Shown here: in pieces, positions 1 through 64,000 of the stretch | Layout of the letters: every line of letters begins with the position of its first letter | Position numbering within the stretch: the stretch's first letter is position 1 | DNA from: Halococcus salsus | GTDB taxonomy: Archaea > Halobacteriota > Halobacteria > Halobacteriales > Halococcaceae | Length of the DNA: 64,000 nucleotides | NCBI RefSeq assembly: GCF_009900715.1 | Contig: NZ_JAAAJC010000001.1 | Span: 485,216-549,215 of the forward strand | Direction of reading: 5' to 3' | Notes under the pieces: model-generated | Told to the model about the DNA's origin: nothing | The model's input: only the letters and a program-made list of their open reading frames with translations | Databases searched by the model: none | Position numbers and translations under genes: made by a program

Positions 1-941
1 ACGATGACCTCGGCCTCGACCTCCTCGGCGAGGTCGCGGTTGATCGCGTTCTCGAGCGCGGCCGGAATGAGGAGGTCGACGTCGAGGGTGAGGAGCTCCT
101 CGTCGGTGAGCTGCTCCTCGACGTCGGGTGCGCCGGTGACGCTCCCGGTCTCGGTCTTGTGGTCCCTGACCGCCTGGGGGTCGAGGCCGTTCGAGTTGTA
201 CACTCCACCGCTCGAATCGGAGACCGCCACGATGCTCGCGCCCTCCGCTTCGAGGAGTCGGGCCGCGATCGCGCCGACGTTGCCGTAGCCCTCGACCGCG
301 ACCGTCGCGCCGTCGAGGTCGATGTCGAGGTAGTCGAACGCCTCGCGTGCGGTGAGCATCACTGACCGACCCGTGGCCTCGACCCGTCCCTCGCTCCCGC
401 CGGATTCGAGCGCCTTGCCCGTCACGACGCCCGGCGCGGTGGTGTTCTCGAGGGTCTCGTAGGTGTCCTTCAACCAGTTCATCTCGCGCGGGCCGGTGTT
501 GACGTCGGGTGCGGGAATGTCGACGTCGGGCCCGACCACCCGCCGAAGTTCCGCGGCGAACGCCCGCGTGAGCCGCTCGATCTCCCCCTCGGAGAGGTCG
601 TCGGGATCGACCGCGATACCGCCCTTCCCACCGCCGTAGGGGATGTCGACCATCGCGCATTTGTAGGCCATCCAGCCCGAGAGCGCCTTCACCTCGTCAC
701 GCGTGACGTTCGGGTGATACCGGAGCCCGCCCTTGTACGGCCCGCGGTCGCCGTTGTACTGCGAGCGGAAGGCCTCGAAGGTAGCGAGCGAGCCGTCGTC
801 GCGTTCTATCGAGAGCGTGGTTTCGAGCACGCGTTCTGGGTGTTTGAACCGGTCGAGAACCCCCGAGGAAACGTCGAGGACCGCGGCGGCGTCGTCTATC
901 TGTTCGTGGAGGCTCTCGAAGGGGTTCACGTCCTCGGACAT
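1..941 (-). CDS. gdhB: Glu/Leu/Phe/Val dehydrogenase, C-terminus cut by window edge
   Basis: Hexameric-type glutamate dehydrogenase, catalysing reversible oxidative deamination of glutamate to 2-oxoglutarate in the cytoplasm. The first 313 residues are present and roughly 110 are lost beyond base 1. Visible motifs are [13 protein letters not shown] (about residues 66-78), the catalytic-lysine loop PYGGGKGG (K106), APDVNTG (about 145) and the Rossmann loop GYGNVGA (about 217). The chosen start gives [10 protein letters not shown], the usual haloarchaeal opening. It lies in the same direction as, and downstream of, a lyase gene and a second dehydrogenase (1892-3172) that is clearly paralogous but well diverged. 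Coenzyme (NAD or NADP) and exact amino-acid specificity cannot be read from the sequence. Confidence 0.93.
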
Positions 942-1012
942 CTTCTAGTCGATCGTCGAGACGCCTGTTAAGGGCGTCGAATGAATATCATGGTTATAGT
1001 ATAATGATCTGA

Positions 1013-1852
1013 TTACGCCTCGGCGGCGCGCGCTCGCTCGACCACCCGCTCGGCCTGCGCGATGAGCGGCGCGTCGACCATCTCGCCGTCGACGCGGAAC
1101 ACCCCGCGACCCTCGTCCGCGGCCCGGTCGCGGGCGTCGAGCACGCGTTCGGCCCACTCGACCCGCTCGGGCGTCGGCGTGTAGGCGTCGTTGACGACGG
1201 CGACTTGCGCTGGATGGATCACCATCTTGCCGTCGTAGCCGAGCCCCGCCCCAAACGCGGTCTCCTCGGCCAACCCCTCGCCATCCTCGATCGCGGTGAA
1301 GACGATGTCGACCGCGTCGACCCCGGCGGCGCTCGCCGCGAGCACGACCCGCTCGCGCGCGTAGAGCACTTCGGTTCCTTCGGGGGTCCGCGTCGCCCCG
1401 ATGTCGGCGGCGAGGTCCTCGGCCCCGAAACAGACCGCCGTCGTCGGGTCGGCGGCGGCGATCGCCGGAGCCGCCAGTACACCCTCTGCGGTCTCGATCA
1501 GCGCGAATATCGGGCGACCGGCGTCGTGCTCGGAGAGCACGTCGGCGACCCGTTCGACGTCCGCCGCGGAGCCGACCTTCGGGCACATCACCGCGTCAAG
1601 GCGTGGGTCGCCCCGAAGGACGACGTCGAGGTCCGCCTCGACTCCTTCTGCGGTGACCCGAACGCACACCTCACAGTCCGGATCGAAGTCCGACGTCAGA
1701 ACGTCGTTGACCGCCTCGCGGGCCTCGGCCATCCGTTCGGGCGCGACCGCGTCCTCCAGGTCGAAGACGACGACGTCCGCCCCGGTCGTCGGGGCCTTGC
1801 GGAGCATCTCGGGACGGTCACCCGGCGTGAACAGCACGCTTCGCCTAGCCAT
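1013..1852 (-). CDS. citE: CitE/HpcH-type CoA-ester lyase
   Basis: This 279-residue TIM-barrel protein belongs to the citrate lyase beta / malyl-CoA lyase family, which cleaves or forms (hydroxy)acyl-CoA esters with Mg2+. The acid loop FDLEDAV (residues 30-36), an arginine in VRVT (R65), the metal ligands E120 (ALIETAEG) and D146 (GAEDLAADIGA), and the late motif KMVIHPAQ are all present. There is no ACP-binding partner nearby, so it is a free-standing CitE-like enzyme and not part of a citrate lyase complex. Two glutamate dehydrogenases and a MaoC-type hydratase lie around it. That setting would fit a beta-methylmalyl- or malyl-CoA lyase, but the substrate is inferred only. Confidence 0.88.
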   Translation of the reverse strand: MARRSVLFTPGDRPEMLRKAPTTGADVVVFDLEDAVAPERMAEAREAVNDVLTSDFDPDCEVCVRVTAEGVEADLDVVLRGDPRLDAVMCPKVGSAADVERVADVLSEHDAGRPIFALIETAEGVLAAPAIAAADPTTAVCFGAEDLAADIGATRTPEGTEVLYARERVVLAASAAGVDAVDIVFTAIEDGEGLAEETAFGAGLGYDGKMVIHPAQVAVVNDAYTPTPERVEWAERVLDARDRAADEGRGVFRVDGEMVDAPLIAQAERVVERARAAEA

Positions 1853-1891
1853 GTCGGAGAACAGTGGACGGGTGACGTTAATCTACGGGCT

Positions 1892-3172
1892 TCAGGGCCA
1901 GAGGCCGCGCGCGCCGTGAGCCGCACCGACGCGTCGGAGCCCGACGATGTAGGCGGCCTCGCGCCACGTCGCGCCGTCGTGGGTCTCGAACGCCTCGCGG
2001 ACGTCGTTCCACGCCGACACCATCTCGTCGTCGAGCTCCTCGTTGACCTCCTCGACCGGCCACGCGCGCCGGTTGATGTCCTGGAGCCACTCGAAGTACG
2101 ACACCGTGACCCCGCCCGCGTTGGCGAGGATGTCGGGGATCACGGGGATCCCACGTCGGTTGAGGATCTCGTCGCCGTGGGTCGTCGTCGGTCCGTTCGC
2201 GCCCTCGACCACGATGTCGGCGCGCACGTCGTCGGCGTTGTCGGCGGTGAGGACGTTGCCGATCGCCGCGGGGATCACCACGTCGACGTCGAGTTCGAGC
2301 AATTCGGCGTTCGAGAGCGTATCCGACGCGCCGTCACCCGAGACCATGCCGGGCTGTTCCTCGTGTGAGATCACCGCCTCGGTGTCGAGGCCTGCGGGGT
2401 CGTAGATCCCGCCGTCGACGTCCGAGACCGCGACGACGTTCGCGCCGTACGAGTCCAGCAGCCGGGCGGCGTTCGCACCGACGCTCCCGAAGCCCTGGAT
2501 CGCGACCGTGGTCTCGCCGATGTCGCGGTCGTAGTAGTCGAGCACCTCGCGGGTGATGATCGCCGCGCTCCGACCGGGGGCCTCCTCGCGACCGTAGCTC
2601 CCGCCGACGACCGGCGGCTTGCCCGTGACGACGCCGGGGATGGTCTCGCCCTCCTGCATCGAGTAGGCGTCCATGAACCACGCCATCTCGCGGCTCCCGG
2701 TGCCCATGTCGGGTGCGGGGATGTCCCGCATCGGGCCGATGACGTTGCGCAGCTCCTCGGCGAACCGGCGGGTGAGCTGTTCGATCTCACCCTCCGAGAG
2801 GTCCTTGGGGTCGACCACGATACCCCCCTTCCCGCCGCCGAAGGGGATGTTCATCACCGCACACTTCCAGGTCATCCACATCGAGAGGCCGATGCACTCC
2901 TCGGCGGTCACGCCGGGGTGGTAGCGGAGCCCGCCTTTGAACGGCCCGCGCGCGCTGTCGTGCTGGGCGCGATATCCCCTGTAGACCTCGGTCTCGCCGT
3001 TCTCGCGTTCGATGGGGACCGAGACTCGATGGACGGACTTCGGGTGTTTGAGCCGTTCGACGGTACCGGGGTCGACGTCGATGTACGCCGCGGCGCGGTC
3101 GAGCTGGCGGCGGGCGGTGTCGGCTGCGGTCTCGAACGGTTCGTCGGTTTCGGGTGGGGCTGTCGTGGTCAT
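1892..3172 (-). CDS. gdhB: Glutamate dehydrogenase (second paralogue)
   Basis: Complete 426-residue glutamate dehydrogenase. Motifs: [13 protein letters not shown] (about 75-87), [10 protein letters not shown] with the catalytic lysine K116, [11 protein letters not shown] (about 153-163) and the dinucleotide loop GFGSVGAN (227-234). The acidic stretches are typical of halophilic enzymes. It is upstream of, and in the same direction as, the CitE-like gene (39-base gap) and the truncated dehydrogenase. A tandem pair of such different paralogues suggests separate cofactor preferences or catabolic versus anabolic roles, which cannot be assigned here. An AT-rich bidirectional promoter region lies 90 bases upstream, shared with the MaoC gene. 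Confidence 0.95.
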
Positions 3173-3262
3173 GCTGGGTCGGGTGCGATGCCCGCCGGTC
3201 GGGACCGTTGGTGGGGGTCGACGACCGGCCGGCGTCCGTAGTCCGTATCAGGACTGCAAGGC

Positions 3263-3275
3263 CATATATATTTTT
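3263..3275. promoter_or_regulatory. Bidirectional TATA-rich promoter between gdhB and maoC
   Basis: An alternating T/A tract (catatatattttta) is the only strong TATA-like element between the divergent dehydrogenase (start 3172) and MaoC-type gene (start 3350). It could serve either direction, leaving leaders of roughly 50 to 70 bases. Orientation and transcription start are inferred. Confidence 0.5.
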
Positions 3276-3349
3276 ACAGTGTGGTTGTGTATCATACTAC
3301 CGCTTCGCACGACCGACGTGCTTTCGTCCTCGGCGCGCCGGGTCTCGCT

Positions 3350-3802
3350 ATGACCGGGCGCTACTACGAGGGGTTCGTCGAGGGCGAGGCCATCGAGCAC
3401 GACAAACGTCGAACGGTCTCCGAGAGCGACAACCAGCGCTTCTGTGACATGACGATGAACCAGCAGCCCCTCCACCTCGACAGCGAGTTCGCCGCCGACA
3501 CCGAGTTCGGCGAGCGTCTCGTCAACGGGCTCTACACCCTGAGCCTCGCGGTTGGGCTCACGATCCCCGAAACCAGTGATGGCACCATCGTCGCCAATCT
3601 CTCGTACGACGAGGTGGAACACCCTCGACCCGTCTTCCACGGCGACACCATCCACGCGCGCTCGACGGTGGTCGAGAAACGGGAGACCAGCGACGGCGAA
3701 CGCGGGGTCGTGACGATGCACGTCGAGGCACTGAACCAGGACGAGGAGACCGTCTGCGAGTTCGACCGAACGGTACTCTCGCTGAAACGACCGGCCGAGT
3801 GA
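3350..3802 (+). CDS. MaoC-type hot-dog hydratase, Asp replaced by Asn
   Basis: A 150-residue single hot-dog protein of the MaoC/(R)-hydratase superfamily, which hydrates or dehydrates enoyl-CoA thioesters. Residues 37-42 read NQQPLH, followed by LDSEF. The His (H42) matches the catalytic His of (R)-enoyl-CoA hydratases, while the partner Asp position holds Asn (N37). To my knowledge Asn here is common in mesaconyl/itaconyl-type hydratases. The frame is open upstream to 3281, but the start at 3350 (MTGRYYEGF) gives the usual family N-terminus. It is divergent from glutamate dehydrogenase with CitE downstream of that, so a shared role in methylmalyl/mesaconyl-CoA chemistry is plausible but unproven. 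Confidence 0.85.
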   Translation: MTGRYYEGFVEGEAIEHDKRRTVSESDNQRFCDMTMNQQPLHLDSEFAADTEFGERLVNGLYTLSLAVGLTIPETSDGTIVANLSYDEVEHPRPVFHGDTIHARSTVVEKRETSDGERGVVTMHVEALNQDEETVCEFDRTVLSLKRPAE

Positions 3803-3825
3803 GTTTCACACGGGTTGACACCAAA

Positions 3826-3837
3826 AAGAATATACAC
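3826..3837 (+). promoter_or_regulatory. TATA box upstream of the secreted repeat protein
   Basis: The AT-rich element aagaatataca lies between the MaoC stop and the secreted-protein start at 3946. A start of transcription about 25 bases downstream would leave a leader of some 80 bases, so it is less certain than the leaderless promoters elsewhere in the window. Confidence 0.45.
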
Positions 3838-3945
3838 CGCAGGTGTTTCGTTCACATCGACACCGAACACGGCGACGAGTGCGATTTCGGCCGCCGCAGT
3901 CCGCGCTGCCGTACCGCCGTTGCCGTCTCACGGTAGCTATACACA

Positions 3946-5664
3946 ATGACACGAACCAAGGCATATCGGAGCGTGAGTCTCGCGGTGCTGGTGGTGCTGT
4001 CGGCCGCGGTCGGTGCGGTCGCCCTCACCGGCCCCGTCGGCGCACAGGAGTCCGGCGAGAACGCCACGAACGCGTCCGACGGGAGCTTCTACAGCCCGTC
4101 GGATGACGACCCGCTGAACGTACGGTTCCGTAACTGCTGTGGGACCACCGTCGACTCGGTCGCCGACGGCGTCCTCAACCTCAACGTCGTCTACGGGCTG
4201 TTCGACGGGGCCTACGACCTCGACATCTCCGCGTCGGGGCTCAGCGACGACGAAGTCGACGAGATCGTCTTCGACGACGAGAGCAGCGACGCGACCGACC
4301 TCGACCGCACCGACATCGTCGGGATGGACTTCAGCGGCGTGCCCGCCGGCGAGTACGAGTTCACGGTGAGCGTGGCCGACGGCGACGGCGAGGCTACGGT
4401 CCCGATCGAAGTCACCGGCGACGAGGGCGCGACGAACGAGACGAACGCCTCGGCGGCGAACGAGTCGGTGAGCAACGAAACCGCGAGCAACGAGACGACC
4501 GCCAACGCGACCGACGCGTCCGGCAACGCCTCGATAGTGGCGAACCCCGCCACGCCCGGCAACGAGAGCGCGTACCACAACGTCTCGGTCGTGGCCGGTC
4601 CCGAGGCGGAGGGGAACCTCTCGTCGGTGACGGTGAACTACGGCGACAGCAACGCCTCGATCGGGCTGGTCGGCGGCAACATCGCGTCGGCCACCCTCGA
4701 CGGTGACCAGGTCGTGAACAACACCACGACCTCGTCGATCGGCGTCGACGGCCGGAACCTCACGGTTGGCTTCGATGGCACGCTCGACGTCGAGGAGGGT
4801 GACCGGGTCACGCTGAACTACACCGGCGTCACCAACCCGACCGAAGCGGGCGAGTACACCGTCGGGGTCGGCGTCAACAACGAGAGCCTCCAGAACACCA
4901 CCCTCGCGGTTTCGGGGAACGGAAGCGCGAACGCGACGACGGGTGAGACCAACGCAAGCGACGCGAGCAACGCATCGGCCACCAACGCGACGGACACGTC
5001 CGGCAACGCCTCGATAGTGGCGAATCCGTCGGCCGCGGGCAACGAGAGCGCGTTCCACAACGTCTCCGTGGTCGCCGGGCCGGACTCCGAGGGCAACCTC
5101 TCGTCGGTGACGGTGAACTACGGCGACAGTAACGCCTCGATCGGGCTGGTCGGCGGCAACATCGCGTCGGCCACCCTCGACGGCGACCAGGTCGTGAACA
5201 ACACCACGACGGCGAGCATCGGTGTCGAGGACCGAAACCTCACGGTCGGGTTCGACGGGACCCTCGACGTCGAGGAGGGCGACCGGGTCACGCTGAACTA
5301 CACCGGCGTCACCAACCCGCCCGAGTCGGGTGAGTACACCGTTGGTGTCGCCGTCAACAACGGCAGCTTCCAGAACACGACCCTCGCGGTTTCGGAGAAC
5401 GAAAGCGCGAACGGGACCACCGGCGCGGGAACGACGAGCGCCGGCACGACCGCTGGCGAGACCGGTGCGGGAACCGCCGAAACGACCGCGATGGGCGGCA
5501 CCAGCGGCGGGGCGGCGACGAGCGGTGATGCAGGAACGAGCGGCGGTGCGGACACGAGCGGCGGTAGCGAACAGGGCACCGAGGCCGGCGGCCCCGGCTT
5601 CGGCGTCGTGGTCGCGGTCGTCGCGCTTCTCGCGGCCACGCTGGTCGCCGTGCGCCGGCGCTGA
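3946..5664 (+). CDS. Secreted, Asn/Thr-rich repeat protein with PGF-CTERM anchor
   Basis: 572 residues. An N-terminal signal peptide (about residues 1-34, ending VGAQ) is followed by a unique domain of about 150 residues. Two near-identical repeats with a 160-residue period come next, then a Thr/Gly/Ala-rich stalk and a C-terminal GGPGFG + hydrophobic helix + RRR. That tail is the PGF-CTERM signal recognised by archaeosortase A, so the mature protein is probably lipid-anchored at the cell surface. Many N-x-S/T sequons (for example NNTTT, NASNAS) predict heavy N-glycosylation. A Cys pair is seen near residue 64. No enzymatic motif is visible. The repeats resemble beta-sandwich surface modules, and the ligand is unknown. 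Confidence 0.88.
   Translation: MTRTKAYRSVSLAVLVVLSAAVGAVALTGPVGAQESGENATNASDGSFYSPSDDDPLNVRFRNCCGTTVDSVADGVLNLNVVYGLFDGAYDLDISASGLSDDEVDEIVFDDESSDATDLDRTDIVGMDFSGVPAGEYEFTVSVADGDGEATVPIEVTGDEGATNETNASAANESVSNETASNETTANATDASGNASIVANPATPGNESAYHNVSVVAGPEAEGNLSSVTVNYGDSNASIGLVGGNIASATLDGDQVVNNTTTSSIGVDGRNLTVGFDGTLDVEEGDRVTLNYTGVTNPTEAGEYTVGVGVNNESLQNTTLAVSGNGSANATTGETNASDASNASATNATDTSGNASIVANPSAAGNESAFHNVSVVAGPDSEGNLSSVTVNYGDSNASIGLVGGNIASATLDGDQVVNNTTTASIGVEDRNLTVGFDGTLDVEEGDRVTLNYTGVTNPPESGEYTVGVAVNNGSFQNTTLAVSENESANGTTGAGTTSAGTTAGETGAGTAETTAMGGTSGGAATSGDAGTSGGADTSGGSEQGTEAGGPGFGVVVAVVALLAATLVAVRRR
4501..4935 (+). repeat. Intragenic direct repeat, copy 1 (480-base period)
   Basis: Copy 1 of a long direct repeat within the PGF-CTERM gene. 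It begins at a Gly-Asn-Ala-Ser-Ile-Val-Ala-Asn-Pro stretch and ends at the Leu-Ala-Val-Ser before the linker. The central part (about 4617-4730) differs from copy 2 by only a couple of bases, while the ends differ more. Confidence 0.85.
4981..5415 (+). repeat. Intragenic direct repeat, copy 2 (480-base period)
   Basis: Copy 2 of the same repeat, offset exactly 480 bases (160 codons) from copy 1. Low synonymous divergence in the middle argues for recent duplication or gene conversion and not ancient domain repetition. Confidence 0.85.
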
Positions 5665-5786
5665 GTTCGGTACTCCGTCTCTGCTCGCGGTTCGTCTCTT
5701 CTTCCCTTCTTCCGCTATCCGAACGCGATTACACTGCCGAGCGCCGCCGCTGTCGGGTAGATGGTGGGATCCGATATCGGACGGCT

Positions 5787-6539
5787 TTATCGGCCGTCAC
5801 AGGCCGCGACGAACACGTCGTCGTGGAGGCGGTCGGTGACGATGTCGAGGAGGTTCTCGAGGTTCTTCGTGTCGGCACGGTTGTACGAGACGAGGGTGTC
5901 GAGCGCGTCCTCGTCCCCGCGTTCGTGGGCGTGCCAGAGTCGCACCGCGTCGCGACCGGAGAGGTCGGGCCGGTCGCGGTCGATGCCGACCTCGCGTTCG
6001 ATGGCCTTCAGCCCGCCGGTGAGGTCGAGCTGGCGACAGGCGTACAGCAGGTCGAGGTGGGGACGGTCGATGTCGAGGTCGAACGACTGTTCGAGGAACG
6101 GCACGTCGAACCGCTTGCCGTTGAACGAGACCAGCAGGTCGGCGGCGCGGAGTTCGGTCGCGAGCGCCGCGCGCGTGAGGTCCTCACCTTGGACGAGGGT
6201 GGTGGTCTCGCCGGCGCGGTGGAAGCTCACCGTGGTGACGTCGCTAGAGCGGGCGTCGAGCCCCGTGGTCTCGATGTCGAAAAAGCAGGTCCGCGGGCGG
6301 AAGTTCTCGTAGAGCCGCCACCGGCTCCCCGAGGGGAAGGCCTCGTAGAAGAAATCCGCGTCGCCGGCCGCGAGGCGGTCGCGGCCCTGTTCGATGAACT
6401 CGCGGATGTTGCGTCCCTGGGCGTCGCCGACCGCGGATTCGTCGAACGCGTCCCAGTGGGTGATCCCCTCGCGCCAGAGCCGGCGTTCGGTCTTCTCGCC
6501 GATACCGCGAACCGGGAGGAAGCTGTTCTCGATGCGCAC
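5787..6539 (-). CDS. DEDDy-type 3'-5' exonuclease (RNase H-like)
   Basis: 250 residues. The N-terminus resembles a helix-hairpin-helix element (LPVRGIGEKTERRLW, about 8-22). It is followed by an RNase H-like exonuclease core: FDIETTGLD (Exo I, about 86-94), VSFNGKRFDVPFL (Exo II, about 136-148) and YNRADTKNL (Exo III, Tyr-x3-Asp). This is the YprB-like ribonuclease-H superfamily pattern. The substrate, DNA or RNA, is not known. It is convergent with the surface-protein gene and divergent from the VapBC pair. A role in nucleic-acid trimming or repair is inferred from the motifs only. Confidence 0.85.
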   Translation of the reverse strand: MRIENSFLPVRGIGEKTERRLWREGITHWDAFDESAVGDAQGRNIREFIEQGRDRLAAGDADFFYEAFPSGSRWRLYENFRPRTCFFDIETTGLDARSSDVTTVSFHRAGETTTLVQGEDLTRAALATELRAADLLVSFNGKRFDVPFLEQSFDLDIDRPHLDLLYACRQLDLTGGLKAIEREVGIDRDRPDLSGRDAVRLWHAHERGDEDALDTLVSYNRADTKNLENLLDIVTDRLHDDVFVAACDGR

Positions 6540-6631
6540 AGGTGGGAGAGACGGTCTGGAAACCTAAACGCTTCTCTCCCGGGACGACCGACGAAAGCGA
6601 TTAGTCCGTTCCCACCGAAGTGGGATTCGAG

Positions 6632-6904
6632 ATGGCATCGCGTGACGACGAACGAACGATCGACGAGAAGGGCCGGGTCACGATCCCGAAAGCCGTCCGC
6701 GAGAGGCTCGGACTCGAACCGGGAGCGAACGTTCGGATCGGCGTCGAGGACGGGCGAATGGTCGTCCGACCGCGGGTGTCGCGCGAGGAGTTCATCGAGA
6801 CGATGGAGGGGTGTATCACCGAGGAAACCCGCCGGGACGACGCCGAGGAGATGAACCCGATGGACCCGCTCGGACTCGACGACCCGCTCGGACAGGTCGA
6901 ATGA
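6632..6904 (+). CDS. vapB: AbrB/SpoVT-type antitoxin (VapB)
   Basis: 90 residues. The N-terminal half is a swapped-hairpin AbrB domain (DEKGRVTIPKAVRERLGL, about residues 11-28, then GANVRIGVEDGRMVVRP). The acidic C-terminus would wrap the toxin. Its stop codon overlaps the start of the PIN gene (ATGA at 6901-6904), the standard layout of a VapBC operon in which the pair binds its own promoter. A start four codons upstream (6620) is possible. MASRDDERT was preferred because the DNA-binding domain starts right after it. Confidence 0.88.
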   Translation: MASRDDERTIDEKGRVTIPKAVRERLGLEPGANVRIGVEDGRMVVRPRVSREEFIETMEGCITEETRRDDAEEMNPMDPLGLDDPLGQVE

Positions 6905-7323
6905 TCTGCATCGACTCGAACGTCTGGATATACTACTTCGATGCAACGACTCCCGAACACGACCGCGTTCGGGCCCCGATGCGGTCGGCGCTCGCGGAGC
7001 GATCGGTCTTCGTGAACGCCGTCGTCCCGCTGGAGGTGACTCACTACCTTACCAAGCGACGAACGGGCGACGACTCGTTCGTGGAGCGATTCATCGGACT
7101 CGAGACGCTCACCGTCGAAGCGCTCGATCTGAACGCAGTTCGTCGCGCGCACGAACTCCTCACCGAGCATCCCCACCTCGGCATCGGTGGTCGTGATGCG
7201 TCGCTCGTGGCGGCGATGGAGCGACGGGGCGTGGACGACCTCTGGACGCACGACACGGGGCTGAAACGTCTCGGTGAACGATTGGAGTGGTTGGTCGTTA
7301 CCGACCCCGTCGAGGATAGCTGA
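6901..7323 (+). CDS. vapC: VapC-type PIN-domain ribonuclease toxin
   Basis: 140 residues. PIN-domain acidic residues are all in place: D5 in CIDSNVWIYYFD, E in PLEVTHYL (about 43), D in GIGGRDASLVAA (about 100) and D in WTHDTGLKRL. VapC toxins are Mg2+-dependent RNases, often cutting tRNA or rRNA; the target here is unknown. The start is fixed by the ATGA overlap with the antitoxin. The gene looks intact, so the module is probably active or recently so. Confidence 0.9.
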   Translation: MICIDSNVWIYYFDATTPEHDRVRAPMRSALAERSVFVNAVVPLEVTHYLTKRRTGDDSFVERFIGLETLTVEALDLNAVRRAHELLTEHPHLGIGGRDASLVAAMERRGVDDLWTHDTGLKRLGERLEWLVVTDPVEDS

Positions 7324-7396
7324 GGGATGGCCCGGTTTGCCCATCAGTGTTCGACCGATTCCGATAGCGGAGTTTCGCGACGAATTCGTTCGACCG

Positions 7397-9130
7397 CTAC
7401 AGCACGGTGCCGTGTTTCTTGTCCGGCAGCGACTTCTCGACGTCCTCGTAGAACGCGAACCGGGCGGCGAGCTCGTCGCGGAGCTCGCTCGGCGGGACGA
7501 TCTCGTCGATCACCGTCTCGCTCGCCATCCGGTGGACGTCGATGTCCTCGCGGTAGGCCTCGCGGAGCTCGGCCTCGCGTTCGGCGCGTTCCTCGTCGTC
7601 CTCGATGTCGTCGAGCCGGTTGCGGTAGACCGCGTTGATCGCCGCCTCGGGCCCCATGATCGCGATCTCGCCGGAGGGGAGGCCGAGGGTCGATTCGGGG
7701 TCGTAGGCCGGTCCCGACATGGCGTAGATCCCCGCACCGTAGGCCTTCCTGACGACCACACATTGTTTTGGGACCGTCGCCGACGAGGTGGCGTAGATCA
7801 TCTTCTTGCCCTCTTCGAGGATCCCCTCCTTCTCGACCCCCGACCCCGCCATGAACCCCGGCGTGTCACAGAGGTAGAGGAGTGGAATATTGTAGGCGTC
7901 GCACTTCCAGACGAACTCGGCGGCCTTCTTGGCCGAGTCGGGGAAGATCGCGCCCGCGCGGTGGGCGGGCTGGTTCGCCACGACCCCCACCGGTCGGCCG
8001 TCGATACGGCAGAAGGCGGTGACGATCTCGGGGCCGAACTCGGCACCGAGTTCGAGGGTCGAGCCCTGGTCCGCGACGCGCTCGATCACGTCGTGCATGT
8101 CGTAGCCCCGGTTCGGCCGTTCGGGCACCACCGAGTCGATGCCGGCCGGCGAGCGTGCGGGCGGGCGAGGGTCGGCGCGTGGCGGCTGCTCGTCCGAGTT
8201 GTCCGGGAGGTAGGTGACGAGCTGGGCGACCAGCTCGCGGGCGTGTTCTTCGTCGCGGGCCACCAGATCCGCACTGCCCGATTCGGCCGCGTGGACCTGT
8301 GCCCCGCCGAGATCTTGGAGGTCGATTTTCTCGCCGGTGACCATCTCGACCATCCGGGGTGAGGCGATCGCCATCGCGGACATCCCCTCGACCATCACCG
8401 TGAAGTCAGCGAAGACGGGGGTGTAGGCCGCGCCCGCGATGCACGGCCCGTAGAGCACGCAGATCTGGGGCACGCGCCCCGAAAGCATCGAGTGGTTGTA
8501 GTAGTACTTCCCGATGCCCTCGCGGTTGGCGAAGAAGCCGGTCTGCTGGTCGATCCGGCCACCCGAGGAGTCCATCAGGTAGAGCACCGGTTTGCCGGTC
8601 TTCAGTGCGCGCTGTTGCATCCGGAGGAACTTCTCGACGCCCTTGCCGGCCATGCTGCCGGCTTTGACGGTGAAATCGTTCGCCATCACGTGACAGTCCC
8701 GGCCCTCGAACTCCGCGGCCCCGGTCAGGAGCCCGTCGGCGGGCAACTGGTCGTCGGCGTCGAACTCGGCGAAGCGGCCGTCCTCGAAGGTCAGGCCACC
8801 GTCGAACCACAGGTCGAGCCGGTCGCGGACGAAGAGCTTTCCCTGCTCGTCGAGTCGGTCCTTGTACTTCTCGGGGCCACCACGCTCGATCTCGGCGATC
8901 TCCTCGCGGAGGCGTTTCTCGCGTTCGGTCGGGCCGAGGTCTCGCTCCGGGGCCGGCTCGTCCGTTCCGCTGGATGCGTCGGCCGCCGATTCCGGGGGGT
9001 CAGCGGTCGCCGCGGGCGTTCCGTCGTCGCCGACGTAGACGTCGACCGACTCGCCAACGTGTTCGGCGAGCGCGCTCCCGATGACGCGCGCTTCCTCGTC
9101 GCTCGCCCCGCCGCCGATACGGATGTCCAT
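7397..9130 (-). CDS. Acyl-CoA (propionyl/methylmalonyl) carboxylase beta chain with N-terminal extension
   Basis: 577 residues. The bulk is a biotin-dependent carboxyltransferase with two crotonase-like halves. It shows RIDQQTGFFANREGIG, GPCIAGAAYTP (first oxyanion hole) and VANQPAHRAGAIF plus YGAGIYAMSGP in the second half. It would transfer carboxyl from biotin to acyl-CoA. The first ~45 residues (IRIGGGASDEEARV...) are extra compared with plain beta chains and resemble the small third subunit (epsilon/PccX) of some actinobacterial and haloarchaeal carboxylases. They are joined by an Ala/Ser/Pro-rich acidic linker. No biotin-carboxylase partner lies in the window. The start at 9130 was preferred over 9145 because MDIRI opens the extension. 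Substrate is inferred only. Confidence 0.9.
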   Translation of the reverse strand: MDIRIGGGASDEEARVIGSALAEHVGESVDVYVGDDGTPAATADPPESAADASSGTDEPAPERDLGPTEREKRLREEIAEIERGGPEKYKDRLDEQGKLFVRDRLDLWFDGGLTFEDGRFAEFDADDQLPADGLLTGAAEFEGRDCHVMANDFTVKAGSMAGKGVEKFLRMQQRALKTGKPVLYLMDSSGGRIDQQTGFFANREGIGKYYYNHSMLSGRVPQICVLYGPCIAGAAYTPVFADFTVMVEGMSAMAIASPRMVEMVTGEKIDLQDLGGAQVHAAESGSADLVARDEEHARELVAQLVTYLPDNSDEQPPRADPRPPARSPAGIDSVVPERPNRGYDMHDVIERVADQGSTLELGAEFGPEIVTAFCRIDGRPVGVVANQPAHRAGAIFPDSAKKAAEFVWKCDAYNIPLLYLCDTPGFMAGSGVEKEGILEEGKKMIYATSSATVPKQCVVVRKAYGAGIYAMSGPAYDPESTLGLPSGEIAIMGPEAAINAVYRNRLDDIEDDEERAEREAELREAYREDIDVHRMASETVIDEIVPPSELRDELAARFAFYEDVEKSLPDKKHGTVL

Positions 9131-9190
9131 ACTCACCCTGCGCAAGAATTGCGGAAAGCGTTTTCCATGTTCCCGGCGATCGTTCGAGAA

Positions 9191-9355
9191 CTATTCCGCG
9201 TCGGTGGGGCCGTCGCCCCGCCGCCGGTCCCTGAGCGCGCGGTAGGCCTCGACCGAGAACGCGACCCCGCCGATCGCGAGCGCCCCGAGCGCCAGCACCC
9301 ACGGTCCGCGTTGGTCGTCCGCGGTTCGTGCGTCGTGGTCGGCCACGTCACTCAC
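9191..9355 (-). CDS. Small single-pass membrane protein
   Basis: A 54-residue protein with a GTG start overlapping the end of the fructose-bisphosphatase gene (GTGAGTGA). An acidic, polar N-terminus is followed by one membrane helix ([20 protein letters not shown], about 19-38) and a basic RDRRRG flank. Tight overlap places it as the last gene of the fba-fbp operon. Function is unknown; it resembles many short haloarchaeal membrane peptides of undefined role. Confidence 0.65.
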
Positions 9356-10250
9356 CGTCCGCGAGCGCGTCTTCGAGCCGGTCGATGAGGTCGCGGTTCC
9401 CGAGGTAGACGGGTACGCGGTCGTGGAGGTCGTCGGGCTCGACGTCGAGCAAGGAGCGCTCGCCGTCGGAGGAGGCCCCACCCGCCGCCTCCACGATGGC
9501 GGCCATCGGGTTGGCCTCGAACTGGAGTCGGAGCTTTCCGTCGGGGTTGGATTCGAGCGCGGGGTAGGCGAATATACCCCCATACGTCAGGACCTGGTTC
9601 ACGTCGCCGATCATCGCGCCGCCGTAGCGGAGCTTGAGCTCCCCTTCGATCTCGCGGGCGTAGTCGGTGAACGCGGGCGTCCAGTCGGGCACCCGTCCGC
9701 CGAAGCCGTAGACCGTCGGTTCCTCGGGGAGTTCGACGCCCTCCGTCGCGACGTGGCGCTCGCCGTCTCGCGGGCGTTGCCCGCTCGACGAATCCGAGGC
9801 GCTTCGCGCCTCGCCGTCCTCGATGACGTACTCGGTCGTTTCGCCGTCGACGGCGGCCATCATCGTCGTGATCGGGCCGTAGAGGGTGTAGACCGCGGCC
9901 ACGAGGTCGTGCCCGCTCGCGGGGAGCGGCGCGTCGTAGACCCCGACGATGGTGCCCATCGAGTTGTTGGGTTTGATGTTCGAGGAGCCGTCGAGCGGGT
10001 CGACCGCGACCGCGAGCCCCGAGCCGTCCTCGATGACCTCGTCGCGTTCCTCGCTGGCGTAGCTCCCGATACCGTCGATGGCGAGCAGACGCTCTTCGAG
10101 CAACCGGTCGGCGTGGACGTCCGCCGCGAGCTGCGTCTCGCCGCTGGGGTTCTCGCCGTCCTGGTACTCGCGCCGGCCGACCAGTCCCCCCCTGATCTCG
10201 GGAGCGGTTTCGGCGAGGGTGTCGAGGACCGCCTCGACGGTGTCGCTCAT
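9348..10250 (-). CDS. fbp: Fructose-1,6-bisphosphatase class I
   Basis: 300 residues. Class I FBPase dephosphorylates fructose 1,6-bisphosphate in gluconeogenesis. The metal and phosphate motif DPLDGSSN (residues 84-91) and the upstream SEERDE acidic pair are visible, as is [13 protein letters not shown] and the C-terminal [11 protein letters not shown]. An extra polar stretch (about 144-166) is encoded by a segment with a perfect hairpin. The start overlaps the stop of the aldolase gene upstream, so aldolase and phosphatase are co-transcribed. The frame is open far upstream, but MSDTVEAV is the only start not buried in fba. Confidence 0.95.
9795..9813. repeat. Perfect short hairpin inside an fbp insertion
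   Basis: Eight-base arms cgaggcgc / gcgcctcg flank a three-base loop. It sits in the part of fbp that encodes the poorly conserved Ala/Ser/Arg-rich loop. A second, shorter G/C inverted repeat lies just before it at about 9768-9782. Confidence 0.6.
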
Positions 10251-11044
10251 TCTGACAGCGCGGCGTCGACCGACGCGCCCTCGTGGATGACGGCTCCGAG
10301 CGCGTCGAGGATCTGGGTGGGGTTCTCGCGCTGCCAGACGTTCCGGCCGACGGCGAGCCCCGACCCGCCGGCGTCCATCACGGCCTTCACGTCGTTGAGG
10401 AACGCCTCGTCGGAGACCTTCGACCCACCGGACATCACGACCTCGATGCCGTTCTCGCCGCCGGCGGCCTGAACGGTGTGCTCCATCGCCTCGCGGCTGC
10501 CGGGATACTTGACCTTCGCGACGTCGGCACCGAGTTCGAGCGCCTCGCGGGCGGCGTAGGCGATGGTGTCGCCGCTCGTGTCGTTCTTGAGCCCCTGTCC
10601 GCGGGGATACGACCACATCACCATCGGCAGGTCGTGGTCGCGGGCGGCCTCCTGGGCGTCGCGGAACTCCTCGGCCATCGCGATCTCGTTGTTCGACCCG
10701 CCGTAGAGGGTGAAGCCGAGCGCGTCGGCTCCGATGTCGGCGGCGTACTCGACCGAGCAGTTCACTGCGCTGTCGGGCTCGCCCATCCAGAGGTTCGAGG
10801 TCCCGTTGAGCTTGACGAGCAGGGAGACGTCGTCCTCGTAGGAGGGATAGTAGCCCTCGGCGAGCCCCTTCTGGACCGCGAGCGAGGTGACGGCGTCGTG
10901 AGTGGCGGCCTCGAACACCGTCTCCGGGTCCATCCGTTCCGGGAGGTCGGTGAAGTCCGAGGGGCCGTGTTCGAGCCCGTGGTCGTAGGCGAGGATCAGT
11001 ATGTTGCCGTCGCGTGCGAGCGGCGAGTTCTCGAGCGGAAGCAT
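10247..11044 (-). CDS. fba: Archaeal class I fructose-bisphosphate aldolase
   Basis: 265-residue DhnA-type Schiff-base aldolase, interconverting fructose 1,6-bisphosphate with dihydroxyacetone phosphate and glyceraldehyde 3-phosphate. YDHGLEHGP (about 20-28), WSYPRG (Tyr146, matching the catalytic Tyr of archaeal aldolases) and VAKVKYPG with the Schiff-base Lys at 177/179 are visible, followed by the phosphate-binding VMSGGSKV and [10 protein letters not shown]. It is first in an operon with fbp (4-base overlap), so both enzymes for reversible hexose formation are made together. MLPLENSPL was chosen as start; the longer open frame upstream has no family similarity. Confidence 0.95.
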
Positions 11045-11152
11045 CGGTCGGACGTCCGCCGAGGACCGACTAATAGTTTGTGTGAGCCCGCCGAATCCAC
11101 GCCCCTGCTCCGGCCGGAAAAACGATCGGGAGGAACGTCGGGAAACGGATAG

Positions 11153-11160
11153 GGTATAAG
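11153..11160 (+). promoter_or_regulatory. TATA box for the DHH phosphoesterase gene
   Basis: ggtataag ends 26 bases before the ATG at 11187, the usual distance for a leaderless haloarchaeal transcript. This supports 11187 against the alternative in-frame starts at 11160 and 11214. Confidence 0.6.
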
Positions 11161-11186
11161 TGTCCCCGTCACAGACGGGACAGATA

Positions 11187-12626
11187 ATGAGCACCGGCAT
11201 CACGATGGCCTCGATGTCGACCTACGCCATTCTGGGGTGTGGAAGCGTCGGCTACGCCGTCGCCGAGGACCTCGTCGACGAGGGCAAGGACGTCCTCATC
11301 ATCGACGTCGACGACGGTCGGGTCGAGGCACTTCGTGACCAGGACCTGAACGCCAAGACCGCGGACATCGGCGACGAGGCGGTGCCGGAGGCGGTCGCCG
11401 ACCGCGACGTCCTCCTGATCCTCTCGACGGACATCGAGGCCAACCGGGCCGCGATCGAGAACGTCCGGGCCGACGGCAGCGAGCAGTTCATCATCGCCCG
11501 GGCGTCGGACCCGGTGACCGCCGACGAGCTTCGCGAGGCGGGTGCGGACGCCGTGGTCAACCCCTCGAAGGTGATCGCCGACGCCGCGCTCCGCGCGCTC
11601 GAGACTGGGGAACTCGAACACAAGGCCCGCCGGCTCGCCGACGTCCTCGACGACACCGAAGAGCAGCTCGCGATCCTCGCGAACGACAACCCGGGCCCGG
11701 ACTCGATCGCGAGCGCGGTCGCGCTCCAGGCGATCGCCGAGGCCCGCGGTATCGAAGCCGACATCCTCTACGACGGCGAGATCGGTCACCAGGAGGACCG
11801 CGCGTTCGTCAACCTGATCGGGGTCGAACTCCTCGCGCGCGACGCGGTGGAGTTCGATGCGTACGACCGCCTCGCGCTCGTCGACCACGCCCAGTCGATG
11901 GAGCGGGCAATCGAACGCCCGATCGACGTGCTGATCGACCACCACGAGCCCGAAGAGGAGTACGAGGCGGCGTTCGTCGACGTCCGTGCCGACGTCTCCT
12001 CGACCTCGACGATCCTCACGAAGTACGTCCAGGAGTTCGACCTCAACCTCGACGAGGCGGTCGCGACCGCCCTCCTCTACGGGATCCGGGCCGAGACCCT
12101 CGACTTCAAACGCGACACCACGCCCGCGGACCTCACCGCGGCCTCGTACCTCTATCCGTTCGCCGACCACGATACCTTAGAGCAGGTCGAATCGCCCTCG
12201 ATGAGCCCCGAGACCCTCGACGTGCTCGCCGAAGCCATCAGAAACCGCGAGGTCAAGGGCTCCCACCTCGTCTCGAACGCGGGCTACATCCACGACCGCG
12301 ACGCGCTCGCACGCGCGGCCCAGCACCTCCTCAATCTGGAGGGGGTGACCACCTCCGCGGTCTTCGCGATCGACGACGAACGGATCACCCTCTCGGCGCG
12401 TTCGAAGGACATCCGGATCAACGTCCGGAACGTGCTCGAGGACGCCTTCGAGGAGGTCGGCGAGGCGGTGGGCCACTCCACCGACGCCACGGTCACCATC
12501 CCGCTCGGTATCTTCACCGGGCTCGAGACCTCCGACGACAACCGCGAGACGCTGCTTCGGCTCACCGAACAGGCGGTCAGACGAAAGCTCTTCGCCGCGC
12601 TCGGCGTCGACGACAACGGGAACTAG
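11187..12626 (+). CDS. DHH-family phosphoesterase with N-terminal TrkA-N (RCK) domain
   Basis: 479 residues in two parts. The N-terminal Rossmann-like TrkA-N/RCK domain (ILGCGSVGYAVAEDLV, about 13-28; IIDVDDGRVEAL) would bind NAD(H) or a nucleotide. A DHH-DHHA1 phosphoesterase follows, with NDNPGPDSIAS (motif I), LVDHAQ (motif III) and IDHHEPEEEY (DHH motif IV). Such proteins hydrolyse small nucleotides such as nanoRNA or cyclic dinucleotides, or act as RecJ-like exonucleases. The substrate here is unknown. The regulatory domain suggests activity tuned by a cofactor. Its stop overlaps the stop of the convergent PRC-barrel gene. Confidence 0.88.
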   Translation: MSTGITMASMSTYAILGCGSVGYAVAEDLVDEGKDVLIIDVDDGRVEALRDQDLNAKTADIGDEAVPEAVADRDVLLILSTDIEANRAAIENVRADGSEQFIIARASDPVTADELREAGADAVVNPSKVIADAALRALETGELEHKARRLADVLDDTEEQLAILANDNPGPDSIASAVALQAIAEARGIEADILYDGEIGHQEDRAFVNLIGVELLARDAVEFDAYDRLALVDHAQSMERAIERPIDVLIDHHEPEEEYEAAFVDVRADVSSTSTILTKYVQEFDLNLDEAVATALLYGIRAETLDFKRDTTPADLTAASYLYPFADHDTLEQVESPSMSPETLDVLAEAIRNREVKGSHLVSNAGYIHDRDALARAAQHLLNLEGVTTSAVFAIDDERITLSARSKDIRINVRNVLEDAFEEVGEAVGHSTDATVTIPLGIFTGLETSDDNRETLLRLTEQAVRRKLFAALGVDDNGN

Positions 12627-12919
12627 GCGGCGGCCTCGGTGTCGCTCTCCTCGTCGGGTTCGCGGAGGCGCTCGATCACGTCGCTCACGAGCACGATGTC
12701 GCCCACCGACCGGACCCACCGGAACGGCACGATCACACCGGAAGCACCGCGTGCCCGCCCCGAGAGCGCCTCGCGGTTCAGCCCGCCGACCGCGAGCCCC
12801 GTGACGAACTCGGTGTCGAGGTCGAGCCGCACGTCCTCGATCTCGCCGACGTAGGTGCCGTTCGTGGAGTAGACGTCACGGCCGACGAGCGTCCCGATCT
12901 CCGTCTGTGTCGCATCCAT
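12623..12919 (-). CDS. PRC-barrel domain protein
   Basis: 98 residues, essentially one PRC-barrel: GTLVGRDVYSTNGTYVGEIEDV (split here as GTLVGRDVYS then NGTYVGEIEDV), VTGLAVGG, GVIVPFRWVRSVGDIVLV, then an acidic tail. Small PRC-barrel proteins of this size are known in Haloferax as the CdpB cell-division proteins that bind SepF. This one could be such a protein or another PRC paralogue, and the sequence alone does not decide. It has its own promoter (ttaag element about 30 bases upstream). The last bases overlap the stop codon of the DHH gene, so transcripts meet tail to tail. Confidence 0.82.
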   Translation of the reverse strand: MDATQTEIGTLVGRDVYSTNGTYVGEIEDVRLDLDTEFVTGLAVGGLNREALSGRARGASGVIVPFRWVRSVGDIVLVSDVIERLREPDEESDTEAAA

Positions 12920-13261
12920 ATCCGGAAGTGCCCCGACGGGAACTTAACTGTTGGCGAGTCGCGGTCATCCATCGATCGCTCGACGGCGTCCCGCTACGAC
13001 CACTGGGGTTACTTGGCCGGCCTCGCATCGTTCCGGAACGGGCTATGCGTACCATCAGTACAAACGAAACGATATGTGCTGTTTGCGCGTAAAGCGGGGA
13101 CAGCGGGAATCGGATGTCAGAACTCGGTGATGAACCGGTTCACTCGGTCGTCGGTCAGCCGATTGAAGACCGGTCGCCGTTCCTCGCTCGGCTCTTCAAC
13201 TCGTTCCACGAAGTCGCTCCGGTCGCTGGTCTTCGATTCGTTTGCGGGGTCCCGTGAGCGG
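12920..13261. other. 342-base stretch with no confident gene
   Basis: The first 40 bases hold the PRC-barrel promoter (ttaa element near 12943-12947 on the minus strand). The rest is slightly lower in G+C and contains short open frames on both strands. One is a 47-residue plus-strand frame (13114-13257, MSELGDEPVH...). The other is a minus-strand frame running into vapC whose end reads like protein (FVERVEEPSEERRPVF). Neither has a recognisable family, promoter or ribosome site. It may be the decayed remains of another gene of the adjacent toxin cluster. Confidence 0.4.
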
Positions 13262-13645
13262 TCAGTAGGTCTCGACTTCGATCCCGCCGACTCGTTCGAA
13301 CTCACGGACGTTGCGTGTGAGGAGCCGTCGATCGCCGCTCCCGGCGGCTGTCGCGGCGATGAGTGCGTCCACGTCACCGATCTGCTCGCCTGCGGACCGA
13401 AGCGCTCGCTGGATTTCGACGGCCTTCTGTGAGATCGGACCCGTGAGGGGATGAACCCTCATCAGGTCTGTTGTTGTGTCGTAGCGGTCGCGCTCGTTCT
13501 TCCCTCGGAGGCCTATCCCGACCTCGTAGACGGTGAGTGCCGATAGTCCGACCAACACTTCGTCGTTGTGTAGCTCGTCGAGCTTCGCCTTCGCTTCGGG
13601 ATCGTTGTCGATGAGATCGATAACGAACGTCGTGTCCAGTATCAT
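13262..13645 (-). CDS. vapC: VapC-type PIN-domain toxin of a three-gene module
   Basis: 127 residues. MILDTTFVIDLIDND supplies the first PIN aspartate (D4), VYEVGIGLRG the glutamate (about 41), and IGDVDALIAATA the third acid. RRLLTRNVREFERV is the usual VapC C-terminal loop, ending IEVETY. It is probably a Mg2+-dependent RNase toxin. It follows the HicB-like gene by 5 bases and is the last gene of the wHTH/HicB-like/PIN operon read from 14366 leftwards. All catalytic acids are intact. Confidence 0.9.
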   Translation of the reverse strand: MILDTTFVIDLIDNDPEAKAKLDELHNDEVLVGLSALTVYEVGIGLRGKNERDRYDTTTDLMRVHPLTGPISQKAVEIQRALRSAGEQIGDVDALIAATAAGSGDRRLLTRNVREFERVGGIEVETY

Positions 13646-13650
13646 TCGTC

Positions 13651-14088
13651 TCAGCGCTTCTTCGAAAGTTCGTGACGAGTCCGGCCGACTCGTCGATCGA
13701 ACTGGTCGCGGAACTCACGTGAGCGCTCCCGCAGACGACCGCTCTCCGCCTCGTCGAGCATCCCAACCAGGTCGTAGAGCGGGGTAGTCGATCGGTACGA
13801 GGTGTCCCCTTCTTCGAGCCCCATCGCCACGTTGTCTCGGGCTTCGAGAAGATCGCCCGCCGCTTCGGCAGACCTATCCAGCGCCTCCAGAGCCGCTTCG
13901 GTGTCCTCGTCGTGGTTCGCTCGAAGCCCCTCTCTTCTCGCTTCCCTAGCGTGTTCACGGGCCGACAGGAGCGCCTCCTGTGCTGTTTCCCCACTTCCAG
14001 TGACCCCCGCGGGCGCTAACTCTGCCAGCCACTCCCCCTCCTGGGTCTCCGTGAGTGTTATCCGTTGTTTGTCAGCGTCGGCACTCAT
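13651..14088 (-). CDS. HicB-like protein, probable antitoxin of the PIN toxin
   Basis: 145 residues. The first ~45 form a HicB-like partial RNase H fold (ITLTETQEGEWLAELAPAG, then GSGETAQEALLSAREHA). The remainder is charged and helical, ending in a basic RRVGRTRHELSKKR. HicB domains normally neutralise HicA toxins, but here the partner immediately downstream is a PIN ribonuclease and no HicA is present. Its start overlaps the stop of the winged-helix gene (ATGA at 14085-14088). An antitoxin role is inferred from domain and position. Confidence 0.75.
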   Translation of the reverse strand: MSADADKQRITLTETQEGEWLAELAPAGVTGSGETAQEALLSAREHAREARREGLRANHDEDTEAALEALDRSAEAAGDLLEARDNVAMGLEEGDTSYRSTTPLYDLVGMLDEAESGRLRERSREFRDQFDRRVGRTRHELSKKR

Positions 14089-14366
14089 GCTCTCACCTCC
14101 TGATCCTGTCCATCGGTAGGCTCACCGCTGGCGGGCCACCAAACGACGATCGCCCCACGAACATCGCGTCGTTCGACTTCACCACGGTCGGCCAGTTCGT
14201 TTAGCTTCAGACGTGCTGCTTCGCGGCTACAACCGAGCGCGTCCGCGACGTCGCCGGTCGCCATGAACGGGTCCACGGCGTTGGCGAGCACTGCAAGCAC
14301 CCGATCGGGCGTCACCGTCTCCACGTACCGCCCGTTTTCGTTCCGCTCTCGATCGCCCTGAGCCAT
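14085..14366 (-). CDS. Winged-helix DNA-binding protein, first gene of the PIN module
   Basis: 93 residues. After a polar start (ERNENGRYVETVTPDRVLAV), a helix-turn-helix is evident: FMATGDVADALGCSREAARLKLNELADRGEV (described from about residue 34 to 64), followed by a beta wing ending VVWWP. This is a common haloarchaeal MarR/ArsR-like winged helix. It is translationally coupled to the HicB-like gene and so probably represses its own operon, giving a three-component system in which DNA binding and toxin neutralisation are on separate proteins. Confidence 0.8.
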   Translation of the reverse strand: MAQGDRERNENGRYVETVTPDRVLAVLANAVDPFMATGDVADALGCSREAARLKLNELADRGEVERRDVRGAIVVWWPASGEPTDGQDQEVRA

Positions 14367-14481
14367 GACCGCTCTACGCCGAGAGACGGAATAAGCCTAT
14401 TGGCGCACTACCAATGGATAGCTTCGTGACCTCCACTCTGTTGTTTCGGGCGGGTAACGGTCCGATGCAAAGAGCGTTTCT

Positions 14482-14646
14482 TCAGAACGGATTGTACGTG
14501 CCGTTGATGTCCCACTCGTGGATACAGTGGGCGTCACCCTCGCGCGCGATCCGCCAGTTGGTCTCCTCGTCGTTCCAGACGTCCTGCCGACCGCACAGCA
14601 CGCACTCGCGCTCCTGGGGCGGGGAGAGGGGTTCCGGTTCGCTCAT
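14482..14646 (-). CDS. HEWD-family small zinc-ribbon-like protein
   Basis: 54 residues. A CVLCGRQDVW pair of cysteines is followed by a second Cys/His pair (GDAHCIHEWDINGTYNPF). CxxC plus CxH could bind one zinc ion. The terminal HEWD motif names a family restricted to haloarchaea, as far as I know. It is monocistronic, between the toxin module and the catalase, with no hint of function from its neighbours. The open frame extends upstream, but MSEPEPLSPP is the only start that keeps just the conserved part. Confidence 0.75.
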   Translation of the reverse strand: MSEPEPLSPPQERECVLCGRQDVWNDEETNWRIAREGDAHCIHEWDINGTYNPF

Positions 14647-14743
14647 ACCACCGAATCGGCGGCAGCGGACATTAATCGTACGGGCAGGAGGGCCCGGCGG
14701 CGCGATCGGGTCGGGAAACCGGAAGAACGAAGCCGAGGACCGC

Positions 14744-16375
14744 TCAGTCGTCGTCCTGGGTCGGCGGCTGGGGTTCCGGCTGGTCCTCGACGTCGATGTC
14801 GACGAGGTCGTCCACGACCGGGGCATCGGGGATCTCGTCCTCGACCGCGAGGAGTTCGTCGGCGATGATCGATTCGGGCTCGAAGCCGAGCCCCTCCGCG
14901 AGGCGGCGGCCGATCCCGGGATCGGCCTTGAACCAGTGGCGGATCTGGCGTTTCTTGATCGCGTCCTCGCTCACGCCGTCCATGTCGCCGACGACGGCCT
15001 CGACGAAGCGGTCGCGCTGCTCGTCGTCCATGACCTCCCGGAGCAGGTCGCCGGGCTGTTTGTAGTTGTCAATCCGCTCGCGATGCTGGTATCGGTCGGC
15101 ATCGCCCGAGACCGTGAGCGGTGGCTTCTCGACCGCGGGCTGCTCGACCGGCCCGCGGAAGGAGTTCGGTTCGTAGTTCGGGCCGGCCCCGTTGTTGTCG
15201 TCCATCCGCATCTTCCCGTCCTGATGGTAGTTGTTCGTCTCCGTCTCCTTCGGCCGGTTGACCGGGATGTCCTCGAAGTTGACGCCGAGCCGGTAGCGGT
15301 GGGCGTCGTCGTAGGAGGGGATACGACCCTGGAGCATCTTGTCGGGGCTGTGGGCGATCCCGGGGACGACGTGAGCGGGTGAGAAGGCCGCCTGCTCGAC
15401 CTCCGCGAAGTAGTTGTCGGGGTTCTCGTTGAGCTCCATCTCCCCGACCTCGATCAGCGGGTAGTCGTCGTGGGGCCACACCCGAGTCAGATCGAACGGG
15501 TTGATGTCGTACTCCTCGGCCTCCGCCTCGGGCATGACCTGGACTTTGAGCGTCCAGGTGGGGTAGTCGCCTTCCTCGATGGCCTCCCAGAGGTCCTGCT
15601 TGTGGTAGTCGGGGTTCTCGCCGGCCTTCTCGATCGCCTCCTCCTCGGTGAAGTTCTCGATACCCTGGTCGGTCTTGAAGTGGAGTTTGACCCAGTAGCG
15701 CTCGCCCTCCTCGTTGTAGAAGCTCAGGGTGTGGCTCGAATAGCCGTTCATCTTGCGCCAGGAGGCCGGGATCCCGCGATCCCCGTAGAGCCACGTCACC
15801 TGGTGGAGGGACTCGGGCGAGAGCGACCAGAAGTCCCACTGTGGGGTCGGGTCGCTCAGGTCGTTCGCCGGCATCTTCTTCTGGGTGTGGATGAAGTCGG
15901 AGAACTTCGAGGGGTCCCGGATGAAGAACACGGGCGTATCGTTGCCCGTCATGTCCCAGTTCCCTTCCTCGGTGTAGAACTTCAGCGCGAACCCGCGCGG
16001 GTCGCGAACGGTGTCGGGCGAGCCGCGGGGGCCCGCGACCGTCGAGAAGCGCGCGAACATCGGCGTCTCCTTGCCGACCTCGGAGAACATGTCTGCGATC
16101 GTGTAGTCGCTGATATCGTCGTTCGTCACCGTGAAGGTCCCGTAGGCCCCGCCACCCTTCGCGTGGACGACCCGTTCCGGGATGCGCTCCCGGTTGAACT
16201 GGGCCATCTTCTCGAAGTAGTGGTAGTCGTCCATCAGCGCCGGCCCGTCCGGACCGGCGGTCCGCGTGTTCTGGTTGTTCGGGACCGCCTCGCCCGAGTT
16301 GGTCGTCAGTGCGTCGCGGTCCTCGCCGTCGAAGTCTGCCTCACCCATGTGATGTGTTGGTTCGTCGTCGGACAT
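14744..16375 (-). CDS. katA: Monofunctional haem catalase
   Basis: 543 residues. It dismutates hydrogen peroxide in the cytoplasm. The distal His71 (RVVHAKG), the distal Asn145 ([10 protein letters not shown]), the [13 protein letters not shown] loop and the proximal haem ligand Tyr355 ([10 protein letters not shown], with Arg351) are all present. The size suits a small- to medium-subunit typical catalase with a C-terminal acidic helical tail (ending PTQDDD), without the large flavodoxin-like domain of HPII. Many haloarchaea rely on bifunctional KatG instead. The start at 16375 (MSDDEPTHH) was chosen over an upstream in-frame start at 16396. No clear TATA box was found immediately upstream. 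Confidence 0.95.
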
Positions 16376-16572
16376 TTCGAATACCTCTCTCGTCACGTTC
16401 GTTGCGGTATCACAAGAACCTGTTTCTCCATTCGATCAACGATTTCCGATGGACGAAAACATACTTGTGTTCCGGTGGCTCCAGGATGGAGCACACGACG
16501 GTCGGGAACGCTATCCGACGACCGGTTCCACACGACGACAAGGCTAACCCCGGCGCACGCGTGGTCTCGCGC

Positions 16573-17127
16573 ATGGGCTTTCACACGTTCCCGGTCGAGC
16601 GCGCCGACGACCTCGACGACGTCTCGCGGTACGCCTCGCTCTCGGTCGACGAACTGGTGTTCGCGCTCGACCCCGATCCCGAGGCGACGGTCGCGGACCT
16701 CGGCAGCGGCGTCGGCTTCTACACCGACGACGTCGCGCCGTTCGTCGGGCGGCTCCACGCGGTCGACGTCCAGCCCGCGATGCACGAGGTCTACCGCGAA
16801 CGTGGCGTCCCCGCGAACGTCGAACTCGTCACCGCGGGCGTCGACGACCTGCCGTTCGCGGACGACGAGATCGACACCGCGTTCTCGACCATGACCTATC
16901 ACGAATTTCACAGCGAGGAGGCGCTCGCCGAGGTCGCCCGAGTGCTCCGGCCCGACGGACGGCTCGTGCTCGCCGACTGGACCGCGACCGGCGAGGGGGC
17001 CCGCGGCCCGCCGGTCGACGAGCGGTTCAGCACGACGGACGTCGTCGGCCACCTCGAATCCCACGGCCTCACCGTCGAGCGCGCCGACGACCGTCCCGAG
17101 ACGTTTCTGATCACCGCGCGGGCCTGA
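16573..17127 (+). CDS. Class I SAM-dependent methyltransferase
   Basis: 184 residues. The SAM-binding motifs are VADLGSGVGFYTDDVA (motif I, about 37-52), LHAVDVQP (acidic residue of motif II) and VLRPDGRLVLADW (post motif). A GGCTAACC element 24-31 bases upstream suggests a leaderless transcript starting at this ATG, although an in-frame ATG exists at 16486. The substrate is unknown; the type is the UbiE/Methyltransf_11 group. It lies between catalase (divergent) and another methyltransferase. Confidence 0.83.
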   Translation: MGFHTFPVERADDLDDVSRYASLSVDELVFALDPDPEATVADLGSGVGFYTDDVAPFVGRLHAVDVQPAMHEVYRERGVPANVELVTAGVDDLPFADDEIDTAFSTMTYHEFHSEEALAEVARVLRPDGRLVLADWTATGEGARGPPVDERFSTTDVVGHLESHGLTVERADDRPETFLITARA

Positions 17128-17221
17128 GCACGACGGTACGGAGAACCGTTCGTCATCCCCGGTCCAGTGGTCGTCGCGGACGCCGGCATAGCTATCCGTG
17201 GATCGAGCCTATCGGGTCGAT

Positions 17222-17812
17222 ATGGGAGCAGGAGAAACTGGGTTCGACGACGCGTACGACGGCACGCCACCGTGGGACATCGGCCGCCCACAGCGCGAGA
17301 TCGTTCGCTTGGCCGAGGCAGGGAAGATAACCGGTGACGTCCTCGACGTGGGCTGCGGAACGGGTGAGAACGCCCTCTGGCTCGCCGACCAGGGCTACAC
17401 CGTCTGTGGCCTCGATGCGTCCCCACGAGCGATCGAGAAGGCCGAGCGGAAGGCGACCGAGCGCGGGGTCGACGCGACGTTTCTGACTCACGACGCGTTC
17501 GATCTCGGGGCCCTCGACCGCCGGTTCGACACGGTGGTCGACTGTGGCCTATTTCACGTGTTCTCCGGCGAGGGGCGCGTGTCGACGTACACCACCGAAC
17601 TCCACACCGTGCTTCGACCGGGCGGCCGCTGCTACGTGCTGGGATTTACCGGACGCGAACCCGGCCATCAGGGCCCCTCGATGGCGAGGGCGGAGGTCCG
17701 GGCGGCGTTCGCTGACGGGAGGGAGATCGATAGCATCGACGAGGTGGCCTTCGAGACCAACTTCGAATCGGGCGAGAGCCCCGCCTGGCTCGCCACGGTC
17801 ACCCGTCGCTGA
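17222..17812 (+). CDS. Class I SAM-dependent methyltransferase (TehB/TPMT-like)
   Basis: 196 residues. WDIGRPQREIVRLAEAG at the N-terminus and the motif I sequence VLDVGCGTGENALWLAD (about 40-56) match thiopurine/tellurite-resistance type methyltransferases. CGLDASP, FDTVVDCGLFHVF and VLRPGGRCYVLGF follow. These enzymes methylate small nucleophiles, and the actual substrate cannot be told. A GTG/ATG start eight codons earlier is possible. It is followed by an SDR gene in the same direction 66 bases downstream. Confidence 0.85.
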   Translation: MGAGETGFDDAYDGTPPWDIGRPQREIVRLAEAGKITGDVLDVGCGTGENALWLADQGYTVCGLDASPRAIEKAERKATERGVDATFLTHDAFDLGALDRRFDTVVDCGLFHVFSGEGRVSTYTTELHTVLRPGGRCYVLGFTGREPGHQGPSMARAEVRAAFADGREIDSIDEVAFETNFESGESPAWLATVTRR

Positions 17813-17878
17813 TCCGCATCGAGCGGGAGCGATCCACGAAGGCGAATCGCTTTGTCGCTGGTGTTCGAGGAGGGAACC

Positions 17879-18658
17879 ATGACCGTCTTCGATGCGTTCA
17901 GTCTCGACGGCCGAACGGCGATCGTCACCGGCGGCAACCGCGGCATCGGCCGCGCCATCGCGACCGCGCTCGCGGAGGCCGGCGCGAACGTCGTCGTCGC
18001 GAACCGGAACGAGGACTCGGGCGCGGCCGCCGCCGAGGAGATCGCGGCGCGGACAGATGTCGAGACCCTCGCGGTCGAGTGTGACGTCGCCGACGAGGCG
18101 TCGGTCGAAGCGATGGTCGAGGCGGCCGTCGAGCGCTTCGGCGACATCGACATCCTGGTGAACAACGCCGGGATCGTCGTCCACGAGGCGATGGAGGCGA
18201 TGACCCTGGAGGAGTGGTACGCGGTCATCGACACCAACCTCACCGGGACCTTCCTCTGTTCGCGCGCGGTCGGTCGGGAGATGATCGCGGGCGACGGCGG
18301 CGTCATCGTGAACGTCTCCTCGATGTCGGCGTTCATCGCCAACCACCCCCAGCGACAGGTCGCCTACAACACCTCGAAGGCCGGGCTGGAGGGGTTCAAG
18401 AACCAGCTCGCCTCCGAGTGGGCGGAGTACGGCGTTCGGGTCAACAACCTCGCGCCGGGCTACATCGACACCGACAACGCCGACCAGGCAAGCGACGCGG
18501 TCGCGAACGCCGCCGACACCTGGCGCGACGAGATGCTCCACGACGCGATCCCCGCGCCCGAGACGCTCGGTCCGACGGCGGTCTACCTCGCGAGCGACGC
18601 CTCGGCCTACATGACCGGCGAGACCGTCGTGCTCGACGGTGGCTACACCGTCCGCTGA
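17879..18658 (+). CDS. Short-chain dehydrogenase/reductase
   Basis: 259 residues, classical SDR. The cofactor loop is TGGNRGIGRA (about 18-27), the structural NNAG motif is at about 95, the catalytic Ser is in NVSSMSAF, and the Tyr-x3-Lys is VAYNTSKAG (about 161-169). The C-terminus reads MTGETVVLDGGYTVR, the usual end of glucose/ribitol-type or 3-oxoacyl reductases. ANRNE after beta-2 hints at NADP(H) preference, weakly. Substrate unknown. The start was placed at MTVFDAFSL instead of an upstream in-frame start. Confidence 0.9.
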   Translation: MTVFDAFSLDGRTAIVTGGNRGIGRAIATALAEAGANVVVANRNEDSGAAAAEEIAARTDVETLAVECDVADEASVEAMVEAAVERFGDIDILVNNAGIVVHEAMEAMTLEEWYAVIDTNLTGTFLCSRAVGREMIAGDGGVIVNVSSMSAFIANHPQRQVAYNTSKAGLEGFKNQLASEWAEYGVRVNNLAPGYIDTDNADQASDAVANAADTWRDEMLHDAIPAPETLGPTAVYLASDASAYMTGETVVLDGGYTVR

Positions 18659-18664
18659 GGCCTC

Positions 18665-19522
18665 TCACTCCTCAATTAGACCGAGTATCGCCGCACAGAG
18701 CCGGCTCTCGGGATCGAGGAACCCCTCGATCGCGGAGTAGTGGTCGGCCTCGGGCTGTGGCAACGACCACCCGTCGAGGCCGTGGTCCCGCCACGCGGCC
18801 AGGAAGTCCTCGGACTGGCGGCGGAGTTCGGCGGGTTCGTTCTCCCCGTAGGTCACGACCAGCGGCGGCGCGCTGTCGGGGATGTGCCGGATCGGGCTGT
18901 GGTCTCTGACCTCGCGCCAGGTGAGTTGGAGCTTCGGTTGGAGCCACGTGTAGGGGAACGGGTCGAGGTCGTAGAGCCCGCTGATCGCACACGCACCCTC
19001 GACGACGTCGGCGGGCTTGCCGTAGTCGTCCTCCCAGTCGGTCGTCAGCAGGCAGCCGGTGAGGTGGCCCCCCGCCGAGTGGCCGGAGACGAACAGGCGG
19101 TCGGGGTCGCCGCCGTAGGCCGCGATGTTCTCGTGGGTCCAGACGAGCGCCGCGCGGGCCTGGCGTACGACCTCGGAGAACGGAACCGTGGGGCAGAGCG
19201 CGTAGTTCATCACGACGGTCGTCACGCCTTCCGAGACGGGGCCTCGGGCGACGAAACTGAAGTCCTCGGCGTGACGGCTGTGCCAGTAGCCGCCGTGGAT
19301 GAAGAGCAGGACGGGTGCGTTCGACTCCGCTGCGGGGAACACGTCGAGCCGTTCGGGGACCGTGGGACCGAACGAGACGTCGCGGTGGACGTCGAGGTCG
19401 GCGCGGGCCCTCCGGCTCTCCTCGACGTAGAAGTCGGCGTAGCGCTCCGCGTCGTCGTTGCGCTCGCCGACGTTGTACTGTGCGTCGAGCTGGTCTTGCG
19501 TCTCGAACTCCCGGTAGAGCAT
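18665..19522 (-). CDS. Alpha/beta hydrolase, kynurenine formamidase-like
   Basis: 285 residues. HGGYWHSRH (about 95-103) is the oxyanion-hole motif typical of arylformamidases, and SGHSAGGHLTG carries the nucleophile serine. ADHYSAIE near the end gives the catalytic His; the acidic member lies around GENEPAEL. Family members hydrolyse N-formylkynurenine or small esters. No tryptophan-degradation genes are visible nearby, so the name is by motif only. The gene is convergent with the SDR gene, with six bases between stops. Confidence 0.85.
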   Translation of the reverse strand: MLYREFETQDQLDAQYNVGERNDDAERYADFYVEESRRARADLDVHRDVSFGPTVPERLDVFPAAESNAPVLLFIHGGYWHSRHAEDFSFVARGPVSEGVTTVVMNYALCPTVPFSEVVRQARAALVWTHENIAAYGGDPDRLFVSGHSAGGHLTGCLLTTDWEDDYGKPADVVEGACAISGLYDLDPFPYTWLQPKLQLTWREVRDHSPIRHIPDSAPPLVVTYGENEPAELRRQSEDFLAAWRDHGLDGWSLPQPEADHYSAIEGFLDPESRLCAAILGLIEE

Positions 19523-19591
19523 GGAACCGCTATCGGGTAGTCGGTGTTCAGTGTTGTGCGGGTTCGGTGTCGCGTGCGCCGAGAACGGTGG

Positions 19592-20047
19592 TCAGAAGTC
19601 GGGGAGGTCGTCGGGAGCCTCGTACTCGGCCTCCCAGTCGATGTAGTCGTTCTTGAGCACGTCACAGACCTCCTGGCCGAGTTCGGTGAGGCCGGCGTTG
19701 ATCGACGACACCGCGTTCCAGGAGTCGAGGTCGGGGTGGATCTCCCGTTCTTTCCAGTCCTCGGGGAGGCCGGGCGCGTGATAGCCCACGCGGTCGGCGA
19801 AGTCGTCCCAGAAGAAATCGAAGCGCTGGACGAGCCCGAGGTCGCGGACGATGGCGAACTCGCGCTCGGTCATCCCGGTCTCGGCGGCCCACGCGGTGAA
19901 CGCCTCCTCCCACGCCCCCTCTTCGAGGAACGCTTCGAGCTCGTCGCGTCGGTACTCGTCGCCACCCACGTCGGCGTCGTCGTAGGCGTCGGCGTCGACG
20001 CCGGATTCGAGGCTCGGCGGTGACGGGGTTTCGACGGCGAGGGACAT
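19592..20047 (-). CDS. Haloarchaeal conserved protein of unknown function
   Basis: 151 residues, strongly acidic. An Asp/Tyr/Glu-rich N-terminus precedes a helical body (ELEAFLEEGAWEEAFTAWAAE, broken here at 20 residues), then RDLGLVQRFDFFWDDFADRVGYHAPGLPEDW and a compact C-terminus ending DDLPDF (both described by their landmarks). There is no catalytic or metal motif, signal or membrane segment. An aacgcttatt element 24 bases upstream on the minus strand supports this start as a leaderless transcript. Trp/Phe-rich segments suggest a folded cytoplasmic protein or complex subunit. Confidence 0.7.
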   Translation of the reverse strand: MSLAVETPSPPSLESGVDADAYDDADVGGDEYRRDELEAFLEEGAWEEAFTAWAAETGMTEREFAIVRDLGLVQRFDFFWDDFADRVGYHAPGLPEDWKEREIHPDLDSWNAVSSINAGLTELGQEVCDVLKNDYIDWEAEYEAPDDLPDF

Positions 20048-20149
20048 GGGGGAGGATGGTGGTCGCGCCGAATAAGCGTTCCCCGACCCGCCGGAGAGGG
20101 CTGCCCCGAGTCCGCAGTCTTTTGGCCTATCGGCGGTAACGATCGATGA

Positions 20150-20920
20150 ATGACTACCAGCGGGCGGGAGCCGGAGGGGGACCGGCCCAGCGTCGGCGTC
20201 GTCGCGCCCGGACGCGAGGCCGGCGGGGTCGTCGACCGGGTTCGCGACGTCGTCGGGGACGTCCTCACCGGGCCCGCGGCCATCGACGCCGAGGCCGTGG
20301 TCGCGGTCGGCGACGCCGCGCTCGCGGAACTCGCGGCCGCCGGCGTGTCGATACCCGTACTCCCGGTCGAGACCCGACTCGACTCGCCGGGCGACCCCCT
20401 CGAAACCGGGGTCGAGCGGCTCCTCGCTGGGACAGGAGACCTCCGGGAGTACCCGGTGCTCCGGGTCGAAACCCCGGTCGGGGACGGCTACGCCCTCTTC
20501 GAGGTGGCCCTCGTGGCCGACGAACCGGCGACCATCTCGGGGTTTTCGGTCGCGACGGCGGCCGGGGCCGACGACGCCGACCCACTCGCCCGGTTCCGGG
20601 CCGACGGCGTGACGGTCGCGACACCCGCCGGCAGCCGGGGCTACGCTCGTGCCGCCGGCGGTCCGGTGGTCGCCGCCGGCACCGACGCCGCGGCAGTGGT
20701 CCCGGTCGCGCCGTTCTCGACCGACCCCGACCACTGGGTGGTCCCCCTCTCGGCCGTCTCGGTCACCGTCGAACGCGAGGTCGACGTGGCGGTCACCGCC
20801 GACGGCCGCCCGCTCGGGACGGTCCCGCCGGGAACCGAGGTCGACCTCGTTCGCGACGGCGTCCTCCGGGTCGTCGCGTCCGGCGGGACCGCCGGGACCG
20901 GAAAATCAGAAACCTTCTAA
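20150..20920 (+). CDS. Degenerate NAD-kinase-like protein
   Basis: 256 residues. The C-terminal half aligns with the NAD kinase beta-sandwich: GVTVATPAGSRGYARAAGG (split at TPAGSRGY), VVPVAPFSTDPDHWVVP and VAVTADGRPLGTVPPG match the TPxGSTAY, PxxP and DG elements. The N-terminal half has the Rossmann-like layout, but the diagnostic GGDGT loop is replaced by VGDAALAEL (around residue 50). Kinase activity is therefore doubtful, and a regulatory or substrate-binding role is conceivable. It lies upstream of a membrane protein and nadE, giving an NAD-related context. Confidence 0.75.
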   Translation: MTTSGREPEGDRPSVGVVAPGREAGGVVDRVRDVVGDVLTGPAAIDAEAVVAVGDAALAELAAAGVSIPVLPVETRLDSPGDPLETGVERLLAGTGDLREYPVLRVETPVGDGYALFEVALVADEPATISGFSVATAAGADDADPLARFRADGVTVATPAGSRGYARAAGGPVVAAGTDAAAVVPVAPFSTDPDHWVVPLSAVSVTVEREVDVAVTADGRPLGTVPPGTEVDLVRDGVLRVVASGGTAGTGKSETF

Positions 20921-20922
20921 AG
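20915..20922 (+). promoter_or_regulatory. TATA box for the four-helix membrane protein gene
   Basis: ttctaaag sits at the very end of the NAD-kinase-like gene, 22-29 bases before the next ATG (20944), so the membrane protein probably has its own leaderless transcript. Confidence 0.5.
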
Positions 20923-20943
20923 GGATCCCGTAGAACGTTCGGT

Positions 20944-21393
20944 ATGATCCCGCTGTCGGTGTTCGGGCCGGTGGATACGCTCCTCGCGGGGAGCGACCAT
21001 CCGCCGATCGTCTTCGTGCTGGTCGTACTCGCGCTCGCCAACGTCGTCACGCGGGCGGTCGCCCATCGATCGCACGTGAAACAGGCGGACGAGGGCGGCG
21101 CGGACGCCATCACGCAGCACCCGGTCCACATCGCGACCACCCTGCTCCTCATCCTCGCCTCGTTCTACCTCGCGACCGTCGAACTTCACTCGGGGATCGT
21201 CCTCTCGGTGCTCGTCGTCGGGACCTTCATCGCGGACTTCTTCGAGATCGAAGCCCGTCGGGTCGAGGTCCGCAACGACCGCCCGCTCGGCCGACCGAGC
21301 GGGGCCATCGCCGCCTCGGTGCTCATGGTGCTCTACGCCGCCTACATCTCGCTGTTCTTCGTGGTCTCGCCCATCTGGAACGCCGTCATCTGA
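20944..21393 (+). CDS. Haloarchaeal multi-pass membrane protein
   Basis: 149 residues with about four membrane helices: FVLVVLALANVVTRAVAH (22-39), ATTLLLILASFYLATVEL (about 61-78), IVLSVLVVGTFIADFFEI (82-99) and AASVLMVLYAAYISLFFVV (near the C-terminus). Charged loops include HRSHVKQADEGGADAI. It resembles a haloarchaeal domain-of-unknown-function family (possibly DUF7313, from memory). No enzymatic signature is visible. It sits between the NAD-kinase-like gene and nadE. Confidence 0.72.
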   Translation: MIPLSVFGPVDTLLAGSDHPPIVFVLVVLALANVVTRAVAHRSHVKQADEGGADAITQHPVHIATTLLLILASFYLATVELHSGIVLSVLVVGTFIADFFEIEARRVEVRNDRPLGRPSGAIAASVLMVLYAAYISLFFVVSPIWNAVI

Positions 21394-21718
21394 CCCGTCG
21401 ATTCGCCGTCGACCGATCCTCCCGTCCCAACGCCCGCAGCGACCGCCGTACGGGGCGTCCCGTAGCGCACTTTTGCCGGGGCCGTCACGAGGTGTCGACG
21501 GATGAGCCACCTACACGCTCTTCCCCGAACGATATCGGAAGAAATCAGAATATTCTATCTATTTTCGTCGAATTACAACCGAGTACGGCGACCGTATGAT
21601 TCCTTCGAAGGCTTTTTGCTGTGGCATACGCCAACTACGAAGGTGACGAGTGTAAGATACACAGCGATCTGCCCGGATCCAACGCCTCCGTTCCGGTATC
21701 GTGGTCGGGGGGACGGGG
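21394..21718. other. 325-base intergenic region with an AT-rich island
   Basis: About 21540-21680 is visibly richer in A/T than the rest of the window (attctatctattttcg). A ten-base perfect palindrome, ccttcgaagg, at 21602-21611 is followed directly by a T-run (21613-21617), which looks like an archaeal terminator. A short open frame covers part of it but has no coding character. The last 30 bases should carry the nadE promoter, though no strong TATA box stands out. A small RNA ending at the T-run is possible but unsupported. Confidence 0.4.
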
Positions 21719-22612
21719 ATGATTAGCGCGGTCGACCGCCTCCCGACCGCGTCGTTCACGACCGACGAGGCGGGGCTTCGATCGCACGCGGAGCGCATCG
21801 AGGCGTTCATCGCCGAGACGGTCGCCGAGGCGGGAGCCGACGGGGTGGTCGTCGGGATGAGCGGCGGGGTCGACTCGACGCTGACCGCGACGCTCGCGGT
21901 CGAGGCGCTCGGCTCCGACCGGGTGACGGCGCTCGTGCTCCCCTCGCTCGGAAGCGGCGACCGCCACATCGAGGACGCCGAGGCGGCCGCGGCGGCGCTC
22001 GGGCTCGACGCGACCACGGTCGGGATCCGGCCGCTGGTGGACATGTTCGAGGACGTGGTCGCTCCGCAGGTCGGCGACGACACCGACGACCCCGCGCTCG
22101 ACAACGCCACCGCCCGGCTCCGGATGACGTGTCTCTACTACGCCGCCAACCACCTGGGTCGGCTCGTCGTCGGCACCAGCAACCGGACCGAACTCCTCTG
22201 TGGCTACTGCACCAAACACGGCGACGCCGCAGCCGACCTCCGGCCGCTCGCCGGGCTCTACAAGACCGAGGTCCGCGCGCTCGCGAGCCAGGTCGGCGTC
22301 CCCTCCCCCATCATCCGGAAACCCTCGACCGCCGACTTCCGACCGGGACAGACCGACGAGGCCGACCTCGGTGCGCCCTACGGTCTGCTCGACATCATCC
22401 TCCACGAACTCGTCGACGAGAACCTCGGGATCGAGGGCACCGCCGACGAGCTCGGCCTCGACCCCGAGACCATCGCGGACTACGCCGACCGCCACCTCGA
22501 CAGCCGTCACAAACGCCGGCAACCGCCGAGCCCCTCGTTCGAGCGGTCGCTGGAGGGCGAGCTGTTCCACGAACTCGAACACACGACGGACCGGTCGGAG
22601 ACCCGGAGTTGA
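21719..22612 (+). CDS. nadE: NH3-dependent NAD(+) synthetase
   Basis: 297 residues. It amidates nicotinic acid adenine dinucleotide to NAD using ATP and ammonia. The ATP-pyrophosphatase P-loop SGGVDST is at residues 48-54, VVGTSNRTELLCGYCTKHGD (landmark; substrate loop) follows, and RKPSTADFRPGQTDE is the family late motif. No glutaminase domain is present, so free ammonia is used. The start MISAVDRLP was preferred over one six codons upstream. It completes NAD synthesis together with nadM at 55161-55712. Confidence 0.95.
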   Translation: MISAVDRLPTASFTTDEAGLRSHAERIEAFIAETVAEAGADGVVVGMSGGVDSTLTATLAVEALGSDRVTALVLPSLGSGDRHIEDAEAAAAALGLDATTVGIRPLVDMFEDVVAPQVGDDTDDPALDNATARLRMTCLYYAANHLGRLVVGTSNRTELLCGYCTKHGDAAADLRPLAGLYKTEVRALASQVGVPSPIIRKPSTADFRPGQTDEADLGAPYGLLDIILHELVDENLGIEGTADELGLDPETIADYADRHLDSRHKRRQPPSPSFERSLEGELFHELEHTTDRSETRS

Positions 22613-22621
22613 CGGGACCGA

Positions 22622-22894
22622 CTACGACGACTGTCGGTCGCTCCAGGCCGAGCGGGCCTGCCTCGCGGCGGGGATCACGACCCAGAAGGTGAGCGCACCG
22701 AAGATCGCGAACCAGAACAGCGCCTCGCGGGTGGTGAGCGCGATCCCGCCGTAGAGGCTCCCGAGGTCTGGCGAGGGGGCGATGAGCTGGGTGGTGCTCT
22801 CGAAGCTCTCGGTGTTGTACCAGCTCGAGAGAACCAGCCACCCGAACAGCCCGCCACAGAGCGCGAAGAAACCCTTGGCGAATTCGTCACTCAT
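22622..22894 (-). CDS. Small membrane protein at the end of the bc-complex operon
   Basis: 90 residues with two membrane helices (FFALCGGLFGWLVLSSWY near the start and ALFWFAIFGALTFWVVIPAA near the end) and a periplasmic-type loop between them. The C-terminus is basic. It matches a short haloarchaeal family seen beside cytochrome b genes (DUF7314-like, from memory). The start overlaps the previous gene's stop by 8 bases, so it is translationally coupled to the cytochrome bc operon. It is likely an accessory subunit or assembly factor. Confidence 0.78.
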   Translation of the reverse strand: MSDEFAKGFFALCGGLFGWLVLSSWYNTESFESTTQLIAPSPDLGSLYGGIALTTREALFWFAIFGALTFWVVIPAARQARSAWSDRQSS

Positions 22895-23228
22895 TCGTGA
22901 AGGATTCGTCGCCATCGTCTTGACTGTTTCCCATCCCCGGGGTCCGAAACCGCGTCCCGAGAACGTAGATCCCCGCACCGAACCCGATCAGAGCGAGCCC
23001 GAGGAGGGCGAGCACGAGCGAGACCACGCCCTCGGTCGAGACCCCGAGCGAGCTCAGCACGACCGCGAGCGGACCGACCTCGGCGGTGGCGGCGTCGAGG
23101 AACCCGAAGCCCGCGATCACGAAGCCGACCGCGAACAGGGTCGAGAAGACGGTGATGGCTTTGTAGACCCGGAGCGGGACCGTGATCTCGCGTGGGCCAT
23201 CGGAACGGGAGGTGTCGGTTCGGCTCAC
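22887..23228 (-). CDS. Membrane protein of the bc-complex operon
   Basis: 113 residues with two predicted helices (AITVFSTLFAVGFVIAGFGF, about 25-44, and VVSLVLALLGLALIGFGAGIY, about 68-87). A polar N-terminus and an acidic C-terminal tail flank them. It follows the cytochrome b C-terminal half by only four bases. It resembles a haloarchaeal family found in this operon (DUF7315-like, from memory). No cofactor ligands are evident; an accessory role is inferred from position alone. Confidence 0.78.
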   Translation of the reverse strand: MSRTDTSRSDGPREITVPLRVYKAITVFSTLFAVGFVIAGFGFLDAATAEVGPLAVVLSSLGVSTEGVVSLVLALLGLALIGFGAGIYVLGTRFRTPGMGNSQDDGDESFTNE

Positions 23229-23232
23229 GACC

Positions 23233-24054
23233 TCAGCGCGGCGGGCGGAGCCGGTAGTACCGTCGGTTGAGCTCGTACATGTAGCCCTCGCGCATCGTCC
23301 GCAACACCGCGTAGGTGATGAATCCCGCCACGAACGGCAGGAGGAACGCGAGGTCGAACAGGAGGTGGCTGTCGATCCACGTCGGGACGAGGTTCTTGAC
23401 CGCGAGCGCGCTGATCATGATGGCGAACACGACGCCGAACACCCCGACCGACGCCCAGAACGGCTGCTCGACGGGCCGGCGCGCGCTCCCCTTGTTGAGG
23501 AAGGGCACGATCGCGATGATCCCGACGACCACGAGGTTCGCGAGCACGCCGAAGGTGGAGTCCTGCATCAGCTTCTGCCCACCGAGCACGGCGAGCTCGG
23601 GGTTGAGCGGCCCGAGTTTCAGCAGGCCGAACGACCAGTAGAGATACCAGTCGGGCAGGATGATCGCCGGGGTCGTGCTCGGGTCGGCCGGCGGGGCGAT
23701 GTGCGGCGGGAGCGCCGCCGCGAGGAAGAAGATCATCCCCACGAAGAAGCTAGTCAACGAGAGGTTGCGGATCATCTCGTGGGGCCAGGTCGGGAAGGCC
23801 AACACGTCGCGCTCGACGTAGCTGGAGTCGGTCCGGAGGTCCTGGTCCTCGCGGCGCGAGCGCTCGAAGTACTCGTAGGTCAGCCGGGGCAGGCCCTGGC
23901 GGCGCTCCTTGCGCTCGCCCCACGTCGGCGTCTCGTCGTCGGGCGCGACGATCCCCGCGCCGTCGGCCACGGGGTCGGGTCCCGTCTCGGTGGTCGCTTC
24001 GTGCTCGTCGTCGGGTCGGTGCTCGGCGTCGTCGGTGGTGCTGTCTCGGGTCAT
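23233..24054 (-). CDS. Cytochrome b, C-terminal half (subunit IV-like)
   Basis: 273 residues. About 100 residues of acidic N-terminal extension lead into the subunit IV fold of cytochrome bc/b6f complexes. AIILPDWYLYWSFGLLK contains the PDWY quinol-site motif (variant of PEWY). Four membrane helices follow, and the C-terminus is basic. Together with the upstream gene it makes a split cytochrome b, as in b6f complexes. The start codon overlaps the preceding gene's stop (TAATG). It acts in the cytoplasmic membrane, oxidising menaquinol. Confidence 0.92.
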   Translation of the reverse strand: MTRDSTTDDAEHRPDDEHEATTETGPDPVADGAGIVAPDDETPTWGERKERRQGLPRLTYEYFERSRREDQDLRTDSSYVERDVLAFPTWPHEMIRNLSLTSFFVGMIFFLAAALPPHIAPPADPSTTPAIILPDWYLYWSFGLLKLGPLNPELAVLGGQKLMQDSTFGVLANLVVVGIIAIVPFLNKGSARRPVEQPFWASVGVFGVVFAIMISALAVKNLVPTWIDSHLLFDLAFLLPFVAGFITYAVLRTMREGYMYELNRRYYRLRPPR

Positions 24055-24848
24055 TAGTGTGGCTCCGCGATCCCCTGCATCCAGACGATCCCGATGTGGA
24101 CGGCGATCAGGCTCGTCACCACGAACGGGAGGAGGAAGACGTGGAGGATGTACATCCGCATCAGGGTGGCCTGGCTCAACGCGAACCCGCCGAACAGGAG
24201 CTGGGCGACCCACTCACCAACGAACGGGATGCTCAGGCTCATCTCGACCCCGATCTGGCCCGCCCAGTAGGAGAGCTGGTCCCACGGCAGGAGGTAGCCG
24301 GTGTAGCCGAACACCATCGTGAGGCTGATCAGGACGATCCCGAGGATCCAGTTGAGCTCGCGGGGCTCCTTGTACGCCCCGGTGAAGTAGACCCGGAGCA
24401 TGTGGAGGAAGACCGCGGCGGTCATGACCTGGGCCGACCACCGGTGGAGGCTTCGGAGCATGAACCCGAAGTTGAGGTCGGTCATGATCATCGTGATGGA
24501 GGCGTAGGCCGCCGAGGGATCCCCTGCAGTGGCGGGGGCGTAGTAGAACCCGAGCAGCGCGCCCGAGAGCGCCGCGACGATGTAGGCGATGGTCGAGAAG
24601 CTCCCGAGCGCGTAGAGGGGATACCAGTACCAGAACTTGTTGTCGAGGTTGTACTGTTCGGTGTGGCTCTTCGGGAGCTGCATGTTGACCTTGTAGTAGA
24701 GGTTCTCGAGGATCTCGAGGTAGTCGACGATCCGTAGCCGCTTGTCGAGCCAGAGCAACACCGTGAGGTAGGTCTCCTCGATCGGGGTCAGCTCCTTGCC
24801 CTCCATCCAGTCGGCGTGGTCACCCTCGTCGCGGGGTTCGAGGCTCAT
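24054..24848 (-). CDS. Cytochrome b, N-terminal half (b6-type)
   Basis: 264 residues with four core helices and the four haem-b histidines. HRWSAQVMTAAVFLH has 13 residues between the first pair. HVFLLPFVVTSLIAVH has 14 between the second pair, the spacing typical of b6f-type cytochromes. GYTGYLLPWDQLSYWA is also typical. About 75 extra N-terminal residues are cytoplasmic. It carries electrons from quinol to the Rieske protein encoded just upstream, whose stop overlaps this start. The menaquinone substrate is known for haloarchaea but not read here. Confidence 0.95.
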   Translation of the reverse strand: MSLEPRDEGDHADWMEGKELTPIEETYLTVLLWLDKRLRIVDYLEILENLYYKVNMQLPKSHTEQYNLDNKFWYWYPLYALGSFSTIAYIVAALSGALLGFYYAPATAGDPSAAYASITMIMTDLNFGFMLRSLHRWSAQVMTAAVFLHMLRVYFTGAYKEPRELNWILGIVLISLTMVFGYTGYLLPWDQLSYWAGQIGVEMSLSIPFVGEWVAQLLFGGFALSQATLMRMYILHVFLLPFVVTSLIAVHIGIVWMQGIAEPH

Positions 24849-25753
24849 TCGCCCTCACCCGAACTGGTGCCCTCCGAGCCGCCCTCTTCCTCCTCGCCCA
24901 CGTCGTCCGGCCGTGGGAGCGCGGTGAACTGGATGCGCTCGATGCTGAAGGGGTCGTAGGCCGACTGGTGACACGGACAGTAAACCTCGTTCGCCGCGCC
25001 GAAGCGCGCGCTCTGGTCCGAGGACTTGAACCCGGGGACACAGCAGAAGTGGGTGCACTTGTTGAGCCACGCGATGAACCCGTCCTGGGTGCTCGCGTTC
25101 ACCCACTGGGCGTTCTCGCCACCCGAGGCGAGCTCCTCGATCCGGGTGCTCCGGAGGACCTGTACCGGGATCGTCTCCTGCGGGGAGAGGTCCTGGGAGC
25201 GCCAGGTCGCCATCGCGGGTTTGCCGACGCCGGCGGTCCCGATCTCGTTGTTCCAGGTCTCGTAGTCCTCGAAGTCGCTGACGTTGAGCCGGTCGCCGGC
25301 GCTGAGGTCGCTCATCCACTCGTAGCTCGACGACTCCGCCACCCGGAAGAAGTTGTCCTGGTCGGCGTCGGGGACGAGCCCCGGGTAGGTCTGGACCCCA
25401 CAGTACTGGAACCACTCGCTGGAGTAGGTGTAGCCACCGAGCTGGCTCTGGGCGGTGCTGACCTGCTCGCCGTTGACCGTCCGGGTTCGAACTTCGGGCC
25501 AGACGCCCTTCAGGTAGCCCTCGTCGTCGATCTCGATCGGGATCTGGGGCATCGGACGCGGGGCCGGCCCCGCGGTGTTCTCGATCCCGAAGTACTGGGT
25601 CGCACCACCGCCCTGTCCGGACGAGGAGGTGGTGAGCTGGATGGCGGAGGCACCCGTGATGCCCGTCGCGCCGAGCGCCGAGGCACCCACGACGCCCTTC
25701 ACGAACCGCCTGCGTCCCGATTCGGATGGATAGTTGTCTTCGTCGTCTGGCAT
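24845..25753 (-). CDS. Rieske iron-sulfur protein
   Basis: 302 residues. The Tat-type N-terminus (SGRRRFVKGVV, residues 12-22, then a hydrophobic stretch) anchors it at the outer face of the membrane. The [2Fe-2S] site is split between NKCTHFCCVPGF (Cys and His ligands plus a disulfide Cys) and YCPCHQSAYDPF. The last 20 residues are a Glu/Gly/Ser tail. Its stop overlaps the cytochrome b start (ATGA). It passes electrons from quinol to the soluble or anchored halocyanin encoded upstream. Cys in place of the usual Gly at CTHFCC is a mild oddity. Confidence 0.95.
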   Translation of the reverse strand: MPDDEDNYPSESGRRRFVKGVVGASALGATGITGASAIQLTTSSSGQGGGATQYFGIENTAGPAPRPMPQIPIEIDDEGYLKGVWPEVRTRTVNGEQVSTAQSQLGGYTYSSEWFQYCGVQTYPGLVPDADQDNFFRVAESSSYEWMSDLSAGDRLNVSDFEDYETWNNEIGTAGVGKPAMATWRSQDLSPQETIPVQVLRSTRIEELASGGENAQWVNASTQDGFIAWLNKCTHFCCVPGFKSSDQSARFGAANEVYCPCHQSAYDPFSIERIQFTALPRPDDVGEEEEGGSEGTSSGEGE

Positions 25754-25755
25754 GG

Positions 25756-26145
25756 TTATCGCTTGTAGTAGGGGTGGATCGCGCGCTTGATGCTCTCGGT
25801 CATCCCCTCGGAGGTCGCGCCGACCCCGTCGACCTGGTCCTCGCGGATGTAGAGGTCCTCCCACTTGCGCCGGCGTTTCTTCACGATCATCACGTCGGGG
25901 AGGAACTCCTTGCGGTAGAGCAGGAGGATGAACGCGAGGTCGATGAACACCACCGCGAGCACGCCGCCGAGGAACATGTTGCCGAGCTCGATGGTGCCCC
26001 AGCCGTTGATCAGCCCGTAGGCGAACAGCCCGACGAAGACCACTTCGACCAGCGTCAACAGCACGATAGCGATCGCGGCCGCGGTGCTCTCGCGGGCGGG
26101 TTCGTAGCGGTGGATGTCGCCGTAGGAGCTTCCGGAGGAGGACAT
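25756..26145 (-). CDS. Two-helix membrane protein of the bc-complex operon
   Basis: 129 residues. The two helices are IAIVLLTLVEVVFVGLFAYG (about 26-45) and FLGGVLAVVFIDLAFILLLY (about 58-77). A long basic cytoplasmic segment with KKRRRKWEDLY follows and the protein ends RAIHPYYKR. It lies between halocyanin and Rieske genes with gaps of only 1-2 bases. The match is to a haloarchaeal family (DUF7318-like, from memory). The conserved basic C-terminal half suggests interaction with a cytoplasmic partner or with the complex. Confidence 0.8.
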   Translation of the reverse strand: MSSSGSSYGDIHRYEPARESTAAAIAIVLLTLVEVVFVGLFAYGLINGWGTIELGNMFLGGVLAVVFIDLAFILLLYRKEFLPDVMIVKKRRRKWEDLYIREDQVDGVGATSEGMTESIKRAIHPYYKR

Positions 26146-26146
26146 C

Positions 26147-26707
26147 TCAGTTCCCCCGCTTCGCGTTGGGCGATTCGCCGTACTTCACGAGGAAGAAGGT
26201 GTAGACGAGCGAGACCGCCATCATCAGCAGGGTCGCGATCCCGACGAAGTGGGCCTGGATCGGCACTCCCATCTCCTCGGGGTCGACCTCGGTCGCGGCG
26301 GCGCTGGCGCTCGCGCCGCCCTCCTGGACGATGACGGTACCGACCATGCCGACCCCCTCGTGGGGCGCACAGTGATAGGGGAACTCGCCGGCCTCCGAAA
26401 AGGTGTGACTGAAGGTGATGTCGTCGCCGTCCTCGGGGGGGCCGGAGTTGAACGCGCCGTCGTCGGCGACGACGTTGTGCGCGCCGCCCTCGCCGGTCCA
26501 CTCCCACGTCACGGTGGTCCCGGGCGCGACGGTGAGTTCCTCGGGGTCGAACGACAACCCCGACCCCGAACCCACCGCCACCGTCTCCGAGCCACCGCCA
26601 CCCCCGCTTGCGTTGCCGCCGCTCTCTTGGGCGGCGACGGTTCCGGTGGCGGCGGCTGACCCGCCCGCGACGGCGCTCGTTGCCACCAGGAAATCCCGCC
26701 TGTTCAT
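26147..26707 (-). CDS. Halocyanin (membrane-anchored blue copper protein)
   Basis: 186 residues. A Tat signal (MNRRDFLVATSAVAGG) precedes a low-complexity linker and a plastocyanin-like domain. Copper ligands are His in GAHNVVADDG, then Cys, His and Met in YHCAPHEGVGMVG. A C-terminal membrane helix (HFVGIATLLMMAVSLVYTFF, about 150-169) adds a second anchor, unusual for a soluble carrier. It is first in the bc operon, so electron flow quinol to cytochrome b/Rieske to halocyanin is encoded together. The start was set at the Tat motif; an in-frame start ten codons upstream is less likely. Confidence 0.93.
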   Translation of the reverse strand: MNRRDFLVATSAVAGGSAAATGTVAAQESGGNASGGGGGSETVAVGSGSGLSFDPEELTVAPGTTVTWEWTGEGGAHNVVADDGAFNSGPPEDGDDITFSHTFSEAGEFPYHCAPHEGVGMVGTVIVQEGGASASAAATEVDPEEMGVPIQAHFVGIATLLMMAVSLVYTFFLVKYGESPNAKRGN

Positions 26708-26733
26708 ACGTGATCGACCACAGGGCCGGGCTC

Positions 26734-26742
26734 GCATAAGTC
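26734..26742 (-). promoter_or_regulatory. TATA box of the halocyanin/bc operon
   Basis: On the minus strand, gacttatgc lies 27-35 bases before the ATG at 26707, consistent with a leaderless transcript for the whole seven-gene bc operon (halocyanin to 22622). Confidence 0.55.
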
Positions 26743-26765
26743 CACCGGATACGGATATTCGGTCG

Positions 26766-27647
26766 CTACGCCGACGGGACCGAGTCGTCGGTTTCCTCGG
26801 CGTGGCTCGCGGGGTCGGTACGCGGGTCGTCGGCCCCTGCAGGCCGGTCGGATCTACCGTCCTCGTTGCCGTCCTTGTCCCCGTCGGCCGCCGAAGGCGG
26901 TTCGCGGTATCGCGCCGGCAGGAACTCGGGGCGGTCGTCCGAGCCGATCGCGCGGAGTCGGTTGCGGTACTCCTCCGACCGGAATCGGTCCGAGAGCCGT
27001 GCGTTCGCGACCTGGAGGAAGAGCAGGAGGGAGAGTCCGACGAAGATCATCCCGGCCACGGGGGCGAAGATGGTTTCGACGGGAACGATCACCCACGCGA
27101 GAACGAGCCCCACGCCCGTGAGAAACTGGGCCGCGGCCACGACCTGCAACATCCGGTTGCCGAGTTCGCCGGTTCCCTCGGGGACGTCGTCGGGGTCGGG
27201 AAGCAGCTCCCCGTCCGGCGGCGGCGTCGGGATATCGTAGTCGTGCATCGAACACAGCGCGACGGTCGGTTTCACGTCCCGAAGCACGGTCCCTCGTCCC
27301 TCGACGCTTCCATCGGGGTGGACCACCGCGTAGCCCTCGTCGGAGTACGCGAGCAGCCCGTCGTCGACGCGTTCGAGCCGGGCGAAGACGTCCCGGTCGG
27401 CGATCCGGCTCCGGAGGTCGGCTTCGACCCGACGGAGGAGTCCCTCGCCGGTGATCCACGTCTCGGCGTCGAACGTCGCCTCCCACTCCGCTTCGCTCAT
27501 CTGGGCCATGTCGCTCGGGCCGAACGAATCGAAGTCGTAGCGCTCGGCGACCTCCTGTCGGAACTCCTCGTCGGTGTCGGCGGCACGAACGTCGGCCTCG
27601 TCCGGGTCGTCGGCCCCGCCCGCTGACGGTGGTCGGGAGTCGGCCAT
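26766..27647 (-). CDS. Acidic membrane-anchored protein next to the bc operon
   Basis: 293 residues. An acidic cytoplasmic domain of about 160 residues (EEFRQEVAERYDFDSFGPSD... MHDYDIPTPPPDGE, landmarks only) is followed by two membrane helices (VVAAAQFLTGVGLVLAWVIV and IFAPVAGMIFVGLSLLLFLQ). A highly acidic tail ends the protein. It is read in the same direction as the bc operon, 58 bases upstream of its promoter, and resembles a family that travels with it (DUF7319-like, from memory). A regulatory or assembly role is conjecture. Confidence 0.78.
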   Translation of the reverse strand: MADSRPPSAGGADDPDEADVRAADTDEEFRQEVAERYDFDSFGPSDMAQMSEAEWEATFDAETWITGEGLLRRVEADLRSRIADRDVFARLERVDDGLLAYSDEGYAVVHPDGSVEGRGTVLRDVKPTVALCSMHDYDIPTPPPDGELLPDPDDVPEGTGELGNRMLQVVAAAQFLTGVGLVLAWVIVPVETIFAPVAGMIFVGLSLLLFLQVANARLSDRFRSEEYRNRLRAIGSDDRPEFLPARYREPPSAADGDKDGNEDGRSDRPAGADDPRTDPASHAEETDDSVPSA

Positions 27648-27702
27648 CGACTCGCGTAGGTCGCGGGCGGGGTTAGATGTTGCGACCGGGACGGGTTCGG
27701 CA

Positions 27703-27712
27703 AGGCTTTAGC
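27703..27712 (+). promoter_or_regulatory. TATA box for the divergent membrane protein gene
   Basis: aggctttagc lies 23-32 bases before the ATG at 27735, matching other leaderless promoters in the window. Confidence 0.55.
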
Positions 27713-27734
27713 GCCCACGCGGTGGAGGTCGTGT

Positions 27735-28220
27735 ATGCTGGGGCTGACCGACGCGGCGATGGCGACGGTCGCCGCGGTCGCGGTCACGGTCAGCTTTCCG
27801 TGCTTTCTCTACGGCGCGTGGATAATGCTCGAAGCCGAAGCCGTCACGTGGAGCGTGCTCACCTACCACCTGAAGTTCATCGCCGTCGGGCTCACGCTCA
27901 CCACGGTGCCGCTGGTGGGTTGGATGCTCCCCCGCCTCGGCGACCAGCTCGGTGGCGCGTCGGTACTCCACGCCTTCCTCGGGCTCCAGGCCTACGCGAT
28001 GCTGGCGTTCGGTTTCACGGGGATCGTCCGGATCTTCCGGGCGAAGCGCGAGCACAACCTCTATCACGACTACGACGAGGACGTCCTCCTCTCGGAGATC
28101 GGCTCCGAACGGATGGACCACTGGCGGGGGCGGCTCCGGATCGGGGTCTTCGGCTACGTCCTGTTCTGGGTGCTGGCCTACCTCGTCGGTATCGCACGCT
28201 ACGCGCTCCGATACCTCTGA
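27735..28220 (+). CDS. Four-helix membrane protein divergent from the bc cluster
   Basis: 161 residues. Hydrophobic segments include VAAVAVTVSFPCFLYGAW, LKFIAVGLTLTTVPLVGWML, AFLGLQAYAMLAFGFTGI and RIGVFGYVLFWVLAYLVGIA. Several His residues lie near helix ends (YHLKF, LHAFLG, HNLYHDYDED), which could bind haem or a metal, but no firm motif is seen. It is divergent from the acidic membrane-anchored gene and probably belongs to the respiratory cluster (DUF7321-like, from memory). Confidence 0.75.
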   Translation: MLGLTDAAMATVAAVAVTVSFPCFLYGAWIMLEAEAVTWSVLTYHLKFIAVGLTLTTVPLVGWMLPRLGDQLGGASVLHAFLGLQAYAMLAFGFTGIVRIFRAKREHNLYHDYDEDVLLSEIGSERMDHWRGRLRIGVFGYVLFWVLAYLVGIARYALRYL

Positions 28221-28411
28221 CGACGACGAGGACCGTCACCCCCGCCGCCGCCGAGAACGACGGTCCAGTCGGGAACCGTCGGGTGATGCCACGAGAACGG
28301 CTGCAGCCGGACGCTGCGTTCGACTCCGAGAGGTGGGGAACTGAAAATAGCCCTCGACCGTTCACCGAGCTCGAGCGCCGAAACGGGTCGGAACGATCCG
28401 AAACGGCGACC

Positions 28412-29095
28412 TCACCACGCCTCGCCGCTCGCGAGGTCGACGGCCGAGTCGAGCGTCGAGGAGGGACAGATGTCTTCGAGCACGCAGTCCTCACAGTCGG
28501 GGTTTCGCGCGGTGCAGGTCGCGCGGCCGTGACTGATGAACAGATGTGTCGAGAGCTGCCAGCGCTCCTCTGGGAACAGATCCATGAGTTCGCGCTCGAT
28601 CGTCTCGGGTCGGTGTTCCTCTGTGAGTCCGAGCCGGCGCGAAAGGCGCTGGACGTGGGTGTCGACCACCACACCCTCGACGACGTCGTGGGCGTGCTGG
28701 AGCACGACGTTCGCGGTCTTCCGACCGACTCCCGGGAGCTCGGTGAGCTCGCCCATCGTGTCGGGCACCTCCCCGTCGTGCTCGTCGACGACCAGCTGGG
28801 CCGATTCGCGGATGTAGCTCGCCTTGTTGTTGTAGTACGTGATGGAGTTCAGCGCTTCGGCGAGTTCCTCCTGCGGTGCGTTCGCGAACGCCTCGGGCGA
28901 GGGATAGGTCTCGAAGAGGCTCTCGGTGGTCTCGTTCACCCGTTCGTCGGTACACTGCGCCGAGAGGATCACCGCGACGAGGAGTTCGAATCGTGTGGAG
29001 AAGTCGAGCGAGATGGTGGTGTCGGGGTACTCGGCTTCGAGCCGGTCGAGCACCGCCGTGGCCTGGGCCTCGCGCGAGTCGAGCGGGGTTCCCAT
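28412..29095 (-). CDS. nth: Endonuclease III (DNA glycosylase/AP lyase)
   Basis: 227 residues. It removes oxidised pyrimidines and cleaves at abasic sites. The helix-hairpin-helix and catalytic Lys are in LPGVGRKTANVVLQHA, and the catalytic Asp is in VVVDTHVQRLSRRLGL (D of VDTH). The [4Fe-4S] loop has four cysteines in C-TARNPD-C-ED-C-VLEDI-C near the C-terminus. Length and order match the family. The gene stands alone. It has 192 bases of featureless sequence downstream of its stop, towards the membrane protein gene. Confidence 0.95.
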   Translation of the reverse strand: MGTPLDSREAQATAVLDRLEAEYPDTTISLDFSTRFELLVAVILSAQCTDERVNETTESLFETYPSPEAFANAPQEELAEALNSITYYNNKASYIRESAQLVVDEHDGEVPDTMGELTELPGVGRKTANVVLQHAHDVVEGVVVDTHVQRLSRRLGLTEEHRPETIERELMDLFPEERWQLSTHLFISHGRATCTARNPDCEDCVLEDICPSSTLDSAVDLASGEAW

Positions 29096-29143
29096 ACTCG
29101 ATAGCTGACCGACCCGAATTTGAGCCGTTCGATCGGAGCGAAC

Positions 29144-29761
29144 CTACGTCGATCGATGTATCTCGTCGCTGCGGTCGTATTCGAGTTCGGTCGCGACGGT
29201 CTCGGCGACGTCGGCACCCACCTCCCGCTCGACCAGCCAGAGCGCGAGGTCGATCCCCGACGTGATCCCGCCCGCAGTGAGCACGTCGCCGTCGTCGACC
29301 ACGCGTGCGTCGACCACGTTCGCGTCGGTCTCACGGAGGTCCGCGAGCGCGCCGTGGTGAGTCGTCGCCGGCCGGCCGTCGAGCAGCCCCGCGGCGGCGA
29401 GGATCATCCCGCCGGTACAGACCGCGGCCATCGTCGTGCCGTCGCGGTGGCGGCGGGTGAGCTCGTCGGGGAGCGCTCCCTGGGATTGGGCCCACGCGCC
29501 GCGACCCGCGCGGTCGTTCCAGCCGCCACCGGGGACTACCACGAGGTCGGGGTCGGTCCCGTCGAGCGGTCCCTCGGGTTCGACGACGGTGCCGTGGCTC
29601 GCCGTCACCTGCCCTCCGGATTCGAGAGTTCGGTGGGCGACGTCGAACCCGGCCCCGTGGTCGGCGGCGGTGGCGAACACCTCGTACGGGCCGATGGCGT
29701 CGAGTTCGTCGAAGCCGTCGTAGAGAAGGACGGCGATGGATTCGATCGATGGTGCGTCCAT
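29144..29761 (-). CDS. DJ-1/PfpI family protein
   Basis: 205 residues. Rossmann-like DJ-1 fold: VLLYDGFDELDAIGPYEVF at the start and the nucleophile elbow AAVCTGGMILAAAG with the reactive Cys (about residue 115), followed by ATTHHGAL. ITSGIDLALWLVEREVG matches the AraC-type/ThiJ group. Members act as glyoxalases, deglycases, isonitrile hydratases or regulators, and no choice can be made here. The Asp-Glu-Leu-Asp-Ala stretch places it nearer isonitrile hydratase-like members than PfpI proteases. Confidence 0.85.
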   Translation of the reverse strand: MDAPSIESIAVLLYDGFDELDAIGPYEVFATAADHGAGFDVAHRTLESGGQVTASHGTVVEPEGPLDGTDPDLVVVPGGGWNDRAGRGAWAQSQGALPDELTRRHRDGTTMAAVCTGGMILAAAGLLDGRPATTHHGALADLRETDANVVDARVVDDGDVLTAGGITSGIDLALWLVEREVGADVAETVATELEYDRSDEIHRST

Positions 29762-29803
29762 GTCGTCGGATCAACCGACCGGAGCAAAACCGTTGTCGTC
29801 GGA

Positions 29804-31375
29804 TCAGAACAGCACGACCGGCCAGACGTAGGTGAAGAGCAACACGAACAGTCCGGTGAGGACTATCGTCATCAGGACGTTGAGTATCAGCCCCGCCCGG
29901 AGCATGTGGGACTGGTTCATGTGGCCGCTGCCGAAGACGATGGCGTTCGGCGGGGTCGCGACCGGGAGCGCGAACGCGAAACTCGCCGCGACGGCCCCGC
30001 TGACCGCGAGCACGATGCCGGCGGCGGGTTCCGTAACCTCGAGAGTGCCCGCGAGCACGCCACCGAGCCCGATGAGGATCGGGGCGATGATCGTCGCGGT
30101 GGCGGTGTTCGAGGTCATCTCGGGGAGGAAGATGATCGAGAGCACGATCACACCGACCACGACGACGATCGGCATCCCGACGAGCGAGCCGAAGACGGTG
30201 TCGGCGAACCACTCGGTCGCGCCGGTGGCTTCGAGCGCGTCCGCGAGCGCGATGCCGCCGCCGAAGAGCAGGATGGTCCCCCAGTCGATGTCCACGAGGT
30301 CGTCCCAGTCGGCGGTGTCGGCGAGCACCAGCGCCGGGATGGCGTAGAGCCCGACCATCACGTAGTAGAGGATGCCTTCGTGACCCGTGAGCCCGCCGAA
30401 GATCGTCGGCCCGCCGTCGGCCCCGAAGATCGTGTTGAAGATTGGGGCCGGGATGAGGCCCTCGAAGAGGAAGCCGAGTCCGCCGAGCACCCACAGCACG
30501 GCCGTCACGGTGAAGATTATCGCGACCCGTCGGCCGCGGGTGCTGAGCGCGCCCTCCTCGCGGAGGTACTCGCGGGCCTCCTCGCGCGCGCCGCTGACGT
30601 CGGAGACGTCGGGCGGGTAGAGCCGGAACGTGAGGACGTACCAGACGATCGGGAGGGTGATGATCACGACCGGGAGCCCGATGAGGAGCCAGTCGAAGAA
30701 GGAGAGCCGGTAGCCGAGGATCGAGTTGAGCTGGGCCGCGACGATGGCGTTCGGCGGGCTCCCGATGAGGGTGCCGACCCCGCCGACACTGGCGGCGTAG
30801 GCGGTCCCGAGCAGGGTGGCGATCTGCATGTTCGAGAACGCCTCCCTGTCCTCGCCCTGTTCTTCGATCTCGTCGCGACCGATGACCTGGGCGAGCACCC
30901 CGAGCGCGATGGGGGTCATCATCGCCGTGGTCGCGGTGTTCGAGACCCACATCGAGAGGAAGGCCGTGGCGAGCATCACCGCGAGCACCAGCAGTCGGGC
31001 GGAGGCACCGAGTCGGGCGATCATCCAGAGCGCGATCCGGCGGTCGATGTCGTACTTCTGGAGCGCGTTCGCCAGCATGAAGCCGGCGATGAAGAGGAAA
31101 ATAAATGGATCGGCGAAACCCGCGAGCGCGGGGTCGAGCGTGGGGTAGACCCGGAAAGTCGTCAGCAGTGCGGGTATCGAGAGCGCCGTGACGGCGAGCG
31201 GGAGCGCGCCCGAGACCCAGAGCACCGCCGCGAAGTAGGTCGTGGCGACGGCGAACTGGCCGCGCAACGAGAGGCCGGCGGGCGAGGGCGCGAGCGCGAT
31301 CGCCCCCGCGCCGACGATGGCGACCGCGAACAGGACGAGTCGACCGCCGGCCGTGCCGCGTCCGGGGAGATTCAT
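29804..31375 (-). CDS. SLC13/DASS-type anion:sodium symporter
   Basis: 523 residues with about 11-12 membrane helices. SNTATTAMMTPIALGV and SNTATATIIAPILIGL are the two SNT motifs that bind Na+ and substrate in divalent anion symporters (dicarboxylate, citrate or sulfate). ANALQKYDIDRRIALW and GSPPNAIVAAQ / VATPPNAIVFGSGH are further family marks. ATG at 31375 was chosen over a GTG seven codons upstream because gttttagg lies about 25-33 bases before it. The substrate is not predictable. It is divergent from mvaD. Confidence 0.9.
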   Translation of the reverse strand: MNLPGRGTAGGRLVLFAVAIVGAGAIALAPSPAGLSLRGQFAVATTYFAAVLWVSGALPLAVTALSIPALLTTFRVYPTLDPALAGFADPFIFLFIAGFMLANALQKYDIDRRIALWMIARLGASARLLVLAVMLATAFLSMWVSNTATTAMMTPIALGVLAQVIGRDEIEEQGEDREAFSNMQIATLLGTAYAASVGGVGTLIGSPPNAIVAAQLNSILGYRLSFFDWLLIGLPVVIITLPIVWYVLTFRLYPPDVSDVSGAREEAREYLREEGALSTRGRRVAIIFTVTAVLWVLGGLGFLFEGLIPAPIFNTIFGADGGPTIFGGLTGHEGILYYVMVGLYAIPALVLADTADWDDLVDIDWGTILLFGGGIALADALEATGATEWFADTVFGSLVGMPIVVVVGVIVLSIIFLPEMTSNTATATIIAPILIGLGGVLAGTLEVTEPAAGIVLAVSGAVAASFAFALPVATPPNAIVFGSGHMNQSHMLRAGLILNVLMTIVLTGLFVLLFTYVWPVVLF

Positions 31376-31398
31376 CCTCGGATGCTCCTCGGGCACCT

Positions 31399-31408
31399 AC
31401 CTAAAACT
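31399..31408 (-). promoter_or_regulatory. TATA box for the SLC13 transporter
   Basis: On the minus strand, gttttaggta lies 24-33 bases before the ATG at 31375, the spacing for a leaderless transcript. It also argues against the upstream GTG as start. Confidence 0.5.
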
Positions 31409-31438
31409 GATGGTCGTTTACGACACCTGGGATTCGGG

Positions 31439-31449
31439 ACGTTTATTCG
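31439..31449 (+). promoter_or_regulatory. TATA box for mvaD
   Basis: acgtttattcg lies 22-32 bases before the ATG at 31471. Confidence 0.55.
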
Positions 31450-31470
31450 GGCGTCGGCCGCCCTCTCGGT

Positions 31471-32442
31471 ATGAAAGCCACCGCGCGGGCACATCCGATC
31501 CAGGGGCTCGTGAAGTACCACGGGATGCGCGACGACGAGCTTCGCCTGCCCTACCACGACTCGATCAGCGTCTGCACCGCGCCGAGCAAGACCACGACGA
31601 CCGTCGAGTTCGACGAGAACCTCGACGAGGACTCGTTCGTCATCGACGGCGAGACGGTCGACGGGCGGGGTCGTGAACGGGTCGAGAGCGTGGTCTCGCA
31701 CGTCCGCGACCTCGCGGACCTCGATATACCTGTTCGCTTCGAGAGCGAGAACGACTTCCCCACGAACGTCGGCTTCGGGTCGTCGTCGTCGGGCTTCGCG
31801 GCGGCGGCACGGGCGCTCTGTGCCGCGGCCGACCTCGACCTCTCGCTTCCCGAGGTTTCGACGGTCGCCCGGCGCGGGTCGGCCTCGGCGGCGCGGGCGG
31901 TCACGGGCGGCTTCTCCGACCTCCACACGGGCCTCAACGATACCGACTGTCGGTCCGAACGGATCGAGAGCGACCTCGAAGACGACCTCCGGATCGTGGG
32001 CGCGCTGGTGCCCGCCTACAAGGAGACCGAGGAGGCCCACCGCGAGGCCGCCGAGAGCCACATGTTCGAGGCGCGGCTCGCCCACATCCACGAACAGCTC
32101 GCGGAGGTTCGCGACGCCCTCCGGGAGGGGGACTTCGAGCGGACCTTCTCGACCGCCGAACACGACTCGCTCTCGCTCGCCGCGACCACGATGACCGGTC
32201 CCGCCGGCTGGGTCTACTGGCAACCCCGAACCCTCGAGATATTCGAGACGGTGCGCGACCTCCGCGAGGAGGGCCTTCCCGTCTACTTCTCGACGGACAC
32301 CGGCGCGAGCGTCTACGTCAACACCACCGTCGAACACGTCGACCGGGTCGAGGAAGCCGTCGCCGATTGTGGTGTCGAAACCCGCGTCTGGGAGGTCGGC
32401 GGGCCGGCGCGCGTGCTCGACGAGTCCGAAGCCCTCCTTTGA
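31471..32442 (+). CDS. mvaD: Phosphomevalonate decarboxylase (MvaD family)
   Basis: 323 residues, GHMP-kinase fold. The ATP loop reads PTNVGFGSSSSGFAAAA (about 101-117), followed by RRGSASAARAVTGGF and a late STDTGASVYV with the conserved Asp. Its N-terminus KATARAHPIQGLVKYHG is close to diphosphomevalonate decarboxylases. The Haloferax volcanii homologue was shown to decarboxylate mevalonate 5-phosphate, giving isopentenyl phosphate in the archaeal mevalonate route, so that activity is expected here. It feeds archaeal lipid and carotenoid synthesis. No other mevalonate genes are in the window. Confidence 0.93.
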   Translation: MKATARAHPIQGLVKYHGMRDDELRLPYHDSISVCTAPSKTTTTVEFDENLDEDSFVIDGETVDGRGRERVESVVSHVRDLADLDIPVRFESENDFPTNVGFGSSSSGFAAAARALCAAADLDLSLPEVSTVARRGSASAARAVTGGFSDLHTGLNDTDCRSERIESDLEDDLRIVGALVPAYKETEEAHREAAESHMFEARLAHIHEQLAEVRDALREGDFERTFSTAEHDSLSLAATTMTGPAGWVYWQPRTLEIFETVRDLREEGLPVYFSTDTGASVYVNTTVEHVDRVEEAVADCGVETRVWEVGGPARVLDESEALL

Positions 32443-32697
32443 AAAAGTCGGTCACGACCCGATTTTGAATGGGGGCGGCGGGACGGCTGATGCGCGCTCG
32501 CGATCGGTGCGAACGGCGGATGAAGTGAGCCGTGAGCCGAGCGAACGAGGAGTGCAGTCGGCTGGGGAGACTCGTGGCTGTCGCGGGGCGGTGTGTGATT
32601 CTCTGTTATATCGTGGTCCGTCTGGTACGAACCAGTTGTCAGTCTCATCTCTCGTTTCCGCTGGCTCGTGCCCCGATAACTGATCTCGGCTCCTCTA

Positions 32698-32880
32698 CTA
32701 CCCGTTCGAAGGGTGGTCCCGCCGCTGTTCTTCTTCGATCGCCTGTCGCTTCCCGCGCGTGTACATCAGATAGGCAAGGAGAATAGTCAGCGGAAAGAGT
32801 ACGACCGCAAGGATCGCGAGCGGCGGAAACGCGAGAAACAGCAGGAACGTCTTCCACGAAACGATAGTGCCGTTCGACAT
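32698..32880 (-). CDS. Very small membrane protein
   Basis: 60 residues. Two hydrophobic stretches (TFLLFLAFPPLAILAVVLF and LTILLAYLMY) are joined by a short turn. A basic, acidic-ended tail (RGKRQAIEEEQRRDHPSNG) follows. The start at 32880 (MSNGTIVSW) was preferred over one seven codons upstream. No family recognised. The surrounding region (32443-32697) holds no other gene. Confidence 0.5.
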   Translation of the reverse strand: MSNGTIVSWKTFLLFLAFPPLAILAVVLFPLTILLAYLMYTRGKRQAIEEEQRRDHPSNG

Positions 32881-32955
32881 ACCGATATCGTACGGCCGCA
32901 AGACGAATATGTTTTGCAGAAGCGTAGGAAATTCGGTCGTCCCTCCGTCAGCGGG

Positions 32956-35181
32956 TTACTGGAAGCCGATCCGGCCGCCGCTCCGACCGCGGCCTGGGTC
33001 GCTCGCGCCGCCCTTGAACTCGTCCTCCATCTTGTCGTAGTAATCGAGGATGTCCTCGGTGATCGTCGGACGGACGGATTCGAGCGCCGCGCGGAAGTGG
33101 CGCATCTCGACCGTGTCGGCCTCGGGGTCGTCGCGGAGTGCCTGGATCGCGGCCTCGCGCGAGATGGATTCGAGGTCCGAGCCGACGTAGCCGTCGGTGA
33201 CCTCCGCGATCTCGCGCAGGCTGACGTCGGCCGCGAGCGGGGTGTCCTCGGTGTGGATGGTCAGGATCCGCTCGCGGCCCTCGACGTCGGGCTGGCCCAC
33301 CATCACGAGCCTATCGAACCGGCCCGAACGGATGAGCGCCGGGTCGATCATGTCGGGTCGGTTGGTGGCGGCGATCACCATCACGTTCTTCATGTCCTCC
33401 AACCCGTCGAGCTCGGTGAGGAGCTGGTTCACCACGCGCTCGGAGACGTTCGAGCCGACGTCGCCGCCCCGCGCCGGAGCCAGACTGTCGAGCTCGTCGA
33501 AGAAGATCACCGTCGGGGAGACCTGCCGGGCCTTCTTGAACGTCTGGCGGATCGCCTTCTCGGACTCGCCCACCCACTTCGAGAGGAGCTGTGGCCCACG
33601 AACCGAGATGAAGTTGGCGTTGGTCTCGTTTGCGACGGCCTTCGCCATCAGGGTCTTCCCGGTTCCGGGTGGCCCGTAGAGCAACACCCCGGCAGGCGGT
33701 TCGATCCCGAGCCGCGAGAACCGCTCGGGGTTCGAGAGCGGCCACTCGACGGACTCCTTGATCTCGCCCTTCGCGTCGTCGAGCCCGCCGACGTCGCCCC
33801 AGGAGACCTTCGGGAGTTCGACGAGCACCTCGCGCATCGCGCTCGGGTCGACCCCGCCGAGCGCGCCCTCGAAGTCCGCGCGCTTGATTATCATCCGGTC
33901 GATGAGGCTCGGCGGGATCGACTCCTCGTCGAGGTCGATCTCCGGGAGGTACCTCCTGAGCGCCTTCATCGCCGACTCCTTCGTCAGGGATTCGATGTCG
34001 GCCCCGACGAACCCGTGGGTCTCGTCGGCGAGGTGTGAGAGGTTCACGTCGTCCGAGAGCGGCATCCCGCGGGTGTGGATCTGGAGGATCTCCTCACGAC
34101 CACGCTCGTCGGGCACGCCGATCTCGATCTCGCGGTCGAATCGACCGGGGCGGCGGAGCGCGGGGTCGACCGAGTCGACCCGGTTGGTGGCGGCGATCAC
34201 GATGACCTGGCCACGGCTCTCGAGCCCGTCCATCATCGTCAGGAGCTGGGCCACGACCCGGCGCTCGACCTCGCCGGTGACGTCCTCACGTTTGGGCGCG
34301 ATCGAGTCGAGTTCGTCGATGAAGATGATCGCCGGGGCCTCCTCCGAGGCGTCCTCGAAGATCTCCCGGAGCTGCTGTTCGCTCTCCCCGTAGTACTTCG
34401 AGATGATCTCCGGACCCGCTATCGAGAAGAAGCTCGCGGAGGTCTCGTTGGCGACGGCCTTCGCGAGCAGGGTCTTGCCCGTGCCGGGCGGGCCGTGGAG
34501 CAGCACACCCTGGGGCGGTTCGATCCCCAGCTTCTGGAAGATCTGGGGGTGTTTCATCGGGAGCTCGACCATCTCGCGGACGCGCTGGATCTCGCTCTGG
34601 AGCCCGCCGATGTCCTCGTAGGTGATCCCGCCGCCGGTCTTCTCGAAACCCGAGATCGGCTCCTCGCGAAGTTCGACCTCCGTGTCCTCGGTGACGAGCG
34701 CCACGGCGTTCGGCTGGGTCTCGACGGCGATCAGCGGGATCGCCTGACCCGGCGAGCGCATGAACGGGTGGTTGGTCGAACTCATCACGGGCACGATGTC
34801 GCGCTCGACGACCGGTCGTTTCAGGATCTGGCGTTTGACCATCCCCGCGGCGTCGCTGCCGAACTGCACCGAGGCGTCCTTCGGCGGCGCGAGCACGAGC
34901 TTCTCGGCCTTCTCGGTCTCGGCCTTCCGGATCTCGACGCGTTCGCCGATGCTCACGTCGGCGTTCTGTCTGGTGAAACCGTCGATACGCACGGTGTCGG
35001 TGTTCCAGTCCTGTCGATCCGCGCGCCAGACCTTCGCGGCGGTGGTGTCGCCGCCTTCGATCTCGATGATGTCGCCCGGCGAGAGCTTGAGATGCAGCAG
35101 GGTGTCGGGGTCGAGGCGGGCGATGCCCCGGCCCGAATCGTTCGGGTAGGCCTTCGCCACCTCCAGTTGGACTTCGTTCAT
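32956..35181 (-). CDS. cdcH: CDC48/VAT-type AAA+ ATPase
   Basis: 741 residues. An N-terminal double-psi barrel and Cdc48 domain 2 (1 to about 185) precede two AAA+ modules. Walker A is GPPGTGKT at 230-237 and again near 505, with [13 protein letters not shown] and [13 protein letters not shown] as Walker B, and arginine-finger RRPGRFD and RSGRFDR loops. It is a hexameric unfoldase that remodels or extracts proteins and feeds the proteasome. The C-terminus is Gly/Arg/Ser-rich, ending GRIGFQ, without an HbYX motif. It is divergent from larC. Haloarchaea usually carry more than one copy. Confidence 0.97.
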
Positions 35182-35294
35182 GGTCGGGAGGGGATACCAC
35201 CCATCGGGTGTTGGCGGAGTTATGCCTTTTGCCTATCCCGGCCCCTCACCCGAGCGACCGGACGGTTTTTCGCCCCCGCCGACCCCCTTCCGAT

Positions 35295-36638
35295 ATGCGA
35301 ACGCTGGCTTTCGACGGGCGGATGGGCGCGAGCGGCGACATGGTCTGTGCGGCGCTGGTCGCCGCGGGCGCGGAGCCCAGCGTGCTGGAGCCCGTCGAAG
35401 AGATACTCGACGTCCGCTATCGGGTCGGAACCACGGAGAAGAACGGGATCGCCGCGACGACGGTCGACGTGCTTCTCGATAGCGAGGATCGGAACCAGAA
35501 CGAGCACGGGCACGACCACTCGCACGACAGCCACGACCATTCTCACGAAGAGCACAGCCACGAGCACTCGCATGGCGACCACGCACACGGCGACCACGAC
35601 CACACCCACGGCGACCACTCACACGACGGACACACCCACGCGGAGGGCGCGGGTCCGTCCCGGAGCTACGCCGAGGTGGTCGAACTGGTCGAATCGATGG
35701 GACTCCCCGCCGGCGTGGAGGCCGACGCGAAGGCGGTCTTCGAGGTCCTCGGGCGGGCGGAGGCCGCGGTCCACGGCACCGACCTCGACGAGACCCACTT
35801 CCACGAGGTCGGCGCGGACGACGCGATCGCGGACGTGGTGGGCGCGGCGCTGCTCCTCGCCGACCTCGACGTCGAGCGCGTGGTGACGACCCCGGTCGCG
35901 ACCGGCGGTGGCGAGGTCGGGATGAGCCACGGGGTCTACCCGATCCCGGCTCCCGCCGTGGTCGAGGTCGCCGAACGTGCGAGTTGGGCGCTCCGCGGCG
36001 GGCCGGTCGAGGCCGAACTCCTCACCCCGACGGGCGCGGCGATCCTCGCCCACTTCGCCGACGGCGTCGAACAGCTCCCGACGCTCGACGTCGATGGCTC
36101 GGGCTACGGTGCCGGTGACACGGACTTCCCCGAGCATCCCAACGTGCTCCGCGCGCTGGTCGGGGACGGCCAGGGAAGTCTCGTACCCGACGAGATCCGG
36201 GTGCTCGAAACCACGCTCGACGACGTCACTCCCGAACTCCTCGGTGGGCTCCACGAGCGCCTGAAGGGGGCGGGCGCGCGCGACGTCTCGGTGTTCCCCA
36301 CGACGATGAAGAAATCCCGACCCGGCCACCTCGTTCAAGTCATCGTCAAACCCGAGGACGTCGAGCGGGTGGCGCGAGCGCTCGCCGTCGAGACCGGCAC
36401 CCTCGGCGTTCGCGAGACCGGCGCGCGTCACCGCTGGATCGCCGAGCGCGCCTTCGAAACCGCCGAGATCGAAATCGACGGGACGACTCACGAGGTCACG
36501 GTGAAGATCGCCAGCGATACCGAAGGTAGCGTCTACGACGTGAGCGCCGAGTACGACGACGCGGCCGCCGTCGCCGCCGAAACCGGGCTCCCGATTCGAG
36601 AAATCATGCGGCGGGCGGAGAACGTGGTTCGGGACTAG
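35295..36638 (+). CDS. larC: Nickel pincer cofactor synthesis protein LarC
   Basis: 447 residues. LarC uses CTP to insert nickel into the pincer nucleotide cofactor of lactate racemase-type enzymes. FDGRMGASGDMVCAAL opens the protein. The His-rich insert (about residues 68-118: repeated HGDH/HSHD units) is a probable metal store or chaperone loop. HFHEVGADDAIADVVGAA and TPTGAAILAHFAD continue the family core, and the C-terminal half has TMKKSRPGHLVQVI. A start at 35295 was chosen because upstream codons show no similarity. larA and larB are not in this window. Confidence 0.92.
   Translation: MRTLAFDGRMGASGDMVCAALVAAGAEPSVLEPVEEILDVRYRVGTTEKNGIAATTVDVLLDSEDRNQNEHGHDHSHDSHDHSHEEHSHEHSHGDHAHGDHDHTHGDHSHDGHTHAEGAGPSRSYAEVVELVESMGLPAGVEADAKAVFEVLGRAEAAVHGTDLDETHFHEVGADDAIADVVGAALLLADLDVERVVTTPVATGGGEVGMSHGVYPIPAPAVVEVAERASWALRGGPVEAELLTPTGAAILAHFADGVEQLPTLDVDGSGYGAGDTDFPEHPNVLRALVGDGQGSLVPDEIRVLETTLDDVTPELLGGLHERLKGAGARDVSVFPTTMKKSRPGHLVQVIVKPEDVERVARALAVETGTLGVRETGARHRWIAERAFETAEIEIDGTTHEVTVKIASDTEGSVYDVSAEYDDAAAVAAETGLPIREIMRRAENVVRD
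35488..35641 (+). repeat. His-codon-rich low-complexity tract in larC
   Basis: Irregular repeats of cac/gac codons encode the His/Asp-rich loop of LarC. Unit length varies and codons stay in frame, so this is a coding low-complexity tract and not a CRISPR or satellite array. Confidence 0.8.
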
Positions 36639-37264
36639 TTCTCGCCGCTTCGTTCCCGCCACGCTTGACGCGCGTCGAGTGCTGGCCGGTGGAAGTCGAG
36701 CGTCCACTCGGGCACGTCCTCGACCCTCCAATAATCGAGTGCTGCCCCTTCGTTGGACAACTGGAGCGTGCCACCGGTCGCGCGACAGAGGTAGAGTAGC
36801 AGTACGTGTCCGTGGGGGTTGAGCGGGTTCGGATCCATGAAGTAGGCGTCGACCACTTCGACCGTCTCCACCGTGAGACCCGTCTCCTCTCGCGTCTCGC
36901 GTACCGCCGTTTCGTCCGGCGGTTCGAGCGGCTCGACCGCCCCTCCGGGAATGTCCCACGTTCCGGCGACGTACGTCGAACCCTCGGGACGTTGCATCAG
37001 TAGTATGCGTCCCTCGTCGTCGAAGATTGCGGCTTTGACCCCGACGTTCGGCGTGGCGTAGCCGAGGTTCGCCGCGAGCCGCTCTCTAGTCTCCTCGGGT
37101 GGCAGCGCGACGGTTTCGGCGTAGTACTCGCTCACGAGTTCGAGCATCCGCTCGTAGCGCTCCCGGTCGTAGGGGTCCTCGACGAAGAACAGCCCCGCTT
37201 TCGCCATCACTCGAAGCTCGTCGAGCAATGGCAGGATATCGATCGTCTCCGATTCGTCCGTCAT
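36635..37264 (-). CDS. NUDIX hydrolase with N-terminal helical domain
   Basis: 209 residues. The first ~70 residues form the helical NUDIX-N domain found in ADP-sugar/nucleotide pyrophosphatases. The NUDIX box is GGAVEPLEPPDETAVRETREETGL, seen as GGAVEP...RETREETGL with the REExxE pattern (about 118-141). It hydrolyses a nucleoside diphosphate linked to another moiety; the substrate is unknown. Its start overlaps the stop of the RuvC-like gene (ATGA at 37261-37264). Its stop overlaps that of convergent larC by two bases. Confidence 0.88.
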   Translation of the reverse strand: MTDESETIDILPLLDELRVMAKAGLFFVEDPYDRERYERMLELVSEYYAETVALPPEETRERLAANLGYATPNVGVKAAIFDDEGRILLMQRPEGSTYVAGTWDIPGGAVEPLEPPDETAVRETREETGLTVETVEVVDAYFMDPNPLNPHGHVLLLYLCRATGGTLQLSNEGAALDYWRVEDVPEWTLDFHRPALDARQAWRERSGEN

Positions 37265-38019
37265 GGCTCCCGATGCTCCGCGAGCGCCTCCTCGATGCTC
37301 AACTCGCCGGCGGCCACCCGGCGCGCGAGCACCTCGTCGATCTCCCGATTCGTGGGGGAGCGCTCGCGCGAGCGCGCCTTGATGACGTCGAGTTCGCCCG
37401 CCGTGGGTTCGATCGTGCGCTGGGTGACGCGCTCGCCCGCGAGCCGTGCGATGTTGACGGCGGCGAGCACGTCGCCCATCCCACGCGCGCCGGTGCCGAG
37501 GTGCGGTGTCGTCCCGGTCTCGTCGACGAGCTCGACGGGCATATCGAGGTCGTCGATCAGCGACGCGCCGACGAGCCGTGCGCCGTCGCCGATCCGCACC
37601 ACCGGGTCCACCGCGCCCTCGACTTCGTCCTCGATCACCGCGGCGGCGTCGGCGACCGGCACCTGGAACGCCGCGACACAGACCTCGCCCGAGAGCACCG
37701 CGATCCCGGGTTTGTTCCCCGGGTCGACGCCGATCACCGTTCGGCCCCCGTCGCGCACGACCGACAGCGCCGCATCGACCCCTCTCCGCGGCGCGTCGGG
37801 GTCGGCCCGCACGAGGTCGATATCGGTCGCGTCGTCGGGTCGCGGGTCCTCGCCCGCGCCCGCGATCACGACGCGGGTCCGTTCGGGGAGGTCGTCGCCG
37901 GGCTCGACGGTGGTGAAGGTGACCCCGCGGTCGCGGAGTTCGGCGACGACCCCGTGGTAGAGCGCGAAGTCGGTGGTGGCGACGACGATCACGTCCCGCG
38001 ATCCGACGCCGGAACGCAT
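37261..38019 (-). CDS. RuvC/RNase H-fold protein of unknown function
   Basis: 252 residues. The middle contains GRTVIGVDPGNKPGIAVL, the beta-hairpin with the first Asp that is typical of RuvC and related RNase H-like nucleases. PVVRIGDGARLVGASLIDDL and TGARGMGDVLAAVNIARLAG give other acidic positions. The N-terminal ~85 residues (VIVVATTDFALYHGVVAEL) look like a separate Rossmann-like or RNase H half. It is not clearly a Holliday junction resolvase. It is coupled to a NUDIX gene and divergent from radB, which makes a nucleic-acid role plausible. Confidence 0.7.
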   Translation of the reverse strand: MRSGVGSRDVIVVATTDFALYHGVVAELRDRGVTFTTVEPGDDLPERTRVVIAGAGEDPRPDDATDIDLVRADPDAPRRGVDAALSVVRDGGRTVIGVDPGNKPGIAVLSGEVCVAAFQVPVADAAAVIEDEVEGAVDPVVRIGDGARLVGASLIDDLDMPVELVDETGTTPHLGTGARGMGDVLAAVNIARLAGERVTQRTIEPTAGELDVIKARSRERSPTNREIDEVLARRVAAGELSIEEALAEHREP

Positions 38020-38075
38020 AAATTCCGACCCTCGCGGACGCGATCACTTTTGGTGGGTGGGGGAGAAGCCCGCCC

Positions 38076-38771
38076 GTGAGCGACCCGATCCCGACGGGCT
38101 GTCCCCCGCTCGACGACCTCCTCGGCGGCGGTCTCCCACGCGGAACCGTCACCCAGGTCTACGGCCCGCCCGCCGCCGGCAAGACCAACCTCGGGCTGTC
38201 GGCGGCCATCGAGACCGCCGTGGCCGGCGAGACGAGCTACTACATCGACACCGAGGGGCTCTCGGTCGACCGGTTCGAGCAGCTCGCACGGGCACGCTCC
38301 GACGACATCGAGGGGCTCTCGTCGCGGATCGTGATCGCCGAGGCGCTCGACTTCGAGGAACAGGAAGAGGCCGTTCGGGACGCCGAGGAACTCGCCGAGC
38401 GGGCCTCGCTGATAGTGCTCGACAGCGCGACCGGCTTCTACCGGCTCGAACGCACCGCGAACGACGACGGCGAGGCGCTCCGGCGGGTCGGCCGCCAGGT
38501 CACCCACCTGCTCTCGCTCGCGCGCCGATACGACCTCGCGGTGCTCGTCACGAACCAGGTGTTCGCCGACCCCGAGACGGAATCGGGTCGCCCGCGCGGG
38601 CTGGGTGGCAACACCCTCGCCCACCTCACCGGTGTCATCCTCCGATTCGAACGGTTCCGGGCGGGGAACCGCCGGGCGACGCTCGAGAAACACGCGGCGA
38701 AACCCGCCGGCGACACCGCTCGGTTCGCGATCACGGGTGCGGGGCTCGAAGCCGTCGAAGAAGAGGCGTGA
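38076..38771 (+). CDS. radB: DNA repair and recombination protein RadB
   Basis: 231 residues, archaeal RecA/RadA paralogue that assists RadA-mediated strand exchange. Walker A is GPPAAGKT (residues 30-37), and Walker B is ASLIVLDSATGFYRLE. It lacks the N-terminal HhH domain of RadA, as expected for RadB. VLVTNQVFADPE and GLGGNTLAHLTGVILRFER match RecA-core motifs. GTG start. Its stop is immediately adjacent to the stop of convergent coxB, with no base between them. Confidence 0.93.
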   Translation: MSDPIPTGCPPLDDLLGGGLPRGTVTQVYGPPAAGKTNLGLSAAIETAVAGETSYYIDTEGLSVDRFEQLARARSDDIEGLSSRIVIAEALDFEEQEEAVRDAEELAERASLIVLDSATGFYRLERTANDDGEALRRVGRQVTHLLSLARRYDLAVLVTNQVFADPETESGRPRGLGGNTLAHLTGVILRFERFRAGNRRATLEKHAAKPAGDTARFAITGAGLEAVEEEA

Positions 38772-39659
38772 TCAGTTCGCGCGCGCCGGGACCGGTGCGA
38801 CCGCGATGTCGGATTCCGTCGCGTTGCCGGCCGACGAGTTGCCCGAGGAGCTGTTCCCCGAGGCGTTACCCGACGAACCGCTGTTGAGGCTGTTGCCGCT
38901 CTGGCGCTGCTGTTGGAGCCACGACTGGTACTCGTTCTGGGGGAGCACCGTCATGTTGGCGAGCATCCGCGAGTGGCCCGACCCGCAGTACTCCGCACAG
39001 TAGAGCTGGAAACTCCCGGTCTGGGAGATGTTGGTCTGGATCGTGTCGTACTGCCCGGGGATGGTGTCCTGTTTCAGCCCGAGCGCCGGGACGTGGACCG
39101 CGTGGAGCACGTCGTCGGAGATCACGTGGAGGTAGACCTCGGTGTTCGCGGGGACCACCAGCGTCCCGGAGGAGGTGACGTTGTCGTCGGGATAGTTGAA
39201 CGTCCAGCCCCACTGGTAGGCCCTGATCTCGACCTGCGCCGCGTCGGGTTCGGTCGGGGCGACCGCGCCCGAGACGTCGGGTTGTGTCACGGCGGGCTGT
39301 ATCTGCTGTTGGGCCTGCACGCCGTCGTCGGACGGCGCGACGTAGGGGCTTCCCATCACGAGGAAGGAGCCGAGACCGACGAACAGCAGGATGACCGCGG
39401 TGGCGACCGTCCACGTGATCTCGAGGCGGCGGTTCTCGCGGGTCGGCGTCGGGTTGTCGTTGTTCCGGTACTTCCAGACGGTGTAGATCAGGATACCCTC
39501 GACGAGGATCGTGATCGGGACCGCGACCCAGAGGAGCTTGCCGTTGAGGCCGTTGATGAGCTCCTCGTTGATCGAGGACTGTGCCAGCACCGGCTCGGTC
39601 GCGGCGAGAAGAAGCGCGACCGCGAGGGCGGCACAGAGCCCGATGCGCTTTCGGTTCAT
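38772..39659 (-). CDS. coxB: Cytochrome c oxidase subunit II
   Basis: 295 residues. A signal peptide or first helix (GLCAALAVALLLAATEPVLA) and two membrane helices precede a cupredoxin domain with the CuA site. The ligands are CAEYCGSGHSRM (two Cys, His and Met, with bridging Glu) near residue 222, plus His in VLHAVHVPALG. A Gly/Asn/Ser-rich C-terminal tail of about 45 residues may be glycosylated. It accepts electrons for the haem-copper oxidase, in haloarchaea probably from halocyanin. Subunit I is not in this window. It is divergent from the CtaA-CtaB fusion gene. Confidence 0.95.
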   Translation of the reverse strand: MNRKRIGLCAALAVALLLAATEPVLAQSSINEELINGLNGKLLWVAVPITILVEGILIYTVWKYRNNDNPTPTRENRRLEITWTVATAVILLFVGLGSFLVMGSPYVAPSDDGVQAQQQIQPAVTQPDVSGAVAPTEPDAAQVEIRAYQWGWTFNYPDDNVTSSGTLVVPANTEVYLHVISDDVLHAVHVPALGLKQDTIPGQYDTIQTNISQTGSFQLYCAEYCGSGHSRMLANMTVLPQNEYQSWLQQQRQSGNSLNSGSSGNASGNSSSGNSSAGNATESDIAVAPVPARAN

Positions 39660-39682
39660 CTACCGTTGCCTCCGATTGTGGG

Positions 39683-39693
39683 ACATAAATACC
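39683..39693 (-). promoter_or_regulatory. TATA box for coxB
   Basis: On the minus strand, ggtatttatgt lies 24-34 bases before the coxB ATG at 39659. Confidence 0.6.
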
Positions 39694-39726
39694 TGCTGAC
39701 TCCCCGCCCGGTGGCCGAAAGCGCGG

Positions 39727-39737
39727 AGCCTAAGTAC
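39727..39737 (+). promoter_or_regulatory. TATA-like box for the CtaA-CtaB gene
   Basis: agcctaagtac lies 35-45 bases before the GTG at 39772, divergent from the coxB promoter. Oxidase subunit and haem-modifying enzyme could thus be controlled from one 112-base region. Confidence 0.45.
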
Positions 39738-39771
39738 GGCCGCAGCGAACCTCGGGTCGAACCATTCCATC

Positions 39772-41238
39772 GTGACTCTCGAGAGCTCTACCGGCCGCGA
39801 ACGGGTGACGAACCTGCTCGCCCTCGCCGTCATCGGCGTCTATCTCCTCATCGTCATCGGCGCGACGACGTCGCTCACCAACGCAGCCGGGGCGTGTTCG
39901 ACGTGGCCGGCCTGCGGCACGAACCTCGACGACACCCGGCTCCTGATCGCGTGGGGCCACCGGATCGCCGCGCTCGTGGTCGGGCTGGTCGTGCTCGCGG
40001 CGGTCGTCGTCGCGTGGCGCGCCGAGGTCCCCGGTCGGGCGAAGGCCGCGCTCGCGGTCCCGCTCGTCGGCTACCCGGTCCAGATCGGCATCGGTGCCCT
40101 CGCCGCCACCACCACCATCGGCTGGATAACGAACCTCCACCTCCTGTTCGGGATGGCGATCTTCGCCGCCCTCGTCGCCGCGCTCGCCTGGACCCTCGAG
40201 ACCGTCCCCGAGCGCTCGCCGGTCGATTCGACTCCCGCAGAACCCCCGGAAGCTGCTCCGTCCGCCACCGAACCGCCCGCGACGGCTGCTGAACCGTCCG
40301 CGACGACCACCGAATCGACTTCCTCCGGGACCGTTGCCGCCACCGATACGACGACCCGACCGGGAGGGCTCTCGCGACTCAAGACGCTCGCTGGGGCGTA
40401 CTTCCAGCTGATGAAGCCCCGGCTGATGTGGCTGCTGTGTCTCGTCGCGGCCGCCGGGATGGCGCTCGCGGCCGGTCCCGCGCTCGACGCCGTCACCGTC
40501 GTCTCGGTGCTGCTCGGTGGCGTGCTCGCGATCGGCGCGAGCGGCACCTTCAATCACGTCCTCGAACGCGACATCGACCGTCGGATGAACCGGACCGCCG
40601 ACCGACCGCTCGCCACCGACGAGGTGGGGGTCCGCAACGCCATCGGCTTCGGCGTGGTCCTCGCGGTCGCCTCGCTCGCGATATTCTCGACCGTGAACCT
40701 CCTCGCCGCCGCGCTCGGGCTGTGTGCGATCCTCTTCTACAGCGTGATCTACACCCTCGTGCTCAAACCCAACACGGTCCAGAACACGGTCCTCGGGGGA
40801 GCTGCGGGCGCGCTGCCGGCGCTCATCGGCTGGGTCGGCGTGACGGGAAAGATCGGCGTGCCGGGTCTCGCGCTCGCGGGCGTGATCTTCCTCTGGACCC
40901 CGGCGCACTTCTACAACCTCGCGTTGGCGTACAAGGACGACTACGCGCGCGCCGACTTCCCGATGATGCCGGTCGTGCGCGGTGACCGCCTCACCCGCAA
41001 ACACATCGTCTGGTATCTCGCGGCCACCCTGCTCGGCGCGAGCGTTCTGTCGGCCGTCACCTCGCTCGGCTGGCTCTATGCGGGCGTGACGGTGGCCTTC
41101 GGCGCGCTCTTCCTCTGGGCCGTGGTCGGCCTCCACCGCGAGCAAACCGAACAGGCCGCCTTCCGGGCGTTCCACGCCTCGAACGCTTACCTCGGCGCGC
41201 TGCTGTTCGCCATCGTCGTCGACGCCATCCTGCTATGA
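39772..41238 (+). CDS. ctaB: Haem A synthase - haem O synthase fusion (CtaA-CtaB)
   Basis: 488 residues joining two enzymes. Residues 1 to about 145 are a four-helix half-size CtaA with the cysteine pair C42/C48 (ACSTWPACG) and histidines H63 and H123. A Pro/Thr/Ala-rich linker (about 146-205) follows. The rest is CtaB, protohaem IX farnesyltransferase, with the prenyl-diphosphate motif NHVLERDIDRRMNRTADRP and a second YKDDYARADFPM. This fused form is known in haloarchaea. It makes haem O/A for the terminal oxidase. GTG start; the next gene overlaps its stop (ATGA). Confidence 0.93.
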   Translation: MTLESSTGRERVTNLLALAVIGVYLLIVIGATTSLTNAAGACSTWPACGTNLDDTRLLIAWGHRIAALVVGLVVLAAVVVAWRAEVPGRAKAALAVPLVGYPVQIGIGALAATTTIGWITNLHLLFGMAIFAALVAALAWTLETVPERSPVDSTPAEPPEAAPSATEPPATAAEPSATTTESTSSGTVAATDTTTRPGGLSRLKTLAGAYFQLMKPRLMWLLCLVAAAGMALAAGPALDAVTVVSVLLGGVLAIGASGTFNHVLERDIDRRMNRTADRPLATDEVGVRNAIGFGVVLAVASLAIFSTVNLLAAALGLCAILFYSVIYTLVLKPNTVQNTVLGGAAGALPALIGWVGVTGKIGVPGLALAGVIFLWTPAHFYNLALAYKDDYARADFPMMPVVRGDRLTRKHIVWYLAATLLGASVLSAVTSLGWLYAGVTVAFGALFLWAVVGLHREQTEQAAFRAFHASNAYLGALLFAIVVDAILL

Positions 41239-41909
41239 GCCACTCCCCGTTGGCCCGCGAGCGCCTCGCCCGATTCCGCCCCGAGCGGGGCACGCTCCTC
41301 TGGGGTGCAGTGATACTCAACGCCGAACTCCTCGCGGTCCTGCTCTACGTCGCGCAGCCCTCGGTTACACCGACCGCGTTCCAGTACTACGTCTACCCGT
41401 TCGTCTGGATCAACGTCGGGCTCTGGGCGCTGTGGCGGACCCGCCCGCGGGCGGCGGACCGCCGTCGGAAGCTCCTCGTCGGGGGGCTCGCCGTGGCCTA
41501 CTTCGCGGTGCTGGCCTACGCCGGCGGGCTCGTCGGTCCGGGGATGGGTTCGATGGCGACCGGGTTCCGGCTCGCACCCCTCCCGCCCGGACTCGGCCCC
41601 GCGCTGGTCTACAGCGGCGCGTCCGTCCAGTTCGCGCTGTTGCCCTACAAGGTCGTGGGCTACGTCGCGCTCGCGTACCTCGTCTACGCGACCGCCCTCG
41701 ACGTCTCCGGGTCGGCCGTCTCGGGGATCTTGGGACTGTTCTCGTGTGTGAGCTGTACCTGGCCCGTCATCGCCTCGGTCGTCAGCGGCGTCGCGGGCAG
41801 CTCATCGGCGGTCGCGGGCGCGGCGCTTACCAGTTCCTACGGGCTCTCGACCGTCGTCTTCGTCGTCACCGTCGGGCTGCTCTACTGGCGGCCGTTCGGT
41901 GACCGATAG
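41235..41909 (+). CDS. Seven-helix membrane protein coupled to CtaA-CtaB
   Basis: 224 residues, about six to seven membrane helices. A distinctive FSCVSCTWPVIASVVSG segment carries a CxxC inside the membrane region, which could take part in copper or thiol chemistry during oxidase assembly (inference). GPGMGSMATGFRLAPLPPG is a conserved-looking loop. It belongs to a haloarchaeal family (DUF7546-like, from memory). The start overlaps the previous stop, and an Rdx protein gene follows within 40 bases. Confidence 0.78.
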   Translation: MSHSPLARERLARFRPERGTLLWGAVILNAELLAVLLYVAQPSVTPTAFQYYVYPFVWINVGLWALWRTRPRAADRRRKLLVGGLAVAYFAVLAYAGGLVGPGMGSMATGFRLAPLPPGLGPALVYSGASVQFALLPYKVVGYVALAYLVYATALDVSGSAVSGILGLFSCVSCTWPVIASVVSGVAGSSSAVAGAALTSSYGLSTVVFVVTVGLLYWRPFGDR

Positions 41910-41948
41910 CGACGACAGGGCTAACCCCGCGGCGCTTCGAGGGGATCC

Positions 41949-42182
41949 ATGACCGACGTCGAGATCGAATACTGTGTCCCGTGTGGCTTCCTCGACCGTG
42001 CCGAGGCGATCCAGCACGCCCTCCTCACGAGTTTCGGCGACCGACTGGACAGCGTCGCACTCGTCACCGGCGACCACGGCGTGCTCGAAGTCCGCGTCGA
42101 CGGCGAAGTGGTTTTCGAGAAGGCGGAGGACGAATACGACGTCGACGGCATCGTTCGCGAGGTTCGTGGTCTCCTACCCTGA
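41949..42182 (+). CDS. Rdx-family CxxC thioredoxin-like protein
   Basis: 77 residues. IEYCVPCGFLDRAEAIQHAL at the N-terminus has the CxxC of the Rdx family (SelT/SelW/SelH-like, here Cys in place of Sec). A four-strand thioredoxin-like fold is predicted (VALVTGDHGVLEVRVDGEVV). It is probably a thiol-redox protein in the cytoplasm. A GGCTAACC element 24-31 bases upstream gives it its own leaderless start. Proximity to haem synthase and an ABC exporter suggests a role in redox or cofactor assembly, not proven. Confidence 0.85.
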   Translation: MTDVEIEYCVPCGFLDRAEAIQHALLTSFGDRLDSVALVTGDHGVLEVRVDGEVVFEKAEDEYDVDGIVREVRGLLP

Positions 42183-42227
42183 GCCACGACCAGTCAGGAC
42201 GACGACACTCCGCCGGCGGAACGCAAC

Positions 42228-42235
42228 CGCTTAAG
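42228..42235 (+). promoter_or_regulatory. TATA-like box for the ABC-2 ATPase/permease operon
   Basis: cgcttaag lies 24-31 bases before the ATG at 42259. Confidence 0.5.
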
Positions 42236-42258
42236 CCGCGGCGAGGTTCGGGTTCGAC

Positions 42259-43203
42259 ATGCCAGCGGCTCTCATCGCCGACGGCGTTCGTCGGGAGTAC
42301 GGCGATACCGTGGCGCTCGATGGGGTCTCGCTCTCCATCGATGCCGGCGAGGTGTTCGCGCTCGTCGGGCCGAACGGCGCGGGCAAGACCACCCTGGTCC
42401 GTGCCCTGACCGGCACGACCGACGTCGACGGCGACGTCTCGGTGTTCGGCGAACCACCCACCGAGGTGGCGCGGACACGCCTCGGGGTGCTCCCACAGGA
42501 CTTCTCGCCGGCCGACCGCCTCACCGCACGCGAACTGATCACTTACTACGCGGGGCTCTACGACGACCCGCGCGACGTCGAGACGGTGCTCGACGAGATG
42601 GGGCTCGCCGACACCGCCGACACGTGGTACGGCAAGCTCTCGGGCGGCCAGCAGCGCCGGACCTGCGTCGGCGCGACGTTGGTGAACGACCCCGACCTCC
42701 TGGTGCTCGACGAGCCGACCACCGGGATCGACCCCGCGGGCCGGCGCGCCCTCTGGGAGCTCCTCGAAGACCTCGCTGCGGGCGGCACCACTATCCTCCT
42801 CACCACCCACTACATGGCCGAGGCCGAACGCCTCGCCGACCGAGTCGGCCTCCTCGCCGACGGGCAGGTGGCGGCGGTGGGGACACCCGGCGAGCTCGTC
42901 GGCGAGTACGGCGGGGAGACGCGGCTCGAGATCGAGAGCGACGCCGAGCCCGCCGCTCTGGAGTCGACCGACCACCGTGTCGCCTCGCGCGGCGGGCTGT
43001 TGGTCGTCGAGGACGTCTCGGCCACCGAGATCGGCGCGGTGGTGGCCGAGCTCGACTGGAACGGGGTCTCCTACGGCGAGCTCGCGTGGCGTCAGCCCGA
43101 CCTGGAGGACGTCTACCTCGCCGTCACGGGTCAGGCGGTCGGCGGCGGCGGTGACCCCGTCGAGGAGCCGACCAGGGGTCCCGAGGCGGGGGTGGCCCAG
43201 TGA
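42259..43203 (+). CDS. ABC transporter ATP-binding protein (ABC-2 exporter)
   Basis: 314 residues. Walker A GPNGAGKT (about 39-46), Q-loop VLPQDF, signature KLSGGQQRR, Walker B LLVLDEPTTGIDP and switch His in LLTTHYMAEAERL are all present. The C-terminal ~90 residues form the extra domain of DrrA/NatA/CcmA-type exporters. It pairs with the membrane gene downstream (ATGA-type overlap of four bases). Cargo unknown. Adjacency to oxidase assembly genes suggests, but does not show, involvement in haem, copper or drug export. Confidence 0.92.
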   Translation: MPAALIADGVRREYGDTVALDGVSLSIDAGEVFALVGPNGAGKTTLVRALTGTTDVDGDVSVFGEPPTEVARTRLGVLPQDFSPADRLTARELITYYAGLYDDPRDVETVLDEMGLADTADTWYGKLSGGQQRRTCVGATLVNDPDLLVLDEPTTGIDPAGRRALWELLEDLAAGGTTILLTTHYMAEAERLADRVGLLADGQVAAVGTPGELVGEYGGETRLEIESDAEPAALESTDHRVASRGGLLVVEDVSATEIGAVVAELDWNGVSYGELAWRQPDLEDVYLAVTGQAVGGGGDPVEEPTRGPEAGVAQ

Positions 43204-43946
43204 CCGCGACCGGTCGGGTGCACGCGGAGTTCGCAGCCGCCGGCAAGTCGTTCCTCCGGCGGCGGACCGCGGTGTTCTTCACCTTCTTCTTCCCCGTGCT
43301 CCTGATCGTGATCTTCGGCGTGCTCGTCGGCACCCAACCGACGGGCGGCGGGCTGTTCTCGAAGGCACCGGGCTACTACGTCCCGGCGTACCTCGCGGTG
43401 GTCGTGCTGCTGACGCCGCTCTCGCGGGTCGGGAGCACGGTCGCGCGGTTCCGCGACGGCAGTCGGTTCGAGAAGCTCGCCACCACGCCGCTGACCCGCC
43501 CCGAGTGGCTGCTCGCGCACACCCTCGTCAACGTCGTCGTCATCGGTCTCGCGAGCCTGATCATCCTCGTCCTCGTGGTGTTCGTCACGGGTGCGAACAT
43601 CTCGCTCTCGCTCGCCGTGATCCCGTTCGTCGCGGTGGCGGTCGCGCTGTTCTGCGGGCTGGGCGCGCTGATCGGCAGTCTCGCGGGCTCGACCGACGGC
43701 GTGATAGCCGCGAGCAACGCCATCGGGTTACCCCTCCTCTTCCTCTCGGAGACGTTCATCTCGCCGGACCTCCTCCCCGGCTGGTTCCGGCCGGTCATGA
43801 ACCTCTCCCCGCTGACGTACTTCGCGCGTGGCGTGCGGAACCTGACCTTCGCCGGCGGGCCGTGGACGTTCGACTTCATGGTGCTCTGCGTCGTCGCGGT
43901 CGTCGTCTTCGCGCTCGGGGCCTACGCCCTCCCGGAAACCGACTGA
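43200..43946 (+). CDS. ABC-2 family transporter permease
   Basis: 248 residues, six predicted helices. The N-terminus is cytoplasmic with FLRRRTAVFFTFFFPVLLIV, the start of helix 1. A conserved NLSPLTYFARGVRNLTF motif comes before the last helix, as in ABC-2 permeases. It overlaps the ATPase gene by four bases, so the two form a homodimeric half-transporter pair. Confidence 0.9.
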   Translation: MTATGRVHAEFAAAGKSFLRRRTAVFFTFFFPVLLIVIFGVLVGTQPTGGGLFSKAPGYYVPAYLAVVVLLTPLSRVGSTVARFRDGSRFEKLATTPLTRPEWLLAHTLVNVVVIGLASLIILVLVVFVTGANISLSLAVIPFVAVAVALFCGLGALIGSLAGSTDGVIAASNAIGLPLLFLSETFISPDLLPGWFRPVMNLSPLTYFARGVRNLTFAGGPWTFDFMVLCVVAVVVFALGAYALPETD

Positions 43947-43976
43947 GCTTTCCTCCCGCCGGTGTTTCCCCGTCGA

Positions 43977-44792
43977 ATGGCCGACGAACGAGCCGAAACC
44001 AACCGCGAGATGTGGGACGAACTCGCGAGCATCCATCCCGAGACCGACTTCTACGACGTGAGCGGCTTTCTGGCCGGCGAATCGACGCTCCACGAGCCCG
44101 AACGCGATCACCTCGGCGACGTCGCGGGCGAGTCGTTGGTCCATCTCCAGTGTCACATCGGTCTCGACACGCTGTCGTGGGCGCGCGAGGGGGCGGACGC
44201 CGTCGGGGTCGATTTCGCCCCGGAAGCGGTCGCGGCGGCGCGTGGGATCGCGGAGCAGGCCGCCGTCGACGCCGAGTTCGTGTGCTGTTCGGTCGACGAG
44301 GCACCCGAAACCCTCGACCGCGAGTTCGACGTGGTGTTCACGTCCTATGGCGCACTGGTCTGGCTCCCCGATATCGAGGCGTGGGCGCGGACGGTCGCGG
44401 CGCTCCTCCGTCCCGGCGGTCGGCTCTGTCTCGCGGAGTTCCACCCCGTGACGGACGTCTTCGACGTGGCGTTCGAACCCGAGCGGTCGTACTTCGATGG
44501 GGGAGCCCGCCGATTCGAAGGGACCGGGTCCTACGCCGACCCCGACGCTGCCACCGACCAGAACGTCTCCTACGAGTGGACCCACGGTCTCGGCGAGGTG
44601 TGCACCGCACTCGTGAACGCAGGGCTGTCCATCGAACGGGTTTCGGAGTATCCCTACACCTTCTTCGAGCGGTTCGAGGGGATGGTTCGCGACGACCGAG
44701 GTCGTTACCGGATCGGCGACGGTCGACCCGAGATCCCGCTGGTCTACGCCATCAGCGCGAACGAACCTCGTCGCGACCGCAAGCAACGCTAA
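43977..44792 (+). CDS. Class I SAM-dependent methyltransferase
   Basis: 271 residues. Motif I is slightly unusual (LVHLQCHIGLDTLSWA, about 49-64), then VGVDFAPEAV, FDVVFTSYGALVWLPD and LLRPGGRLCLAEFHP. The later region, rich in Tyr/Phe (YSYPYTFFERF-like), is typical of haloarchaeal members of this group. The first codons ERAETNREMWDELASIHPE support the ATG at 43977 over an upstream GTG. Substrate unknown. Confidence 0.85.
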   Translation: MADERAETNREMWDELASIHPETDFYDVSGFLAGESTLHEPERDHLGDVAGESLVHLQCHIGLDTLSWAREGADAVGVDFAPEAVAAARGIAEQAAVDAEFVCCSVDEAPETLDREFDVVFTSYGALVWLPDIEAWARTVAALLRPGGRLCLAEFHPVTDVFDVAFEPERSYFDGGARRFEGTGSYADPDAATDQNVSYEWTHGLGEVCTALVNAGLSIERVSEYPYTFFERFEGMVRDDRGRYRIGDGRPEIPLVYAISANEPRRDRKQR

Positions 44793-44821
44793 GCCGATCC
44801 CCGACGTAGCCTCCGGTTGCT

Positions 44822-46096
44822 ATGCACGGGGGCGACGAACACGAGGTAGACGTGGTGGTGGTCGGCGCGGGACCGGGTGGCGCGGTGCTGAGCTACCTCC
44901 TCGCACGCAGCGGTGTCGAGACGCTCCTCTTGGAGCGCCATCGCGACCTCGATCGGGAGTTCCGTGGCTTCGGGTTCCAGCCCGACGCGCTCCGGCTGTT
45001 CGACGAGATGGACCTCCTCGACCCGATACTCGACCTCGACCACCGGGAGGTCCGCGTCGGCGAGGTCTCGGTCTACGACCGCTCGTACGAGGTGTTCGAC
45101 TTCGACGACATCCCCGGCCCCTACGACTTCGCGCTCCTGATGGAACAGCCGCCGCTGCTCGAAGTCATCATCGAGGCGGCGAGCGCGTTCGAGTGCTTCA
45201 CCTACCGACCGCACACGCCGGTTCGTGACCTCGTCCACGAGGCCGGACGGGTCGTCGGCGTTCGCGCACTCGACCACGAGACCGGCGAGGAGTTCGTGGT
45301 GCGGAGCCGGCTGGTCGTCGGTGCCGACGGGCGATTTTCGACGGTTCGAACGGCGGCCGACATCGACCCCGGGCTCCTCGATTCGAGCATCGAACTCCTC
45401 TGGTTCAAGCTCCCGGACACCGTCGCTCAGAACGCCGCCCAGTCCCGGCTCAACGAACACGGCCTCCTGCTCTACTTCGGCGTCGGTGGCGGTGAGGTCC
45501 AACTCGGCTGGTTCGTCGAGAAGGGTACCTACCCGGAGCTCCGGGCCGAGGGCATCGAGGCGTTCCGTCGGCGGCTCGTCGCGGTCGACCCGAGCCTCGA
45601 CGCCGTCTTTCCCGAGGCGCTCCCGAGCTTCGAGGACTGTTCGCTGCTCCACATCGAACCCGGACTATCCGAAACGTGGGTTCGGGATGGCCTCCTCCTG
45701 CTCGGCGACGCCGCCCACGTCGCCTCGCCGATCGGTGCCCAGGGCAACGCGCTGGCGATCCAGGACGCCGTGGTCGCCCACGCGGTCGTCGCGGAGGCGC
45801 TCGACCGTGGCGATGGGCCGCTCTCGACGGGGACGCTTCGGCGGTACGAGCAGCGGCGACGGCCCGCGGTCGAGCGCGTGTTACGTGGGCAGCGACTCGC
45901 CGAACGCGGGCTGTCGTGGATCGTTCGGCGCAGCGACGGGCTCCCCGATGCCGTCACGCGCTCGCTTCTACGAACGCTGTTCGCGGTTCCCGCGCGGATC
46001 CCGATAGCCCGGCTTCCGTTCGGACGGCGGTTGCTCACGCGGGCGCTGTTCGGTCCAGAGCCGGTACACGTCGACGGGACGCGGTTTCGGGACTGA
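44822..46096 (+). CDS. FAD-dependent monooxygenase-type oxidoreductase
   Basis: 424 residues. Dinucleotide fold VVVVGAGPGGAVLSYLLA (about 10-27) with LLLERH after beta-2. The middle GADGRFSTVR contains the DG motif of p-hydroxybenzoate hydroxylase-type enzymes, and LLLGDAAHVASPIGAQGNAL gives the GD motif that binds the FAD ribityl chain. It is therefore a class A flavoprotein hydroxylase or a related reductase. Substrate unknown. It is alone on this strand between a methyltransferase and the convergent DUF420 gene. Confidence 0.88.
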   Translation: MHGGDEHEVDVVVVGAGPGGAVLSYLLARSGVETLLLERHRDLDREFRGFGFQPDALRLFDEMDLLDPILDLDHREVRVGEVSVYDRSYEVFDFDDIPGPYDFALLMEQPPLLEVIIEAASAFECFTYRPHTPVRDLVHEAGRVVGVRALDHETGEEFVVRSRLVVGADGRFSTVRTAADIDPGLLDSSIELLWFKLPDTVAQNAAQSRLNEHGLLLYFGVGGGEVQLGWFVEKGTYPELRAEGIEAFRRRLVAVDPSLDAVFPEALPSFEDCSLLHIEPGLSETWVRDGLLLLGDAAHVASPIGAQGNALAIQDAVVAHAVVAEALDRGDGPLSTGTLRRYEQRRRPAVERVLRGQRLAERGLSWIVRRSDGLPDAVTRSLLRTLFAVPARIPIARLPFGRRLLTRALFGPEPVHVDGTRFRD

Positions 46097-46109
46097 AAGA
46101 CGCCGCCCG

Positions 46110-46718
46110 CTATCTCGGTACCCAGCTATAGACGTGATTCAGCAGGAAGTAGGTCACGACCCCCAAGAACAGGCTCAGCGACCACGAGGCCACCGCGACC
46201 CGGCCGACGCGGGCGTGGGCGGTCTCCTCGATCTCGCTCGGGGTGTGGGTGAGACCGACCACGACGGGGTAGATCACGACCGGGACCGCGACCGCCGAGA
46301 GCAGGATGTGGATCGCGAGCATCACGAGGTAGGCGGGTCTGACGACCCCCGCGTAGGCGGCGAGGAACTGGCCCTGCTCGATGACGATCTCCTTTTCGAA
46401 GCCGCCGCCGACCTTCCAGAGATAGCAGACGAGGAAGACCATGATCAGCCCGAAGGCGGTCAACATCGCGGCGCGGTGTTTCCTGATCTGGCCGGTGCGG
46501 ATGAAGTAGAAACCGACGAGCAGCGCGGTGAGCGCGCAGGTGTTGATGACCGCGATGAGGTCCGAGAACAGGATGACGGTGTCGTTCCCGATCGGCGGAA
46601 AGAGGTTCACGAACCCGGCGAACGTCCCGAGCACGAGCACGTAGCCAATGACCGAGAGCACCGCGGTGGTGAGGAGCGGATGTGACTTCACCGGCCCCTG
46701 CGTGCTGACGGTTGCCAT
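46110..46718 (-). CDS. DUF420 membrane protein, possible oxidase assembly factor
   Basis: 202 residues, about five to six helices. The repeated His-containing segments GQIRKHRAAMLTAFGLIMVF and YLVMLAIHILLSAVAVPVVI, plus a late ARVGRVAVASWSLSLFLGVV, match the DUF420/CtaM-like family. In Gram-positive bacteria CtaM is needed for assembly of haem-copper oxidase. With coxB and ctaA-ctaB 7 kb away, an oxidase assembly role is plausible. The start MATVSTQGP was chosen; a longer frame upstream has no similarity. Confidence 0.82.
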   Translation of the reverse strand: MATVSTQGPVKSHPLLTTAVLSVIGYVLVLGTFAGFVNLFPPIGNDTVILFSDLIAVINTCALTALLVGFYFIRTGQIRKHRAAMLTAFGLIMVFLVCYLWKVGGGFEKEIVIEQGQFLAAYAGVVRPAYLVMLAIHILLSAVAVPVVIYPVVVGLTHTPSEIEETAHARVGRVAVASWSLSLFLGVVTYFLLNHVYSWVPR

Positions 46719-46823
46719 TACCGGCGCTCGGGGCGTCCGCCCAATGCGTCTTCTGGTTCCCGCCTCTAGTCTCGAAATCCATCCAGACAATGGAGTTTCT
46801 GTTTTTGAGGAGAAGTTGTCGGA

Positions 46824-46832
46824 AAATATTTA
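46824..46832 (+). promoter_or_regulatory. TATA box for the 151-residue membrane protein
   Basis: aaatattta lies 25-33 bases before the ATG at 46857, in an AT-rich stretch of about 60 bases. Confidence 0.6.
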
Positions 46833-46856
46833 CCAACAGCCGATTTCACCCGGGAT

Positions 46857-47312
46857 ATGGTTCGGTCGCTCCTCCACAGCTCGTTGCTCGAACGACACTC
46901 CGCGCTTCGATTCACACTCATGCTGCTCGGGGTCTGTGTCCTGCTCGCCAGCCTCCCGGCCTGGCTCGGAACCGCCGACTTCGACTACCACTTCTCGTAC
47001 AACCACCAGATCCAGGACCCGACCTTCGAGCAGGAGCGCGAGACCACGCCGTACGACCAGCTCTCCCCGGAAGAGCGCCAGTACGTCGACGCGGCTCTCG
47101 ACGGGGAGCGCTTCGACTTCGAGGACGACTCACGGACGATGCCGTCGATCGTCGAACGCGGCGGCACCTACTACGCCTTCGACTCGGGCCGGTCGGTCGA
47201 CTGGTTGAACCCCGGAAGCTTCGGGCCGGTCCTCGTCGGCCTCGCCGGGTTCTGGCTCGTGTTCGAGGCGGTCCAACACGAACGTGCCCACCTCGGCCCG
47301 CACGGGGTCTGA
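46857..47312 (+). CDS. Two-helix membrane protein of unknown function
   Basis: 151 residues. One helix near the N-terminus (FTLMLLGVCVLLASLPAWL, about 20-38) and one near the C-terminus (FGPVLVGLAGFWLVFEAV). They are separated by an ~80-residue extracytoplasmic domain rich in Asp, Glu and Tyr (YNHQIQDPTFEQERETTPYD). The tail HERAHLGPHGV is cytoplasmic. No family recognised beyond general haloarchaeal conservation. A strong TATA box supports its start. Confidence 0.72.
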   Translation: MVRSLLHSSLLERHSALRFTLMLLGVCVLLASLPAWLGTADFDYHFSYNHQIQDPTFEQERETTPYDQLSPEERQYVDAALDGERFDFEDDSRTMPSIVERGGTYYAFDSGRSVDWLNPGSFGPVLVGLAGFWLVFEAVQHERAHLGPHGV

Positions 47313-47372
47313 CCGGTCGTCGATCCCGAAGCATCGATACACACAAACCGGCGGCGGTCGTAGCGGGTCGGT

Positions 47373-47789
47373 ATGAGTGCAGAGCAGGCCCAGCGCCCGA
47401 TCCGGTGTCTCGTCGCCAAGGTGGGGCTCGACGGCCACGACCGTGGGGCCCACGTCATCGCGCGCGCGTTCCGGGACGCGGGCTTCGAGGTGGTCTACTC
47501 GGGCCTCCACCGCTCGCCCGACGAAGTCGTGCAGGCCGCCGTCCAGGAGGACGTCGACGTCCTCGGGATCTCGATCCTCTCGGGGGCGCACAACACGCTG
47601 GTCCCCAAAATTCTGGAGGGGCTCGACGGGTACGGCGCGCTTTCGGATACCCTCGTGATCGTCGGCGGGATCGTCCCCGACAAGGACAAACAGGGCCTCA
47701 AGGACCAGGGAGTCTCGGCGATATTCGGACCGGGCGCGTCGATGGAGGAGACCATCGCGTTCGTCCGCGAGAACGCCCCCGAGCGATGA
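47373..47789 (+). CDS. Cobalamin-binding subunit of methylmalonyl-CoA mutase
   Basis: 138 residues, the B12-binding domain alone. GLDGHDRGAHV (residues 18-28) is the DxHxxG motif with the cobalt ligand His22, SILSGAHNTLVP gives the Ser loop, and IVGGIVPDKDK the GG motif. Archaeal mutases keep this domain as a separate subunit from the catalytic chain, which is not in this window. Its stop overlaps the MeaB start (ATGA). It converts methylmalonyl-CoA to succinyl-CoA with the large subunit, or another acyl-CoA if the partner differs. Confidence 0.92.
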   Translation: MSAEQAQRPIRCLVAKVGLDGHDRGAHVIARAFRDAGFEVVYSGLHRSPDEVVQAAVQEDVDVLGISILSGAHNTLVPKILEGLDGYGALSDTLVIVGGIVPDKDKQGLKDQGVSAIFGPGASMEETIAFVRENAPER

Positions 47790-48877
47790 CCGACGACGAC
47801 CTCCTCGCGCGCCTGCTCGACGGCGACCACCGCGCGCTCGCGCGGGCGATCACCACCATCGAGAACCGCGCGCCGGGCCACCGCGACCTCGTCTCGGGCC
47901 TCTACGACCACACCGGGAACGCCGAGGTCATCGGCATCACCGGGAGTCCCGGGGCGGGCAAGTCCACCCTGGTCGACAAGGTGGCGAAGACGTACCGCGA
48001 CCAGGGCCTCACCGTCGGGATCATCGGCATCGACCCCTCCTCGCCGTTCACCGGTGGCGCGGTGCTCGGCGACCGGATCCGGATGGCCTCGAACATCGGC
48101 GACATGGACGTCTTCTTCCGGTCGATGAGCGCCCGTGGCAGCCTCGGCGGGGTCTCGATCGCGACCGCCGACGCCGTGAAGGCGCTCGACGCGTTCGGGA
48201 AGGACCGGATCATCGTCGAGACCGTCGGTGCGGGCCAGAACGAGGTCGACATCATCAAGACCGCCGACACGGTGACCGTATTACTCCAGCCGGGGAGCGG
48301 TGACGACGTCCAGATGCTGAAAGCGGGGATCCTCGAGATCGCCGACGTGTTCGTGGTCAACAAGGCCGACCTCGACGGCGCGAACAGGACGGTGCAGGAA
48401 CTCTCGGAGATGATCGGGCTCCGGGGGAGCGCCGGGAACGAGTCGACCGCCCGTCACGCGGACCACCACTCGGGCGAGGAGGCGGTCGCGCTCCAGCGGG
48501 CCGATAGCGATGCCGAGGCCGAAGACGAGAGCGGCTGGACACCGCCGATAATCGAGACGGTCGCCACCCGTGGGGAAGGGGTCGAGGAGTTCGTCGAGGC
48601 GCTCGCCGACCACCGCGCCCACCTCGAATCGACCGGCGAGATCGAGGCCAAGCGTCGTACGCGCTACGCCGAGGAGATCCGGACCCTGCTCCGCGAGGAC
48701 ACCGCCGACCTCCTGGCCGAAGAGATCGACGCCCGCGGGGGTATCGACGACCTCGCCGCGGCGGTCGCGGCGGGCGAGACCGACCCCTACGAGATCGCCG
48801 ACGACCTCCTCGACCCGATCGCCGAGTACGCCCGGCGGACCCGCGACACGGACACGGCCGAACCGCACCCGGAGTGA
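47786..48877 (+). CDS. meaB: Methylmalonyl-CoA mutase-associated GTPase MeaB
   Basis: 363 residues. The G-domain has GITGSPGAGKST (P-loop 53-61), DPSSPFTGGAVLGDRIRM, VETVGAGQNEVDI and VNKAD. It gates adenosylcobalamin loading of the mutase and protects it from inactivation, using GTP. A His/Asp/Ala-rich insert (about 216-250, containing RHADHHSGEE) is unlike the compact bacterial enzymes. It is translationally coupled to the cobalamin-binding subunit. Its frame stays open far upstream through the neighbouring genes, but those codons are antisense or off-frame noise. Confidence 0.93.
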   Translation: MTDDDLLARLLDGDHRALARAITTIENRAPGHRDLVSGLYDHTGNAEVIGITGSPGAGKSTLVDKVAKTYRDQGLTVGIIGIDPSSPFTGGAVLGDRIRMASNIGDMDVFFRSMSARGSLGGVSIATADAVKALDAFGKDRIIVETVGAGQNEVDIIKTADTVTVLLQPGSGDDVQMLKAGILEIADVFVVNKADLDGANRTVQELSEMIGLRGSAGNESTARHADHHSGEEAVALQRADSDAEAEDESGWTPPIIETVATRGEGVEEFVEALADHRAHLESTGEIEAKRRTRYAEEIRTLLREDTADLLAEEIDARGGIDDLAAAVAAGETDPYEIADDLLDPIAEYARRTRDTDTAEPHPE

Positions 48878-48970
48878 CGAAACGGAACGTTCTGTCCCGT
48901 CGGGTGACATTCGTTGCCTTACGGCCGCTGGAGTAGCATTCATTAAGAACCCCTCGGCCATACCCACGAC

Positions 48971-50299
48971 ATGAACCGCGAGACGGCGGAACCGCGGGTG
49001 GCAAAAATCCCCGGGGAGCGAGCACGCGAGTGGGTCGAGTACCACACCGAGCGCGCCGCGCCGAGCACCTACGTCTACGATTTCGTCTGGGACCGCACCG
49101 CCCCCGCCGAGGGCCCCTTCTGCACCGACGTCGACGGCAACGTCCTCCTCGATTTCACCAGCCACGTCGGGGCCGCACCGCTCGGCTACAACAATCCCCT
49201 CGTCCTCGACCCGATGCGCGAGTTCGACCTCGTCGACCCGCTCAAGATCGCGGGCCAGGACTTCTACGTCAGCGGCGGCGGGTCGCCCGAGAACCCCGAC
49301 CTCCCGGGGCCGACGGGGCTGATGGATCGTCTGCTCGACATCACCTCGCAGTACGGGATGGACAAGGTGTTCCTCTCGAACAGCGGGGCCGAAGCCGTCG
49401 AGAACGCGATCAAGATCTGCTACGACCATACGAAAGGAAAGTACGGGATCACCACCGAGGGCGCGTTCCACGGCCGCACGCTCGGCGCGCTCTCGCTCAA
49501 CCGCTCGAAGTCGGTCTACCGCCGCGACTACCCCGAGATCCCGAGCGTCCACACGATCCCGTTCTGTGACGACCGACACTGCGAGGCCGAGACGTGTTCG
49601 TGCGGCTTCTTCGGTGGCGAGACGACCGGCCTCGAACGGATGGTCGGGCCCGGCGGGTTCGTCGACCCCGAGGACGTGGCCTACCTGATCCTCGAACCGA
49701 TCCAGGGCGAGGGCGGCTATCGCCTCCCGAGCGAGGCGTTCATGGACGAGGTCGCGCGGGTGTGTGAGACCTACGACCTCACGCTGGTCGCCGACGAGAT
49801 CCAGTCGGGGATGGGGCGAACAGGAGAGATGTGGGCCGCCGACCACTACCCGATCGAGCCCGACGTGATCACCGCCGCGAAGGGACTCAGAGTAGGGGCC
49901 ACGATCTCCCGCTCGGACGTCTTTCCCGAAGAACGCGGCCGGATCTCCTCGACCTGGGGGGCGGGCGACGTCATCGCCTCGCTCCAGGGCGCGCTCACGC
50001 TCGACGCCATCCACGAACACGACCTCCTCCACAACGCGACCGAACGCGGTCGGCAGTTCGTGGAGTATCTCTCGGACGCCGATCCGGAGGGCGTCGTCGA
50101 CGTTCGCGGCAAGGGCCTCATGCTCGCCGTCGAGTTCGACACCCCCGAGCGCCGCGACGACGTCCTGCAGGCGGCGTTCGAACGCGGTCTGCTGACGCTC
50201 GCCTGCGGGCGGAAGGCGCTCCGGATCCTCCCGCCGCTCGACGTGACCCCGCGCGAGATCGACCTCGGCGTGAGCCTGCTGTGCGAGGCGATCGAGTAG
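48971..50299 (+). CDS. Class III aminotransferase with Cys-rich insert
   Basis: 442 residues, PLP fold type I. FLSNSGAEAVENAIK (PLP phosphate loop), AFHGRTLGALSL, LILEPIQGEGGY, VADEIQSGMGRTG and the Schiff-base Lys in TAAKGLRVG are clear. The group includes 4-aminobutyrate, ornithine and lysine aminotransferases and some amino-acid racemases, so substrate is open. An insert near residue 200 has four cysteines and a His (FCDDRHCEAETCSCGFF), a possible metal site. attcattaag about 30-40 bases upstream is a likely TATA region. Confidence 0.9.
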   Translation: MNRETAEPRVAKIPGERAREWVEYHTERAAPSTYVYDFVWDRTAPAEGPFCTDVDGNVLLDFTSHVGAAPLGYNNPLVLDPMREFDLVDPLKIAGQDFYVSGGGSPENPDLPGPTGLMDRLLDITSQYGMDKVFLSNSGAEAVENAIKICYDHTKGKYGITTEGAFHGRTLGALSLNRSKSVYRRDYPEIPSVHTIPFCDDRHCEAETCSCGFFGGETTGLERMVGPGGFVDPEDVAYLILEPIQGEGGYRLPSEAFMDEVARVCETYDLTLVADEIQSGMGRTGEMWAADHYPIEPDVITAAKGLRVGATISRSDVFPEERGRISSTWGAGDVIASLQGALTLDAIHEHDLLHNATERGRQFVEYLSDADPEGVVDVRGKGLMLAVEFDTPERRDDVLQAAFERGLLTLACGRKALRILPPLDVTPREIDLGVSLLCEAIE

Positions 50300-50311
50300 G
50301 CCCGTCCAGGC

Positions 50312-50353
50312 GCTGCTCGGCCCCGACCTGTTGCTGCTCGGCCCCGGCCTGTT
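50312..50353 (+). repeat. Two tandem 21-base repeats between genes
   Basis: gctgctcggccccgacctgtt is followed immediately by the same 21 bases with one change (a to g). It lies 12 bases after the aminotransferase stop. A T-poor, G/C-rich unit, so not a standard terminator; it may be slippage. Confidence 0.7.
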
Positions 50354-50410
50354 TCGAATCCCGTCTCCCTCGGTCGTTAGGGCTTTGCTCGTCGCTTGCC
50401 TTCCACACAC

Positions 50411-50992
50411 ATGAGCGACGACGCCGACGGTCGCCCGGGAAGCGACGGCGAACACGACCTCCAGGAGCGGTTCGGCACGAAGGCCCGCGCGCTCGCGTTC
50501 TACGACGGTAGCGTCTCCGACCGGCTCAACGACGTGATGGCGGCGTTCGTCCGCGAGCGGATCATGTTCTTCCTCTCCACGGCGGACGGCGACGGCAACA
50601 CCGACTGCTCGCCCCGGATCGGCCCGCGGGGGTTCGTGACGGTGCTCGACGACCGCCACCTCGCCTACCCCGAGTTCCGGGGCAACGGGGTCCAGGCCTC
50701 GCTCGGCAACATCCACGAGAACCCCCACGCGACGTTCCTCTTCGTCGACTGGTGGGACACGACGGTGGGACTCCACGTCAACGGCCGTGCCACGCTCCAC
50801 GACGAGGTCGACGGGGCCCACGACCCGACCGACGTGAACCGAACGAAGACGTGGGTCGAACTCGAAGTCGAGGAGGCCTACATCCACTGTGCGAAACACC
50901 TCCCACGGCTGTCGATCGAGGAATTCGACCCGCCGTGGGGCACCGACGACCCGAGCGCCAAACGGACCGGCTTCTTCGCCGACGTCGACTGA
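50411..50992 (+). CDS. Pyridoxamine 5'-phosphate oxidase-type flavin protein
   Basis: 193 residues, split-barrel FMN-binding fold. FFLSTADGDGNTDCSPR followed by GPRGFVTVLDDRHLAYP and GNGVQASLGNIHENPHATFLF match the PPOX family pattern for FMN phosphate and isoalloxazine contacts. The C-terminus has YIHCAKHLPRL, a CxKH motif typical of the group of putative oxidoreductases (COG3576-like). Its role could be quenching a reactive substrate or reducing F420/FMN. Context gives no hint. An in-frame start five codons earlier exists. Confidence 0.82.
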   Translation: MSDDADGRPGSDGEHDLQERFGTKARALAFYDGSVSDRLNDVMAAFVRERIMFFLSTADGDGNTDCSPRIGPRGFVTVLDDRHLAYPEFRGNGVQASLGNIHENPHATFLFVDWWDTTVGLHVNGRATLHDEVDGAHDPTDVNRTKTWVELEVEEAYIHCAKHLPRLSIEEFDPPWGTDDPSAKRTGFFADVD

Positions 50993-51027
50993 CCCCTCGA
51001 TACCGGCTGTAGCGGGTAAAACAGGGG

Positions 51028-51036
51028 TTTTTATAG
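51028..51036 (+). promoter_or_regulatory. TATA box for the glycosyltransferase gene
   Basis: tttttatag lies 23-31 bases before the ATG at 51059, matching a strong leaderless haloarchaeal promoter. Confidence 0.65.
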
Positions 51037-51058
51037 CGAGACGGGGTATCGGTCGTTC

Positions 51059-52051
51059 ATGCAGCTTTCGGTGGTCGTGCCGACGCTCAACGCTCGGCGA
51101 CGGCTCGTGGCGTGTCTCGACGCGCTCGCTGCGGTGGCCCCCGAGAGCGAGGTGGTCGTCGTCAACGGCCCGTCGGCCGACGGAACCACCGGTATCGTTC
51201 GCGAGCGCGAGGACGTCGACGTGCTGGTCGAGGTCGCCGACCGGAACGTGAACGTGATGCGCAACGCCGGGATCGAACACGCGGACGGCGACCGGATCGC
51301 GTTCGTGGGCCAGGGTCGAACGGTCGCCGCGGGCTGGCTCGCCGCGCTCGCCGACGGCTTCACCGGCGACCACGTCCACCCCCGAAATCACACGTTCGCG
51401 GAGGGCTACTCGCTCCCCGAACGCTCCTCGATAGGGGCGGTCACGGGTCCCACGTTGCCGACCGAGGGGCCGGCCCCCGAGACCCGCGCCATCGCGGGTC
51501 GGGAGGTGACCTACTTCGACGGCTTCAACGTGGCGTTCTCGTGCGAGGCGCTCGACGGGCTCGACGGCTTCGACGAGTACCTCGAAACCGGCGGCTCGCG
51601 CGACCTCGCCCACCGGCTCGCCGCCGCCGGCTACGACGTGGCCTGGCGCGACGGCATGGCGGTCCGGCGGGGCGTGAAAGCCCCACAGCGTGGCGACCCG
51701 GGAACGCCCGTGCCGCACGCCCTCTCCGACGGCGGGCAGGCCGAGCGCGACTGGTACTGGAAGTACCGGGCGCTCGCCTACCGCCTCGTCAAGAACTACG
51801 GGCTCCGACCGACCACGGCACGACGGCTGTTGAGCCACGCCGGCAGCGACGCCGCGGCGGAGCTTCGCGACATCGTCCGCGGAGAGGCGACCCCCTCCGG
51901 CTGGGCCGCCACCGGCCGGGACGTGATAACCGGCACCGCCCGGGGGCAAGCGGGAGGCGTCCTCGCCCGGTGGCGCGACCGGGGTCGGCGGAACCCCCGC
52001 GGGGTCTCCTCGCGGTCGGACCGCGCGGTGGCGGTCTACGACCGTCGGTGA
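51059..52051 (+). CDS. Glycosyltransferase family 2 protein, atypical metal motif
   Basis: 330 residues. The N-terminal GT-A core is recognisable: [20 protein letters not shown] (3-22), [11 protein letters not shown] and [17 protein letters not shown]. The usual D-x-D metal motif is replaced by [12 protein letters not shown], so catalysis may differ. The second half is basic and lacks membrane helices ([19 protein letters not shown]). It would transfer sugar to lipids or proteins at the membrane face, as inferred from the family. It lies directly upstream of a thermosome gene with its own promoter. Confidence 0.8.
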
Positions 52052-52103
52052 GGGCGGGGGCTCGCGCCACGCCGTGTCACACCATCCCGTCCACGTCCGG
52101 CGC

Positions 52104-52108
52104 TTTTT
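52104..52108 (+). terminator. T-run after the glycosyltransferase gene
   Basis: A run of five T (ggcgctttttcg) lies 53 bases after the glycosyltransferase stop and just before the thermosome promoter, as archaeal intrinsic terminators do. Confidence 0.45.
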
Positions 52109-52124
52109 CGAGCCGGGTTGAAAA

Positions 52125-52134
52125 AATTTATATA
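52125..52134 (+). promoter_or_regulatory. TATA box and SD site for the thermosome gene
   Basis: aatttatata is the strongest TATA-like element in the window, 35-44 bases before the ATG at 52169. It leaves a short leader in which ggtgagg, about 12 bases before the ATG, can act as a ribosome binding site. Haloarchaeal chaperonin promoters are heat-inducible, so regulation by heat is expected though not visible. Confidence 0.65.
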
Positions 52135-52168
52135 GAACCGCAAACGACCCACTGGTGAGGATTCCATC

Positions 52169-53752
52169 ATGGCACAGCAACAGCGAATGGGTGGACAGCC
52201 CATGTTCATCCTGAGCGAGGACACGCAGCGCACCCGCGGACAGGACGCCCAGAGCTCGAACATCGCCGCCGGGAAGGCGGTCTCGCAGGCCGTACGCACG
52301 ACGCTCGGTCCACGCGGCATGGACAAGATGCTCGTCTCGGACGCCGGCGACGTCGTCATCACCAACGACGGCGCGACCATCCTCGGCGAGATGGACATCG
52401 AGCATCCCGCCGCCCAGATGATCGTCGAAGTCGCCGAGACCCAGGAGGACGAGGTCGGTGACGGGACGACGACGGCGGCCGTGCTCTCCGGTCAGCTGCT
52501 CGCGAAGGCCGAGAACCTGCTCGACGACGACGTCCACCCGACGACGATCGTCGAGGGGTACAACGAGGCCGCCGCGCTGGCCAACGAAGCGGTCGAGGGG
52601 CTCGTCCTCGACGCCGACGACCTCGACGACGACCGGCTCCGAGCCGTGGCCCGCACCTCGATGACCGGGAAGGGCACCGGCGACGTGAACGCGGAGGCGC
52701 TCGCCGAGACGGTCGTGGACGCCGTTCGCCAGGTCGAGGGCGACGACGGCGTCGCGCGAAACGAGATCTCAGTGCGAACCCAGACCGGTGCGGCCTCCAG
52801 CGCCACCGAACTCGTCGAGGGCGTCATCAGCGAGGAGGAGCCGGTCCGCGAGGACATGCCGACCAGCGTGGAAGACGCCTCGATCGCCGTGCTCGACGTC
52901 GAGTTCGACATCCGTGAGTCGAGCGTCGACGCCGAGTACGACGTCACGAACATCGACCAGCTCAACGCCGCGCTCGACGCCGAAGAGAAACAGTTCAAGC
53001 AGTACGCCGAGAAGCTCGCCGACCTCGACGTCGACGTCGCGTTTGTCACCGAGAGCATCGAGGACCGCGCGGCGGCCTCCCTCGCCGAGGAGGGCATCCT
53101 CGCCTTCGAATCGGTCGGCGACGACGAGGCGAAGTCCATCACCCAGGTCACCGGCGCGAGCCGCGTCGGCGCGATCGACGACCTCGAAAGCGACGACCTC
53201 GGTAACGCCGAGTCGGTCAGCGTCGAGTCCTACGGCGACGACGACCTCGCCTTCGTCGAGGGCGGTGCGGCCGCCGAGTCCGTCACCGTCTTCGCCCGCG
53301 GCAGCACCGACCACGTCACCGACGAACTCGAACGCGCGCTCAACGACGGGCTCGACGTCGTGACCGCCGCGCTCGACGCCGGTGGTGTCGTCCCCGGCGG
53401 CGGCGCGAGCGAGATCGCGATCGCCGACCACATCCGCGACCGCGCGGCCAGCATCGAGGGCCGCCGCCAGCTCGCGGTCGAGGCGTTCGCCGACGCGATC
53501 GACGTCCTCCCGCGCACGCTCGCCGAGAACACCGGGATGGACCCGATCGACGCGCTCGTCGACCTCCGCTCCCGTCACGACAGCGAGGGTCGCGCCGGCA
53601 TCATCTCCGAGGGTCAGACCGGCCAGGTCACCGACCCCGTCGAGGCCGGCGTCTTCGACCCCGCGGCCGTGAAGTACGAAGCGCTCGAGTCCGCCACCGA
53701 GGCCGCGACGATGATCGTCCGGATCGACGACGTGATCTCGGCCGACAACTGA
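52169..53752 (+). CDS. Thermosome (group II chaperonin) subunit, no GGM tail
   Basis: 527 residues. ATP-dependent folding chamber subunit. The motifs are [38 protein letters not shown] and [15 protein letters not shown]. The apical domain has typical acidic character. Subunits are usually about 550-560 residues with a C-terminal Gly-Gly-Met repeat; this one stops at [10 protein letters not shown] with no such tail, as seen for some haloarchaeal paralogues (for example Cct3 of Haloferax, from memory). It is likely a third or minor ring subunit. Confidence 0.95.
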
Positions 53753-53778
53753 CGCGAGCCGAACGACCAACCACGAAA

Positions 53779-53783
53779 TTTTT
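53779..53783. terminator. T-run between convergent genes
   Basis: aaatttttca, a five-T run 26 bases after the thermosome stop, ends at the stop codon of the convergent gene. It could end the chaperonin transcript. Confidence 0.45.
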
Positions 53784-54394
53784 CACCCGATAGTCGGGAG
53801 CCGCCAGTCCCCGCGGAGCGCGAGCACCCGAAGCGCGAACACGACGACGGCACACCCGAGCGTCGCGGAGCCGGTGGCGACGTCGAACCGGGTCGCAATC
53901 CAGAACGCCGCCCCACCGACCACGGCGGGCGTCGCGTAGAAATCCTCGTGAAGAACGGCGGGCACGCGTCCGAGGAGGACGTCGGCGAGGCTCCCGCCAC
54001 CGACCCCCGTGAGCGCCGCGAGGACCACGACACCGAACGCCGAGAGGTCCGCGTCGATGCCGACGAGCGCCCCGGTGGCGGCGAACGCCGCGAGACCGAC
54101 CGCGTCCGAGAGGGCGACGACCGGGTGGCCCCGGACCCGTCCCCCGAGCAGCCACGCGAGAACGACGGCGATGACCACGCCCGCGAACGCGAGACCCACG
54201 TCGGTGGTCGTCCGAAGTGCGACCGGGATCCGGCCGACGAGGGCGTCCCGGACGATACCGCCGCCGAGCGCGGTCAGGGTCCCGAGAACGGTCACGCCGA
54301 ACAGGTCGAGGTCGGCGTCGACCCCCTTCAGCGCCCCGGCGGCGGCGAACGCGAGCAGCCCCACCGCGTTCATCGCCCCGAACGCGTCGACCAT
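53783..54394 (-). CDS. UPF0126/TRIC-type membrane protein
   Basis: 203 residues, about seven helices in two internally similar halves (GLLAFAAAGALKGVDADLDL and GLAAFAATGALVGIDADLSA, each followed by a GGG motif: LTALGGGIVRD, LTGVGGGSLAD). This matches UPF0126, prokaryotic relatives of TRIC cation channels. Potassium movement for osmotic balance fits a salt-in organism but is inferred. ATG at 54394 overlaps the previous gene's stop (TGATG), so it is coupled to that gene. Confidence 0.9.
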   Translation of the reverse strand: MVDAFGAMNAVGLLAFAAAGALKGVDADLDLFGVTVLGTLTALGGGIVRDALVGRIPVALRTTTDVGLAFAGVVIAVVLAWLLGGRVRGHPVVALSDAVGLAAFAATGALVGIDADLSAFGVVVLAALTGVGGGSLADVLLGRVPAVLHEDFYATPAVVGGAAFWIATRFDVATGSATLGCAVVVFALRVLALRGDWRLPTIG

Positions 54395-55158
54395 CACACG
54401 AACGCGAGCACGACCGGGTCACCCACCCCGACGCCGAACGCCTCCACACCCCGACCTCGATTCACCGCGAGTTCGACGTTCCCGTGACTGCCGACGGTGA
54501 CGAGCCGGTCGCCGGGCTCGACGTGGGCGTACGACCGTTCGACCCGTACCGACTCGCCGTCGAGTTCGATCTCCTCGCCGAACCGGCCGTCGAGCACGCT
54601 CCCCGGAACGTTCGTGATGGCGTTCCCGAAGCCGTCGACCACGAGGATCGCTCCCGTTGCGGTTCCGTCGTCGACCGTCGGCTCGGGGAACGCCAGCGAT
54701 TCGATCTCGTCGACCGGTTCGTAGCCATCGAGGCTCTCGATGGCGTCGATATCGGCCTCGTGGACCGCCGCCGCGGCGGGTGCGAACACGTCCCGGCCGT
54801 GGAAGGTCGCGCTCGCGGCGTCGTCCTCGATCGCGAACGCCTCGAAATCTTCACCCCCTTCGGCGAGCCGTCGGGCGGCGGGAACGAGCACCCCGTTGTC
54901 CGGGCCGACGAGGACGTGGTCGCCGGCACGCACCACCAGTGCCGCGCGGTCGGTGCCGACGCCCGGGTCGACCACCACGAGGTGGACGGCGGGCGGGAAG
55001 GTCGGGAGTACCTCGCGGAGCCAGAAGGCGGTCGTGCGAACGTCCTGCCGTGGGAAGTCGTGGGCGACGTCGACGAGTCGGGCGTCCGTCCGACCGAGGA
55101 TCACGCCCTTCATCGCCGCCGGGTAGGGCGAACCGAAGTCCGAACTCAGCGTGATCAC
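54394..55158 (-). CDS. SAM hydroxide adenosyltransferase (DUF62 family)
   Basis: 254 residues. Family enzymes hydrolyse S-adenosylmethionine to adenosine and methionine. TLSSDFGSPYPAAMKGVI opens the protein, VVDPGVGTDRAALVV and VGPDNGVLVPAA form the SAM site, and a second domain carries VDGFGNAITNVPG. SAM salvage or control of SAM levels is the likely role. It lies two bases after nadM and overlaps the membrane protein gene downstream, forming one operon. Confidence 0.92.
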   Translation of the reverse strand: MITLSSDFGSPYPAAMKGVILGRTDARLVDVAHDFPRQDVRTTAFWLREVLPTFPPAVHLVVVDPGVGTDRAALVVRAGDHVLVGPDNGVLVPAARRLAEGGEDFEAFAIEDDAASATFHGRDVFAPAAAAVHEADIDAIESLDGYEPVDEIESLAFPEPTVDDGTATGAILVVDGFGNAITNVPGSVLDGRFGEEIELDGESVRVERSYAHVEPGDRLVTVGSHGNVELAVNRGRGVEAFGVGVGDPVVLAFV

Positions 55159-55160
55159 GG

Positions 55161-55712
55161 TTACTCGGGGTCGGTGGAGCCGCTGGGGTTCGGTTGTGCG
55201 GCGGCCCCGTCGGTGTCACTCACCCGTTGGATACGCTCGATCCCGTCGATCTCCGCAACGATGTCGACCACGGCGGGCGGCACGAGTTCGCGCCAGCCCT
55301 CGTCGACGATCATCCGTTTCCTGATCTCGGAGCCTTCGAGCTTCTCGCGATCGAACATCGGCGACTGCTGGACCTCCATACCGGCCTCCGAGAACAGCTG
55401 GACGACGAGCGGGTTGTTCGAGTAGGCGACGTCGAAGGTCGGCGACATGCTCCGGACGTGGGAAACCCAGACCGCGTTCCGATTGAGGTCCTCGATCGGC
55501 ACCGGATAGATGACGAGGTCCGAGTCGGCGAGCGATTTCGTGATCATCATGATCCGCTCGCCCGCGGTGAAGGGGTCGTGACGGGTGTGGGAGTCGTCGG
55601 CGCTCCCGATCCCGAGCACGAGTTCGTCGACCTCCTTCGCGATGTGTTCGACCATCCGATGATGGCCGTCGTGGTAGGGCTGGAATCGACCGATGTAAAA
55701 GCCCCGTCTCAT
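55161..55712 (-). CDS. nadM: Nicotinamide-nucleotide adenylyltransferase
   Basis: 183 residues, nucleotidyl transferase fold. GRFQPYHDGHHRMVEHI (8-24) contains the HxGH-like motif and SEIRKRM is the ISxxxR motif that binds ATP phosphates. It joins nicotinamide mononucleotide and ATP to give NAD. Complete apart from a variable Pro/Ser/Thr tail. The window thus has nadM and nadE, two ends of NAD synthesis 32 kb apart. Confidence 0.94.
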   Translation of the reverse strand: MRRGFYIGRFQPYHDGHHRMVEHIAKEVDELVLGIGSADDSHTRHDPFTAGERIMMITKSLADSDLVIYPVPIEDLNRNAVWVSHVRSMSPTFDVAYSNNPLVVQLFSEAGMEVQQSPMFDREKLEGSEIRKRMIVDEGWRELVPPAVVDIVAEIDGIERIQRVSDTDGAAAQPNPSGSTDPE

Positions 55713-55731
55713 ATCCGTCCGTGGGACGGCG

Positions 55732-55742
55732 TGTATTTAAGT
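55732..55742 (-). promoter_or_regulatory. TATA box for the nadM operon
   Basis: On the minus strand, acttaaataca lies 20-30 bases before the nadM ATG at 55712, fitting a leaderless transcript. Confidence 0.6.
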
Positions 55743-55831
55743 CCGTTCAGTCGTCGGTCGGGGCGCGAATCCCGTCGAGCGAGGCTGTCGGGACCGGAGA
55801 CGGTGGTGTGACGCCGGTCGCCGAGGGGAGA

Positions 55832-55840
55832 AAGTATATC
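55832..55840 (+). promoter_or_regulatory. TATA box for lonB
   Basis: aagtatatc lies 40-48 bases before the ATG at 55880, leaving a leader of about 20 bases. Confidence 0.55.
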
Positions 55841-55879
55841 AGTAAACGTGCCCTCCGATCGCTTGTTAGAGCCAGTCAC

Positions 55880-57916
55880 ATGAGTAATGAAATGGACGCC
55901 GACGACGCGTTCCCGACCCAGTCGGAAACGGAGTCGGAGTCGGACCCTGAGCCGGAGGACGCGCCGTTCGAGGAGGACCTCGGGAGCGACATCGCCGAGG
56001 CGGCGATCATCGAGGAGAACGAGGACGGGCTGCTCGGCGGTCTCGACATCGAGTCGACCGCCGACATCGAGATCCCGGACCGTCTCGTCGACCAGGTGAT
56101 CGGGCAGGACCACGCCCGCGACGTGGTGTTGAAGGCCGCGAAGCAGCGCCGCCACGTCATGATGATCGGCACGCCCGGGACGGGGAAGTCGATGCTGGCG
56201 AAGGCGATGAGCCAGCTCCTCCCGAAGGAGGACCTCCAGGACGTGCTGGTGTATCACAACCCCGACGACGGCAACGCGCCGAAGGTCAGAACCGTTCCGG
56301 CCGGGAAGGGCGAACAGATCATCGACGCCCACAAGGAGGAGGCCCAAAAGCGCAACCAGATGCGCCAGTTCTTGATGTGGATCATCATCGCCATCGTGCT
56401 GGGCTACTCCTTCCTGATAGCCAACCAGCTCCTGATCGGCGGCGTGCTCGCGGTGCTGATCTACCTCGCCTTCAAGTACAGTTCGCGGAGCACGGACGCG
56501 ATGATCCCGAACCTCCTGATCAACGCCGCCGAGGACCAGACCGCGCCGTTCGAGGACGCGACGGGTGCCCACGCCGGCGCGCTGCTCGGCGACGTCCGCC
56601 ACGACCCGTTCCAGTCGGGCGGGATGGAGACGCCGAGCCACGACCGCGTCGAGGCCGGCGCGATCCACAAGGCCAACAAGGGCGTGCTGTTCGTCGACGA
56701 GATCAACACGCTCGACATCCGCAACCAGCAGAAGCTGATGACGGCGATCCAGGAGCGGGAGTTCTCGATCACCGGGCAGTCCGAGCGCAGTTCGGGCGCG
56801 ATGGTCCAGACCGAGCCCGTCCCCACCGACTTCATCATGATCGCGGCGGGGAACCTCGACGCGATGGAGAACATGCACCCCGCGCTGCGCTCGCGGATCA
56901 AGGGCTACGGCTACGAGGTCTACATGGACGACACCATCGAGGACGAACCCGAGATGCGCCGGAAGTACTCGCGGTTCGTGGCCCAGGAGGTCGAGAAGGA
57001 CGGCCGCCTGCCCCACTTCACGCGGAAGGCGGTCGAGGAGGTCATCCTCGAAGCCCGCCGTCGTGCGGGCCGGAAGGGCCACCTCACGCTCAAGATGCGC
57101 GACCTCGGTGGGCTCGTCCGGGTCGCGGGCGACATCGCCCGCGCCGAGGACGCCGAGTTCACCACCCGCGACCACGTGCTTCAGGCCAAGCGCCGCTCGC
57201 GCTCGATCGAACAGCAGCTCGCGGACACGTTCATGGAGCGCCGGAAGGACTACGAGATGACGGTGGCCCAGGGCGAGGTCGTCGGCCGTATCAACGGCCT
57301 CGCCGTGATGGGCGAGGACTCGGGCATCGTCCTGCCCGTGATGGCCGAGGTCACGCCCTCGCAGGGTCCGGGTGGCGTGATCGCCACCGGCCAGCTGAAG
57401 GAGATGGCCGAGGAAGCGGTCCAGAACGTCTCGGCGATCATCAAGAAGTTCTCGGACCAGAACATCTCCGAGAAGGACATCCACATCCAGTTCGTCCAGG
57501 TGGGTGAGGGCGGCGTCGACGGTGACTCCGCATCCATCACCGTCGCGGCGGCGGTCATCAGCGCGCTCGAAAGCGTCCCGGTCGACCAGAACCTCGCGAT
57601 GACCGGGTCGCTCTCGGTCCGGGGCGACGTGCTGCCCGTCGGCGGCGTGACGCACAAGATCGAGGCCGCCGCGAAGGCCGGGCTCGAACGCGTCATCATC
57701 CCGGCCGCGAACGAACAGGACGTGATGATCGAGGACGAGTACGAGGACCAGATCGAGATCATCCCGGTCTCGCACATCTCGGAAGTCCTCGAAGTCGCCC
57801 TCGCCGGTGAGGGCGAGAAGGACGGGCTGGTCGACCGCCTCAAGTCCATCACCGGCAGCGCGCTCGACCGCCAGCCGGTCAACCAGCAGGGCTCCGGCAG
57901 CCCGAGCCCGCAGTAG
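55880..57916 (+). CDS. lonB: Archaeal membrane-bound Lon protease LonB
   Basis: 678 residues. AAA+ domain with Walker A GTPGTGKS (97-104) and Walker B GVLFVDEIN (268-276) has two membrane helices inserted between them (about 164-199), placing the protease on the cytoplasmic side of the membrane. The C-terminal peptidase has the Ser-Lys dyad: S550 in VDGDSASIT and K593 in VTHKIEAAAKAG. It controls membrane protein turnover and is essential and lipid-linked in Haloferax. The very acidic N-terminal ~45 residues are a haloarchaeal extension. Confidence 0.97.
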   Translation: MSNEMDADDAFPTQSETESESDPEPEDAPFEEDLGSDIAEAAIIEENEDGLLGGLDIESTADIEIPDRLVDQVIGQDHARDVVLKAAKQRRHVMMIGTPGTGKSMLAKAMSQLLPKEDLQDVLVYHNPDDGNAPKVRTVPAGKGEQIIDAHKEEAQKRNQMRQFLMWIIIAIVLGYSFLIANQLLIGGVLAVLIYLAFKYSSRSTDAMIPNLLINAAEDQTAPFEDATGAHAGALLGDVRHDPFQSGGMETPSHDRVEAGAIHKANKGVLFVDEINTLDIRNQQKLMTAIQEREFSITGQSERSSGAMVQTEPVPTDFIMIAAGNLDAMENMHPALRSRIKGYGYEVYMDDTIEDEPEMRRKYSRFVAQEVEKDGRLPHFTRKAVEEVILEARRRAGRKGHLTLKMRDLGGLVRVAGDIARAEDAEFTTRDHVLQAKRRSRSIEQQLADTFMERRKDYEMTVAQGEVVGRINGLAVMGEDSGIVLPVMAEVTPSQGPGGVIATGQLKEMAEEAVQNVSAIIKKFSDQNISEKDIHIQFVQVGEGGVDGDSASITVAAAVISALESVPVDQNLAMTGSLSVRGDVLPVGGVTHKIEAAAKAGLERVIIPAANEQDVMIEDEYEDQIEIIPVSHISEVLEVALAGEGEKDGLVDRLKSITGSALDRQPVNQQGSGSPSPQ

Positions 57917-57926
57917 AAGCCCGAAC

Positions 57927-57951
57927 TTTTCGAATCGCCGTTTCGACTTTT
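57927..57951 (+). terminator. Two T-rich clusters after lonB
   Basis: aactttt and gactttt lie 11 and 32 bases after the lonB stop and before the convergent CoA-transferase gene ends. They are a likely transcription end point. Confidence 0.4.
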
Positions 57952-57960
57952 CGACCCGTC

Positions 57961-59202
57961 CTACTCGTCGAGCGGCGCGACGACGTCGGCCTCGACCAGC
58001 TCCTCGATAGCTTCATCCTCGTAGCCTGCCTCGTGGAGGAGTTCGCGGGTGTGTTCGCCGAGCCGCGGCGGATACTGACGAATGGTCGTCGGGGTGTTCG
58101 AGAAGTGCATCGGGCTGCCCGGCATCTCGACGGAACCCGCGGTCGGATGCTCGATTTCGCGGTGCATCCCTCGGGCCTCGACCTGTGGCGTCTCGAAGAT
58201 ATCGGCCATGTCGTGGACGTCACTCGCGGGCACGTCGTGGTCGTCGAACACCGAGAGGACCTCGTCCGTTCCGTACTCGCCGATCTCGTCGGCCAGCAGG
58301 GAGTCGAGCTCCTCGCGATTCGCCACCCGGTCGGCGTTGGTCGAAAAGCGTTCGTGCTCGGCGAGGTCCTCGCGGTCGAGCGCGGTGCAAAAGCGCGCCC
58401 AGATAGCTTCGGAGCCGACCGCGACCACGACGTAGCTATCCTGCGTTTCGAACGCCTGGTAGGGCACGATGGTCGGGTGTCTGCTCCCCATCCTGGTCGG
58501 CGGGTCGCCGGTCGCGAAGTAGTTCGAGGCCATGTAGGTCATCCAGGCCACCTGCCCGTCGAAGAGGCTGATGTCGACCTTCTGGCCGCCGGAGTTCCCA
58601 AGTTCGCGTTCGAGTAGCGCCGCGAGGATGGCCTGGGTGGCGTACATCCCCGCACCGATGTCGGCGAGTGCGACCCCCACTCGGACGGGGGTTCGGCCCT
58701 CCTCGCCGGTGATGCTCATCAGCCCACCCTCGGCCTGCATTATGATGTCGTAGGCCGGCCGGTCCGCATCGGGGCCCCACTCGCCGTAGCCCGAGAGCGA
58801 GCAGTAGACGAGCTCCGGGTTCACCTCGGCGAGGTCGTCGTAGCCGAGCCCCCAGTCGTCCATCTTCCCCACGCGGAAGTTCTCGACGAGGATGTCGGCC
58901 TCGCGCGCGAGCGCCCGGAAGACCTCGCGGCCGTCCGCCGAGGCGAGGTTCAGCGCGATCGAGCGCTTGTTCCGGTTGATGCTCATGTAGTAGGCGCTCT
59001 CGTCGCTCTCACCGTAGGACGGCGGTTGCCAGCCCCGGGTCTGGTCGCCGCCGTCGGGGCGTTCGACCTTGACCACCTCCGCCCCGAGGTCGCCGAGCTG
59101 CATCGTACAGAACGGCCCCGCGAGCACCCGCGAGGCGTCGAGCACCGTGAGCCCGTCGAGCGGGCCGGTCTCGCCGTCGGCCTCGCGTGCCTCGCCGGTC
59201 AT
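57961..59202 (-). CDS. Class III (CaiB/BaiF) CoA-transferase
   Basis: 413 residues. DGLTVLDASRVLAGPFCTMQ opens the protein, followed by DLGAEVVKVERPDGGD. The catalytic Asp is in RPAYDIIMQAEGGLM (about residue 170), and GGQKVDISLFDGQVAWM and TIVPYQAFETQDSYVVVAVG are further family marks. It moves CoA between acyl groups by a mixed anhydride on that Asp. Mesaconate, succinate or another dicarboxylate is possible; substrate is not defined. The first in-frame ATG after the upstream GTGs was used. Confidence 0.9.
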   Translation of the reverse strand: MTGEAREADGETGPLDGLTVLDASRVLAGPFCTMQLGDLGAEVVKVERPDGGDQTRGWQPPSYGESDESAYYMSINRNKRSIALNLASADGREVFRALAREADILVENFRVGKMDDWGLGYDDLAEVNPELVYCSLSGYGEWGPDADRPAYDIIMQAEGGLMSITGEEGRTPVRVGVALADIGAGMYATQAILAALLERELGNSGGQKVDISLFDGQVAWMTYMASNYFATGDPPTRMGSRHPTIVPYQAFETQDSYVVVAVGSEAIWARFCTALDREDLAEHERFSTNADRVANREELDSLLADEIGEYGTDEVLSVFDDHDVPASDVHDMADIFETPQVEARGMHREIEHPTAGSVEMPGSPMHFSNTPTTIRQYPPRLGEHTRELLHEAGYEDEAIEELVEADVVAPLDE

Positions 59203-59379
59203 CGGTTCGGCCCCCGAAGCGGTGCGTCGAACCGACGCGATGGGGTGCTGTCGAGTGCGGGCCACGTCGAGGTTTCGAGACCGCTGCCGTCGCCGGATCG
59301 AACACGGCTGTGCATACGGTCGCGTGGCTGGCCGGCGTGAAAAGTGCACACGTCGTCGGGCTGGTCCCGAGAGCGAGGA

Positions 59380-60297
59380 CTACGTCGAGGGTGTGTTCAG
59401 GTCGTTGCCGTCGGCGTCGTGGACCGCGTTGTGGGCGGTGACGCGCGGGCCGCGGTCGGTGTGCTCGACGGTGGCCGCGACCCCGAAGACGTCGTGGAGG
59501 AGGTCCTCGGTGATGACCTCATCGGGGGGACCGCGGGCGTAGATCGAGCCGTCGTCGAGCGCGAGCACGTGGTCGGCGTACCGGGCGGCCTGGTCGATGT
59601 CGTGGAGCACGAGCACGATCGTGACCTCGGAGTCGGCCTTCAAGGTCTCGATGATCTCCATGACTTCGAGCTGGTGGTGGAGGTCGAGGAAGGTCGTCGG
59701 CTCGTCGAGCAGGAGGACGTCGGTGTCCTGGGCGAGCACCATCGCGATCCACGCGAGCTGTTTCTGGCCGCCGGAGAGCCCGCCGACCTCGCGGTCCCTG
59801 AGGTGGTCGACGCCCGCGAGGCTGAGCGCGTCCGCGACGGCACACTCGTCCTCGTCGGTCAGCGAATCGAAGAAGCCACGGTGGGGGTACCGACCGTGCA
59901 GCACGAGGTCCTCGACCGTGATGCTCGACGGCGAGACGTTCTCCTGTGAGAGCAACCCGAGCTTCCGTGCGAGCTCCTTGGTGTCGAGGGTCTGTATCGC
60001 CTGTCCGTCGAGCCTGACGACGCCGTCGTCGGGCGTGAGCTGGTTCGAGAGCCCCCGGAGGAGCGTGCTCTTGCCCGAGCCGTTCGGGCCGACCAGCGCC
60101 GTCACGCAGCCCTGGGGGATCGAGACCGACTCGCCGTCGATGACCGGTTCGCCCTCGGGGTAGCCGAGCACGACCTCCTCGCATTCGAGCGTGGTGTCCC
60201 GCTCGGCGGGAACGCCGGGTTCGTCCGCGGGTCCCGACGACTCGCTGCGTTCGACGAGCGTACCGCCGTCCGTCCGGAGCGGGTCGTCGTCGGTCAT
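59380..60297 (-). CDS. Iron/siderophore-type ABC transporter ATP-binding protein
   Basis: 305 residues. Walker A GPNGSGKS, signature GGLSGGQKQLAWIAMVLAQ, Walker B VLLLDEPTTFLDLHHQ and switch VLVLHDIDQAARYADH are the hallmarks of FepC/FhuC/BtuD-type ATPases (the DLHHQ is typical). About 38 acidic residues precede the domain. It is read separately from the permease upstream (137-base gap) behind its own iron-box promoter, so ATPase supply may be controlled independently. Iron-siderophore, haem or cobalamin import fits. Confidence 0.93.
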   Translation of the reverse strand: MTDDDPLRTDGGTLVERSESSGPADEPGVPAERDTTLECEEVVLGYPEGEPVIDGESVSIPQGCVTALVGPNGSGKSTLLRGLSNQLTPDDGVVRLDGQAIQTLDTKELARKLGLLSQENVSPSSITVEDLVLHGRYPHRGFFDSLTDEDECAVADALSLAGVDHLRDREVGGLSGGQKQLAWIAMVLAQDTDVLLLDEPTTFLDLHHQLEVMEIIETLKADSEVTIVLVLHDIDQAARYADHVLALDDGSIYARGPPDEVITEDLLHDVFGVAATVEHTDRGPRVTAHNAVHDADGNDLNTPST

Positions 60298-60382
60298 CGG
60301 GGCTCGCCCTCCGTCGGTCGCAGTCGTGTGTCGAACGCCGACCACGCGTTCGTCCACCACGAAGCGCTCGCGTCCATATCTG

Positions 60383-60398
60383 TTTAGGCACTCCTAAA
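60383..60398. promoter_or_regulatory. Iron box 1 (DtxR/SirR-type operator) over the ATPase promoter
   Basis: tttaggcactcctaaa is a perfect 6-4-6 palindrome. On the minus strand it lies just downstream of the TATA-like cgtttatgc (60400-60408), where transcription should start for the ABC ATPase. A metal-loaded repressor bound here would block initiation. Confidence 0.7.
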
Positions 60399-60408
60399 AC
60401 GCATAAAC
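60399..60408 (-). promoter_or_regulatory. TATA box of the ABC ATPase gene
   Basis: acgtttatgcg-type element (minus strand) directly upstream of iron box 1. With transcription beginning about 25 bases on, the leader would be about 80 bases. Confidence 0.5.
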
Positions 60409-60434
60409 GTTTTCGTTGGGGCGAGATCCTCCCC

Positions 60435-61586
60435 TCAGACCTCGCCGATCGAGCCCTGCTTTCGCATCAGGTAGAGGAAGTAGGGCCCGCCGATCAGCCC
60501 GGTAACGATCCCGACGGGGATCTGGACGGGGTTGAGCGCGAGGCGCGCGCCGACGTCGGCGGCGACCATCAGTGCCGGGCCGGCGAAGACACAACCGACC
60601 ATGAGGCGCTTGTAGTCGCTGCCGACGAGGTTACGGACGACGTGAGGAACGATGAGGCCCACGAAGCTCACGATCCCGGCGACCGAGATGCTCGCCGCCG
60701 CCGCCAGGATCGCGATGCCGGAGAGCGCGAAGCGGACCCGCTCGACCGACATCCCGAGCGACTTCGCGGTGCGCTCACCCAGTAGTAAGACGTTGAGCTG
60801 GCGTGCGCCCGCGAGCGCGAGCACCGTCGCGAGGATCGTCCACGGCAGCGCGATCCGGACCTGTTCCCAGTCGGTGCCCGTGAGCGAGCCCGTGGTCCAG
60901 GAGATCGCCTGCTGGACGATCCCGAGGTCGTCGGCGAAGAAGAAGAGGCCGGTCTGGAGCGACTGGAACACCGTGCTGACGATCACGCCCGCGAGGACCA
61001 GCCGAACCGGCGAGGTGCCGTTCTGCCAGGCGATCGCGTAGACGATCAGGAAGGCGACCGCGCCACCGAGCGACGCCGTCACCGGCAACAGCGCCGTGAG
61101 GCCAGAGAAGACGACGAGCGTGAGGAGGATCGCGAGCCCAGCCCCCGAGGAGACCCCGAGGATGAACGGGCTCGCGAGCTCGTTGCGGGTCACGGCCTGG
61201 AAGATCGCCCCCGAGATCGCGAGGTTCGTGCCCACGAACGCCGCGACGAGGACGCGCGGCAGGCGGATGTTCCAGACGATCAGCGCACGCTGGGGGAGGT
61301 CGACGGCCGCCGTCGAGAGACCGAGCGCCGAGAAGAGGCCGTTCGCGAGGCCTTCACCGAGCAGGAAGGTCGCGATCACCTGCGGGTGCGTCCAGACGAC
61401 CGGGTCGAACACCGCCCCCCAGGCTTGGCCGATGGTCATCGAGTACGACCCGAAGCTCACCTGGACCAGCCCCGCGACCGCCACGATCGCGACGCTCGCG
61501 AGGATCAGCGAGACCAGCGAGCCGTCGACCCACTCGAACCAGCCTTCGTCCTCGCCGGCGGTCGTCGTCGAACCGCTCCCGGCCAT
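60435..61586 (-). CDS. FecCD/BtuC-type ABC transporter permease
   Basis: 383 residues, about nine to ten helices. The typical SGAIFQAVTRNELASPFILG and SVAGIVSFVGLIVPHVVRNL loops are present (the latter contacts the ATPase), and GPALMVAADVGARL is near the C-terminus, all features of siderophore, haem and vitamin B12 permeases. It works as a dimer in the membrane and is 11 bases after the substrate-binding gene, forming a two-gene operon with it. Confidence 0.93.
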   Translation of the reverse strand: MAGSGSTTTAGEDEGWFEWVDGSLVSLILASVAIVAVAGLVQVSFGSYSMTIGQAWGAVFDPVVWTHPQVIATFLLGEGLANGLFSALGLSTAAVDLPQRALIVWNIRLPRVLVAAFVGTNLAISGAIFQAVTRNELASPFILGVSSGAGLAILLTLVVFSGLTALLPVTASLGGAVAFLIVYAIAWQNGTSPVRLVLAGVIVSTVFQSLQTGLFFFADDLGIVQQAISWTTGSLTGTDWEQVRIALPWTILATVLALAGARQLNVLLLGERTAKSLGMSVERVRFALSGIAILAAAASISVAGIVSFVGLIVPHVVRNLVGSDYKRLMVGCVFAGPALMVAADVGARLALNPVQIPVGIVTGLIGGPYFLYLMRKQGSIGEV

Positions 61587-61597
61587 CTACGCTCCCC

Positions 61598-62809
61598 TCA
61601 CGACGACCCCGTGACGATGTCGGCCACGCGTTGCCGGTCGAACAGCTGGTCCGAGGCCCCGTAGACCTGCCGGGCGGCGCGCTCGGTCAGCACGAGGTTC
61701 GTGATCGGGCCCTGATAGAGCGGGCCGCCGCGGTAGACGTCGCCGTTCTCGACCGCGGTCAGCGCGCTCGCGGTGTCGTTGCTTTCGAGATACGACACCA
61801 CGGTGTTCTGGAACTGCTTTCGGGTCTTGTCCTCGTGGCCCCGAAGCAGTAGGACGTCGGGGTCGACCTCCAGCAGCGTCTCGAAGTCGACCTCGCTCCG
61901 GTCGGCGTGGAAGTCCCGAACGGACGTGTCGGCGAACGCGTCCCGGACTTCGAGGTCGCGCCACTGTTTGAAGCTCGTCCCGGGACTGATGAGGTACGGG
62001 GAGAACGTATCCGGTTGGTCGCTTCCCGCCCACATGATCGCCACGGCGGGTTTCTCGCCCGAGGGGACGACCTCGCTCACGTTCGACTGGAAGTCGTCGT
62101 GGAGACCGGCGAAGGCCTCGTAGCGTTCGGTCTCCTGGAACACCTGTGAGAGCTTCTCGAACGCCTCGTAGAGCGAGAGGTACGGGTAGTCCTCGTGCCA
62201 GTCGTAGCCCCGCGAGAAGATGCTGTTGCCGAAGAAGGGCGCTATCTCCGTCTCGATCTCCTTGATGTCGGTCTGGTTCCAGCCCTTGTACCGGTTCAGG
62301 AGGAAGTTGGGGTCGATGACGTGGACGTCGCCGTCGAGCTCGTAGAACAGCTCCTTGCTCACCCCGTCGCTGTAGAGGCTCTGCATCCCGCTCTTGTCAA
62401 CCGAGACGCCGGGGATCTCGTCGTAGTACTGGGTGTGGTACCGTTCGGTGAGCCAGACCGCCTTCGGGGGCTGCTTGCCGAGCGCGACACCCATGTCGGC
62501 CCAGCTTCCGTTGTTGGCGACCCACGTCTCGGGAACGCTGTCGAAGCTTACCGTACCCACGGGCGGCATCGTGGTGCTGTAGGACCCGCCCGATGCGGTT
62601 CCCGTTCCGTCGGTGGCCTCCGAGCCCGTTCCCTCGGCCGCGGTGGATCCGGACTCGGTCGCGGCTCCCGCGCCGGTCGTTCCGTCGCTCGCGGCGGTCC
62701 CGTCGCCGGCACCAGCGGTGCTCTCGTTGGTTCCGCCGTCGCTCCCGGTACAGCCGGCGAGCAGCCCGCCGGCGACCGCCGTGGTTGCGAGGAATCGTCG
62801 TCGTCGCAT
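61598..62809 (-). CDS. ABC transporter substrate-binding lipoprotein (iron type)
   Basis: 403 residues. MRRRRFLATTAVAGGLLAGC has both a twin-arginine signal and a lipobox with Cys20, so it is a Tat lipoprotein. A Thr/Gly/Ser/Ala-rich linker (about 21-75) follows. The binding domain shows KAVWLTERYHTQYYDEIPGV, VHVIDPNFLLNRY and VDPDVLLLRGHEDKTRKQF, like FepB/FecB-family binding proteins (PF01497). It captures an iron chelate outside the membrane and hands it to the permease. It is first in the operon, with two iron boxes upstream. Confidence 0.9.
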   Translation of the reverse strand: MRRRRFLATTAVAGGLLAGCTGSDGGTNESTAGAGDGTAASDGTTGAGAATESGSTAAEGTGSEATDGTGTASGGSYSTTMPPVGTVSFDSVPETWVANNGSWADMGVALGKQPPKAVWLTERYHTQYYDEIPGVSVDKSGMQSLYSDGVSKELFYELDGDVHVIDPNFLLNRYKGWNQTDIKEIETEIAPFFGNSIFSRGYDWHEDYPYLSLYEAFEKLSQVFQETERYEAFAGLHDDFQSNVSEVVPSGEKPAVAIMWAGSDQPDTFSPYLISPGTSFKQWRDLEVRDAFADTSVRDFHADRSEVDFETLLEVDPDVLLLRGHEDKTRKQFQNTVVSYLESNDTASALTAVENGDVYRGGPLYQGPITNLVLTERAARQVYGASDQLFDRQRVADIVTGSS

Positions 62810-62813
62810 ACGA

Positions 62814-62829
62814 GTTAGGCCCGCCGAAA
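62814..62829. promoter_or_regulatory. Iron box 2 upstream of the binding-protein gene
   Basis: gttaggcccgccgaaa, an imperfect 6-4-6 palindrome of the same type, lies between the TATA-like agctaaag (62832-62839, minus strand) and the ATG at 62809, over the expected start of transcription. Confidence 0.6.
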
Positions 62830-62830
62830 G

Positions 62831-62840
62831 AAGCTAAAGC
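62831..62840 (-). promoter_or_regulatory. TATA box of the iron ABC binding-protein operon
   Basis: On the minus strand ggctttagct lies 22-31 bases before the ATG at 62809, flanked by iron boxes 2 and 3. Confidence 0.5.
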
Positions 62841-62847
62841 CTTCCGA

Positions 62848-62863
62848 TTTCGGTCGGCCTAAA
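62848..62863. promoter_or_regulatory. Iron box 3, upstream copy
   Basis: tttcggtcggcctaaa, an imperfect copy of the palindrome, has its centre 34 bases from iron box 2. It sits just upstream of the TATA box, where the transcription factor B element would be. Confidence 0.55.
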
Positions 62864-63021
62864 TCGAAACCCGCTCCGCCCGTGACTTTTCGATCGAGAT
62901 CGATTGCAACGATCACTCATCCGCTTCGCTCCGCCGGGCGATCCCCCGTGCGATGCCATCGCGTGTTCCGATATGGAAACCGGATTTTCGGGATCCCAAA
63001 GAAAACTTCTCGCGAGGGGAA

Positions 63022-63030
63022 TGTTTAAGT
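63022..63030 (+). promoter_or_regulatory. TATA box for dpsA
   Basis: tgtttaagt lies 25-33 bases before the ATG at 63055. No iron box was found nearby. Confidence 0.6.
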
Positions 63031-63054
63031 GGCTTGTCGTCCTACACTGGGATG

Positions 63055-63612
63055 ATGAGTCTCCAAGAATCCGACTCCCGTCTCCAGCAGGAGTTCGGCA
63101 CGGTCGACGAATCGCCGGCGACCCGCATCGAGGCCGAGCGCGCCGAACAGGTCATCGACGCGCTCAACGCCGACCTCGCGGCGTCGTACGTGCTCTATCA
63201 CCAGCTCAAGAAGCACCACTGGAACGTCGAGGGTGCCGAGTTCCTCGAACTCCACCGCTTCTTCGAGGAGGCCTACGAGGACGTCGAGGAGCACGCCGAC
63301 GCGATCGCCGAACGCGCCCAGGCGCTCGGTGGTGTCCCCGTCGCGGGTCCCGTCAACCTCGACGAGCGGAGCTACGTCGAGTTCGAGGGTGAGGACGTCT
63401 ACGACGTCCGGACCTCGGTCGCCAACGACATGGTGATGTTCGCCGACATCGTCGAGCGGTTCCGCGACCACATCGAACTCGCCAACAACCTCGGCGACTA
63501 CACCTCCGAGGAGGTCCTGCGCCACGCGATCACGGACTACGAGGAGTACGCCCACCACCTGGAGCACTACCTCGAAGACGACACCCTCGTGCTCGAAGAA
63601 GCGACGCACTGA
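63055..63612 (+). CDS. dpsA: Dps-family ferritin-like protein DpsA
   Basis: 185 residues. It forms a dodecamer that oxidises and stores iron and shields DNA. The four-helix core has the ferroxidase ligands in HHWNVEGAEFLELHRFFEEA (His, Glu) and EEHADAIAERAQALGG. The N-terminal ~20 acidic residues and the C-terminal extension are as in halobacterial DpsA. The start 63055 was chosen; ATG at 63052 is equally possible. It lies between iron importer and iron-boxed small gene, giving an iron-homeostasis locus. Confidence 0.95.
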   Translation: MSLQESDSRLQQEFGTVDESPATRIEAERAEQVIDALNADLAASYVLYHQLKKHHWNVEGAEFLELHRFFEEAYEDVEEHADAIAERAQALGGVPVAGPVNLDERSYVEFEGEDVYDVRTSVANDMVMFADIVERFRDHIELANNLGDYTSEEVLRHAITDYEEYAHHLEHYLEDDTLVLEEATH

Positions 63613-63636
63613 GGCGTAGTCCACGAAAACTCGTTC

Positions 63637-63641
63637 TTTTT
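63637..63641. terminator. T-run between dpsA and the convergent small gene
   Basis: gttctttttcg, a run of five T 25 bases after the dpsA stop. It could end dpsA transcription. Confidence 0.4.
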
Positions 63642-63673
63642 CGATTCCCTCCGAGAGCTATCAGTCCCGCAGT

Positions 63674-63853
63674 TCAGCGTTCGAGGTCGACGGCGAGGTC
63701 CGTCGCGATCCACCCGTCGGTGTTCCCCGCCTCGACGAAGACGCGACGGCCGGGGCGGGTGGTGTGCACCGAGACGCCGTGGTCGAGCCGCGATCCGCTG
63801 TGGTCGTCGGTCGTGGTCGTGTCGGGGCCCAATCGGTGGGAGGGAACGGCCAT
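63674..63853 (-). CDS. Small iron-boxed protein of unknown function
   Basis: 59 residues. The first 25 are polar and rich in Thr/Asp (GPDTTTTDDHSGSRLDHG). The rest, VHTTRPGRRVFVEAGNTDGW followed by IATDLAVDLER, has the look of a compact beta-rich domain and resembles a small haloarchaeal family (DUF7331-like, from memory). There is no signal, helix or Cys. The start lies eight bases after a perfect iron box that overlaps the expected transcription start. Expression is therefore likely to follow iron status, but a function is not known. Confidence 0.75.
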   Translation of the reverse strand: MAVPSHRLGPDTTTTDDHSGSRLDHGVSVHTTRPGRRVFVEAGNTDGWIATDLAVDLER

Positions 63854-63860
63854 TACCCGA

Positions 63861-63876
63861 GTTAGGCAACCCTAAA
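63861..63876. promoter_or_regulatory. Iron box 4 over the small gene's start site
   Basis: gttaggcaaccctaaa, a near-perfect 6-4-6 palindrome between the TATA box and the ATG at 63853. Confidence 0.7.
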
Positions 63877-63886
63877 GTCATAAGCA
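63877..63886 (-). promoter_or_regulatory. TATA box of the small iron-boxed gene
   Basis: On the minus strand tgcttatgac lies 24-33 bases before the ATG at 63853, between iron boxes 4 and 5. Confidence 0.6.
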
Positions 63887-63902
63887 TTTTGGTCGGCCTA
63901 AT
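63887..63902. promoter_or_regulatory. Iron box 5, upstream copy
   Basis: ttttggtcggcctaat, a weaker copy whose core (tcggcctaa) is the same as in iron box 3. Its centre is 26 bases from that of iron box 4, on the far side of the TATA box. Confidence 0.5.
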
Positions 63903-63933
63903 CGGTTCCGGATCGTGGCCCTTGCTCGCATCG

Positions 63934-64000
63934 TCAGTCGCCGGGCTGGGTCGCGGGACGGTAGTCTCGGGCGATCACCTTCCATCGACCCGTCGAGAAG
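63934..64000 (-). CDS. Possible C-terminus of a gene cut by the right edge
   Basis: The last 67 bases on the minus strand read as an uninterrupted frame ending VIARDYRPATQPGD and a stop. The third-position G/C pattern is coding-like. Only 21 residues are visible, so no family can be named. It is in the same direction as the iron-boxed gene, with the iron-box promoter after its stop. Confidence 0.35.
   Translation of the reverse strand, partial: FSTGRWKVIARDYRPATQPGD

Follow-up and report, generated by a model that had tools for sequence, protein, structure and literature searches.

Few energy converters are understood as well as complex III, whose textbook mechanism relies on two things: a Rieske head that swings about a hinge, and an acceptor carrying c-type haem. 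In the window, that is, the whole stretch of 64,000 nucleotides of Halococcus salsus DNA analysed here, genes for halocyanin, a Rieske protein and a split cytochrome b are accompanied by five genes that a sequence-only reading had described as encoding small membrane proteins and suggested to be subunits, assembly factors or a quinol-site adaptor of the complex. The question is whether these five proteins belong to the complex, and if so, in which capacity.

The five open reading frames are all present, and that reading had placed them at the right sites, although for the four minus-strand genes its coordinates were the low (3') ends. They are unnamed Pfam DUFs, each matching its own family far above the gathering score (27 bits for all five). 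Together with the known components they make up a nine-gene module: DUF7321 (divergent), DUF7319, halocyanin, DUF7318, Rieske, cytochrome bN, bC, DUF7315 and DUF7314. On the minus strand lie DUF7314 (22622-22894; 90 aa, two hydrophobic helices; PF23996, 117.6 bits), DUF7315 (22887-23228; 113 aa, GTG start, two to three hydrophobic helices; PF23997, 121.7 bits), the C-terminal half of cytochrome b (bC, 23233-24054; subunit IV-like, four helices; PF00032, 38.1 bits) and its N-terminal half (bN, 24054-24848; b6-like, two haem-b histidine pairs; PF00033, 159.9 bits), followed by the Rieske gene petA (24845-25753; Tat-type RRRF start), DUF7318 (25756-26145; 129 aa, a two-helix hairpin with the conserved tail YRKEFLPDVMIVKKRRRKWEDLY; PF24002, 240.4 bits), halocyanin (26147-26737, probable start 26707; Tat signal) and DUF7319 (26766-27647; PF24003, 309.5 bits). 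DUF7319 is not small: it comprises 293 aa, with an acidic soluble domain and, by hydropathy, one clear membrane helix at the C-terminus. DUF7321 (27735-28220, plus strand; 161 aa, four-helix membrane bundle; PF24007, 263.1 bits) is transcribed divergently.

As read from the sequence, the genes are separated by 1 base (halocyanin/DUF7318), 2 bases (DUF7318/Rieske) and 4 bases (bC/DUF7315), or overlap by 4 bases (Rieske/bN), 1 base (bN/bC, TAATG) and 8 bases (DUF7315/DUF7314). Three of the five DUF genes thus share one tight operon, as had been claimed; the other two are DUF7319, set off by a 28-base gap, and DUF7321. A scan with bacterial search patterns yielded no promoters (0) and terminators at the shuffled level.

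Neither the gene order nor the strand is violated in any of 80 loci, so that the conservation which the sequence-only reading had proposed to check is borne out. DUF7314 and DUF7315 are each present in 77/80 loci, DUF7319 in 74/80 and DUF7321 in 70/80, the number of loci missing a gene being 1 for DUF7318, 3 each for DUF7315 and DUF7314, 6 for DUF7319 and 10 for DUF7321. Many misses are accounted for by short contigs. Genes are absent with room apparently left in L041 (DUF7315, DUF7314, DUF7321), L077 (DUF7315, DUF7314) and L083 (DUF7321), and L021, with little room downstream, has none of the five DUFs. The Rieske gene is unlinked in 12 of the 32 complex-positive genomes, and its tight pairing with DUF7318 is thus not universal. 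NadE (21701-22612) had no match in the 80 loci.

If the DUF proteins only happened to adjoin the complex, or shared its operon while serving membrane stress or transport in general, conserved adjacency could be seen all the same. Indeed, the DNA-repair gene nth, plainly no subunit, adjoins the module in 64/80 loci and yet occurs in 77/77 genomes, hence co-location alone is a weak argument; moreover, the divergent DUF7321 may lie as far as 2.6 kb from the module. Vice versa, if the families serve the complex, they should follow it across genomes. We considered 77 genomes, 32 with the window-type complex and 45 without it, a comparison of relatives that does not count as 32 versus 45 independent events. 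bN, Rieske, DUF7318, DUF7315 and DUF7314 were found in 32/32 complex-positive genomes and in 0/45 negatives; DUF7319 and DUF7321, in 31/32 and 0/45, the single exception for both being G021. Each of the families f2, f3, f4 and f10 contains both states, the complex being present in some genomes and absent in others. A distant full-length cytochrome b occurs in 5/45 negative genomes, and as these five still have none of the DUFs, the DUF families follow the window-type complex rather than any cytochrome b. It is strongly supported that the five families are dedicated to the complex; we consider it very improbable that none of them belongs to it.

The proposal of subunits or assembly factors is therefore upheld as far as the specific association goes, all five families tracking the complex more closely than co-location requires, and it fares differently for the individual proteins. 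For DUF7318 a subunit role is supported by its likeness to a Rieske hairpin (see below). For DUF7314 and DUF7315 operon position and co-occurrence make such a role plausible: they are probable small subunits, most likely supernumerary ones that the haloarchaeal line has gained. For DUF7319 and DUF7321 the choice lies between assembly factor and subunit; they are most likely dedicated accessory proteins with a part in assembly or regulation.

For DUF7321 a more specific function may be considered, that of a haem-b protein, a four-helix bundle similar to cytochrome b561 that would exchange electrons with the complex. His44 and His78 are invariant (41/41), the AlphaFold model is a four-helix bundle (pLDDT 86), and cytochrome b561 (4o7g) appears in the VIA list at Z 9.3. 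However, unrelated helical bundles score up to 12.1 in the same list, so that this match is unspecific, and Foldseek returned no match to the model at E 0.001. We regard a haem-b protein as improbable here.

The evidence on DUF7318 comes from the QcrA profile NF050121, which describes the actinobacterial Rieske protein. All 43/43 DUF7318 members match it at E 0.1 or better (best E 3.2e-5); these matches are weak, the window protein scoring 22.4 bits, far below the curated cut-off of 275 bits. The window DUF7318 aligns to profile positions 19-106 and the Rieske protein of a second haloarchaeal complex to 121-315 (E 5.5e-34), hence hairpin and Rieske together tile QcrA. In the window the hairpin and the Rieske domain are not fused as in QcrA, but form separate ORFs. 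In 7/7 fetched second-complex loci, the gene immediately before Rieske and cytochrome b encodes a hairpin related to DUF7318, and the same arrangement occurs in the second complex of Halococcus salsus itself and in two outgroup loci. A weak DUF7318 match in G063:C5 was dismissed as chance, the ORF concerned being flippase-like.

The likeness could alternatively mean only that both are two-helix membrane hairpins, DUF7318 being an unrelated small subunit. The low scores agree with this, as does the fact that some members reach E 0.001-0.002 with other families; the hairpin of the outgroup L125 has no match to NF050121 at E 1 (to PF19297, E 0.034). At the same time, the other membrane proteins of the module, DUF7314, DUF7315, DUF7319 and DUF7321, do not match NF050121 at E 1, whereas every DUF7318 member does. 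A DUF7318 profile run against the PDB gave PsbH as the best hit (E 0.16), with a QcrA chain fourth (E 1.6), and was given no weight beyond the shared motif. Moreover, DUF7318 and the second-complex hairpins share a motif after the helices (F-L/I/M-P, then V and RR), and all of them lie just before the Rieske gene. The unrelated-subunit reading thus appears rather doubtful. DUF7318 probably corresponds to the transmembrane hairpin that Sec inserts in Rieske proteins of the actinobacterial QcrA type, here encoded by its own gene.

The Rieske protein itself is a larger oddity, absent from the sequence-only reading. Its cluster boxes (C-x-H...C-x-C-H) are complete with the disulfide cysteines, C233, H235, C238, C259, C261 and H262 being invariant in 40/40 sequences. 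The Pro loop and the final strands do not follow these boxes; the corresponding segment is located before them. Residues 50-83 correspond to the canonical C-terminal segment (GPAPR...WFQYCG, with GPAPR invariant in 40/40), and residues 153-270 to the canonical base and cluster segment. With a canonical Rieske HMM the swapped order is observed in 39/40 sequences, HMM positions 188/195-216 falling at residues 50-81 and HMM positions 90/150-190 after them, at residues 153/221-270. Taken alone, residues 41-110 match QcrA 284-304 (E 9.9e-6) and residues 111-302 match TIGR01416 (E 7.5e-10). Such a rearrangement would explain why the standard Rieske model misses the gene in the window: PF00355 scores 14.9 bits, below the curated cut-off of 20.3, and 34/40 members match it at E 1 or better.

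The outgroup L125 has the same operon core with a Rieske protein in canonical order, ending in GGPAKRALPQIPIKI...WYVYCGVD. The best alignment of petA to the L125 protein scored 31.2 bits over 139-189; after rotation of petA it covered 139-222 and reached about 41.5 bits. With eight canonical Rieske sequences of the second complex the rotation brought no gain, the score staying near 11 bits in both orders. The AlphaFold model of petA (pLDDT 81) has exclusively Rieske chains among its VIA-align matches (24/24 rows), with Z at most 5.2 and the bovine fragment 1rie matching only from 70 to 177, and no Foldseek match at E 0.001 or better. On the sequence and model comparisons, petA looks circularly permuted.

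If, on the contrary, the protein were in canonical order, it would have a shortened C-terminus ending in ALPRP, and the N-terminal GPAPR would be either a copy of its own or a Pro-rich stretch that arose by convergence. ALPRP does lie at the canonical place of the Pro loop, so that the motif seemingly occurs at both ends, and bovine Rieske aligns as far as residue 177. But the N-terminal match to canonical positions 284-304 spans the Pro loop and the strands after it, and a WxxYCGV motif follows that segment both in petA and in the canonical-order outgroup. Two remnants of the Pro loop would also be expected from permutation by tandem duplication and trimming. An unpermuted protein therefore seems distinctly improbable. 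A literature search, whose coverage stopped short of Baymann et al. 2012, gave no on-topic match for a circularly permuted Rieske protein, and in the literature searched the names of the five DUFs were not found either.

The remaining core genes bear on the acceptor side. In bN, whose best PDB match is cytochrome b6 (165.8 bits), the histidines of the first pair are 14 positions apart and those of the second pair 15 apart, both in 81/81 sequences. The second spacing reflects the extra residue of b6f-type complexes, and the 14-residue spacing claimed earlier for this type is right if the residues between the histidines are counted. The Qo motif PDWY is present in 81/81 bC sequences. At the haem-cn site bN has YWYPLYALG and variants, without a cysteine, and 77/81 sequences contain no Cys at all; the outgroup L125 retains the haem-cn cysteine (YPFYCLGG) and encodes a cytochrome c in the slot of halocyanin. 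Both c-haem sites are gone from the window-type complex. Halocyanin falls into the Pfam plastocyanin family (PF00127, 60 bits), scores 92.2 bits with TIGR03102, under the curated cut-off of 93.8, and has a conserved C-terminal membrane anchor. The similarity of this anchor to that of the L125 cytochrome c (E 0.0033, in a search among L125 ORFs only) is suggestive.

Taken together, the likely product of the module is a quinol:halocyanin oxidoreductase of haloarchaea that has a split, b6-like cytochrome b at its core and is devoid of c-type haem, with DUF7318 as the detached QcrA hairpin, a circularly permuted Rieske protein, DUF7315 and DUF7314 as small subunits, and DUF7319 and DUF7321 as accessory proteins. 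The Qo site with its PDWY motif would oxidise menaquinol, one electron reaching the Qi site by way of haems bL and bH and the other passing via the Rieske cluster to the membrane-tethered halocyanin, at the place of its relatives' c-type cytochrome, and further to a terminal oxidase. As the hairpin, fused to Rieske at the N-terminus of actinobacterial QcrA, is a separate gene here, the hairpin, inserted by Sec, and the Rieske domain, exported by Tat in its folded state, would travel apart and join in the membrane. Evolution would in this way have got round the difficulty that a single protein has to be made with both Sec and Tat. In the Rieske protein, the canonical C-terminal segment would come directly after the Tat anchor, and the base fold would follow it together with the cluster boxes. 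Gene content and order, co-occurrence, the order of the boxes and the loss of cysteine are observations, from which the physical assembly, the electron path, the division between Sec and Tat and the roles of DUF7314, DUF7315, DUF7319 and DUF7321 are inferred.

More tentatively, and with somewhat less than even confidence, we suggest that the Rieske protein underwent circular permutation in nature, that this was fixed in haloarchaea before the split of Marine Group IV, and that the hairpin became detached and every covalent haem c was lost along with it, leaving the head tethered via its former C-terminal end. In that case the canonical swinging hinge would need a replacement, and electron bifurcation would depend on some other mobile element, for which the tethered halocyanin is a candidate. 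A complex with its head tethered from the opposite end, its hairpin as a subunit apart and copper in its acceptor would constitute a natural experiment on which parts of the mechanism are essential, and five orphan families gain a defined system.

Among known systems, the haloarchaeal petABD genes (HVO_2620, HVO_0842, HVO_0841) encode the same complex III as the module; PMC8305020, in the portion drawn on here, describes it as resembling b6f and as absent from roughly a third of the haloarchaea, Natrialbales in particular, and mentions there neither the DUF proteins nor a permutation. With cytochrome b6f (PetB, PetD, PetC, cytochrome f) the module shares the split cytochrome b, the best PDB match and the histidine spacings, but it differs in the missing haem-cn cysteine, the four predicted helices of bC, halocyanin instead of a c-type cytochrome, and the PDWY motif. 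The actinobacterial cytochrome bcc (QcrC-QcrA-QcrB; QcrA, NF050121/PF19297) is similar in having a Rieske protein with a two-helix hairpin ahead of a Tat-dependent anchor and a membrane-anchored electron acceptor encoded upstream, the gene order being qcrCAB. In the module, by contrast, the hairpin has its own gene, a copper protein serves as acceptor, two genes make up cytochrome b and the Rieske segments are swapped. In Streptomyces, according to the portion of PMC5449189 drawn on here, helices 1-2 of the Rieske protein are inserted by Sec and helix 3 by Tat. Genomes with the second haloarchaeal Rieske/cytochrome b complex and without the window-type one contain none of the five DUFs at the Pfam cut-off. 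Baymann and colleagues reportedly linked this second complex to nitrate. It resembles the module in having the hairpin gene directly before Rieske, but its Rieske protein is in canonical order and its cytochrome b is unsplit and full-length.

The module (22622-28220) comprises nine genes. Eight lie on the minus strand and are transcribed in the order DUF7319 (26766-27647), halocyanin (26147-26737), DUF7318 (25756-26145), the Rieske gene petA (24845-25753), bN (24054-24848) and bC (23233-24054), the N- and C-terminal halves of a split cytochrome b, DUF7315 (22887-23228) and DUF7314 (22622-22894); DUF7321 (27735-28220) is divergent from them. The sequence-only reading had noted five uncharacterised proteins in this cytochrome bc gene cluster, and this is confirmed: each has its own Pfam DUF (117 to 310 bits; cut-off 27), none reaches the cut-off of a named family in an NCBIfam search, and the five DUF names were not found in the literature searched. 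The main new point is that the module apparently joins a permuted Rieske protein, a detached hairpin and a copper acceptor.

Scanning GTDB representative contigs with bN, we confirmed 480 relatives, of which the 80 closest (76-91% identical, hence biased towards near relatives) were used for the analysis of gene order. Conservation of this order in other haloarchaea had been proposed as a check, and no violation of order or strand was observed in the 80 loci. Both bN and bC are present in all 80, halocyanin and DUF7318 in 79 each, DUF7315 and DUF7314 in 77 each, DUF7319 in 74, DUF7321 in 70, and Rieske in 59. Many of the missing genes fall at contig ends; despite apparent room, DUF7321 is missing from L083, DUF7315 and DUF7314 from L077, and all three from L041, and in L021 halocyanin and the five DUFs are all absent, where only 834 bp remain downstream but 7 kb upstream. 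At the 21 Rieske-less loci (those with genus names come from Haloplanus, Halobellus, Haloferax, Halogeometricum and similar genera), DUF7318 directly precedes bN, with a median gap of 6.

DUF7318, by which genomes were scored positive or negative, was found in 110 of the 155 genomes examined in the class. Co-occurrence was then assessed in 77 genomes, comprising every one of the 45 negatives plus 32 of the 110 positives, picked for family and genus spread; as these genomes are related, they do not provide independent counts. Window-type bN, petA, DUF7315 and DUF7314 were found in 32/32 positives, DUF7319 and DUF7321 in 31/32 (both missing only from G021), and each of the six in 0/45 negatives; a distant full-length cytochrome b is the sole cytochrome b in five negatives. 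The span from DUF7321 to DUF7314 is 4.7-7.4 kb on a single contig in all 31 genomes having both. The control gene, nth for endonuclease III (28412-29095, minus strand; TIGR01083, 241.9 bits), adjoins the module in 64/80 loci, yet is present in 77/77 genomes. Thus, adjacency by itself is weak proof, and it is co-inheritance with the complex that sets the DUFs apart from a bystander; the earlier suggestion of a dedicated role is strengthened for all five (31-32 of 32 positives against none of 45 negatives), although a specific role can be proposed for DUF7318 only. As families f2, f3, f4 and f10 each include both positive and negative genomes, loss or gain of the block as a whole happened on more than one occasion. 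According to a published report (PMC8305020), complex III is lacking in Natrialbales.

Although nth is universal in the genomes tested, it adjoins the module in most loci, and in the outgroup locus L125 an nth relative (2245-3099) likewise lies close to the operon. In 12 of the 32 positive genomes (G006, G009, G014, G017, G019, G022, G026, G040, G042, G063, G066 and G021) the Rieske gene is distant from the module, with DUF7318 still beside cytochrome b.

Canonical Rieske proteins carry the GPAPR-type Pro loop after the cluster boxes, whereas in petA GPAPR (near residue 62) precedes C-T-H-F-C-C (near 233) and C-x-C-H-Q-S (near 259) in 40/40 aligned sequences, and the chain ends soon after the boxes, mostly with ALPRP. 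A canonical HMM, built from eight Rieske sequences of the second haloarchaeal complex (that with unsplit cytochrome b), matched 39/40 petA in two pieces in swapped order, HMM 188/195-216 at petA 50-81 and HMM 90/150-190 at 153/221-270, the N-terminal piece being absent from L065. Searched separately, window residues 41-110 matched QcrA 284-304 (E 9.9e-6) and residues 111-302 matched TIGR01416 62-148 (E 7.5e-10); the PF00355 scan of the window genome missed this gene, and its PF00355 score is under the cut-off. The AlphaFold model (pLDDT 81, globular part confident) had no Foldseek match at E 0.001; with VIA-align all 24 rows were Rieske chains, the best being C. glutamicum QcrA with a modest Z of 5.2 (125 residues, rmsd 4.2). 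Coverage of the bovine fragment 1rie was limited to 70 to 177, which is compatible with permutation, as a sequential aligner would omit the final strands if a protein were permuted. Thus, petA looks circularly permuted, and the same form occurs in the Marine Group IV locus L063, the same-type locus L067 and G021.

Two extra cysteines, at 118 and 237, are invariant (40/40); the first lies within WFQYCG (WYVYCG in L125), and a second disulfide is possible. Extra permuted copies unlinked to cytochrome b were found at G012:C1:1399936-1400778, G016:C17:96690-97538 and G003:C1:103847-104224, the last being the cluster half only.

A phylum scan of 246 genomes with the petA alignment gave 28 matches within the order and, outside the class, a single partial one, in G349. 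Its operon (L125) has the order cytochrome c, DUF7318 protein (PF24002, 40.8 bits, exceeding the cut-off), Rieske, bN and bC. Its bN is 48.5% identical to window bN over 268 residues (268 BLAST bits) and scores 277.8 bits against it in phmmer vs 152.2 against the best PDB cytochrome b6. In this outgroup Rieske has the old, canonical arrangement: the boxes come first, followed by GGPAKRALPQIPIKI...DWYVYCGVDVE at the extreme C-terminus; the petA counterpart, GPAPRGMPQIPIEI...EWFQYCGVQ, is N-terminal. Rotation of the petA alignment raised the best single alignment with L125 Rieske from 31.2 to ~41.5 bits (breakpoints 90-220) and lengthened it from 139-189 to 139-222, with no gain for second-complex Rieske sequences. 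Tandem duplication and subsequent trimming would be consistent with the Pro-loop remnant seen at both petA ends. The same gene order recurs in a third lineage, L131 (G446): a protein with a c-haem motif and a membrane helix comes first, then a hairpin (PF24002, E 0.0028), canonical Rieske, bN and bC. In G349, bC (L125 6096-7067) has a ferredoxin-like extension at its C-terminus, with two CxxCxxC-type clusters and best matches to QmoC and HdrC; electrons might enter or leave directly through it on the cytoplasmic side.

DUF7315 and DUF7314 close the operon; both occur in 32/32 positives, including the divergent G021, and neither was found in the L125 locus; thus they are probably added subunits. 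DUF7319 and DUF7321, missing in G021, are placed less tightly. DUF7321 is predicted as a confident four-helix bundle, with invariant His44, His78, Lys103 and three arginines; its fold comparison gave unspecific helical-bundle matches.

In L125 the acceptor slot holds a cytochrome c that is membrane-anchored at its C-terminus (PF00034, 49.3 bits; NF050122 QcrC, E 1.1e-7); in haloarchaea it holds halocyanin. L125 bN retains a cysteine in YPFYCLGG, which we take to be the haem-cn position of b6f; haloarchaeal bN has YALG, YTLG, YSLG or FALG there in 80/81 (L072 deviates), and 77/81 lack any cysteine. Thus, both covalent haems seem to have been lost in the haloarchaeal branch.

DUF7318 contains two helices, and its tail, YRKEFLPDVMIVKKRRRKWEDLY, is strikingly conserved. 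Matches to actinobacterial QcrA were obtained for all 43 aligned members (NF050121, best E 3.2e-5), the window protein aligning at 19-106 of 319 with 22 bits (cut-off 275); the other four DUFs gave no match at E 1, nor did the hairpins of L125 and two second-complex loci match this profile. Weak second DUF7318 matches (nine rows in the genome scan) pointed to the second complex, where a hairpin gene precedes canonical Rieske and cytochrome b in 7/7 loci fetched; the match in G089 lies ~1 kb upstream of that genome's cytochrome b, and the ninth, in G063, was judged chance. The window genome has such a complex (L132 4005-6769, G000:C6), made up of a hairpin, a canonical Rieske protein and a full-length cytochrome b, and a halocyanin gene (2343-3014) lies shortly downstream; the hairpin of this complex matches DUF7318 (E 0.018), PF19297 QcrA_N (E 0.018) and NF050121 (E 0.0014). 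As the Rieske protein of L087, a second-complex locus, aligns to QcrA 121-315 (E 5.5e-34), hairpin and Rieske jointly tile the profile. Although the hairpin scores are weak, we propose that DUF7318 is probably the detached hairpin of a QcrA-type Rieske protein. In Streptomyces QcrA, helices 1-2 are inserted via Sec and helix 3 via Tat, and the loop separating the two parts is highly conserved (PMC5449189); a hairpin encoded separately would let Sec and Tat each handle one part. Actinobacterial QcrA holds hairpin and Rieske domain in one protein, whereas in the window module DUF7318 and Rieske are separate genes.

Follow-up and report, generated by a model that had tools for sequence, protein, structure and literature searches.

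Palindromic boxes at the right end of the window (the whole 64-kb stretch of Halococcus salsus DNA that was analysed) are probably, at roughly 85%, one-dimer operators for a metal repressor of the DtxR/IdeR type, which would control a genome-wide iron regulon by the promoter mechanism proposed below. The core of the window boxes equals the IdeR/DtxR one-dimer consensus TTAGGNNNNCCTAA and the targets are iron genes, which supports the DtxR-type operator that a sequence-only reading of this DNA had suggested. The sites, their pairing, their positions, the target genes and the conservation were all read from sequence. A switch of this type is already known, and the paired layout around the promoter is the most interesting part.

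The window was scanned with TTTAGGN4CCTAAA at 0–2 mismatches over 64 kb, with dinucleotide shuffles as background. Five matches were found in all (shuffle mean 0.09, maximum 2), at 60383 (0 mismatches), 62814 (2), 62848 (1), 63861 (1) and 63887 (2). These are the five palindromes listed in the sequence-only reading, and its pair distances were also reproduced, with centres 34 bp apart for 62814/62848 and 26 bp for 63861/63887. As it had further described, a TATA-like element accompanies every box (TTTATG, CTTTAG and CTTATGA, read on the - strand), and the boxes precede the ATPase, the binding-protein/permease operon and a 59-aa ORF. The half sites are inverted TTAGG/CCTAA arms with a 4-bp spacer, as in DtxR/IdeR-type operators; the 19-bp two-dimer form was not found at these sites, which are of the 14–16-bp one-dimer form. 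Base preferences are limited to both arms, with weak preference in the spacer. With a position matrix built from 21 sites of the same genome, the five boxes were the top of the window (18.2–23.7), partly by construction, as they were among the training sites; no score exceeded 16 in 30 order-1 resamplings of the window. A sixth, weaker box, missing from the earlier reading, was identified before dps at 62986–63001 (matrix score 11.3).

The iron-uptake ABC locus lies on the - strand and encodes a lipoprotein-type iron/siderophore binding protein (Peripla_BP_2, E 7.5e-16; 61598..62809), a FecCD permease (E 1.1e-87; 60435..61586) and a FecE-type ABC ATPase (ABC_tran, from ORF and domain match; 59380..60297) with its own box upstream. 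In the binding-protein promoter, motif matches place an inner box TTTCGGCGGGCCTAAC (62814..62829, -) 4 nt 5' of the ATG and an outer box TTTAGGCCGACCGAAA (62848..62863, -) 34 bp from it, with a putative BRE/TATA-like stretch TCGGAAGGCTTTAGCTTC (62830..62847, -) between both boxes. The ATPase promoter carries a single iron box TTTAGGAGTGCCTAAA without mismatches (60383..60398, -), located between a predicted BRE/TATA-like element CGAAAACGTTTATGCGT (60399..60415, -) and a leader ORF followed by the ATPase; this box is kept in the nearest relatives. The leader ORF (60294..60377, -; from the ORF and its relatives) has a stop codon overlapping the ATPase start (ATGA). It spans 27 codons in five genomes, and the peptide is not kept: each of the 11 base differences seen between the members of two close pairs alters an amino acid, and a role as a conserved peptide is not supported. 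Leader ORFs of 17–34 codons were observed directly after the box in several boxed non-lipoprotein genes, namely at 60294–60377 (-), C2:5738 (L003; C numbers denote contigs and L numbers loci), C1:1261526 (L002/L227) and C3:288789 (L087), two of them overlapping the main gene through ATGA. The pattern suggests translational coupling on leaderless mRNA.

Next to this locus, a DpsA-type ferritin-like protein is encoded on the + strand (63055..63612; PF00210, E 8.6e-33), whose nearest named relatives are from a Halobacteriales metagenome genome (86% identity) and Halococcus thailandensis (83%). Convergent with dps is the 59-aa gene (63674..63853, -), recognised as an ORF with relatives and conserved class-wide. 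Its inner box TTTAGGGTTGCCTAAC (63861..63876, -; motif match) lies 7 nt 5' of the ATG, and its outer box ATTAGGCCGACCAAAA (63887..63902, -) is 26 bp from the inner box, with its right arm abutting the TATA-like TGCTTATGAC. The match of the protein to DUF7331 (PF24018; E 0.006, 17.5 bits) falls below the cut-off of 27, as do those of several orthologs beside dps; hence we call it DUF7331-like only. Of 80 dps loci from public genomes, 51 have a short ORF running convergently to dps, with a VFxExxNxDGWIATD-like motif. The inner box ends 6–8 nt before the ATG of this ORF in 49 of the 51 loci, and 40 of them have an outer box, at a spacing of exactly 26 bp in 38 and 27 bp in 2. Over 50 distinct small-gene promoters, information reaches 1.6 bits per column in the boxes, 1.1 in the 10 bp between them and 0.2 in the upstream flank; the promoters were selected on box and spacing, so of these values just the in-between and flank ones are independent of the selection. 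From these sequence features we regard the 59-aa gene as real, a DUF7331-like dps neighbour with a class-wide 26-bp pair. Across haloarchaea, genes for DUF7331-like proteins were observed convergent beside dps under such a pair (L057–L086, L147–L226).

The dps promoter itself has a weak single box TTTCGGGATCCCAAAG (62986..63001, +), 69 nt before the dps start and upstream of the BRE/TATA. In 49 of the 80 dps promoters, scanned from -130 to -21, the best-scoring place lies 70–72 nt before the ATG, likewise upstream of the BRE/TATA. This single, upstream-only position suits activation, as far as promoter layout indicates. Over the 80 promoters, scores of the dps box reach from negative values, at promoters that have lost the palindrome, up to 22; the box is weak or missing in many genomes, which counts against our preferred explanation.

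The genome was examined by pattern searches and through the stretches around matched sites. Places with at most one mismatch number 18, and 16 of them stand before genes linked to iron or metals or before conserved small genes, so a scatter at random positions, which would have spoken against the regulon, was not observed. Two such sites, C3:68173 and C2:324084, have no obvious iron gene downstream, a point against our preferred explanation. The six exact matches all have spacer 4, with spacers of 0–12 allowed. At two mismatches the count is 30 places against 47 in the reversed control, and the motif alone is not significant at this level; most other such places are chance-like, and two-mismatch sites were dropped as evidence. 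What carries the signal is the set of sites with no more than one mismatch, together with the exact spacer, pairing and placement of the boxes.

Boxes with at most one mismatch precede six Peripla_BP_2 genes (in the window and at C2:249079, C2:291622, C4:208094, C5:171575 and C7:53653), and two 2-mismatch boxes are found at a seventh, C3:247416. The ATG of the binding-protein genes follows the inner box at 3–4 nt, a distance that leaderless transcripts would predict. Other targets with at most one mismatch are the ATPase and the 59-aa gene in the window, an idr-like DtxR-family gene (box at C3:288789), a ZIP transporter (box at C7:12742), a DUF7552-DUF7260-MFS group (box at C2:5738) and a siderophore cluster at C1:1261526. 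The last comprises a class-III aminotransferase followed by IucA/IucC, an acetyltransferase, a Lys/Orn monooxygenase and a second IucA/IucC, and resembles the dat/iuc gene order reported from Hfx. volcanii. The expectation that other iron genes would share the motif is thus borne out by the seven Peripla_BP_2 genes, the idr-like gene, the dat/iuc cluster and the ZIP transporter. Boxes in front of iron-uptake and siderophore genes are characteristic of DtxR/IdeR-type operators, and this placement is seen here. The earlier proposal of an iron regulon at the right end of the window is supported for the boxes found there; the regulon itself extends over the genome and is not limited to that end. 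Additionally, a 36-bp box pair was observed before the DUF7552, DUF7260 and MFS transporter genes (L228; G000 C2:4000–12000), which are candidates for an iron-linked function, perhaps siderophore export. A gene named from its sequence as a katG-like catalase-peroxidase (C2:291763, L036) has a 2-mismatch box 25 nt before its start and is arranged divergently to a binding-protein gene that also carries a box.

Among 18 genomes of the family, the spacer is 4 in every exact match listed (0–12 allowed). Pairs were searched as two boxes with a free gap and centres 22–52 bp apart, with the reversed motif as control. Paired boxes were found in 15 of 18 family genomes, 119 of 145 class genomes and 49 of 58 genera, while the control gave zero pairs in the 145 class genomes. 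Four centre distances (26, 34, 35 and 36 bp) account for 99 of the 110 pairs listed, where a uniform spread predicts about 14; the 110 include many orthologous promoters. In the genome itself, seven different promoters are paired, at 34, 26, 35, 36, 34, 36 and 36 bp. Spacings of 26 and 36 bp differ by about one DNA turn, and the mean helical phase is about 0.4 turn; this phase, close to half a turn, hints at two dimers on more or less opposite sides of the DNA without proving it. At spacings of 34–36 bp, TATA and ATG flank the inner box, and the outer box sits directly 5' of the BRE; at 26 bp, the right arm of the outer box abuts the TATA and hence overlaps the BRE. Either arrangement would be expected to block TFB/TBP and the polymerase.

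Cooperativity or dual blocking would be consistent with the fixed spacing, which may also reflect promoter geometry alone. In the latter case, boxes would occlude the BRE or the start independently and the pair geometry would be a by-product, an option that competes with the cooperative step only and to which we give even odds. Inner boxes 3–8 nt before the ATG and outer boxes abutting or preceding the BRE constrain the distances anyway, spacings of 34, 35, 37 and 39 occur too, and single-box promoters exist; against this stand the one-turn difference between the main spacings with its consistent phase, and the exact 26 bp of 38 of the 40 detected small-gene pairs. Chance resemblance of AT-rich promoter sequence would agree with the genome count at two mismatches, which is not above the reversed control, but it is contradicted by the exact spacer, the absence of control pairs in 145 genomes and the fixed distance to start codons. 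With the shuffles, the spacer and the pair controls taken together, a chance origin was ruled out, its probability being practically nil, and the boxes are in all likelihood functional.

Three genes of the genome, at C1:381.5k, C1:1129.6k and C3:288.97k (the idr-like one), score above the PF01325 cut-off for the DtxR family. The protein at C1:381.5k combines a DtxR N-terminal domain with metal-binding and FeoA domains and conserves the residues at IdeR H79, E83, H98, E105 and H106, which we take to be the metal ligands in IdeR numbering. Asp occupies its positions corresponding to IdeR Met10 and Cys102. Residues of the binding helix differ from IdeR (Gln43 is replaced by Ala or Glu), so recognition cannot be inferred from protein sequence. 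The box of the idr-like gene, TTTAGGTTTGCCTAAA, starts 176 nt before the idr-like start, and a box at an idr gene is a feature of the Idr/SirR/TroR regulon; in relatives the gene has paired boxes at 36–37 bp (L091, L092, L094). The product of this boxed gene (L018/L087; G000 C3:288965–289339) was observed to retain hardly any of the canonical metal ligands, so the usual mode of metal sensing may not apply to it. The idr-like gene adjoins dps in several genomes and may correspond to Idr (HVO_0538) of Hfx. volcanii, an orthology based on class-wide similarity and dps adjacency rather than on direct comparison with HVO_0538, and for which the Hfx. volcanii dps locus tag is presumed.

These proteins bear on two further explanations. 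A manganese-sensing (SirR/MntR-like) member of the family, with the boxes serving a general divalent-metal response instead of iron, would suit the boxed ZIP transporter and the Asp residues of the full-length protein at the Met10 and Cys102 positions, a substitution that resembles Mn-type regulators. It is an improbable alternative, as the targets are mainly siderophore-type uptake genes (FecCD/Peripla_BP_2) with an IucA/IucC-type cluster, and boxes surround dps. Haloarchaea also have many winged-helix factors, and DtxR binding is here a prediction from sequence; use of the palindrome by a transcription factor of another family is nevertheless very unlikely, given the DtxR/IdeR core, the iron-gene targets and an idr-like DtxR-family gene that is boxed here and carries pairs in relatives.

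The DtxR/IdeR-type operator agrees with known systems in several respects. The one-dimer site of IdeR is the 14-bp TTAGGNNNNCCTAA (TTAGGN4CCTAA), to which a redefinition of the consensus was proposed; a designed half site bound IdeR with an apparent KD of 78 nM, and the DtxR/IdeR box of Actinobacteria has the 19-bp form TTAGGTTAGSCTAACCTAA (PMC8464063). The boxes described here share with the actinobacterial box the half sites, the 4-bp spacer and iron-uptake/siderophore targets, and in both systems two dimers can occupy one target. However, the bacterial full site holds two overlapping dimers on one 19-bp site, whereas here two separate one-dimer boxes lie 26 or 34–36 bp apart around the TATA. 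In haloarchaea, iron control by DtxR-family proteins is established: PMC11349517, with reference to Schmid 2011 and Martinez Pastor 2024, links three DtxR proteins, Idr, SirR and TroR, to iron in Hfx. volcanii and names Idr1/Idr2 of Halobacterium (Schmid et al. 2011). The iuc siderophore cluster of Hfx. volcanii is induced under iron limitation (PMC11349517). Three DtxR-family genes, iron-uptake targets and a boxed idr-like gene are common to this network and the present genome. In work attributed to Martinez Pastor et al. in 2024, TroR of Hfx. volcanii reportedly represses uptake and idr and induces storage, and the upstream-only dps box, being compatible with activation, would agree with this induction. 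The TroR motif is said to lie about 100 nt upstream of starts, farther out than the inner boxes here, which counts against our preferred explanation. Leyn and Rodionov reportedly described archaeal DtxR regulons by comparative genomics in 2015, with palindromic motifs before metal transporters, a feature shared with the boxes of this genome.

For the mechanism, we infer the binding protein, the metal, repression, dps activation and cooperativity. Under iron sufficiency, one DtxR-family dimer loaded with metal would sit on the inner box, between the TATA and the start codon of a leaderless or nearly leaderless transcript; a second dimer would occupy the outer box, which either coincides with the TFB-recognition element (BRE) or lies immediately 5' of it. 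Both dimers would exclude TFB/TBP and RNA polymerase from the promoters of the iron-uptake ABC genes and the DUF7331-like gene, and would be released at low iron. At dps, with one weaker box well upstream of the BRE/TATA, a protein of this kind would leave the promoter free and could favour transcription. Given the box positions, uptake and storage would therefore respond in opposite directions. We tentatively suggest, at somewhat below even odds, that in haloarchaea one DtxR-type box forms a position-coded two-way iron switch, in which pairs on nearly opposite DNA faces around BRE, TATA and start shut uptake, a single box about 70 nt upstream activates dps, and the class-wide DUF7331-like protein is an unrecognised core member of the iron response.

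The proposed layout offers a precise, testable picture of how a bacterial-type repressor would control iron at an archaeal (TBP/TFB) promoter, and it connects where a box lies with whether regulation is likely to be positive or negative. It would also tie a small protein of unassigned function to iron and Dps across haloarchaea.

Follow-up and report, generated by a model that had tools for sequence, protein, structure and literature searches.

What does a protein of 59 residues do when its gene carries the iron boxes of an importer and converges on the gene of a Dps-type ferritin? The question is raised by the window, the whole 64,000-nucleotide stretch of Halococcus salsus DNA that was analysed, in which the small-protein gene (SP) and its promoter showed the following features:

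63674..63853, minus strand: SP gene, ATG to stop, 59 codons for a cysteine-free protein of 59 aa.
63862-63875, minus strand: iron box 2, TTAGGGTTGCCTAA, a perfect palindrome that begins 22 nt and ends 8 nt ahead of the ATG.
63876-63887, minus strand: TATA region, ATGCTTATGACT with CTTATGA, exactly between both boxes.
63888-63901, minus strand: iron box 1, TTAGGCCGACCAAA, 26 bp from box 2.

We searched the Halobacteriales genomes that were at least 90% complete and found SP in 219 of 245. Among 394 genomes sampled from the phylum, all 75 matching ones lay inside the order and SP was found in none outside it. The proteins were 45-72 aa long across Halobacteriales, with a start position that was almost constant relative to the box, and consisted of an acidic, variable N-terminal tail followed by a conserved C-terminal block, VxxHxTxPGRxVFxExxNxDGWIATDLTVDLER. 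Residues W48 and I49 were invariant in the relatives, and N44, D46, D52, E41, V38 and F39 were near-invariant. None of the 453 usable pairs reached a dN/dS of 1; the median was 0.25, with 0.14 in the C-terminal block versus 0.44 in the N-terminal part. By this measure SP is a genuine protein under strong purifying selection. The AlphaFold model of SP was poor (pLDDT 61), with a beta hairpin at residues 27-41 and a disordered, acidic N-terminus; it is consistent with a binding peptide but is uninformative and gives no mechanism. Searching NCBIfam with SP and PDB with the profile of the SP family gave no match. Cysteines were absent from 66 of the 120 relatives and numbered one to three in the other 54. 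A CxxC metal site was rejected as a general feature of SP, as it was present in only 6 of 120 relatives.

SP scored 17.5 bits (E = 0.006) against DUF7331 (Pfam PF24018), and the SP copies of family relatives likewise scored below the curated cut-off of 27 bits, so we set SP outside this family. The profile-profile comparison with hhalign nevertheless gave E = 8.5e-8 over 37 columns, in line with homology of the C-terminal block, and DUF7331 was matched by 50 of 51 SP relatives at E <= 1 and by 65 of 77 at E <= 0.01. On these scores SP is a distant, divergent relative of DUF7331 and not a member of it. DUF7331 comprises haloarchaeal small proteins whose function is given as unknown in Pfam; it shares with SP a C-terminal block of about 35 residues with the core V-[FY]-[DE]-x-x-N-x-x-[AG]-W-[IL], but SP has its own signature, VFxExxNxDGWIATD, and its iron boxes. 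No iron box was found at the start of those canonical DUF7331 genes that were inspected. The literature searched contained no paper naming DUF7331 or HVO_0537, and it is possible that an SP orthologue was listed earlier as a hypothetical target in studies of the haloarchaeal iron regulon. At four loci (L064 in G002, at 7412-7576; L068 in G008; L072 in G003; L065 in G017) a canonical DUF7331 gene lay divergent from dpsA, on its opposite side, and in several genomes of the window genome's family two members of the superfamily, SP and a canonical DUF7331 gene, flanked dpsA.

Read 5' to 3' on the minus strand, the SP promoter consisted of TTAGGCCGACCAAA, ATGCTTATGACT, TTAGGGTTGCCTAA, eight bases and the ATG of SP. 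A box ending 8 nt before the ATG is to be expected where a haloarchaeal mRNA has little or no leader, so the SP mRNA is probably of this kind, and box 2 would lie near the presumed transcription start. An iron box close to the ATG was present in all 120 distinct SP loci, whether dpsA was nearby or not. Box 2 was found in 109 of these loci (perfect in 106, starting at -22 or -23 in 90) and box 1 in 84, with a spacing of 26 bp in 71 of the 73 loci scored for both boxes; the other ORFs of the same loci showed a comparable box in 44 of 1116 cases. Loci L084, L095, L102, L189-L191, L194 and L195 carried only the upstream box and TATA element, with no dpsA in the available stretch. Two conserved boxes flanking the TATA element are placed to block the promoter, as in a DtxR-type iron-box regulon, and this arrangement would allow metal-dependent binding of DtxR and derepression of SP at low iron. 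Selection and operators together predict that SP is translated and responds to iron.

The original prediction had placed a 59-residue reading frame at 63674..63853 behind an operator/TATA/operator arrangement, controlled like an importer and encoding a possible small modulator of iron use. We confirmed the frame, on the minus strand, as well as the arrangement, and found gene, protein and operators conserved across the order, which supports the proposed control and role. Loss of the frame and a lack of translation had been named as grounds for abandoning the idea; the deep conservation of the SP frame removes the first, and since both frame and operators are so deeply conserved, the second is unlikely to apply. 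The accompanying statement that the protein has no metal-binding cysteines was correct for the SP of the window but does not extend to its relatives.

Downstream of SP lay dpsA and, beyond it, an importer of the same regulon:

62849..62862, minus strand: distal iron box of the binding-protein gene, with a spacing of 34 bp as against 26 bp at SP.
62815..62828, minus strand: proximal iron box of the binding-protein gene.
60384..60397, minus strand: iron box, perfect, ahead of the ATPase gene of the importer.
59380..62809, minus strand: iron-siderophore ABC importer (ATPase, FecCD permease, binding protein; Pfam Peripla_BP_2, FecCD and ABC_tran).

The whole genome contained 12 perfect TTAGGNNNNCCTAA sites, compared with 2 for the reversed control pattern. 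These sites preceded the importer ATPase, SP, a diaminobutyrate-type aminotransferase, six iron-siderophore binding proteins, a DtxR-family regulator, a small cupin and an uncharacterised ORF; the products were read from translations, with Pfam confirming three in the window, namely the ABC ATPase, the permease and the binding protein. The aminotransferase behind its perfect box belongs to siderophore synthesis, as read from its translation. Three DtxR-type genes of the genome scored above the cut-off, one of them with a perfect box in front. The boxes resemble those of the haloarchaeal DtxR-family iron regulon (Idr1, Idr2, SirR and TroR; PMC11349517, PMC6978704) as palindromic TTAGG-N4-CCTAA boxes located at importers, siderophore synthesis genes and a DtxR-type gene. 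SP differs in its constant spacing of 26 bp, which was found at SP only, whereas the five other paired sites of this genome were spaced 34 to 36 bp. Boxes paired at 36 bp stood ahead of an uncharacterised ORF of about 144 aa, a member of the regulon (G000:C2:5739-5752, L199). Two of the perfect boxes separated a siderophore binding-protein gene from a divergently oriented one, a catalase-peroxidase gene (katG) at G000:C2:291623-291636 (L201) and a PCNA-like (sliding clamp) gene at G000:C5:171576-171589 (L206).

The ferritin gene between SP and the importer faced SP and had an iron box of its own:

63055..63612, plus strand: dpsA, Dps-type ferritin of 185 aa; converges on SP, with the stop codons 61 bp apart.
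63024-63029, plus strand: dpsA TATA box TTTAAG.
62987-63000, plus strand: iron box of dpsA in degenerate form, TTCGGGATCCCAAA, lying upstream of the TATA box just listed.

The product matched Pfam Ferritin with E = 8.6e-33, and its closest solved structure was Halobacterium DpsA (1moj). In dpsA promoters a related box, TTTNGGNNNNCCNAAA, stood upstream of the TATA box, some 70 nt ahead of the start codon. A perfect match to TTNGGNNNNCCNAA was present in 44 of 98 dpsA promoters, mostly at about -70, where shuffled sequences predict 0.15. A box upstream of the TATA box fits the position of an activator site. Judged from the positions of their sites, SP and dpsA look reciprocally controlled, a reading that draws also on two published observations. 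DpsA of Halobacterium goes down under iron deficiency, according to a review (PMC3600143), and DtxR of Corynebacterium glutamicum represses uptake while activating dps and ftn (PMC1382209). The proposed control would be like the dual control in Corynebacterium glutamicum, where one regulator acts and upstream sites stand at the activated genes; it would be unlike it in that the known case is bacterial and that the available portion of that report describes no small protein paired with dps.

We determined the position of dpsA at the SP loci by tblastn. Of the 120 loci, 95 had a convergent dpsA downstream of SP at a distance of at most 5 kb, and 80 at most 500 bp away; the median gap was 155 bp. 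It had another orientation in 4 loci, and in 21 it was not found in the available stretch, which reached about 5 kb at most and fell short of that in five of them. In other families a protein of about 100 aa, acidic (c21), or a small membrane protein (c35) recurred in the interval between SP and dpsA; the loci with recurrent intervening genes were L098, L099, L108, L157 and L180, and L116, L118, L163, L168, L181 and L183. The upstream neighbour of SP, just beyond the window edge, was a MATE transporter by Pfam; it adjoined SP in 8 loci only, all of this genus, and was rejected as a partner. A role of SP as an import adaptor was likewise rejected, as the importer is not conserved as a neighbour. 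The original prediction had offered importer, ferritin or iron-dependent enzyme as possible targets; the ferritin, DpsA, gained support as a conserved neighbour that is lost together with SP, while the importer did not.

Presence and absence of the two genes were strongly associated. Among the 245 genomes, 218 had both SP and dpsA, 1 had SP only, 14 had dpsA only and 12 had neither (Fisher P = 1.6e-12; six of the SP-less genomes were identified by subtraction from the dpsA list). The genome with SP only (G027) showed a weak SP match and lacked dpsA. The genomes with neither gene spanned five families, and several losses look independent because sister genomes in genera such as g4, g26, g28, g31, g39 and g160 retain both genes. 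At least two dpsA genes were found in 19 of the 38 genomes with at least two SP copies, compared with 41 of the 181 others (P = 0.001), and in G048 and G359, with two SP copies each, every copy stood in its own convergent SP-dpsA pair. Adjacency alone can produce the joint loss of SP and dpsA. We give a probability of about 0.55 to the reading that SP is an iron-starvation protein acting on or with the ferritin DpsA; the link between the two comes from synteny, co-loss and the residue correlation described below, and a complex of SP with DpsA and a release of iron are predictions.

SP may instead be a general iron-sparing regulator that binds iron enzymes, the importer or DtxR, its proximity to dpsA reflecting shared iron homeostasis. 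The iron box is retained at SP where dpsA is distant, and SP is short and acidic with an unstructured N-terminus, like many adaptors. Against this, SP and dpsA are lost jointly while the remaining iron regulon stays: 11 of the 12 genomes with neither gene had 6 to 17 iron boxes, where the control pattern gave 0 to 2, and only G445 had 1, so loss of SP together with the entire iron regulon was rejected. The importer, moreover, is not conserved beside SP. We regard this explanation as doubtful but still a serious contender.

SP and dpsA converge in 95 of 120 loci, at gaps that are often short (down to -4 to 20 nt), which raises the alternative that the SP transcript acts as RNA and silences dpsA by antisense or convergent-transcription interference, the protein being secondary. 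A terminator-like site was sought between SP and dpsA in the window and none was found, which suits this alternative. An antisense role is possible at short gaps, but it leaves unexplained the strong purifying selection on the SP protein and the cases in which the genes are not adjacent. Gaps reach several kb, sometimes with intervening ORFs, and the operators are kept in the 25 of 120 loci where dpsA is otherwise oriented or absent from the available stretch. A primary role as RNA is therefore improbable.

We compared the DpsA of genomes with and without SP. The window DpsA showed the Dps pattern H-x11-H, D, E, by which we take H55, H67, D82 and E86 to be its ferroxidase residues. All four were intact in 104 of the 106 DpsA from genomes with SP and in 3 of the 14 from genomes lacking it. 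The 14 genomes with dpsA only belonged to one family; their DpsA were 45-55% identical to the window DpsA (52% in G055), and no iron box was found in their dpsA promoters. H67 and E86 were each lost in 11 of these 14 DpsA, R137 changed too, and E59, E174 and D175 were lost in all 14. Alignment to 1moj equated the latter three with E56, E171 and D172 of Halobacterium DpsA, which are described as forming an acidic pore of the Dps type with iron observed inside it (PMC6675082). SP thus appears to accompany a DpsA that is iron-regulated and competent in ferroxidase and pore, a correlation that comes from one clade and may represent one or few evolutionary events. The Dps of family f17 (L231, L241-L253), without ferroxidase residues, pore residues and iron box, are possibly non-ferritin Dps.

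This distribution also bears on the idea that SP serves DpsA in oxidative protection, for example by preventing the DpsA left in starved cells from binding DNA or aggregating. DNA protection is within the Dps repertoire, and dpsA of Haloferax responds to oxidative stress at the RNA level (PMC12482152). However, SP follows the DpsA that has ferroxidase residues, pore residues and an iron box, and not dps generally, which makes this idea very improbable. That the ORF is untranslated and its boxes serve some other transcript, as its very short length might suggest, is scarcely credible in view of dN/dS values below 1 in every usable pair, a length of 45-72 aa and a start position that throughout Halobacteriales hardly shifts with respect to the box.

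Under the preferred reading, in which SP acts on or with DpsA, a metal-loaded DtxR-type regulator would occupy both TATA-bracketing boxes when iron is plentiful and switch SP off, and a site of this kind ahead of the TATA box of dpsA would favour dpsA expression. When iron is exhausted, SP would be on and dpsA off, so that only previously made DpsA remains. SP would then engage this earlier DpsA, and the stored iron would be used or managed. The step on DpsA could be the opening of the acidic Dps-type pore, a loosening of the 12-mer or its marking for turnover, or a stop to further loading. Physical contact between SP and DpsA, the exact step and repression by iron-loaded DtxR are predicted elements of this scheme. 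A more specific version, in which SP is a cysteine-free release or gating factor that docks at the acidic pore (E59/E174/D175) and lets these archaea draw iron from DpsA, is tentative and, as it stands, rather unlikely.

To our knowledge, how iron is retrieved from Dps-type ferritins is largely open, and a well-studied partner, Bfd, is available for Bfr only. An SP found across the order and apparently induced by low iron would make iron release from Dps testable genetically in haloarchaea, and its role would give a function to one branch of the DUF7331 superfamily. The partner of bacterioferritin, a haem-containing 24-mer, is Bfd, a [2Fe-2S] ferredoxin with four cysteines. Loss of bfd locks iron inside BfrB (PMC7760384). 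By analogy, SP would resemble Bfd as a small protein with a ferritin as its target through which stored iron is used, and would also be made at low iron. SP differs in showing no detectable homology to Bfd and in having a Dps 12-mer as its proposed partner. The four [2Fe-2S] cysteines were absent, as SP here has none and its relatives at most three, and it is unlikely that SP carries an Fe-S cluster. If the pore-docking version is true, SP would mobilise ferritin iron by a mechanism that has no relation to Bfd, and it might be the first partner dedicated to releasing iron from Dps.
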